Assembly: GCA_028688055.1 (NCBI GenBank)
Contig: JAQTYZ010000004.1
Location: 1 to 33,020, forward strand
Direction: 5' to 3'
DNA: 33,020 nt
Origin: Patescibacteria group bacterium
Lineage (GTDB): Bacteria; Patescibacteriota; Patescibacteriia; Buchananbacterales; UBA6539
Shown: in pieces, positions 1-33,020 of the stretch
How positions within the stretch are numbered: the first letter of the stretch is position 1
How the letters are laid out: each line of letters begins with the position of its first letter
Notes under the pieces: model-generated
Told to the model about the DNA's origin: nothing
The model's database searches: none
Seen by the model: the letters and a program-made list of their open reading frames with translations, nothing else
Program-made: the position numbers and the translations under genes

Positions 1-2
1 CC

Positions 3-122
3 CTAGGATTAAAACGAGCGATTACACAATGGAATAGTAATTACAATAACTTAGAGCATTGCGCCCTAGATGGACTAACGCCTAATGAGGCTTTGGCCGG
101 AGTGCAAAATGTGTGTTCCTAA
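3..122 (+). mobile_element. 3' end of an integrase-core (DDE, IS3/IS481-type) transposase, truncated by the window start
   Basis: The open frame from nt 3 reads LGLKRAITQWNSNYNNLEHCALDGLTPNEALAGVQNVCS*. This matches the typical C-terminus W-N-x-x-Y-N-x-x-x-x-H-x-A-L-x-G-L-T-P-x-E-A of rve-type transposases. Confidence 0.75.
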
Positions 123-163
123 AACAACGTTGGTCGAACCCACTTGAATATTCCCAAAGATCC

Positions 164-1096
164 TTAGATCGCAGCGCCGCAATAAGAGTCGGCAAACATA
201 CGGTAGCGTCGCGAAACCTCGGCCATCACACTAGCGGGTATAATCGGGTACGGCGGGTCAGGCTGTTGCGCGGCACGCGCATCCAACACTTGCTGATAAA
301 ACCCGATCTTGATCAGGTACTCCCGGAGGAATTCCTTGCCATAGTGCTCAACGTGCCCCGCCTTAAGCGACGAGAGCAATACCGGACGATCTTCATCCGG
401 TGTGCCGAAGACATCGCCAATCATCTTGGTTCGCTTCGGACCGACCAAAAGGCATTCCTTCTTGCCGTCGAGACGAGCAAACCCAGCTCGTTGCCAGACA
501 ATTGCCATAGCGCCATTAAGCGTATGGATCATCGCCCAGAACTGGGTTTCATCATCTTCGGACATACCGCACATTTCGCGCGCGGCCGCCCGAGTTAAAT
601 CACGGTCAGTCTTCTCAAACTTCGTCGTGAAGTGGCCGATGGGGTACGGCAACACCGTTCCTTCTGGCGGTACCTCGTCCGAGACGAAGCCATAAGCGGT
701 TGGCAGCTTTTTGCCGTCAAGGAAAGCCCGCCGCAGACTGCCAGCCAAACGCGGTCGATCAATCCATTCGGCCGGCACGACGCAGTCAGTATCCGCGAAA
801 GTTAAGGCCCGGTCGGCGATGACGTCAACCTGACGCACCTGAATGGTGGTGGCATTAAGCCGCTGCACAAAGTGTGTGGCAACGCCAACCGCTTGCGCGA
901 TCTCAAACGACTTCAGAGCACAGGCGCAAATCGCCTCGTCTTTGCCCGGAATCGGCTGCTCCGGAGCGGTACCGACGTCAAAAGCCGACCAGCCACTGGT
1001 GAACTCGAAGTTCAGCAGCCGCTTGCCGTCCGCATCGCAACCGGCATCGTACAAAACTTTGGAACTACCATTTCTTACAAAAACTCCGCGTTGCAT
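164..1096 (-). CDS. purC: Phosphoribosylaminoimidazole-succinocarboxamide synthase (SAICAR synthetase), divergent
   Basis: Contains GSSKVLYDAG...FEFTSGWSAFD...IPGKDEAICACALKSFEIAQAVGVATHFV, GPKRTKMIGDVFGTPDEDR and a C-terminal P-x-IP-x-x-V-x-x-E-x-S-x-R-Y motif. The start was moved to the ATG at 1096 (MQRGVFV), which is preceded by AAGGTGAGGG. Confidence 0.8.
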   Translation of the reverse strand: MQRGVFVRNGSSKVLYDAGCDADGKRLLNFEFTSGWSAFDVGTAPEQPIPGKDEAICACALKSFEIAQAVGVATHFVQRLNATTIQVRQVDVIADRALTFADTDCVVPAEWIDRPRLAGSLRRAFLDGKKLPTAYGFVSDEVPPEGTVLPYPIGHFTTKFEKTDRDLTRAAAREMCGMSEDDETQFWAMIHTLNGAMAIVWQRAGFARLDGKKECLLVGPKRTKMIGDVFGTPDEDRPVLLSSLKAGHVEHYGKEFLREYLIKIGFYQQVLDARAAQQPDPPYPIIPASVMAEVSRRYRMFADSYCGAAI

Positions 1097-1167
1097 TTTT
1101 CCCTCACCTTCTCTTTGCCAATGCAAAGGGTTGAAACACCTAACCTTCAAACCGAAATGCCATTGGC

Positions 1168-1196
1168 AAATTAACAGAAAAGCCAGGCTACGTCAA
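1168..1196 (-). promoter_or_regulatory. Candidate sigma70 promoter of purC
   Basis: Minus strand TTGACG - 17 nt - TAATTT (-35 at 1191-1196, -10 at 1168-1173). Confidence 0.6.
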
Positions 1197-1210
1197 TTCG
1201 CAATAGCAAC

Positions 1211-1241
1211 AAAAAAAGGGTCGACCACTGGCCTACCCCTT
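1211..1241 (-). terminator. Intrinsic terminator between purH and purC
   Basis: Minus strand AAGGGGTAGGCCAGTGGTCGACCCTTTTTTT: imperfect hairpin followed by U7. Confidence 0.55.
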
Positions 1242-1268
1242 ACTCAATGAACCGAGAAACGTGCCAAG

Positions 1269-2957
1269 CTAGTGCTTGGCAAAACCGCGATGGCTCGCAT
1301 TAACTATCGCGCCAAACATACCACGGCGCTCAATGTCAGCCTTGACTTCCTCCCACCGTTTACCGTCGGCGGGTACCACAACGCCTTTGCAGCCGGCATC
1401 GGCGAGCATTTCAATGGCTTCCGGCATTGGGCTGCCAGCAGCTGACACCGCAAAGGGAAAAAATCCATCCGAAGCAGCCATTGCCCCGCTTGGATCATGC
1501 CCGGCATCACGTGCCCGCGTTAGTGCCAACTTAGCCGCACCACGACGATCCTGTTGGCCAAGACCGGTACCGATCAGCTGACAATTTTTCGCCAGCACCA
1601 CCGAGTTGCTCACCCCTTCCCAGGCAACCACCCAGGCGATTAGCATGGTCACCAAGTCTTCGTCCCGAAGACTTGGCCAAACGCCAATCCATTCCTGAAC
1701 CTTGACAAACTCCAGTATGAACTTCGCCGCCCCCTGAATGAGAGCACCACCGCGAACCGGACGGAACTCAAAATCTTGCTCCGCCATCACCGGATCAAAT
1801 AATGCCGGGTTCACCAATAAGTGGCGCTCATTCGCACGAAGTGTCAGCAAAGCTTGGGCTGCTTCCGAGAAGTTCGGAGCACAAACAACGTCCGCTCCCC
1901 AAAGATTGCGACCGACGGAGGCACGCATACTTTCAAGGACCGCATGAATCCTGATAGCGCGTTCACCTGTAACGTCAAAGTTGACCATCACTTCGGCCCC
2001 CATCACCGCGTCGCCATCGCCAGCCATACAAAGCTCAAGCGCTTGATCTGGGTTGTCAAAGCTGACACCCAAGCCACACGGATTGCCATGCTTACACGCA
2101 ATCGCAATAAACGGTACCAGTTCAAAGTTTCGCCGACAAGCTTCGGCGAGGCGACACATCACGCGCAACGCGCTATCAGCGCCGCAAAGATTGACGTGGC
2201 CAGGATTACCCGCCACAAACTCCCAGTGATGCCACGCGAGCGGATCATCGTCGGACAACATCAAATTACGACAAAGTGTCGACTTTCCTTGGTCGCCATT
2301 TTCGGCTTTACGCAACTCACGAACCGGTTCGAGAAACAGTGTTTTGCCCTTTTGGCCCGTGAGGCCTGACAGATACTCCCAAATGGAAGCGTCGTACATT
2401 GCGGTATGCCGAAATGCCTTGGTGGCAAATTCCTGGCGTAATGACAGGTCAATATTGCCGTTGCCATCACGTAGCGCTTCTAACAGGCGCGCGTAATCGG
2501 CGGGATCGCTGATGACTACCAAGCCTTGATCGTAATTCTTGGCGGCAGCACGCAATAACAGTACACCACCGATATCGATTTGCTCAATGGTCTCATCATG
2601 AGATGCCTGGCTAGCCACCGCCTTACCAAACGGGTAAAGGTTGCACACGACAATGTCGATGGTGCTGATCTTCCTAGCTCGCAATTGAGCCAGGTGATCA
2701 CTGATGCGCTTGGCCAGAATACCGGCGGCGACCTTGTGATTAATCGTCTTAACCCGACCGCCAAGAAATTCCCTGACGCCCGTGACTGTTTCGATCCTCA
2801 GACACTTAACGGCTTGCTCGCGCAAAACCTTATAAGTACCGCCAGTCGAGACGACTTCAATACCAAGTTCGACTAACCCGCGAGCCAAATCGGCCACGCC
2901 GGTTTTGTCGCTAACCGAAATTATCACTCTCGGTTTGACAATGCTCTTTCCCATCAT
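1269..2957 (-). CDS. purH: Bifunctional AICAR transformylase / IMP cyclohydrolase, divergent
   Basis: MGS-like N-terminus (ISVSDKTGVADLARGLVELGIEVVSTGGT, GRVKT, VVCNLYPF, IEQIDIGGVLLLRAAAKN) and AICARFT motifs (CKHGNPCG, SNSVVLAKNCQLIGTGLGQQDR, SDGFFPF). AGGAGG lies just upstream of ATGATG. Confidence 0.88.
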   Translation of the reverse strand: MMGKSIVKPRVIISVSDKTGVADLARGLVELGIEVVSTGGTYKVLREQAVKCLRIETVTGVREFLGGRVKTINHKVAAGILAKRISDHLAQLRARKISTIDIVVCNLYPFGKAVASQASHDETIEQIDIGGVLLLRAAAKNYDQGLVVISDPADYARLLEALRDGNGNIDLSLRQEFATKAFRHTAMYDASIWEYLSGLTGQKGKTLFLEPVRELRKAENGDQGKSTLCRNLMLSDDDPLAWHHWEFVAGNPGHVNLCGADSALRVMCRLAEACRRNFELVPFIAIACKHGNPCGLGVSFDNPDQALELCMAGDGDAVMGAEVMVNFDVTGERAIRIHAVLESMRASVGRNLWGADVVCAPNFSEAAQALLTLRANERHLLVNPALFDPVMAEQDFEFRPVRGGALIQGAAKFILEFVKVQEWIGVWPSLRDEDLVTMLIAWVVAWEGVSNSVVLAKNCQLIGTGLGQQDRRGAAKLALTRARDAGHDPSGAMAASDGFFPFAVSAAGSPMPEAIEMLADAGCKGVVVPADGKRWEEVKADIERRGMFGAIVNASHRGFAKH

Positions 2958-3069
2958 TCCTCCTTAAGCCATTACTGGCTTGAGTTGGCTGCTAACTTCA
3001 TCACCACTAATTCAAAATGTCAAAAAACGTGCCTTCCCTCCCATTGGTTAAGGCCAAAATTGCGACTTT

Positions 3070-3098
3070 AAATTAACAAAAAAAGACGGTTAAGTCAA
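3070..3098 (-). promoter_or_regulatory. Candidate sigma70 promoter of purH
   Basis: Minus strand TTGACT - 17 nt - TAATTT (3093-3098 and 3070-3075). Confidence 0.6.
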
Positions 3099-3108
3099 TG
3101 TAATTGGC

Positions 3109-3137
3109 TTGAAAAAATTAACAAAGGCTGGTAATAT
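3109..3137 (+). promoter_or_regulatory. Candidate sigma70 promoter of ychF
   Basis: TTGAAA - 17 nt - TAATAT (3109-3114 and 3132-3137). Start codon at 3166. Confidence 0.6.
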
Positions 3138-3165
3138 TGATTAGTTAATAATTAATCTAAATTCT

Positions 3166-4224
3166 GTGTCATTTTCCGTCGGTATTGTTGGACTGCCAAA
3201 TGTCGGCAAATCAACGCTATTCAAAGCCCTGACCAAAAAACAGGTCGATGCCTCAAATTATCCGTTCTGTACCATCGACCCCAATGTCGGTGTTGTTGCC
3301 GTTCCCGACCAGCGCGTCGACCAACTTGGTGTGATGTCAAAGTCCGAAAAAAATATTTATACGACCGTTGAATTCGTCGACATTGCGGGCTTAGTCCGAG
3401 ATGCTCATAAGGGCGAAGGTTTAGGCAATCAATTTCTCTCACACATCAGAGAGGTCGACGCGATTGTTCACCTAATGAGAAATTTCTCCGACCCTGACGT
3501 CATTCACGTCGAGGGTAAAGTTAACCCGGCTTCCGACCAAGAAACAATTAATTTGGAACTGATTTTTGCCGACTTGCAAACGGTTGAAAAAAGAATTTCT
3601 AAAAATAAAAAAGACTTACACGCTAATTTAAAAGAAGCCAAAGCCTTAGAGCCCTTTTTAGAAAAACTAAAAAATGGCCTTGAGAGCGGCCAACTAGGAT
3701 CACAATTGATTTCATCACCCGAAGAAAAGATATTAGCCAAAGAGTTAAATTTACTGACGATCAAGCCGATGATTTATGTGTTAAATGTCGACGAAGACAA
3801 AATCAGTGATGATTTTTCACCCGAAGGTTATGTGCAAATTTCGGCCAAAATTGAATCGGAGCTAGCCGAACTTTCATCCCAAGAAGCTAAACAATATCTG
3901 GCCGAACTCGGTCTAAAAACTTCCGGCCTAGACAAACTGATTCAAAAAGCTTACGCCACTTTAGGTTTAATTACTTTTCTAACCACCGGCCCGAAGGAGT
4001 CACGAGCTTGGACCATAACGCTTGGAACCAAAGCGCCCCAAGCGGCTGGCGTGATTCATACTGATTTTGAAAAAAAATTTATCAAAGCCGAAGTTGTCAA
4101 TTGGCAAGACTTACTTAATGCTGGCAGTGAAGCGACGGCTAAAGAAAAAGGATTAATCCGGCTCGAAGGTAAAGATTACATCATGCAGGACGGCGACACC
4201 GTTGTCTTTAAAGTTGGCGGTTAA
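3166..4224 (+). CDS. ychF: Redox/ribosome-binding GTPase YchF (Obg family), GTG start
   Basis: GIVGLPNVGKSTLF, NYPFCTIDPNVGVVAVPD, VDIAGLVRDAHKGEGLGNQFLSHIREVDAIVHLMRNF and the C-terminal TGS-like domain. Confidence 0.96.
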   Translation: MSFSVGIVGLPNVGKSTLFKALTKKQVDASNYPFCTIDPNVGVVAVPDQRVDQLGVMSKSEKNIYTTVEFVDIAGLVRDAHKGEGLGNQFLSHIREVDAIVHLMRNFSDPDVIHVEGKVNPASDQETINLELIFADLQTVEKRISKNKKDLHANLKEAKALEPFLEKLKNGLESGQLGSQLISSPEEKILAKELNLLTIKPMIYVLNVDEDKISDDFSPEGYVQISAKIESELAELSSQEAKQYLAELGLKTSGLDKLIQKAYATLGLITFLTTGPKESRAWTITLGTKAPQAAGVIHTDFEKKFIKAEVVNWQDLLNAGSEATAKEKGLIRLEGKDYIMQDGDTVVFKVGG

Positions 4225-4228
4225 TAAT

Positions 4229-4438
4229 GTGGCTATAATCTACCTAATTTTATTGATTAATATAATTGTCTCAAGCAGTATTGCTGTTATTCACTTTAAT
4301 AGTTCAACATTTAAAAAATGGGACTTGATGACGCAAAAGTACCCATTATCACATTATTTAATTTGTATTTTAAATATTTTTGTGGCCGTTTCAAATCTAT
4401 TACTCCTAAAATATTTATTAACAACCGTTACTTCCTAG
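4229..4438 (+). CDS. Small hypothetical membrane protein (two predicted TM segments), probable GTG start
   Basis: Hydrophobic ORF VAIIYLILLINIIVSSSIAVIHF...LICILNIFVAVSNLLLLKYLL directly after ychF. No clear SD. Confidence 0.4.
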   Translation: MAIIYLILLINIIVSSSIAVIHFNSSTFKKWDLMTQKYPLSHYLICILNIFVAVSNLLLLKYLLTTVTS

Positions 4439-5531
4439 TAAAAATTAAAATCCGGCGCCACACTTTTTGACCCGGACGTCCATAAAGTAGTGGCCGATCG
4501 TTAACTTGGGTAAAGCCCATTTTTTTTATTTCATCAATAATTGGCAAATCAATAACTTCCCGATCAATTTTAAAACTCGGGAAAACGATTACCACTACCC
4601 CCTTGGATGGCAAAACTTTTGCAAACTCCGCCAAGGCGGAAAGATATAATTTACTAAGGTCATCAATAACTTTTTCTAAAAATAAAATGCCTTCGCTGCC
4701 TCGTAAGGGCGGCCCTAAATAAGGTTCAGTAACAATCCCATCGACTTGATCAACTTTTTTACTCAGTTCTCTGACATCACATTTAAAAATATTGGTGCCA
4801 CTAAGATTAATACCTGAATGTTGCTTCAACCATTTTAAATTTACTTCCGTATCCTTAACGGCTTTGTCGGAAATATCTGAACCATAAATTTTGCTATACC
4901 CGAGTAACAGCGCCTCCTGGATTAGCGTGCCGGAACCGCAAAAAGGATCGAGGATAATTTTTGATTCAGCTAAACTTGAAAGGTTAATCATTATCTTAGC
5001 CAACTTTGGCGGCAGACTGCCGGAAACTAAATCGCGAACCGGTCGTCCATAGTCTCGATTGCCATAATCTTCAAAATCTTGAACGGCTAAAGTTTGAGCC
5101 AAAAACTTATTGGCTAAAACCATAAAATCAAAACAGTGATTTTTGGTTATTACCACCGCCGACAGGGCCTTGTCTTTACTAACAACTAAACGACAGCTAA
5201 TGTCCGCTTGTTTTAATAAACCCTTCACTTTCATTCCTAAATTATCTTTTGGACAATCATAATAACTTACCCCAAAATTTAATTTATTACTCTGTTGATT
5301 ATTTTTCAATATTTCAAAAATTGCCTCGGGCGTAAATTTTTCACTTATAACTTTTCCAATTTTTACCGTCCCACCCAATTTTTTTTGCAATGTCTCGGCC
5401 TCAATCTCATCATTTAATTCAATGATTAAAAAAGCATTTGATTGTTCAATTGTTTTGGCAACTGGCAAAACCGCCAAAATCTCAGCGACTGACAACTGCG
5501 GATTGTGACCTAAAATAAAAGCGTATTTCAT
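4428..5531 (-). CDS. THUMP-type tRNA/RNA N2-guanine methyltransferase (TrmG10/Trm11-like)
   Basis: N-terminal Trm11-like region (MKYAFILGHNPQLSVAEI), DPFCGSGTLIQEA SAM motif and a TEPYLGPPL catalytic-type motif. Start taken as the ATG at 5531. Confidence 0.8.
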   Translation of the reverse strand: MKYAFILGHNPQLSVAEILAVLPVAKTIEQSNAFLIIELNDEIEAETLQKKLGGTVKIGKVISEKFTPEAIFEILKNNQQSNKLNFGVSYYDCPKDNLGMKVKGLLKQADISCRLVVSKDKALSAVVITKNHCFDFMVLANKFLAQTLAVQDFEDYGNRDYGRPVRDLVSGSLPPKLAKIMINLSSLAESKIILDPFCGSGTLIQEALLLGYSKIYGSDISDKAVKDTEVNLKWLKQHSGINLSGTNIFKCDVRELSKKVDQVDGIVTEPYLGPPLRGSEGILFLEKVIDDLSKLYLSALAEFAKVLPSKGVVVIVFPSFKIDREVIDLPIIDEIKKMGFTQVNDRPLLYGRPGQKVWRRILIFTRK

Positions 5532-5544
5532 AGAATGATTATAG

Positions 5545-5575
5545 TATGACAACCCCCGGACCGGGGGTTGTCATA
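5545..5575. repeat. GC-rich perfect palindrome (15-bp arms)
   Basis: TATGACAACCCCCGG-A-CCGGGGGTTGTCATA. No U-tract on either strand. Confidence 0.8.
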
Positions 5576-5603
5576 ATTGAATATTTACCAATTTTGCTTA
5601 GAA

Positions 5604-5768
5604 TTATGATGGTCGGCTGGATTTTCGCTGGCGATGACAATCGCGGCAAAAAATCGGCCTGTCACCGTCCGGTTCAAACGGTAACTCAGTAATTTCAGCA
5701 CCACATTCCGAACAATTCCATTTTCCTTGAACCATCGGTCTTGGAGCAAAACCATTTTGGTCGTCCAT
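5604..5768 (-). CDS. 54-aa CxxC/CxxC zinc-ribbon protein (CPR-type)
   Basis: Reads MDDQNGFAPRPMVQGKWNCSECGAEITELPFEPDGDRPIFCRDCHRQRKSSRPS*. Two CxxC pairs and the GDRPIFCRDCHRQR signature. It is in a different frame from the supplied 70-aa ORF. Confidence 0.88.
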   Translation of the reverse strand: MDDQNGFAPRPMVQGKWNCSECGAEITELPFEPDGDRPIFCRDCHRQRKSSRPS

Positions 5769-5871
5769 TTAATTACCTCAAGCTTGAAATAAGCCATTAA
5801 ATTAGGCTAAATTTCAAATATTATTTATTAATACCTATATAATATCATAAAACATACTTTTTGTCAAGTTA

Positions 5872-5900
5872 TTGACTTTTTACATCAACAATGATACGGT
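5872..5900 (+). promoter_or_regulatory. Candidate promoter of the rpsF leader/operon
   Basis: TTGACT (5872-5877) - 17 nt - TACGGT (5895-5900), with a TGn extension. TGATACGGTATCA near-palindrome overlaps the -10. Confidence 0.5.
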
Positions 5901-5906
5901 ATCAGT

Positions 5907-6034
5907 ACTTAACAATTCAACCTCACCTTTTCCCAGGCCAATCGGCCATTAACCTTGTCCACTTTGAGACAAGGAAAGGTATTAGACAGTTTAGTTAATC
6001 AATATTGCGCCGGGAAAAGCCGGCGTTTTGTTTT
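5907..6034 (+). ncRNA. Structured 5' leader RNA of the rpsF operon ending in an intrinsic terminator (attenuator candidate)
   Basis: Three-way junction by eye: ACCTTT 5925-5930/AAAGGT 5975-5980, GGCC-AATC-GGCC 5936-5947, CCTTGTC 5953-5959/GACAAGG 5968-5974. A terminator hairpin at 6008-6034 follows. Confidence 0.55.
6008..6034 (+). terminator. Intrinsic terminator/attenuator 29 nt upstream of the rpsF start
   Basis: CGCCGG-GAAAAG-CCGGCG followed by TTTTGTTTT. Confidence 0.7.
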
Positions 6035-6063
6035 GCTAATAAACCTAATAACTTAATCTAACT

Positions 6064-6522
6064 ATGGTTAATCACTATGAAGCGTGCTATTTGGTCGGCG
6101 CCAACTACACCGAGGAGGAATTAATTCCGATCAAAGAAAAAATTGCTGATCTAATAACTAAAGCCGGTGGCCAAATTTCCCTCGAAGATAGTCTCGGCAA
6201 GAAAAAATTGTCTTATCCAATTAAGGGCAATCATCAGGGTTACTACCTTATTTATCAATTCGATTTAGAGAAAGATAAGCTCAAAGAGTTAGATCGAAAC
6301 CTAAAACTGACTAACGAACTTTTACGGCACATGATTGTCATTAGCAATCCTAAAAAAGGACGATTTGTCCCATCAATAGTTGAAAATCTAACCGAGGAAA
6401 AAGTTGAAAATGTCAAAACTGAAAAAGTCGAAGCCAAATCTTTAGCTGACGACCAAGGTAAAATTAAATTAGCGGACTTGGACGAAAAATTAGATGAAAT
6501 TTTAGAAGGAAAAATAATGTAA
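6064..6522 (+). CDS. rpsF: 30S ribosomal protein S6 (bS6)
   Basis: MVNHYEACYLVGANYTEEEL...SLGKKKLSYPIKGNHQGYYLIYQFDLE, followed by ssb and rpsR. Confidence 0.95.
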   Translation: MVNHYEACYLVGANYTEEELIPIKEKIADLITKAGGQISLEDSLGKKKLSYPIKGNHQGYYLIYQFDLEKDKLKELDRNLKLTNELLRHMIVISNPKKGRFVPSIVENLTEEKVENVKTEKVEAKSLADDQGKIKLADLDEKLDEILEGKIM

Positions 6523-6555
6523 TCAACCGGCGCACTTAATTCCTAAGAAAAAAAT

Positions 6556-6987
6556 ATGAATTTAAACAAGGCAATGTTAATCGGTAATTTAACTCGCGAC
6601 CCGGAATCAAAAACGACCCCGACGGGTCAAAATGTTACCACCTTCAGTGTTGCCACCAATTTTGTCTGGACTGATGCCAGTGGCAATAAACAAAAAAAAG
6701 CCGAGTTTCATAATATTGTGGCTTGGCGAAAACTGGGCGAAATCTGTGCGCAATATCTTCACAAGGGAAATAAAGTTTATATTGAAGGTCGACTACAAAC
6801 TAGAGATTGGGAAGGCACCGACGGCGTCAAGCGCTATCGAACCGAAATTGTCGCCGACAACATGATTATGTTAGATACCAAGGGCGCTTCAAACGGCGCT
6901 GATAATGCCAGCGCCCCAAGTGATAATTTTGCTCAAACCGCCCCGAATCAGGATGATGAAATTCAGATTGAAAATATTCCGTTTTAA
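6556..6987 (+). CDS. ssb: Single-stranded DNA-binding protein
   Basis: MNLNKAMLIGNLTRDPESKTTPTGQNVTTFSVATN...VYIEGRLQTRDWE..., with acidic C-terminus DDEIQIENIPF. Confidence 0.96.
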   Translation: MNLNKAMLIGNLTRDPESKTTPTGQNVTTFSVATNFVWTDASGNKQKKAEFHNIVAWRKLGEICAQYLHKGNKVYIEGRLQTRDWEGTDGVKRYRTEIVADNMIMLDTKGASNGADNASAPSDNFAQTAPNQDDEIQIENIPF

Positions 6988-7023
6988 TTATTAAAGTCAG
7001 GCCGTTACTGGCCATTCTAACCT

Positions 7024-7269
7024 ATGCCAAGACAAAACAATAACAGCTACAACAATGCAACGGCTAAACCAAAAAATTGCCACTTTTGCATTAATAACGT
7101 TGAAGATATTGATTACAAAGATATCCAAACCTTACGACGGTTTATTTCTTCATACGCTAAAATTGTACCAAGAAAGCGCAGCGGTGTTTGCTCAAAACAT
7201 CAGCGAAAATTAGCCAACGCAATTAAACGAGCCAGAGTAATGGCTTTATTGCCTTTCACCAATAAATAA
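7024..7269 (+). CDS. rpsR: 30S ribosomal protein S18 (bS18)
   Basis: CHFC...[51 protein letters not shown]. Confidence 0.96.
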
Positions 7270-7273
7270 ATTT

Positions 7274-7846
7274 ATGGCAATTCTAGGTACCTTAAATGAT
7301 ATCAAACAGGGCATGACTTTGATTTACAATGGTGAACCGCATAAAGTTATGATTGCAAAATTTGTTAGAATGCAGATGAGAAAACCGGTAATGCAGACAA
7401 AATTAAAAAACTTACTTAACGGTAAAGTTGTTGAATATAATTTCAAGCCAGGCGATAAAGTTGAAACCGGTGAACTAGGAACTAAAAAGGTTAATTATCT
7501 CTATGAAGCCGGCGGTGAATATTTCTTTATGGACAACGATACCTACGAGCAACTTTCCTTTAGCGCAGAAAAATTAGCTGAACAAACCAAGTGGCTAAAA
7601 GAAGGTTGTGAAGTAGAATTAATTTCTTTTAACGACGAGGCAATTAATATTGAATTACCAACCAAAATGGAATTCAAAGTTGTGGCTGCGCCCGAAGGAG
7701 TTCGAGGCGACTCGGCTCAAGGTCGAGTAACCAAGCCGGCTGAAATTGAAACCGGCGCGGAAATAAATGTTCCGCTGTTTGTTAAGGAAGGCGACGTTAT
7801 CAGAGTCAATACCGAAACCAGCGAATACGTCGAACGAGTAAGTTGA
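7274..7846 (+). CDS. efp: Translation elongation factor P
   Basis: KOW-like N-terminus, HKVMIAKFVRMQMRKPVMQTKLKNLLNGKVVEYNFKPGDKVE, C-terminal GRVTKPAEIETGAEINVPLFVKEGDVIRVNTETSEYVERVS. Confidence 0.95.
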   Translation: MAILGTLNDIKQGMTLIYNGEPHKVMIAKFVRMQMRKPVMQTKLKNLLNGKVVEYNFKPGDKVETGELGTKKVNYLYEAGGEYFFMDNDTYEQLSFSAEKLAEQTKWLKEGCEVELISFNDEAINIELPTKMEFKVVAAPEGVRGDSAQGRVTKPAEIETGAEINVPLFVKEGDVIRVNTETSEYVERVS

Positions 7847-7922
7847 CACATATGTGTCATCCCGAACTTGTTTCGGGATCTCAATTTTATTTTTTAGATG
7901 TTGAAACAAGTTCAGCATGACA
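7844..7922. repeat. Dispersed palindromic repeat element overlapping the efp stop
   Basis: TGACACATATGTGTCA palindrome, CCCGAACTTGTTTCGGG hairpin, and a long inverted repeat TGTCATcccGAACTTGTTTC / GAAACAAGTTCagcATGACA. The minus strand encodes the recognisable junk peptide MLNLFQHL...IPKQVRDDT. Confidence 0.82.
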
Positions 7923-7931
7923 ATTAATTTT

Positions 7932-8048
7932 ATGGGACAAAATAGCGCCTTAAAGGCACGAATCAAGCATGCTAAAAAAAATACCAGAATCGGAAAATTG
8001 CTTGCCAAGCGTACTAAAGATTTACGAAAACCGCAGGGTAAGAAATAG
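7932..8048 (+). CDS. Small basic 38-aa ORF downstream of efp
   Basis: MGQNSALKARIKHAKKNTRIGKLLAKRTKDLRKPQGKK*. Lys/Arg-rich, followed by a terminator. Too short for the ORF track. Confidence 0.5.
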   Translation: MGQNSALKARIKHAKKNTRIGKLLAKRTKDLRKPQGKK

Positions 8049-8075
8049 TTAGCATCAACACAGTTTAACCTAAAA

Positions 8076-8101
8076 AAAACCGGGGCGTTTGCCCCGGTTT
8101 T
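8076..8101. terminator. Bidirectional intrinsic terminator between the efp cluster (+) and recA (-)
   Basis: AAAACCGGGGC-GTTT-GCCCCGGTTTT, with A/T tracts on both sides, between convergent genes. Confidence 0.85.
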
Positions 8102-8113
8102 AAAATATTTTTT

Positions 8114-9172
8114 TTACTCATCAGCCTTAACTGGTTTTTCAACCGCCACGCCTGCTTTCACTTTAGCATTAACTTCTTTTTTAATCTCCGCAATTAATTT
8201 TTGATTCTCGCGTAAAAATTGCTTGGCATTTTCTCGCCCGACGCCAAATTTGGTCTCACCCAAAGCGTAGCTATTGCCCGACTTAGTAACTACCCCGTAG
8301 GCCACGCCGGTATCCAAAGCATCACCGGCAATTGAAATACCTTCATTATACATGATATCAAATTCACAAGTCTGAAATGGCGGCGCCACTTTATTTTTTA
8401 CAATTTTAGCTTTAACGCGATTGCCGATAATCCTTTCCGCCTGCTTTATTTGGGCGGCACGGCGCACTTCAATTCTAACTGAAGAATAAAACTTCAGTGC
8501 ATTGCCACCGGTCGTTGTTTCAGGATTACCAAAAAATATTCCAATCTTATTTCTAATCTGATTGATAAATATGACCAAGGTATTACTCTTAGAAACGATG
8601 CCGGCTAATTTACGCAAAGCCTGACTCATTAACCGTGCTTGTAATCCCATATGAGAAGCACCCATATCACCTTCAATTTCCGCTTTGGGCGTCAGCGCCG
8701 CGACTGAATCAACCACGATGACATCAACGCCGTTTGACCTAACTAAAGTTTCAACAATTTCTAAAGCTTGTTCACCGGTATCGGGTTGAGAAATTAACAG
8801 ATCCTTAATGTTAACCCCGATTTTTTTGGCGTACTCTGGATCAAGCGCGTGTTCGGCATCGACAAACGCCGCAATCCCACCCACTTTTTGAACCTCAGCC
8901 ACAATATGCTGGGCTAAAGTAGTCTTGCCGGAAGCTTCCGGACCAAATATTTCAATAATTCTTCCTTTGGGAACTCCCCCAACACCTAAGGCAATATCTA
9001 AAGACAGACAACCGGTCGAAACTGCCGCTACTTCCATTCGTTTAGCATCACCCAATTTCATAATTGACCCATCACCAAATCGCTGCTTGATTTGTTCAAT
9101 CGCCTGCTCCGCTGCCGCGTGACGATTTTCCCCTCCAGTTGCGCCGGTTGATTTCATTTCTTTTTTGTTCAT
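8114..9172 (-). CDS. recA: Recombinase RecA
   Basis: [17 protein letters not shown] (Walker A), [53 protein letters not shown]. Confidence 0.97.
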
Positions 9173-9180
9173 ACGATTCG

Positions 9181-9897
9181 CTAGTTATTAGTTGTTGAAT
9201 TATTATTTCCCTCCGCTTCATTAACCACTACTTGTCGATAAATTTTTGTTTGCTGGCCGTGTCGTTTTTCCGCCTTGAATTCAATAATATTTGCCCCTGC
9301 TTGTAAATCAATCGTCTCGTCAAAATGTCCAGCCTGATTCGCTAAAACCTGCTGACCGTTTATTTCTAAAGTTGTTTCTTTCTCAATTTGGCCGCTAACT
9401 TCGATAAACTTATTATTAATGACGATGTTATCGCTTGGCTGATCAACGATCAAAACTGGCGGGGTCAATATGGCTTTAATTTTTATTCCTAAATAGCCCA
9501 AACAGGCGATGACTAATAAAATAATTAAGGCCATTCTTATTAGGCGCGGCGTTACTAATAATTTTGCCGTCGATATTCGCTCAACCGGCTTCTTAAAATC
9601 TTTATCAGAAGTCATCACCGTTTTCGAATATATTTTTTGCTGACTGGAATATGCTGACAAATAGTCAGCGGCATTCAAGCCTAAAAATCTAGTATAAACT
9701 CTGATAAAACTTTTAGCGTAAACTTCGCCGGGCAATTTTGCTAAATCGCCCGCTTCAATCGCCCCTAAATACTTGAATGAAATATTGGTCGAATGGGCAG
9801 CCTCGCTTAAAGTTATTCCTAATTGTTCACGTGCTTCCTTTAAACGCTCGCCGAAACTTGGCACATTCGATATCTTTTTTGTACTAAAACCGACCAT
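9181..9897 (-). CDS. RodZ-like protein: cytoplasmic HTH, one TM helix, extracytoplasmic Ig-like domain
   Basis: [38 protein letters not shown]...[38 protein letters not shown]-terminal beta-rich domain. Confidence 0.75.
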
Positions 9898-9905
9898 AAA
9901 ATACT

Positions 9906-12197
9906 TTATTGAAATGTTTCATTTTCATCTTCGTCAACCTCATCATCGGGCGAATCACTATCTAATTCACCTTCATTGGTGTCGCTAATTATATCACTGC
10001 TTAACTGATTTATCAACACGTCTCGAGGCTTGGCGCCATCGCCGGGTCCAATAATTCCTTGAGCTTCAAGTAAATCCAAAATCCTCGCCGCTCGGGCATA
10101 ACCAATCCTTAATCGCCGCTGAAGTAATGAGGCCGATGCTTTACCGGCGCGAATTATTACATCTTTAGCTTCAGGTAATAAGGCATCGGAATCACCGTCG
10201 TCGACGCCAGTATGACTATCGCCAAATCCGGTGATCTGCTGTTTTTCGACAACTTCTTCAATATATTCCGGCTCCGCCCGATCCTTGAGATAATCAATCA
10301 CTTTCTTAATTTCATCATCAGACGAGAACGCACCCTGCAATCGCTTGGGCTTAGAAATTTCGGCCGAGATAAACAACATATCACCACGGCCCAATAATTT
10401 TTCCGCGCCGGACATATCTAAAATTGTTCGTGAATCAATTAATGAGGCCACGGAAAAAGCGATACGGCAAGTAATGTTAGCTTTAATCAATCCGGTGATA
10501 ACATCAACGGACGGACGCTGAGTTGCTAATACCAAATGAATTCCCACGGCACGTGACATCTGAGCTAATCTGACAATGGCCGCTTCGACCTCCGGTCCGG
10601 CCGACGCCATTAAATCAGCTAATTCGTCAATAATAATTACAATGTACGACATCTTGTCTTCGGTCTCGGCATTATAACTAGCGATATTTCGATGACGCGC
10701 GGCCGACAAAACATCAAAGCGTCGCTCCATTTCGCGAATTGACCAACGCAACGCATTGATAGTTTTTTTAACATCCGTAATAACTGGCGTTAACAAGTGC
10801 GGTATCCCATTATACATCGGCAACTCAACACGCTTCGGGTCTACCATAATAAATTTTAAATCGCCAGGGCCATTTTGGAATAATAAGCTCAAAATAACAG
10901 AATTAATACAGACGCTCTTGCCTGAGCCAGTCGATCCAGCAATTAATAAGTGAGGCATCTTATCCAAAGGTGACAGCCATGGTTTACCCATAACATCCTT
11001 GCCCAGCGCAATGGACAGACTCGAAGACCTCGTACGAAAGGAATCACTGTCCAATATTTCTTTGAGCGGCACAATAGCCGTCGCTTGGTTGGGAACTTCA
11101 ATACCCACCAATGATCGGCCAGGAATCGGGGCTTCGACTCTAATCGGGTGCGCGGCCAAGGCCAAGGCTAAATTATCGCCCAAGCCGGTAATCCGCGAAA
11201 GTTTTACTCCCTCAGCCGGCTTTAAAGTATACTGGGTAACGGTCGGACCAACTTGAGCATCTCCCATTTCAACATTGATCCCAAAATTTTGTAAAGTTTT
11301 TTCAATAATTAATTTGTTGGCTCTAAGATCACCGCCTTTGGGAACGGTCGTTTTACCGTCAAGTAAATCAAGGGGTAAGTCAATTTTGGTTCGCTTAAAT
11401 TTAGTAACGCCCATATCCAACTGCTTCGCCTCCTGTTCCTCTTCGGTCGGTTCAGGCAATTTATACCCGCCGCCCGCCTGCTCAACTTCAACTGGTTTTT
11501 GAGAAAATATCGGCTTGACCATTTTCTCATCTTCATCGTCGGCGTCTTCCTGTTCATCTTCTTCATCACCAGTTTCGTATTGGCGCTCCCGTTCAGCTTG
11601 AATCTTTTTGACCCTTCGGCTCGCCATTGAATCGTTTAAACCATTCCAATATTGTGAAAACCATTCTTTCTTTTCAAGCAATGAATGTAAAGAAACTTCA
11701 AACAAAAGCATAAAGCCAATAACAGCAATGGCCAACGATACCACTAACGAAGCCCAAAAACCCATAAACTTCAAAAATGGCCAGGCCAAAATTACCCCAA
11801 CGTAGCCGCCGCCTTCGCCGAGCCCAGCCGCCGCAATAACATCAGCGGAATGAAAAATTATATTAACTAAAGCATTGTAGCCTAAAACCAAAATAATAAA
11901 CCCCAGGGTATTGGAAAAATGATAATCATATTTGGCCGGCCGCAATAAAAAATAGCCAATTAATATCAACAAGAATGGCAAAAACCAACGATTGACGCCA
12001 AAGGTTATTTTTAAAAAACCATTGACGTAAACCCCGAGTGTGCCGGCTAAATCAAAAAGGCTCAGCAATGACAAAACTCCGAAAGTAATCAACGCCACAA
12101 TCATAATTCCGCGCTTGGTCTGTGGTGACATTTCGAGTTTTGGCGAGCCGAGATCTAGGTCACGAAGACTACCAAATTTTCTCCTTTTTCTTGCCAT
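9906..12197 (-). CDS. ftsK: DNA translocase FtsK/SpoIIIE
   Basis: N-terminal TM segments, PHLLIAGSTGSGKSVCINSVILSLL, IDELADLM, HLVLATQRPSVDVITGLIKANI, C-terminal gamma winged helix. Start taken as MARKRRKFG (12197). Confidence 0.95.
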   Translation of the reverse strand: MARKRRKFGSLRDLDLGSPKLEMSPQTKRGIMIVALITFGVLSLLSLFDLAGTLGVYVNGFLKITFGVNRWFLPFLLILIGYFLLRPAKYDYHFSNTLGFIILVLGYNALVNIIFHSADVIAAAGLGEGGGYVGVILAWPFLKFMGFWASLVVSLAIAVIGFMLLFEVSLHSLLEKKEWFSQYWNGLNDSMASRRVKKIQAERERQYETGDEEDEQEDADDEDEKMVKPIFSQKPVEVEQAGGGYKLPEPTEEEQEAKQLDMGVTKFKRTKIDLPLDLLDGKTTVPKGGDLRANKLIIEKTLQNFGINVEMGDAQVGPTVTQYTLKPAEGVKLSRITGLGDNLALALAAHPIRVEAPIPGRSLVGIEVPNQATAIVPLKEILDSDSFRTRSSSLSIALGKDVMGKPWLSPLDKMPHLLIAGSTGSGKSVCINSVILSLLFQNGPGDLKFIMVDPKRVELPMYNGIPHLLTPVITDVKKTINALRWSIREMERRFDVLSAARHRNIASYNAETEDKMSYIVIIIDELADLMASAGPEVEAAIVRLAQMSRAVGIHLVLATQRPSVDVITGLIKANITCRIAFSVASLIDSRTILDMSGAEKLLGRGDMLFISAEISKPKRLQGAFSSDDEIKKVIDYLKDRAEPEYIEEVVEKQQITGFGDSHTGVDDGDSDALLPEAKDVIIRAGKASASLLQRRLRIGYARAARILDLLEAQGIIGPGDGAKPRDVLINQLSSDIISDTNEGELDSDSPDDEVDEDENETFQ

Positions 12198-12242
12198 ATA
12201 ACTTTTATATTTTAACACATTTTTGCCGCGGGGTAAATTCTA

Positions 12243-12270
12243 AGCCCCGCCCCCTGGTGGGGGCGGGGCT
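12243..12270. repeat. GC-only palindrome between rpoC and ftsK (12-bp arms)
   Basis: AGCCCCGCCCCC-TGGT-GGGGGCGGGGCT. No U-tract on either side. Confidence 0.8.
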
Positions 12271-12295
12271 ATGTTGATTTTAAACCTATTTTATC

Positions 12296-15200
12296 CTACT
12301 TTTTTCTAGCCTGGAATCCAGTTCCCGCCGGAATCAACCGACCGATAATGACATTCTCCTTCAAACCGCGCAAGTGATCAACGCGACCTTCAACCGCCGC
12401 ATTAATCAACACGCGAGAAGTTTCTTGGAACGAAGCGGCTGACAAAAAGCTCGACGTCGAAAGTGACACTTTCGAAATTCCCAGCAACAGCTCTTCACCT
12501 TCAGCCAAATTACCGGCCCTGGCCGTATCATTGGCTTCATTAAGTTCATCGCGTTCAATCTTTTGGCCAACCAATAATTCAGTATCACCAGAAGATTTGA
12601 TCAACACTCGCGAAAACATCATTTTGACAATTAATTCAATGTGGCGATTGTCTAACTTCTGTCCCTGTGAAGAATAAATCATTTGAATTTCATCAACAAT
12701 ATAGCGCTGTGTTTCTTGTTTACCTTTCAAGGCATACAATTGGCGTAAATCTAAACTGCCGTTGGTCAGCGAGTCACCCTTGGAAACCAAATCGCCATCC
12801 TTAACCAGCAAATGAAACTCCGGCGAAATTTGGTAGATCTGCCCCTTTTCTTCCCGAACCGAAACTGTCATTTTATCTTTATCAATTTTAACCATGCCAT
12901 CGCGCTTGGCCATCACCTCTTCCGAATTAGCGTCGGTAAATATGATATCACCCTTTTTGACCGCGCTGCCGTCCTTAACCGCTAACTTAACCTTGGCTTT
13001 ACCATCAGCACCAAACGGATAAATATCTTCATCTAATTCTTCGTGCATTACTTTAACCGTTCGGAAGCGAGTTAATTTACCAGCGTCCTTTTTGGCTTCC
13101 TCAACTTTGACAATACCATCAAAATCAGCAATATAAGCTCGGTTCTTCGGTGGCCTGGCTTCAAAAATTTCTTCAACCCGAGGCAAACCTTGAGTAATGT
13201 CAAGACCGGCCACACCGCCTGTGTGGAAAGTTCGCATCGTCAACTGAGTTCCCGGCTCGCCAATACTTTGCGCCGCAATTGTTCCCACCGCTGTTCCCAT
13301 TTCAACGGGACGATTATAGGCCAAGTCCCAACCGTAACACATTCGGCAGACTCCCCGTCTGGTTTTACAATTAACAACTGAGCGCACTTTAATTTGTGGC
13401 AAATCTAATTTCTTTAATTCTTCAACAATTTTAGTGCTAACAATTTCACCCTTATCAATAATAACTTTTTTAGTGTTGGGGTCAATAATTTTATCAAAGG
13501 CATAGCGGCCCTTGACGCGATCGGCTAAATTCAAGTTAATGGCTTCACTAGCCTTTTTAGTTAAAACCAAACCTTCCGTGTCGCCACAATCTTCTTCCAC
13601 CACAATCATATCCTGCGACACATCAATCAATCGTCTGGTTAGATAACCGGCGTTAGCCGTTCTAAGCGCCGTGTCAGACAAACCTTTTCGAGCGCCGTGA
13701 GTTGAGATGAAATATTCCAACACATCAAAACCTTCTTTGAAATTTCCTTTAACCGGCAATTCAATAATGTCGCCAGCGGGGTTAGTTACCAAACCCTTAA
13801 TACCGACGATCTGAATTAGCTGACTCCAGCTACCGCGCGCACCTGATTCAACCATCGTATAAACTGGGCCATAAGGATCAAGAGTATTTTGACTCATCGC
13901 CACAATTTTATCCTTAACGCCCATCCAAATTTCAATAACTTTAGCATGTCGCTCACTGTCAGTTAATAAGCCAGTGTCAAATTGTCCCTGCACTTCATCA
14001 ACTTCTTTTTCACCTTCCGTAATAATTGCTTTGCGGCCTTCAATTTTAGGCATGTCATCCATCCCCCAGGAGTAACCGGAACGCGTCAAGTACTGCAAGC
14101 CCAAAAGTTTAACGCTATCCAAGAATTCGGCAATATTGTCCTGACCATAGATTTCCAAAAAGTCGGAGACTACTTGTCTTAAGGCCTTGCTATCAATAAT
14201 TTTATTAACGTAAGGATAGTCAGCCGGTAAAACCTGATTAAACAGAATTCGGCCAACGGTTGTTTCGATAAAATTCCCTTCAAGGCCAGCGGCTTTCATT
14301 TTTTTGGCCAACCATTCATCAGCCCGAATTTTAATCTTATTTTGGACGGTAATATTTTTTAAGTTGTAGGCCAAAACGGCTTCATCAACATCCGTGAAAA
14401 TTTTTGTGGCTTTTTCTTCATCACGCAGCAAGGTCAAGTAGTAACAACCCCAAACCATATCCTTGGTTGGTCGAGCTACCGGATCACCGGTCGCCGGCTT
14501 CAAAATGTTTTTTGAAGCAATCATTAGGTTGGCGGCTTCCCACTTGGCCTTTTCCGTTAATGGTACGTGAACCGCCATTTGGTCGCCATCAAAGTCAGCG
14601 TTGAACGCTTCGCAAACCATCGGGTGAACTTGAATCGCTTTACCTTCAATTAAAACCGGCTTAAAAGCCTGAATTCCCAAACGGTGAAGCGTTGGCGCTC
14701 GGTTCAACAAGACGTGAGCATCTTTAACAATATTTTCTAAAATGTCCCAAACTTCCGTTTTACCAGTTTCGATAAATCGATTAGCCGATCGGACATTGTG
14801 GACATACTCTTTGGCGATTAATTGACTGATGACAAACGGCTTGAATAATTCCAAAGCCATTCGTTTTGGCAAACCGCATTCGCCCAATTTTAATTTTGGT
14901 CCAACCACAATGACACTTCGACCCGAATAGTCAATTCTTTTCCCCAACAAGTTTTGGCGGAAGCGTCCCTGTTTGCCTTTCAAAATATCGGCCAAGGATT
15001 TAAGCATTCGCTTTTGGCCAGTCGAGGCCACGACCGTTTTACCGTGTCGGGCCGAGTTATCAATTAAAGCATCAACGGCTTCTTGCAACATTCGCTTTTC
15101 GTTTCGCGCAATAACTTCCGGGGCGTTTAATTCTTGCAACTGCTTAAGTCGATTGTTTCGATTAATAATTCTTCGATACAAATCATTTAAATCAGAAGTG

Positions 15201-16201
15201 GCGAATCGTCCACCATCAAGCGGCACCATTGGACGTAAGTCCGGTGGAATTACTGGCACCGTCGTCATAATCATCCATTCCGGCCGCAGTTTATTTTTCT
15301 GAAAATTTTTGGCTAAGCGCAAGCGCTTGGAAATTTTTTCTTCCTGCGGGGCGCTCGGATCATTTTTCATATCCTGCTCCAATTCATTGACCAATTTATC
15401 CATGTCAATTTTCGCCAGTAAATTTCGGACGGCTTCGGCACCGATGTCAGCATCAAAAATATGACCGTACTTCAAGGATAAATCCTGATAAACGTGTTCC
15501 GAAATAATTTTTAATGGGCGCAAATCTTTTAATTCCTGCTCCGCCATATGCAAAACTTGCTCTAACTCTTTGGTCTTTTCTTTTTTGGCGTTATCCAAGG
15601 CTAATGATTCCTTATCAACCGCGTCATGGACTTCAGCCTTATTGTCAGTCTTTTCTTGACCGGCACGCGTTTTAATCAAATTTAACTGACGAGCGGAATC
15701 AGCTTCAATTTTCTTTTTCTTAATTTTGAATTCCTGTCTAATTTGTTCCAATGTTTCCTTTTTCAAATCCTCATCAACATTAGTAATGATAAAATCGGCA
15801 AAATAAATAACTTTTTCCAAGGACTGCGGCGATAGATCTAGCATCAAGCCGATTTTTGACGGCACACCGCGCAAAAACCAAATGTGTGAAGTTGGGGAAG
15901 CTAAGTCGATATGACCCATTCGTTCGCGTCGGACAACGGAACGGGTAACCTCAACACCGCACTTGTCGCAAACAATTCCTTTATAACGAATTTTCTTATA
16001 CTTGCCACAATAACATTCCCAGTCCTTTGATGGGCCGAAAATTCGCTCGCAAAATAAACCATCTTTTTCTGGTTTTTGCGTCCGGTAGTTGATAGTTTCC
16101 GGCTTAGTGACTTCGCCATGCGACCAGTCATGAATATGCTCTGGTGACGCCAGCGACAATCTTATTGAGTCAAATTCAATTACGTTTTTTTCTTCAATCA
16201 T
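12296..16201 (-). CDS. rpoC: DNA-directed RNA polymerase subunit beta'
   Basis: CYCGKYKKIRYKGIVCDKCGVEV zinc finger, NADFDGDQMAVHVPL catalytic loop, GEPGTQLTMRTFHTGG. Confidence 0.98.
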   Translation of the reverse strand: MIEEKNVIEFDSIRLSLASPEHIHDWSHGEVTKPETINYRTQKPEKDGLFCERIFGPSKDWECYCGKYKKIRYKGIVCDKCGVEVTRSVVRRERMGHIDLASPTSHIWFLRGVPSKIGLMLDLSPQSLEKVIYFADFIITNVDEDLKKETLEQIRQEFKIKKKKIEADSARQLNLIKTRAGQEKTDNKAEVHDAVDKESLALDNAKKEKTKELEQVLHMAEQELKDLRPLKIISEHVYQDLSLKYGHIFDADIGAEAVRNLLAKIDMDKLVNELEQDMKNDPSAPQEEKISKRLRLAKNFQKNKLRPEWMIMTTVPVIPPDLRPMVPLDGGRFATSDLNDLYRRIINRNNRLKQLQELNAPEVIARNEKRMLQEAVDALIDNSARHGKTVVASTGQKRMLKSLADILKGKQGRFRQNLLGKRIDYSGRSVIVVGPKLKLGECGLPKRMALELFKPFVISQLIAKEYVHNVRSANRFIETGKTEVWDILENIVKDAHVLLNRAPTLHRLGIQAFKPVLIEGKAIQVHPMVCEAFNADFDGDQMAVHVPLTEKAKWEAANLMIASKNILKPATGDPVARPTKDMVWGCYYLTLLRDEEKATKIFTDVDEAVLAYNLKNITVQNKIKIRADEWLAKKMKAAGLEGNFIETTVGRILFNQVLPADYPYVNKIIDSKALRQVVSDFLEIYGQDNIAEFLDSVKLLGLQYLTRSGYSWGMDDMPKIEGRKAIITEGEKEVDEVQGQFDTGLLTDSERHAKVIEIWMGVKDKIVAMSQNTLDPYGPVYTMVESGARGSWSQLIQIVGIKGLVTNPAGDIIELPVKGNFKEGFDVLEYFISTHGARKGLSDTALRTANAGYLTRRLIDVSQDMIVVEEDCGDTEGLVLTKKASEAINLNLADRVKGRYAFDKIIDPNTKKVIIDKGEIVSTKIVEELKKLDLPQIKVRSVVNCKTRRGVCRMCYGWDLAYNRPVEMGTAVGTIAAQSIGEPGTQLTMRTFHTGGVAGLDITQGLPRVEEIFEARPPKNRAYIADFDGIVKVEEAKKDAGKLTRFRTVKVMHEELDEDIYPFGADGKAKVKLAVKDGSAVKKGDIIFTDANSEEVMAKRDGMVKIDKDKMTVSVREEKGQIYQISPEFHLLVKDGDLVSKGDSLTNGSLDLRQLYALKGKQETQRYIVDEIQMIYSSQGQKLDNRHIELIVKMMFSRVLIKSSGDTELLVGQKIERDELNEANDTARAGNLAEGEELLLGISKVSLSTSSFLSAASFQETSRVLINAAVEGRVDHLRGLKENVIIGRLIPAGTGFQARKK

Positions 16202-16212
16202 AAATTTGGAAT

Positions 16213-19200
16213 TTAACTTTTGGCTTTAGTCTTTTTATCTTCCTGATCTTCTTGATCATTGCTAACATTCGCGTCAACTATTTGTCTATCTTCTTCAACC
16301 TCGACCTTTCGACCAACTGCCTTATCGTCCTTAAGCAGTTCAATATTTAGACCCAAACCATTTAATTCTCGTAATAAAACATTAAAAGATTCCGGAACGT
16401 TTAATTTCCTAATCGGTTCACCCTTAATAATCGATTCGTAAGCCTTGGATCGACCGGTAACGTCGTCGGATTTAATCGTCAAAATTTCCTGCAACATATG
16501 AGCAGCACCATAAGCTTCCAGGGCCCACACTTCCATTTCACCAAAGCGCTGTCCGCCAAACTGTGCCTTACCGCCTAACGGCTGCTGCGTAATCAACGAA
16601 TATGGACCGATTGAGCGCTGGTGGATTTTATCTTCAACCATGTGATTTAATTTCAACATGTAAATTTTTCCCACCGTCACGCGCTGTTCAAACGCTTCAC
16701 CATTACGACCATCATAAACCACCATTTTACCGTCCGCGGCATAACCAGCCTTGACCAACTCTTCTTTAATCATTTCTTCCGGTACCCCATTCAAAACCGG
16801 ACTCATTACTTTATAGCCCAGCTTTGACGCCGCAATACCCAAGTGAGTTTCTAAAATTTGTCCGAGGTTCATTCGCGAAACAACTCCCAACGGACTCAAG
16901 ATAATATCAACCGGTGTTCCATCGGCTAAAAATGGCATATCTTCAACCGGTAACACAATTGAAACCACACCCTTGTTACCGTGACGACCGGCCATTTTAT
17001 CACCAACTTGAATTTTTCTTAAATTAGCAATTGACACCTGATACATTTTTATCACGCCTGATGATAACTTATCACCGTTCTCGCGGCTGAAAACTTTAAT
17101 GTCAACTACTTTTCCTTTTTCACCGTGTTCCAAATAAAGCGAACTGTCGCGAACGTCTCTAGCCTTTTCACCAAAGATCGCTCGTAACAATTTTTCTTCC
17201 GCCGACAATTCGGTTTCGCCTTTGGGGGTAATTTTACCGACCAAAATATCGCCCGAAGAAACCGAAGCGCCGAGACGAACGACACCTTCAGCGTCCAAAT
17301 CTTTTAATTTTTCTTCCCCAATGTTTGGAATATCGGACGTAACAACTTCCGGTCCAAGTTTAGTGTCGCGCACTTCAACTTGGAACTCTTCAATATAAAC
17401 CGACGTAAATCTGTCTTCTCTCACTAATTTTTCTGAAATAATAATCGCGTCTTCGTAATTATAGCCTTCCCACGCCATGAACGCGACTAAAATATTTTGA
17501 CCGAGTGCTAATTCACCATGATCAGTTGAAGGTCCGTCCGCTAAAACCGCCCCGCGCTTTACTTCATCACCTTTATCAACCACTGGTCTTTGATTAATAC
17601 AAGTCGAGGCGTTTGAACGGACAAATTTATTCAATCGATAAGTCGATACTTGACCGCTCGTTTCTAAAATTTTGATTTCATCACCCTGAACCGAAGCAAT
17701 CTTACCTTCGTTTTTGGCCAAAACGACGTGTCCGGAATCACGGGCCGCCTTACCTTCTAAGCCAGTACCAATAATCGGCGCATCAGGATTGATACACGGC
17801 ACGGCTTGACGTTGCATGTTCGAACCCATCAAGGCTCGCACCGCGTCATCGTGTTCCAAAAATGGAATTAAGGAAGTGGCGACGCTAACAATCTGGTTCG
17901 GCGCGACGTCCATATAATCAATCGAATCGACGTGTTCAATTTCCGGCTCGCCAAACTTTCTCACTTCCGCTCGCTCAACCTTAAAATAGCCATTGGCATC
18001 AAGCGGCGTGGTGGCGGCGGTGGTGATTGAATTTTCACTTTGGAAAGCGGTTAAATAAAAGACGTCCGTTGTAACCCTCGGCTTAACCGCCACTTTTTCA
18101 ATCGTTTTAATTTTTTCCAAATCCTTGGCCGTTTTGGCGTCAATGGTTTCGCCGGCTTTGATAATTACTTTATTATTTGCTGGATCAATAATATCAACCC
18201 GAGCAATTTCGCCTTCGGTTTCAGCGGCCTTATTTTCGATGTCATGTTTAACTTTGCGAAAAGGTGTTTCAATAAATCCATATTCGTTAACTTTGGCATA
18301 GGTTGCTAAGTGGCCAACCAAACCAATGTTTGGGCCTTCCGGTGTTGCAATCGGACAAATTCGTCCGTAGTGAGTCGGGTGAACGTCTCGAACATCAAAG
18401 CCCGCTCGCTCGCGCGACAAACCACCCGGACCCATCGCCGACAACCGACGCTTATGTTCCAACTCCGCTAACGGATTGGTTTGATCCATGAATTGCGATA
18501 ACTGCGATGACATGAAAAATTCTTTAACTGAGCCAATAACCGGTCGCGCATTAATCAAACGATTCGGCGTAATTTCCGCGATATCAAGCGTGCTCATTCG
18601 ATCCTTGGCAATTCTTTCCATTCGCGCCAAACCAATTCTAAATTTATTCTGAACTAATTCACCAATCGCGCGCACACGACGGTTGCCCAAGTGGTCAATG
18701 TCGTCAGCTTCTTTTTGTGAAATATTAAGTTTGATAATTTCCGAAATAACTTCAATCAAATCCTGCAACCGCAACACGCGATTTTCTTTGGTAATTGGCA
18801 AATCATGGCTAAAGCGCTGATTGATTTTATAACGGCCGACTTTACCAAAATCGTAACGATCAAAATTAAAAAACATCGCGTAAATCAAAGATTTCGCGTT
18901 GTCAACAGTGGCCAAATCACCCGGCCTAATTCTTTTATAAACTTCTAATAAACCTTCGCTCTCATTTGAGGTCGCGTCTTTAGCTAAAGTACTCTGGATA
19001 TAACTGACATCAGGATTATTATCAACCGACTTAAAAGCCTTTAAAATTTCCTCTTCGTTACTCAGACCGAAGGCTCGCAATAAAGAAGTGATAGCAATTT
19101 TTCGCTTGCGATCAATTTTTACCCAAATAACATTGTTAACATCAGTTTCTAATTCTAACCATGAACCACGGTTAGGAATAATTTTAGCACCGTAATAGCG

Positions 19201-19647
19201 ACGCTCACCAATAACTTCCGAAGTAAAGAAAATACCAGCTGATCTAATCAGCTGGGAAACAATCGCCCGTTCAATACCGTTAATAACAAAAGTTCCGCGA
19301 TCAGTCATCAGCGGAAAATCGCCTAAATACACTTCCTGTGAAACCTCCTTGTTCAGTTTACGATTAGCCAATCTCGCAATCACTCGCAAAGGTGCTTCAT
19401 AACTCAAATTCTTGTTTTTACTGGTTACCTCATCAAATTTCGGCTCATCCAAATAGTACTTATCAAAATAAAGCTCAAAGTCACGGCCAATAAAATCTTT
19501 AATCGGTGAAACTTCCTCAAATAGTTCCTGCAAACCCTGTTCCAAAAACCATTTATATGAATCTGTCTGGACCTCGATCAAATCCGGCATTGGTACAGCC
19601 TCTTTGATCTCGGAAAAAACCTTGCGCTTGGCACTTATTGAGGGCAT
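16213..19647 (-). CDS. rpoB: DNA-directed RNA polymerase subunit beta
   Basis: [80 protein letters not shown]. Confidence 0.98.
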
Positions 19648-19826
19648 AGTTTATTTGGGTTAAGCGAGTGATTTAAAGCGGCAGACAACAAAAATTCTCC
19701 CAGCCGCCAGAGATGCGAGTTTGTTTTGATATTCGCTTTAAGTTTTTGAAAAAAAGAAGCCCACTACGATTATAAAATATTACGCTTGTTCGAATAGCGG
19801 GTACTTAAACCTCTTTAAGAAATAAC
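19648..19826 (-). promoter_or_regulatory. ~180-nt structured 5' leader of rpoBC
   Basis: Lies between the predicted TSS (~19826) and the rpoB ATG. Perfect 8-bp complementarity TTAAAGCG/CGCTTTAA (plus strand 19674-19681 and 19734-19741). Confidence 0.5.
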
Positions 19827-19832
19827 CCCCTT

Positions 19833-19861
19833 ATACTATCAGACTTCATCGATATTGTCAA
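19833..19861 (-). promoter_or_regulatory. Strong sigma70 promoter of rpoBC
   Basis: Minus strand TTGACA - 17 nt - TAGTAT (19856-19861 and 19833-19838). Confidence 0.75.
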
Positions 19862-19948
19862 ATATTTAGGTATCAACAGGTCAGTCCAATTGAAATTGTC
19901 TAAAATTAGCTAAAAACACAAAAAAAATAGGATTTATCCACACCTAAA

Positions 19949-20197
19949 CTAAAACTTAAAATTCGGCGGTTTTTCTAACTGCTTTTTTGAATCAAAACTA
20001 CCATTACGACTAACCCTTTTTCGATTCGAAGATAAACTTTTTGACCCAAGTGTCCGCTGAGCAGTCTCAGTGGCAATACTCGCCGCGACACAAATTAACA
20101 ACCATTGATACAAATCACCATAGAAATGATCAATAATAACCGCTGCCGCCATTCCCAACACTACCGCTAATGATAATCTAGATTTATAGTTCATCAT
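19949..20197 (-). CDS. Small hypothetical membrane protein, translationally coupled to the Mur ligase
   Basis: MMNYKSRLSLAVVLGMAAAVIIDHFYGDLYQWLLICVAASIATE... The start codon overlaps the upstream stop (ATGA). Confidence 0.65.
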   Translation of the reverse strand: MMNYKSRLSLAVVLGMAAAVIIDHFYGDLYQWLLICVAASIATETAQRTLGSKSLSSNRKRVSRNGSFDSKKQLEKPPNFKF

Positions 20198-21507
20198 ATC
20201 TTTTTCAGTTCTTCTCTAACAACTTTACGATCATCCCAAGGCAATAGCTTGCCGTTTTTTGCCACCATGGCCTGCTCGCTGCCTTTGCCAGTAATTAAAA
20301 CTAGATCATTTGCCTTGGCCATTGTCAGTGCCTTATTGATTGCCTCCCGCCGGTCAGTTATTTTATAAAGGTCACTATTGAGCCTTTTGCCCTTTTGTCT
20401 GGCCCCAGCCGCCACCTGAGCGATGATCGTTTGTGGATTTTCATCATAAGGGTCTTCGTTGGTGACAATGACAATATCAGCAAATTCTCCAGCTAGCTCT
20501 CCTAGAATCGGCCGTCGTGCGACATCGCGCCCGCCACCAGTCGAGCCTAAAACATGAATAATTTTTTGGTGGGGTATTTTTAAAACCGTATCATACAACG
20601 CTTTAACCGCTTTTGGCTCAAAAGCATAATCAACAATAATGGTAAACGGTTGGCCCTCGTTAATCAATTCGATTCGCCCTGGCACTGAATCAACTTGCTC
20701 AAGACATTTCGACAGACTATCCAAACTTAATCCCTGACTATCACCGACAGCAATGGCGGCGAGGGCATTGCTAACATTATGCTGTCCTAAAATATTTAGC
20801 TTAAATGGCTGGTCGTTTATAGTAAACGATAATTTTCCCTCATTATTTTTAATTTCGTTAGCGCTAATAATGTGACTGACATTGGCTGTTCGCTTGTTGA
20901 TCGTAAAACCAATTTTTTCTTCGGCCCAGTGATTGATAAAATCATTGGCATATTGATCATCGAGATTCGCGATGATTATTTTTTTAATTTTTTGGCCGGC
21001 GATTAACTTTGGGTCTTCGGATTTTAATTTTTCAAATAATTTTAATTTTGCTTGCTTATAATTATCAAAACCGCCGTGCGCTTCAACGTGCTCCGGATAT
21101 AAGTTGGTAAAAACTAAAACATCATAATTTATTCCCAAATGTCTAAATTGTTCAATACCTTGAGAGGTTGTTTCAATTACCGCATACTGACAATTGGCTT
21201 TGACCATTTTCTTAATCAAACGCTGTAAAGCAAACCGGCCAATCATGGTCATTTTTTTATCATTCAACCATTCTTTCTTGTCAATTTTGAATTGAATCGT
21301 TGAAGCAGCGCCAACCTTGAAACCCGCCTTTTCTAAAATTTTACTAATAAAATAAACCGTTGTTGATTTGCCCGTCGTGCCGGTAACACCGATGACAATT
21401 AATTTATTACTCGGCCGACCGTAAAAAAAATTAGCCGCCAGCGCCAGGCAATAATGATACAGCTTAATCAACGGCTTTGGAATTATTTTTTTTATCATCC
21501 TTTTCAT
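20194..21507 (-). CDS. Mur ligase family protein, MurE-like (UDP-MurNAc-tripeptide synthetase)
   Basis: VIGVTGTTGKSTTVYFISKIL (ATP-binding), TTSQGIEQFRHLGINYDVLVFTNLYPEHVEAHG, VPGRIELI, LGSTGGGRDVARRPILGE, TNEDPYDENP, ITGKGSE. Confidence 0.85.
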   Translation of the reverse strand: MKRMIKKIIPKPLIKLYHYCLALAANFFYGRPSNKLIVIGVTGTTGKSTTVYFISKILEKAGFKVGAASTIQFKIDKKEWLNDKKMTMIGRFALQRLIKKMVKANCQYAVIETTSQGIEQFRHLGINYDVLVFTNLYPEHVEAHGGFDNYKQAKLKLFEKLKSEDPKLIAGQKIKKIIIANLDDQYANDFINHWAEEKIGFTINKRTANVSHIISANEIKNNEGKLSFTINDQPFKLNILGQHNVSNALAAIAVGDSQGLSLDSLSKCLEQVDSVPGRIELINEGQPFTIIVDYAFEPKAVKALYDTVLKIPHQKIIHVLGSTGGGRDVARRPILGELAGEFADIVIVTNEDPYDENPQTIIAQVAAGARQKGKRLNSDLYKITDRREAINKALTMAKANDLVLITGKGSEQAMVAKNGKLLPWDDRKVVREELKKI

Positions 21508-21596
21508 ACTTTAAATCTATTTTATCACGCGCATCGCCAGGGGGCAACCAAATAAAAAAACTGACTGAGTAAACCCAGACAGCTGTTGGCCGATTA

Positions 21597-21776
21597 TTAA
21601 AACATCGAACCGATGAAAATGACAAGAATAAAAGTGCCGACCCCGCCAGGAAATGCCAGCAGGACATTTCGCCAAAGCGGCCACTTCTCCGGCAGAAAAT
21701 TTGACACTGCCAATAACGTCAGTAACCACGCTATCATAGCACACACGATCGCAAGGAACAGCAATTGGATATCCAT
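21597..21776 (-). CDS. 59-aa two-TM small membrane protein (absent from the ORF track)
   Basis: MDIQLLFLAIVCAMIAWLLTLLAVSNFLPEKWPLWRNVLLAFPGGVGTFILVIFIGSMF*. Two hydrophobic helices. GGAGGG lies 7 nt upstream of ATG. Confidence 0.7.
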   Translation of the reverse strand: MDIQLLFLAIVCAMIAWLLTLLAVSNFLPEKWPLWRNVLLAFPGGVGTFILVIFIGSMF

Positions 21777-21796
21777 CCGTCATCCCTCCGGTCAAA

Positions 21797-22399
21797 CTAC
21801 TTTTTGCCAAGTATCTTTAATGCTTCACGAATTCGCAAAGCGGTATCGGTAATACTCTTATCAATATTGCCGATCGCCTGTTTGACTTCAGTTGTAGAGT
21901 AACCAAAACTGACTAAAGCGTCAAACACATCCATATCAGAATTCATAACCATACCGTCGGGCTTAGTCTTATCACGTACGGTTAGACTTTCAACCTTATC
22001 CTTTAAAGCCAAAACAATTTTTTCGGCGATTTTTTGGCTTAGGCCGGAAACCTTAATCAACGATGACGCGTTGTCTTCTAAAATCGCCTGCTGAACTTCC
22101 GCCATCGTGGTTTTTTCCAAAATACCCATGGCGGTTTTGGGACCAATACCGGGGACATCAAGCAACAGGGTAAAAAAAGTTTTATCGGCCGGATTTAAAA
22201 ATCCGTACAAATTCATTGCTGTTTCCGACACCGACAGATATGTATAGACAATAACTTCTGATTCTTCGGCCACGCGGCGAAGATTACTGCCGGGCAAAAA
22301 AACTTTATAGCCCACCCCGGCCACGTCTAAAACTATGTACGCGTCTTTGCGTAATTCCGATGTTTTATAGGTAACTTTTCCGCGCAATGAAGCAATCAT
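21797..22399 (-). CDS. ruvA: Holliday junction DNA helicase RuvA
   Basis: MIASLRGKV...VGYKVFLP, YTYLSVSETAMNLYGFLNPADKTFF, VPGIGPKTAMGIL, VSGLSQKIAEKIVLALKDK. Confidence 0.95.
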   Translation of the reverse strand: MIASLRGKVTYKTSELRKDAYIVLDVAGVGYKVFLPGSNLRRVAEESEVIVYTYLSVSETAMNLYGFLNPADKTFFTLLLDVPGIGPKTAMGILEKTTMAEVQQAILEDNASSLIKVSGLSQKIAEKIVLALKDKVESLTVRDKTKPDGMVMNSDMDVFDALVSFGYSTTEVKQAIGNIDKSITDTALRIREALKILGKK

Positions 22400-22451
22400 A
22401 ATTTATACTGCTTCCATTGTATCGCACTTAGGTACTTTAACCAAGCCACTA

Positions 22452-22480
22452 TTGACTAAATCAGTACAGTACATTAGGAT
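22452..22480 (+). promoter_or_regulatory. Sigma70 promoter of the ncRNA
   Basis: TTGACT (22452-22457) - 17 nt - TAGGAT (22475-22480). Predicted TSS is G22487. Confidence 0.72.
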
Positions 22481-22486
22481 AAAAAA

Positions 22487-22625
22487 GCTCAGAACTGTGT
22501 CTGCCATGGTTAATCGTCGCTTTCCCCGCAGCCCCCCCCGTAGCGGCGATACCTGCTGACACGCCGCAGAGTTCTGGGTACCTGAGGACGAGCTGACCCA
22601 AGACGGCTCGTCCTCCTCCTTTTTT
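22487..22625 (+). ncRNA. Candidate free-standing small structured RNA with a C-rich loop
   Basis: Closing stem GCTCAGAACT (22487-22496)/AGTTCTGGGT (22570-22579), inner GTGTC (22497-22501)/GACAC (22558-22562), apical ATCGTCGC (22513-22520)/GCGGCGAT (22543-22550), C-rich loop containing CCCCCCCC (22532-22539), intrinsic terminator. No convincing ORF. Confidence 0.75.
22584..22625 (+). terminator. Intrinsic terminator of the ncRNA
   Basis: GAGGACGAGC-TGACCCAAGACG-GCTCGTCCTC, then CTCCTTTTTT: perfect 10-bp stem and U-tract. Confidence 0.82.
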
Positions 22626-22686
22626 CAAAATCCACTGGGCATAATTATCATAAAAAAATCAAGCTTAAAAAAATCACAAACACACC

Positions 22687-22712
22687 AAAAGACAGCCATA
22701 GGGCTGTCTTTT
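22687..22712 (-). terminator. Intrinsic terminator downstream of the NIF3-like gene
   Basis: AAAAGACAGCC-ATAG-GGCTGTCTTTT. Symmetric, so usable on both strands. Confidence 0.75.
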
Positions 22713-22729
22713 TATTTATAGTTTCTGGT

Positions 22730-23749
22730 TTATCTTTTTCGCTTCTTGGCTAGTTTAACTTTCGGTTTTAACTTGCTAACAATTTTTTTAGGCACTGGCC
22801 GTTTCGCGCGCTTGGCCCGACTGACTCGAATCAAACCCGAGCATGGAATCACTTCAATACCCCGCTTCTCCAATTCATCCAAAAACAAATTCATACCCAG
22901 CGAGTCGGAAGATATATGGCCAGCGATGACGACATTAACGTGATTTTTTTCCGCTTCTTTTTTTCGATCTTCGCTCATGTGCATACCGACTATGGTGCCG
23001 ATACCGGCTTGCGACATTTTTTCGTACATACCAACCGCGCCTTCAGTGCCACCGGTAATTTCAGTCAGTACCATTTTACCAACAGAATTGTCGCGATTGC
23101 CGACAAAAATTTTTGGTCCTGACTTCTGTTCAATCGCTTTAAGGTATTCCGGTATTTCTTCCAATGCATCAATCACTTCGCCGACAAATTCCGGCTTAGC
23201 TTTCTTTAAATGTTGATCCAAAAAATTCGCCACTAAATTATCACAAGTCGTGTGCATGCACATCAAACCAATGTTAAAAAGTTCAGCGGCATCGACGCCG
23301 CGATAATGATTAATTGGTGAAATACCGCGAGCCACTTCGGAAATACGTTCCTTAGTCAATGCTTCAGCAATATTAATTGGCACACCGTACATTGCCAGCA
23401 CTTCCGCCTGTAGATGCATCACGTCATGTAAATCAGCCAACGCACTGCCAACCGGGTGGTGGGCGATTACCAAATCAACACCCAGTTCTTTGGCCATCAA
23501 AATTTCCGCCGGGCTAATATCAATACCGGCCATCACTTTTTTAATTTCCCGTTTGGGGTCAACAAACATCCGGCTGTCCGAGAAAGGGTTATGCAACCGC
23601 TCTTTATCAAACCGCTGTTTTTCCTTGGCTGACAACTTTTCGAATTTTTCATTAACGCGCTTAAGCAATTTTCTGACGTGCTTTTCGCCGCGTAAATCTG
23701 CCGCTATACCCATCTTAATATTGAGCTCGTAGATGTCTTGAATTTTCAT
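22730..23749 (-). CDS. NIF3-like metal-binding protein (GTP cyclohydrolase I type 2 / DUF34 family)
   Basis: AGIDISPAEILMAKELGVDLVIAHHPVG, GGTEGAVGMYEKMSQAGIGTIVGMHM, VVIAGHISSDSLGMN. Lys/Arg-rich C-terminal tail. Confidence 0.78.
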   Translation of the reverse strand: MKIQDIYELNIKMGIAADLRGEKHVRKLLKRVNEKFEKLSAKEKQRFDKERLHNPFSDSRMFVDPKREIKKVMAGIDISPAEILMAKELGVDLVIAHHPVGSALADLHDVMHLQAEVLAMYGVPINIAEALTKERISEVARGISPINHYRGVDAAELFNIGLMCMHTTCDNLVANFLDQHLKKAKPEFVGEVIDALEEIPEYLKAIEQKSGPKIFVGNRDNSVGKMVLTEITGGTEGAVGMYEKMSQAGIGTIVGMHMSEDRKKEAEKNHVNVVIAGHISSDSLGMNLFLDELEKRGIEVIPCSGLIRVSRAKRAKRPVPKKIVSKLKPKVKLAKKRKR

Positions 23750-23754
23750 ATTTT

Positions 23755-26619
23755 TTAAATTACTTTTTTAATTCCGATCTGGCCGCCTGCCACTTCCTTA
23801 CTTATGCTGGAACTGTCAGCGATGACATCGGTTGCCTCAGTTGCACTTTTAATATTTTCGCCGAAGTCAGCGAAAATATCTTCAAGTCCTGTCTGATATA
23901 TTATCACTTTATCACTTATTGTCAATCCGTTATCCTTGCGTAACTGATTTAGCTGCCGAATAATTTCCCGCGCCACACCTTCTTTTTTCAATTCATCGGT
24001 TAAATTTTTATCAAGTTCATCAGTTGACCCAAAATTTAGTTGCTTGATATTTAATTCATCAGTCACTAAGGTAATCAAGGCGGGCGTTAATTTCTTCGCC
24101 AACGTGGTAGTGTAACTTTGTAACGGTTGCCTGACTTTGATACCAGCTTCCGCGCGAGCGGCCAAACCTTTTTCAACTATTTGAGCGACGACGTCCATTT
24201 CATCAATTAATTTGTCATCAATTAATTTTTTATTTACCTTCGGCCAATTATCTAAATGAACCGACTCTAGCTTACCACCAACCTGTCGATAAATATCTTC
24301 GGCGGTAAAAGGCATAAAGGGTGCCATTAATTTTGACAATTCCAATAAAACCAAACGCAAGGTTTTGATACCTTCAATGTCACCATCCTTGAATCGGTCG
24401 CGGCTGCGGCGCAAATACCACGTTGATAATTCATTAATAAAACCGCTAATCGGTCGCGTCGCTTTAACCAAACTGTAATTATCCATCGCGGCGGTTATCT
24501 GCTCAGTTAATTCTTGCAACTTTGCCAATATCCACCGATCTAAAATATGTTCAGGCAATTTGCCAGCAATACTGCTATTAGCTATTTGCCCTTTGCTATC
24601 CTGATACATCAAATAAAAACTCAAAACGTTACCGACCAACATCACATTTTTCTGCAGTGCTTCTTTAACGCCATCTTCGGAAAAATTTAATGTTTCCGCC
24701 TCCATCACCGGCGAAGTTAACAAGTAATAACGCAAGGCATCCGCGCCGTATTTTTCAACCACTTCATTCGGATCAGGATAATTTTTAAGCTTCTTGGACA
24801 TCTTCTTACCATCGGCGGCGAGCACAATGCCATTGACAATAACATTTTTAAACGCTGGCTTTTTTCTAATACCCGTACCAATAATATGTAAATAATAAAA
24901 CCAAGCGCGCGTCTGATCAGCACCTTCGGCGATAAACTCCGCCGGAAAATTTTTCTCAAGCACGTCTTTATTTTCAAACGGATAATGAAGTTGGGCGTAA
25001 GGCATCGAGCCCGAATCAAACCAGGTATCAAGCACATCGGGGATTCTTTTAACATCCTTGCCACATTTTGGACAGGTTAAAACGATTTCGTCGACAATGT
25101 GTTTATGTAAATCCGTAATGGTTTGACCGCTAATTTTTTCTAATTCCGCGACTGAACCAAACACCATCGTCTCACCGCAGTCACAACGCCAAACTGGCAT
25201 CACTGACGCCCAAAATCGCTGGCGCGAAATTGACCAGTCGCGCGCGCCTTCCAGCCATTTCCCAAAGCGACCGTTTTTAATGTGCTCGGGTGACCAATTA
25301 ATTTCTTTAGCTAATTTCAGGGCCTGATCTTTTATTTTGGTTACATTGACAAACCATGATGATGTCGCATAGTTAATCAACGGCGTATCACAGCGCCAAC
25401 AGTGTGGATAGCTATGCTCAAATTTTTCTTTGCTAAATAGTAAGTTAGCTTTCGCTAAATTTTTAACAATTTCAACATCAGTCGCTGTGACGTCATCAAT
25501 TGGTTTAACGCTCAAACCGGCAAAATCAGTAACATCGTCAGTGAAATGGCCGCTCATCGTGACATGCTGGATAAATGGCAAGTTCTTCTCTTTACCAATT
25601 CGCATATCGTCTTCGCCAAACGCCGGTGCAATGTGCACTACGCCAGTACCTTCTTCGGTCATTACAAAGTCATCGGTAACGATCGTATAGAGTCGTTCCT
25701 TATTCTCTAAATCTTTTTCCAAAAAATAACAAAATAATGGTTTATATTTTTTGCCGACTAAATCTTCGGCCTTAATTTTTTCAACTATTTTATATGCCTT
25801 ATTTTTAAAGACTGACTCAACTCGATTAACAGCCACAATATATTTGTCACCTTCAAAATCAACTTTTGCATATTCAATTTTTAATCCAACCGCCAACGCC
25901 ACATTGCCCGGCAGCGTCCACGGCGTTGTCGTCCACGCCAATATATATGTCGGAATATTTTCCCCTCCTTCCTGAGGAGGGGTTAGGGGTGGTGATATTA
26001 ATTCAAACTTGGCGGTGACCGAAATATCTTTTACATCTTTATAACCTTCGCTCACCTCCTGTTGTGACAACGTCGTCTCGCAGCGCGGACAAATGTGCAT
26101 CGACTTATAACCTTCATAAATCAAACCTTTGTCCCATAATTCTTTAAACACCCACCACACACTTTCCATATAATCCAAGTCCATCGTCTGATAGGGATTG
26201 TCCATATCCGCCCAACGGCCGAGTCGCGGAATCATTTGTTTCCAAACTTCGGCAAATTCTAAAACTTTAGTGCGGCAAGTTTCGTTAAATTTGGCAATGC
26301 CAAATTGCTCGATATCTTTTTTACTTTTAAAACCCAACGCTTTTTCCACAATATTTTCAATCGGCAAACCGTGACAATCCCAGCCCCAGCGTCGATTAAC
26401 ATGATAACCTTTCATCGTCCAATAACGCGGCACGACATCTTTCAAAAAAGTGGAGGGGAAATGACCATAGTGCGGCGTGCCGGTCGCAAACGGCGGCCCA
26501 TCATAAAAAACATAGTCACCTTTCGGGCTAGCTTTGGCCAAACTCTTTTCAAAAATTTTATTGTCTTGCCAAAATTTTAAAATCTCTTTTTCTTTGGCGG
26601 AAAATTTGCTTTCGGTCAT
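23755..26619 (-). CDS. ileS: Isoleucyl-tRNA synthetase
   Basis: YDGPPFATGTPHYGHFPSTFLKDVVPRYWTMKGYHVNRRWGWDCHGLPIE, WTTTPWTLPGNVAL, KMSKKLKNYPDP, zinc-binding CPKC and CPRC motifs. Confidence 0.97.
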   Translation of the reverse strand: MTESKFSAKEKEILKFWQDNKIFEKSLAKASPKGDYVFYDGPPFATGTPHYGHFPSTFLKDVVPRYWTMKGYHVNRRWGWDCHGLPIENIVEKALGFKSKKDIEQFGIAKFNETCRTKVLEFAEVWKQMIPRLGRWADMDNPYQTMDLDYMESVWWVFKELWDKGLIYEGYKSMHICPRCETTLSQQEVSEGYKDVKDISVTAKFELISPPLTPPQEGGENIPTYILAWTTTPWTLPGNVALAVGLKIEYAKVDFEGDKYIVAVNRVESVFKNKAYKIVEKIKAEDLVGKKYKPLFCYFLEKDLENKERLYTIVTDDFVMTEEGTGVVHIAPAFGEDDMRIGKEKNLPFIQHVTMSGHFTDDVTDFAGLSVKPIDDVTATDVEIVKNLAKANLLFSKEKFEHSYPHCWRCDTPLINYATSSWFVNVTKIKDQALKLAKEINWSPEHIKNGRFGKWLEGARDWSISRQRFWASVMPVWRCDCGETMVFGSVAELEKISGQTITDLHKHIVDEIVLTCPKCGKDVKRIPDVLDTWFDSGSMPYAQLHYPFENKDVLEKNFPAEFIAEGADQTRAWFYYLHIIGTGIRKKPAFKNVIVNGIVLAADGKKMSKKLKNYPDPNEVVEKYGADALRYYLLTSPVMEAETLNFSEDGVKEALQKNVMLVGNVLSFYLMYQDSKGQIANSSIAGKLPEHILDRWILAKLQELTEQITAAMDNYSLVKATRPISGFINELSTWYLRRSRDRFKDGDIEGIKTLRLVLLELSKLMAPFMPFTAEDIYRQVGGKLESVHLDNWPKVNKKLIDDKLIDEMDVVAQIVEKGLAARAEAGIKVRQPLQSYTTTLAKKLTPALITLVTDELNIKQLNFGSTDELDKNLTDELKKEGVAREIIRQLNQLRKDNGLTISDKVIIYQTGLEDIFADFGENIKSATEATDVIADSSSISKEVAGGQIGIKKVI
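25961..25995. repeat. Palindromic repeat inserted in frame in ileS
   Basis: TCCCCTCCTTCCTGAGGAGGGGTTAGGGGTGGTGA, containing the stem CCCCTCCT/AGGAGGGG. On the coding strand it encodes SPPLTPPQEGG between KFELI and ENIPTYILAWTTTPW. Confidence 0.8.
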
Positions 26620-26634
26620 AGAAAATATGGCTTA

Positions 26635-26663
26635 ATTTTAACCAAAAAAACGGCTTTAGTCAA
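26635..26663 (-). promoter_or_regulatory. Sigma70 promoter of ileS
   Basis: Minus strand TTGACT - 17 nt - TAAAAT (26658-26663 and 26635-26640). The -35 sits in the loop of the upstream terminator. Confidence 0.7.
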
Positions 26664-26678
26664 TAAAACGCCGTTTGC
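26641..26678 (-). terminator. Intrinsic terminator of the L,D-transpeptidase gene, overlapping the ileS promoter
   Basis: Minus strand AAACGGC-GTTTTATTGACTAAA-GCCGTTTTTTTGG. Confidence 0.7.
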
Positions 26679-26697
26679 TTAAATGATATTAAAATCA

Positions 26698-27453
26698 TTA
26701 ACTGATGGTAATTTTAGTACCAACTTCGGCAAAATTGTAGAGCCGTTCCATTTGGTCATACCGCACATTAATACACCCGTGCGACATCGGACGTCCAAAA
26801 TTATTATGCCAATACGCGCCGTGGATATAATAGCGGTATTTTTTTGTAGTAAAATGTAAATTCCATTTAGTATTAGGAAAATAAAAACGGTAGCCAGTAC
26901 CACCATAATTTTTAGACGGCACTTTATCGAGGACTGTAAAGTCACCGGTTGGCGACGGCATTGACGCAATGCCCCCCGAAATCGCAAATTTTTCCAACTC
27001 AACTCCACCAAAACTATAAGCCAACTGCTGATCTTTTAGAGTCACATTAATTTTTTTTTCTGCCCGCGTTGGCGCCGCTGATTTTGGATCAAAACCATTA
27101 TTAATTTCCTGACCGTCAAAATATCCGTCACCGTCCGTATCGGGATTTAAAATATTAAGTCCTAATCTTATTTCCCAACTGTCAACCGCCCCATCATTAT
27201 CCGAGTCAATTCCGGCCAATTTAATTTTGCCGTCATCCCGTGGTGAATAGCCGTGATAAACCTCCGCGCCATCAGCAAAGCCATCGCCGTCCGTATCAGC
27301 CTTACTTGGATCAGTGTGGTAGATAGCGATTTCGTCATCATCGCTTAAGCCATCGCCGTCCGTATCGGTGGCAGCCATTACTGGCTTTGCCACCAGTATA
27401 ACTGCGACAAAAATTCCAATGAATAATAATAAACGATAAAATTTCATAAGCAA
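26698..27453 (-). CDS. Secreted L,D-transpeptidase (YkuD) with N-terminal thrombospondin-type-3/calcium-binding repeats
   Basis: Signal peptide; DTDGDGLSDDDE, DTDGDGFADGAE, DSDNDGAVDSWE and DTDGDGYFDGQE repeats; YkuD motif IHGAYWHNNFGRPMSHGCINVR. Confidence 0.9.
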   Translation of the reverse strand: MLMKFYRLLLFIGIFVAVILVAKPVMAATDTDGDGLSDDDEIAIYHTDPSKADTDGDGFADGAEVYHGYSPRDDGKIKLAGIDSDNDGAVDSWEIRLGLNILNPDTDGDGYFDGQEINNGFDPKSAAPTRAEKKINVTLKDQQLAYSFGGVELEKFAISGGIASMPSPTGDFTVLDKVPSKNYGGTGYRFYFPNTKWNLHFTTKKYRYYIHGAYWHNNFGRPMSHGCINVRYDQMERLYNFAEVGTKITIS

Positions 27454-27470
27454 CTCAATTTGGGCAACAT

Positions 27471-27498
27471 AAAAAAGTAGCTGTTCAGTCGCTACTTT
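27471..27498 (-). terminator. Intrinsic terminator of the receiver-domain gene
   Basis: Minus strand AAAGTAGC-GACTGAACA-GCTACTTTTTT. Confidence 0.75.
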
Positions 27499-27541
27499 AA
27501 GTATTATCAGTATAGCACAGTTTTAGCTTTTCGTCAATAAA

Positions 27542-27928
27542 TTACTGGTGATTATTTAAAAAATCTTTAACTTTTGACTCCAGTTCCGATGGGGTGACAC
27601 TGGTTTTAATAATAAAATCTGATGCCCCAAGCTTCAACCCTTTCTCAATTTCTTCCTTTTGTGACAAATTAGAAAAAATAATCACCGGAATTTTTTTCGT
27701 TTTTACACTCGCCTTTAAAGCTTTGAGCATGCCATAACCGTCAACTTTTGGCATTAAAATATCAAGCAAAATTAAATCGGGATTTTCCAGCTGTGCTAAA
27801 GACAAGCCCTCTTCGCCATTCGCCGCTTTGACCGTGTCAAAACCAACCTGCGATAACTTCAAGCCATACATCTCCAACAAGAAAGGTTCATCTTCAACAA
27901 TTAAAATCTTTTTTTTATCTTTAGCCAT
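27542..27928 (-). CDS. Stand-alone response regulator receiver domain
   Basis: ILIVEDEPFLLEMYGLKL...DLILLDILMPKVDGYGML...PVIIFSNLSQKEE...GASDFIIKT. Confidence 0.93.
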   Translation of the reverse strand: MAKDKKKILIVEDEPFLLEMYGLKLSQVGFDTVKAANGEEGLSLAQLENPDLILLDILMPKVDGYGMLKALKASVKTKKIPVIIFSNLSQKEEIEKGLKLGASDFIIKTSVTPSELESKVKDFLNNHQ

Positions 27929-27965
27929 ATAATATTAGTTTAGCAAAAAATTCCTTTTCCATAAA

Positions 27966-29720
27966 CTACATTTTCGACGGTGACTCAATACCAAGTAATC
28001 TTAAACCAGAAACCAAAACAGTTCTGACATTTTTAATTAGCAACAACCTAGCTTTAGTTACTTTTTTATCCTCACTTAAAATCGGCTGCTGTTCGTAAAA
28101 TAAACTGAAATTTTTTGCCAAGTCAAAAAGATAGTTAGCAACCAGCGACGGATCGCGCTTCGCCACGGCCGATATTATCATCCCCGGATATTTCGCCAAC
28201 GATTTAATTACTGCCATTTCTGCCTCACTGGCCAAAACAGAAAAATCAACTTTCAGCGTCGGCTTAAGCTTGGTTTTTTCAAAAATACTGTTGATGCGCG
28301 CCGCGACATATTGTAAATACGGTCCGGTGCGACCGGTAAACGCGACTGATTCACTCGGATTAAAAACCATCGTCGTTCCCGGACTGACGGCCAAAATATA
28401 AAATTTAATAGCACCGACTGAAATTTGTTCAGAACGCTGTTCGAGTTCTTTATCCGACAAATCCTGATAACGATGCTTAATTTCTTCACGCGCTAATTTC
28501 TCAAGCATCCCGATTAAGTCATCGGCCCCAGTACCCTTGATTAATCCTTCGCGTGATTTTATTTTTCCCGACGGCAGACGAATCATCCCATACGAAAGAT
28601 GATGATAGTTACTAATATTTTTAAAATCTAGCAGTTCCAAAATTTTAAATAGTTGGCGAAAATATAAATCCTGCTCGGAACCGACCACATAGATTGACTG
28701 ACTTAGATTATGTTTGGCTTTCATATAAGCCAGGTACAAATCTTGCGTCACGTACAAACTGGTCGAATCTGGTCGCAACACAATTTTATCGGGGATGCCA
28801 AATCTTTCCAACGGCGCTAAAATGACACCTTCATTATTTTTGATAAAAACGCCTTGCTTGATTCCTTGTTCGACGATATCTTTGCCTGATTGGTAAAATT
28901 CACTTTCATAATATTCTTCATCAAACGGCGCGATACCAAGCTTCGTTAAAGTTTGTTTAAAACCTTCTAAAACCCAAACCATCAGCTTTTCCCAAATACC
29001 ATTAATCTTTGGTGAGCCATTTTCCCAATCCTGCAAAATTTTTTGCGCGGCGACATCAAGCGTTTTGTCAGTTTTGGCTTCTTGCGTCAAGTGAACATAA
29101 AAACTGCCAACAAAATGATCGGGCTTCAACTTGGCCGATTTTGGTGTTTTATTTTTTCCCCATTTGATATAGCCTAAAATCGTTTTAGCAATTGCAATAC
29201 CACGGTTGTTATACAGCGTCGAACGAATAACTTTGTAGCCACTAAATTTCATCATCGAGCTCAAGCTGTCACCCAGACAGATATTTCGAAGATGACCAAC
29301 GGTCAGCGGCTTGTTAGTGTTTGGTGAAAAATATTCAACCATAACCCGCTGATTCTTGCCGACTTTTGATCGGCCATATTTTTCTTTTTGCTTATAAATT
29401 TCGGTCAGTGTTAAGCGCGCAAAATTTTCCTGATTAACAAAAAAATTAAGGTATGGGCCTGTCGCCACAACTTTTTTAACTAGTTCGGTTGGTTTAAAAT
29501 TTTTCTCAAAATACGTTGCCGTTTCCGCGGGATTTTTTCTTAGTTTTTTACCCAGCAAAAAACAGGGGACGCTATAGTCCCCGTTAATGCCTCGAGCCGG
29601 ATAATCAATAATAATTGAATCACCCTCAGCATCGGCCGGCAAATTATTTTTCACAAATTCCGTAATTTCGCTTCTGACTCGCAGCTCAACTTGGCTAAAA
29701 TTTTCCGCTTCGTTAAACAT
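27966..29720 (-). CDS. argS: Arginyl-tRNA synthetase
   Basis: VEYFSPNTNKPLTVGHLRNICLGDSLSSMMKFSGYKVIRSTLYNNRGIAIAK, YVVGSEQDLYFRQLFKIL, SYGMIRLPSGKIKSREG, FTGRTGPYLQYVAARINSI. Confidence 0.95.
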   Translation of the reverse strand: MFNEAENFSQVELRVRSEITEFVKNNLPADAEGDSIIIDYPARGINGDYSVPCFLLGKKLRKNPAETATYFEKNFKPTELVKKVVATGPYLNFFVNQENFARLTLTEIYKQKEKYGRSKVGKNQRVMVEYFSPNTNKPLTVGHLRNICLGDSLSSMMKFSGYKVIRSTLYNNRGIAIAKTILGYIKWGKNKTPKSAKLKPDHFVGSFYVHLTQEAKTDKTLDVAAQKILQDWENGSPKINGIWEKLMVWVLEGFKQTLTKLGIAPFDEEYYESEFYQSGKDIVEQGIKQGVFIKNNEGVILAPLERFGIPDKIVLRPDSTSLYVTQDLYLAYMKAKHNLSQSIYVVGSEQDLYFRQLFKILELLDFKNISNYHHLSYGMIRLPSGKIKSREGLIKGTGADDLIGMLEKLAREEIKHRYQDLSDKELEQRSEQISVGAIKFYILAVSPGTTMVFNPSESVAFTGRTGPYLQYVAARINSIFEKTKLKPTLKVDFSVLASEAEMAVIKSLAKYPGMIISAVAKRDPSLVANYLFDLAKNFSLFYEQQPILSEDKKVTKARLLLIKNVRTVLVSGLRLLGIESPSKM

Positions 29721-29748
29721 ATATTAATACTATTTTAGCACAACAGCG

Positions 29749-31341
29749 CTAATCAAGGCTACATTTCCACGTGCCGTTGGCTTTAATAATTTGATCAATA
29801 GCAACGGTTTGAACCGTTGCCTCAATCGTATTCGCCACCTCGCCAGTATGGACGGGTTTTAAATATTTTACTGGGGACACAAATTGGGCCGGTAATAAAC
29901 CCATCAAATATAAATCAAGTTGGCTAAATGGCCTCAAATTAGTATCAGCCATTTTCGTTAACGCCGAGGTAAACGTGTTATTGCCATTATCAATCCAGCC
30001 CGAACCACCGAGCGGCGACATAAATATATCATATAAATTCCAATGACTTTCATCGTCAGCTCTTAATAAATTCGTATTTTTCTTGCCCCCAGCGTCAATG
30101 AATGGAACATAGGCCGCCCAGTTATGTAAAATTTCGTGCACCATAATATTAAGGGCCGAGCTAAGTCCGTCGGAAGTTTCTGGAGCGTACTTATTAATAT
30201 TGCCCATCACAATCACGCCCTTCAATTTACCTTCGCTCCCAAAAATATTAGAACGATCTAAATTGCCGCGATTAATACCTTCGACCTTGTTCGTGACCGG
30301 CGTAAAGTGTGCAATTTCATTGGAATTTTTTTCGGACGGAATTTCAAAATTAGTAAAAATAAAAATAAAATCAAAATCGTCAGAATTATTATCGTAAAAA
30401 GTATTAATCGTTTCGTTTTTTATTTCGGACGTTCCATCAAATCTTTTATTCAACAAATAGCCGTCGTTGTTAATAATCGCTGTTGGATAATTAAAACTTA
30501 TTTTTGACAACCCAGCGCTAGCCCAAGCATATCGATTGGGAGTATGCTGCTTTAACATTTCAATTTTTTCGACTTCGCTGGTATTATACTTGCCGTCGGT
30601 CAAAAAAATCACCGCCGCTTTTAAATTCTGATTTTCACAATCGCGGCGTGAAATAATCGGTTCGGCCGTTAAATTAAAAATATTTTTATCCAGCGTTTTA
30701 ATCTCACGCTCACGAATAAAAAAATCACGGCTACCGCTAACCGCATCGCTTAGTTTAAAATGATTATCAATTACCGCTTGCGTAGTCGCGAAGGGTTCTA
30801 AAATACCATTACGGACATAATAATATTTTTTGTTTTTACTGTCCTGATACAAACTACCGTTGGGAAATTGAAAATCGTGATTGATAATTGTTCCGATTTG
30901 ATAATCGCCAAAAAAAACATCAGCCACGTCAACAACGCGCTTACTCCAAGCTTCACCATAAATGCTAGCGGCAATACTTTCATTCTGTAACTCACGTAAA
31001 ACACCCCCGGGTTCAACCGCGTAAACTTGCGGGGCGGTCGGCACTTTCACCAAATACGTTCCAGGCCTAATGGTAATATTTTGACCCAGTTTAAAATTGG
31101 CTAAAAATTTATTGTCGACGGTGGTAATTTTTGAATAATCGGCGCCATACCAACTTTGGTAAGTTGCCAAATTCGAAAACGGATGACGGACACTATTGCC
31201 GTCAATAAAATAAACCGTACCAAAATCTTTAGACTTGACCAAATTAAAGTCGGCACGAGCTGGTGTGGGATTAATAAAACCGCCCCCGAGTGGGCTGATT
31301 AAGATAACAAAAAAAAGGGTCTTAGCAAGCAATTTTTTCAT
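29749..31341 (-). CDS. Secreted surface protein: N-terminal CPR-type repeats plus a putative HExxH zinc metalloprotease domain
   Basis: Signal peptide; GTVYFIDGNSVRHPFSNLATYQSWYGADYSKITTV..., TYLVKVPTAPQVYAVEPGGVLREL repeats; MVHEILHNWAAY (HExxH) followed by ESHWNLYDIFMSPLGGSGW and FSQLDLYLMGLLP. Confidence 0.7.
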   Translation of the reverse strand: MKKLLAKTLFFVILISPLGGGFINPTPARADFNLVKSKDFGTVYFIDGNSVRHPFSNLATYQSWYGADYSKITTVDNKFLANFKLGQNITIRPGTYLVKVPTAPQVYAVEPGGVLRELQNESIAASIYGEAWSKRVVDVADVFFGDYQIGTIINHDFQFPNGSLYQDSKNKKYYYVRNGILEPFATTQAVIDNHFKLSDAVSGSRDFFIREREIKTLDKNIFNLTAEPIISRRDCENQNLKAAVIFLTDGKYNTSEVEKIEMLKQHTPNRYAWASAGLSKISFNYPTAIINNDGYLLNKRFDGTSEIKNETINTFYDNNSDDFDFIFIFTNFEIPSEKNSNEIAHFTPVTNKVEGINRGNLDRSNIFGSEGKLKGVIVMGNINKYAPETSDGLSSALNIMVHEILHNWAAYVPFIDAGGKKNTNLLRADDESHWNLYDIFMSPLGGSGWIDNGNNTFTSALTKMADTNLRPFSQLDLYLMGLLPAQFVSPVKYLKPVHTGEVANTIEATVQTVAIDQIIKANGTWKCSLD

Positions 31342-31347
31342 ATCATT

Positions 31348-31376
31348 ATTATAGCAATTTAAGTCAAAAAGGCAAT
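31348..31376 (-). promoter_or_regulatory. Promoter of the secreted HExxH protein (predicted leaderless transcript)
   Basis: Minus strand extended -10 TGC-TATAAT (31348-31353), weak -35 TTGCCT about 16 nt upstream. ATG begins 6 nt after the -10. Confidence 0.5.
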
Positions 31377-31424
31377 TGTTTTAATTGACTAAACATTTAA
31401 AATAAATAAAAATATCATTAACAT

Positions 31425-31437
31425 CTGTCAGGCTCTA
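31425..31437 (+). promoter_or_regulatory. 5' UTR arm complementary to the 3' UTR of orf136
   Basis: CTGTCAGGCTCTA is complementary to TAGAGCCCTGACAG (31889-31902) with one bulged C. Confidence 0.7.
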
Positions 31438-31458
31438 TCCAACAGGAGGACTCAGCTT

Positions 31459-31869
31459 ATGCAACAGCCAGTAGCCGATCAGAACCAGCCGTGGAGGATT
31501 GCTGAAACGCTCAACGAGCAAGGAGCAATCACTCACGGCGGTAGCGGTAGCGGCACCATCCGGCGGGTATCGATTCCGAGACTTACCGACCGTCCGACGC
31601 CCGCCGAAATCGTCGCTTGTACCTTCTTCTGCCCCTCAATCACCGAAGTGACCGCTGTTGATGCTTTCGGCGACGGTCAAGAAATTGGCGAGAATACGCC
31701 GGTGTTCATCGGAGGAATTGAGAACGTCTTGCCGGAAAACTTGCCGGAATCAAGTGGTCACTTTGACATCGGGCCCGTGCGTTTTTCAACCAACGGCTCA
31801 ATCCACGTAACGTTTACCAACGAGACCGTGTTCACCCCCTCAAGCTCCGAGCCGGTTGTGGTTTCGTAA
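31459..31869 (+). CDS. Orphan 136-aa hypothetical protein
   Basis: AGGAGGACT SD about 10 nt upstream of the ATG. Balanced codon usage unlike the AT-rich neighbours. Single-gene unit ending in an intrinsic terminator. No recognised domain. Confidence 0.72.
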   Translation: MQQPVADQNQPWRIAETLNEQGAITHGGSGSGTIRRVSIPRLTDRPTPAEIVACTFFCPSITEVTAVDAFGDGQEIGENTPVFIGGIENVLPENLPESSGHFDIGPVRFSTNGSIHVTFTNETVFTPSSSEPVVVS

Positions 31870-31888
31870 TATCCCAAATGCCCTTTAG

Positions 31889-31902
31889 TAGAGCCCTGAC
31901 AG
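31889..31902 (+). promoter_or_regulatory. 3' UTR arm complementary to the 5' UTR of orf136
   Basis: TAGAGCCCTGACAG; see 31425-31437. Confidence 0.7.
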
Positions 31903-31907
31903 ACTCA

Positions 31908-31947
31908 AAGGCGCAGGCACTCCCCAGTGTTCTGCGTCCTTTTTTTA
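31908..31947 (+). terminator. Intrinsic terminator of orf136
   Basis: AGGCGCAGGCACTCCCCAGTGTTCTGCGTCCTTTTTTT: stem AGG-CGCAG/CTGCG-T-CCT with inner CACT/AGTG and U7. Confidence 0.78.
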
Positions 31948-31954
31948 TTATTAA

Positions 31955-31982
31955 CAAAAAAAGATAAAACAATTGTCTTATC
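31955..31982 (-). terminator. Intrinsic terminator of the downstream minus-strand methyltransferase
   Basis: Minus strand GATAAGACAATTGTTTTATC near-palindrome followed by TTTTTTTG. A second near-palindrome CCTACCTATTATAAGTAGG lies at 31983-32001. Confidence 0.6.
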
Positions 31983-32068
31983 CCTACCTATTATAAGTAG
32001 GCAATATTTATTGATTCTTAATAAACAACAAATTGAGCCTAAATTGTTGCCACTGACGTTTTGGTAAT

Positions 32069-32572
32069 TTAACAATTTTTAAACTTAGCCAGGTAAATAT
32101 CGCATAAACCAAAAACGGTTTTTTTCTTGACAATCGTGCAAAACTTATTAATTATTAACTTTTCAGTAGCTGGCAATGTTAACGTTTTAGCTAAGGCTTG
32201 TTTTTCTAAAAAAAATGACCCAACCTTATTGAGCCAACCCTGACGGCTAATGCCAAACAATAACTGACAATCAGGCTTAAGACTAGATAATTTTATCAAA
32301 ATTTTTTCAACATCGGCCGAGGGCATTTCATAAAATGTTTCATTGGTAACAAAAATATTAAAGTCAACCTGATCCCAATCTTTAACATCTGAATACTCAG
32401 GGACAATGTCATAACCGACGTATTTTTGATTAGTGAGAAATGTCTTTAATTGCTGAGTACCACAACCAAAATCTAAAATTTTACGATCGGCACTATTTAA
32501 ACCGCCAACTTTTACCAGGGCTTTAAGAATGGCGTCAAAATATATTTTTTGGATTCCGCGATAATGAGTCAT
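32069..32572 (-). CDS. Class I SAM-dependent methyltransferase
   Basis: KILDFGCGTQQLKTFL...YVGYDIVPEYSDVKDW...DFNIFVTNETFYEMP. Confidence 0.8.
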   Translation of the reverse strand: MTHYRGIQKIYFDAILKALVKVGGLNSADRKILDFGCGTQQLKTFLTNQKYVGYDIVPEYSDVKDWDQVDFNIFVTNETFYEMPSADVEKILIKLSSLKPDCQLLFGISRQGWLNKVGSFFLEKQALAKTLTLPATEKLIINKFCTIVKKKTVFGLCDIYLAKFKNC

Positions 32573-32703
32573 AGTTATTTAACCAATCTCGGCGTTGCGG
32601 CCAAGGCTAAGCACATTAATTAGCTTTAGAATTATGAAAAAATTCAAAAATTAAAATTTACTAACAGGAACAAACGATAACTCCAAGATCATAGCCAACT
32701 GAT

Positions 32704-33020
32704 TTATTTTCTTTCAACTGATTTCTTGGCAATCATTACCACTAAAATCAAGAAAAACGCCGACGCCGCCATCATAGGAATTGTGATATAGCCAAACTGC
32801 AAAAAAAATCGCTGCGAACAGGACGCTGAATAACCGACGGCCGAACATGGCAACGGCGTATTGGTAATCTGACTATAATAATGGAATCCCGCAATTAAAA
32901 ATCCAACTAACGACAAGCCCATCAGGTAATCAACAATTTCGCTTTTGCGTTTCCACAGCGCCATAAAAAGTAAAATCACTTGCGGATACATTAAAATTCG
33001 CTGATACCAACATAATTTGC
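32704..33020 (-). CDS. DsbB/BdbC-type disulfide bond formation protein, 5' end outside the window
   Basis: The open frame continues past the annotated ATG to the window edge as KLCWYQRILMYPQVILL..., the DsbB signature, with PCSAVGYSASC and four-TM-like hydrophobicity. Confidence 0.85.
   Translation of the reverse strand, partial: KLCWYQRILMYPQVILLFMALWKRKSEIVDYLMGLSLVGFLIAGFHYYSQITNTPLPCSAVGYSASCSQRFFLQFGYITIPMMAASAFFLILVVMIAKKSVERK

What the first reader, a model, noticed from the sequence alone, without database searches (positions are those of the whole stretch)
22452..22625. Free-standing ~140-nt structured ncRNA with a C8 loop, own promoter and terminator
Sequence: a plus-strand unit between minus-strand ruvA and the NIF3-like gene has TTGACT-N17-TAGGAT, then a 10-bp stem GCTCAGAACT/AGTTCTGGGT beginning exactly at the predicted TSS, then GTGTC/GACAC, an apical ATCGTCGC/GCGGCGAT stem and a 22-nt loop TTTCCCCGCAGCCCCCCCCGTA, then a perfect 10-bp intrinsic terminator. 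No plausible ORF. I do not recognise a known family (no SRP GGAAGCAG signature; not tmRNA or RNase P).

Inference: an unpaired C-rich loop could act as an anti-Shine-Dalgarno sRNA, like the C-rich loop sRNAs of Firmicutes. The native strong-SD genes here (purH, purC, orf136) would be natural candidate targets. A divergent 6S RNA is an alternative.
Basis: partly seen in the sequence, partly recalled or inferred. Interest (0 to 1): 0.75.

Follow-up and report, generated by a model that had tools for sequence, protein, structure and literature searches.

The report
Orphan hairpin RNA gene, function unproven
A short stretch between two genes of a tiny-genome bacterium looks like a real, self-contained gene for a folded RNA of about 135 bases, but no relative of it turned up in any of the collections searched, so what it does can only be guessed.

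Summary
The fold is strand-specific: plus z -5.2, minus z -0.6. The hairpin alone is modest (z -2.96); most of the signal is the terminator (z -6.0), and the promoter match alone is at chance level. In the whole 1.1 Mb genome the unit is the most GC-rich of 47 gene-free terminator units; 5S rRNA ranks second. I think it is a genuine free-standing non-coding RNA gene (about 0.75).

It matches no Rfam family. 6S RNA is undetected and unlike. SRP RNA is excluded, because this lineage has no detectable SRP GTPase or SRP RNA. The tmRNA lies elsewhere. No homologue was found in 381 genomes of the class, 84,980 GTDB species genomes (exact motif) or viral contigs, so covariation, the decisive test, cannot be run.

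The anti-Shine-Dalgarno idea is not supported as a general mechanism: few genes use an SD, and the loop pairs with start regions less than shuffled loops do. A base-pairing sRNA with one or a few targets is my leading but weak guess. Ordinary in kind: an orphan candidate sRNA.

The parts
22452..22480 (+). promoter-like TTGACT-N17-TAGGAT of the RNA gene
   Evidence: 9 of 12 consensus positions; at chance level by itself, suggestive by position
22487..22579 (+). imperfect long hairpin (29 pairs): terminal stem 22487-22496/22570-22579, GTGTC/GACAC, apical stem 22513-22521/22542-22550
   Evidence: plus strand z -2.96 (0 of 200 shuffles), minus strand z 0.06
22522..22541 (+). 20-nt unpaired apical loop TTCCCCGCAGCCCCCCCCGT containing C8
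   Evidence: one of only 8 C or G runs of 7 or more in the genome
22584..22625 (+). intrinsic terminator: 10-12 bp stem then CTCCTTTTTT; the tail happens to read like an anti-SD
   Evidence: z -6.0
22417..22445 (-). possible divergent ruvA promoter TTGGTT-N17-TACAAT, back to back with the RNA promoter
   Evidence: read from sequence; 8 of 12 consensus positions, below the scanner's threshold; weak
22687..22712 (-). terminator of the NIF3-like gene, which bounds the unit on its far side
   Evidence: inverted repeat that can act on both strands
22461..22628 (-). 55-codon open frame (TTG start) across the unit, judged spurious
   Evidence: no Pfam match; length and score within the range of shuffles

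Best explanation
A lineage-specific, independently transcribed small non-coding RNA gene of about 135 nt in a Candidate-Phyla-Radiation-type genome. It starts at about 22487, ends in its own terminator at about 22620-22625, and lies between the divergent ruvA gene and the 3' end of the NIF3-like gene. Shown by sequence: a strand-specific fold, a strong terminator, no credible ORF, GC content like a structured RNA, single copy. Inferred: it is transcribed, and it acts as a trans-acting base-pairing sRNA whose rigid stem presents the C-rich loop to a small number of G-rich mRNA sites.
For: Strand-specific folding. Strongest GC signal of 47 gene-free terminator units in the genome, with 5S rRNA second. 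Terminator z -6.0. Promoter-like hexamers 6 nt before the stem. No coding signal beyond chance. Single copy. The C8 loop is predicted fully unpaired. G-rich complementary sites exist in the genome, for example a G8 loop at G000:C13:130319 and -16.8 kcal/mol with the purH start region.
Against: No homologue anywhere searched, so no covariation. The loop is not enriched for pairing with start regions; it does worse than shuffled loops. SD use is sparse. No expression data. The hairpin alone is only z -2.96.
Confidence: 0.4

Rival explanations
1. A structural RNA that binds a protein (for example RNA polymerase or another RNA-binding protein) and works by sequestration or as a scaffold, with the loop as a protein site rather than an antisense seed.
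For: Long closed hairpin with 5' and 3' ends of the hairpin paired. Loop shows no preference for start regions. Housekeeping-like GC content. No 6S is recognised in this genome, so a substitute would be free to exist.
Against: No central bubble as in 6S; only 93 nt of hairpin; no match to 6S, SRP or tmRNA models; no conservation, whereas housekeeping RNAs are normally conserved in a family.
Confidence: 0.2
2. A recently arisen or decaying transcription unit in a spacer that turns over quickly; expressed perhaps, but without a selected function of its own beyond terminating transcription.
For: The NIF3-ruvA spacer holds different cargo in every relative that keeps the synteny: an S23-like ORF in G003, a minus-strand gene plus an unrelated GC-rich unit in G002, a methyltransferase-like ORF in G007 (gene names here are my reading, not family searches). 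The sequence is unique to this genome.
Against: A strand-specific fold with promoter and terminator in register is more than random drift would keep.
Confidence: 0.25
3. A small protein gene on the minus strand (55 codons, or 46 from a TTG after GGAGG) between NIF3 and ruvA.
For: Open frame across the unit; hexamer score 0.12, at about the 7th percentile of real gene pieces; GGAGGAGG ahead of a TTG.
Against: 73% of shuffles have an open frame of at least 46 codons and about 9% of shuffles also score this high; tRNA genes give equal or higher scores; no Pfam or phage-record match; the strand asymmetry of folding favours the plus strand.
Confidence: 0.06
4. A very divergent 6S RNA (sigma-factor decoy).
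For: Hairpin with closing stem; RF00013 finds no 6S elsewhere in this genome.
Against: Too short; no large central bubble; RF00013 gives one sub-threshold match in 144 class genomes, so the class may simply lack 6S.
Confidence: 0.05

Closest known systems
C-rich-loop sRNAs of Firmicutes (for example RoxS/RsaE, IsrR)
   Same: Small intrinsically terminated RNA with an unpaired C-rich loop that could pair with G-rich mRNA sites.
   Different: No Rfam match; the seed is C8 rather than UCCC, which is the motif as I recall it; the host genome uses few SDs; no enrichment for start-region pairing.
6S RNA (RF00013)
   Same: Free-standing, hairpin-dominated RNA.
   Different: About 135 nt with a narrow asymmetric bulge instead of a large central bubble; no model match.
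Bacterial SRP RNA (RF00169, RF01854)
   Same: Short single hairpin gene.
   Different: No GGAA-type apical loop or helix 8 motif, no model match, and the lineage has no detectable SRP GTPase.

Membership tests
Firmicutes-type C-rich-loop anti-SD sRNA | unpaired C-rich loop in an intrinsically terminated sRNA | tested here: met
Firmicutes-type C-rich-loop anti-SD sRNA | complementarity concentrated at ribosome binding sites | tested here: not met
   115 strong start-region partners against 145-219 for 8 shuffled loops; 265 for in-gene control windows
Firmicutes-type C-rich-loop anti-SD sRNA | sequence or structure match to RsaE/RoxS or another listed sRNA family | tested here: not met
6S RNA | match to RF00013 | tested here: not met
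6S RNA | large central bubble in a long closed hairpin of about 180 nt | tested here: not met
   one 7-nt one-sided bulge and small internal loops in a 93-nt hairpin
6S RNA | binds RNA polymerase and templates product RNA | not testable with these tools
   needs biochemistry
SRP RNA | match to RF00169 or RF01854 and helix 8 motif | tested here: not met
SRP RNA | Ffh partner encoded in the genome | tested here: not met
   PF00448 finds nothing in this genome although all 14 control genomes ring; motif scans empty
tmRNA | match to RF00023 | tested here: not met
   the genome's tmRNA is elsewhere, G000:C8:22969-23353
structured ncRNA in general | covarying base pairs in homologues | tested here: inconclusive
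   no homologues found, so nothing to count

The most novel reading that the evidence does not exclude
The founding member of a new sRNA family, restricted to this genus, that regulates one or a few mRNAs through a C8 loop to G-tract contact (for example with the G8 loop at G000:C13:130319 or the start of purH) in a bacterium with little SD-led translation.
Probability: 0.25. Interest if true: 0.5.

Novelty: new member of a known kind. Interest (0 to 1): 0.27.

Why it matters
My searches of the paper library turned up no description of regulatory RNAs in these reduced bacteria. A clean, bounded candidate gives a defined target for transcript mapping, and with SRP RNA excluded and 6S undetected it stands out from the usual housekeeping RNAs. 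Until homologues or transcripts are found it remains one orphan candidate among many.

Tried and rejected
Rfam at gathering and relaxed thresholds: only chance matches, mostly to the neighbouring terminator. Synteny with ruvA and NIF3 in relatives: the gene order is kept in some, but no homologous RNA. The GC-rich unit in the same spot of G002 looked promising, but it shares no sequence, folds as well on the other strand and has no scored promoter, so I do not count it as a homologue. The blastn match in G049 (E 0.08) and the exact motif match in a Polyangiaceae contig are taken as chance. Single-sequence covariance model over 381 class genomes: only itself. SRP, 6S and tmRNA identities rejected. 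A short plus-strand frame (17-18 codons) in the hairpin and the minus-strand frame were rejected as chance. General anti-SD action rejected.

Full report
Observation. The plus strand carries TTGACT-N17-TAGGAT and then, 6 nt later, a hairpin of 93 nt and a terminator. The predicted fold of 22487-22625 is -58.4 kcal/mol, z -5.45, with none of 200 shuffles as stable. Splitting it shows where the signal lies: hairpin alone z -2.96, terminator alone z -6.03. The reverse strand is at chance (z 0.06 for the hairpin, -0.57 for the unit), because several stem pairs are G-U wobbles that break on the other strand. That asymmetry is the best single argument that the plus strand is the functional RNA. The promoter match is at chance level by count (4 found, 3.7 expected); only its position speaks for it.

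Rank in the genome. I read the whole 1,104,768-base genome in stretches; 8,437 bases of it are withheld and read N. Many intergenic windows fold better than this unit by z-score, most of them inverted repeats, tRNAs or terminators, so the fold alone is not exceptional. I then listed intrinsic terminators preceded by at least 90 gene-free bases: 47 of 358 qualified. This unit had the highest upstream GC (0.62 in a 41% GC genome); the second was 5S rRNA, recognised by eye. I take this as good evidence for a structured RNA gene. A minus-strand open frame of 55 codons exists, but 726 of 1000 shuffles have one of 46 codons or more, and its coding score is reached by about 9% of shuffles and by many tRNA genes.

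Relatives. The unit is single copy. blastn in 54 relatives gave no credible match (the one at E 0.08 is unrelated). A covariance model from the single sequence found only itself in 381 genomes of the class; the stricter filters used there can lose weak matches. Exact motif scans of 84,980 GTDB genomes and of viral contigs gave one unrelated hit and none; phage and plasmid records gave chance hits. The neighbours are conserved: NIF3-like (64-80% identity in relatives where it is found) and ruvA. The spacer between them changes cargo in each relative. No homologue means no covariation test, which is the main limit of this report.

Identity. Rfam: nothing. 6S: none in this genome, and one sub-threshold match in 144 class genomes. 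SRP RNA: neither model finds one in this genome or 17 relatives (one sub-threshold match, E 0.24, in G008), while 10-13 of 14 control genomes ring. The SRP GTPase family PF00448 is likewise missing from this genome and most relatives, while all 14 controls ring. So the SRP appears lost in this lineage and this RNA is very unlikely to be its RNA; absence of SRP subunits in many CPR bacteria has been reported (PMC8080830). The tmRNA model works well here, so missing matches are not a general failure of the search.

Mechanism. SD-like motifs precede only 11% of genes against 7% in a control stretch, although my simple start choice will understate this. The loop finds 115 strong partners among 969 start regions, fewer than each of eight shuffled loops (145-219), and 265 among in-gene controls. 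Inside the window only purH and orf136 have a clear SD; purH scores -16.8 kcal/mol, helped by GGGAAAG after its start codon, and the 3' tail CUCCUUUUUU of the RNA is itself anti-SD-like. These are leads, not evidence. A base-pairing sRNA with few targets remains my first guess because a rigid stem displaying an unpaired C8 loop suits it, ahead of a protein-binding RNA or a unit without selected function.

Verdict. Real unit, probably a real ncRNA gene (about 0.75); no known family; mechanism open. It is an orphan candidate of a known kind, of modest interest until relatives or transcripts are found.

Noticed in passing
G000 and 17 relatives: No SRP RNA above threshold and, in most genomes, no SRP54-type GTPase (Ffh/FtsY) in this genome or its family, order and class relatives, while control genomes ring. 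SRP loss in many CPR bacteria has been mentioned in print (PMC8080830).
   Followed up: partly
22400-22730 and L016, L017, L020, L021: The spacer between NIF3-like and ruvA carries different cargo in each relative (this RNA, an S23-like ORF, a methyltransferase-like ORF, other genes), like a small insertion hotspot.
   Followed up: partly
L016 2550-2760 (minus strand; G002): A GC-rich structured unit sits at the same place in the nearest relative but shares no sequence and is not strand-specific in folding.
   Followed up: partly
G000:C13:130319: A G8 run in the loop of a small hairpin between convergent genes, perfectly complementary to the C8 loop of this RNA.
   Followed up: partly
G000:C2:164134-164253 and G000:C2:165115-165234 (minus strand): Two nearby terminators share the same motif, a hairpin ending CAGGAGAAGACATC followed by a C-rich terminator stem, one of them after tRNA-His.
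   Followed up: no
G000:C8:22969-23353: tmRNA found by the Rfam model (116.6 bits) but missed by ARAGORN in this genome.
   Followed up: no
12219-12260 (minus strand): G-rich hairpin GCGGGG/CCCCGC directly before the ftsK-like gene 9906-12218, after rpoC; strongest in-window partner of the C8 loop (-26.5 kcal/mol) but itself probably folded.
   Followed up: no
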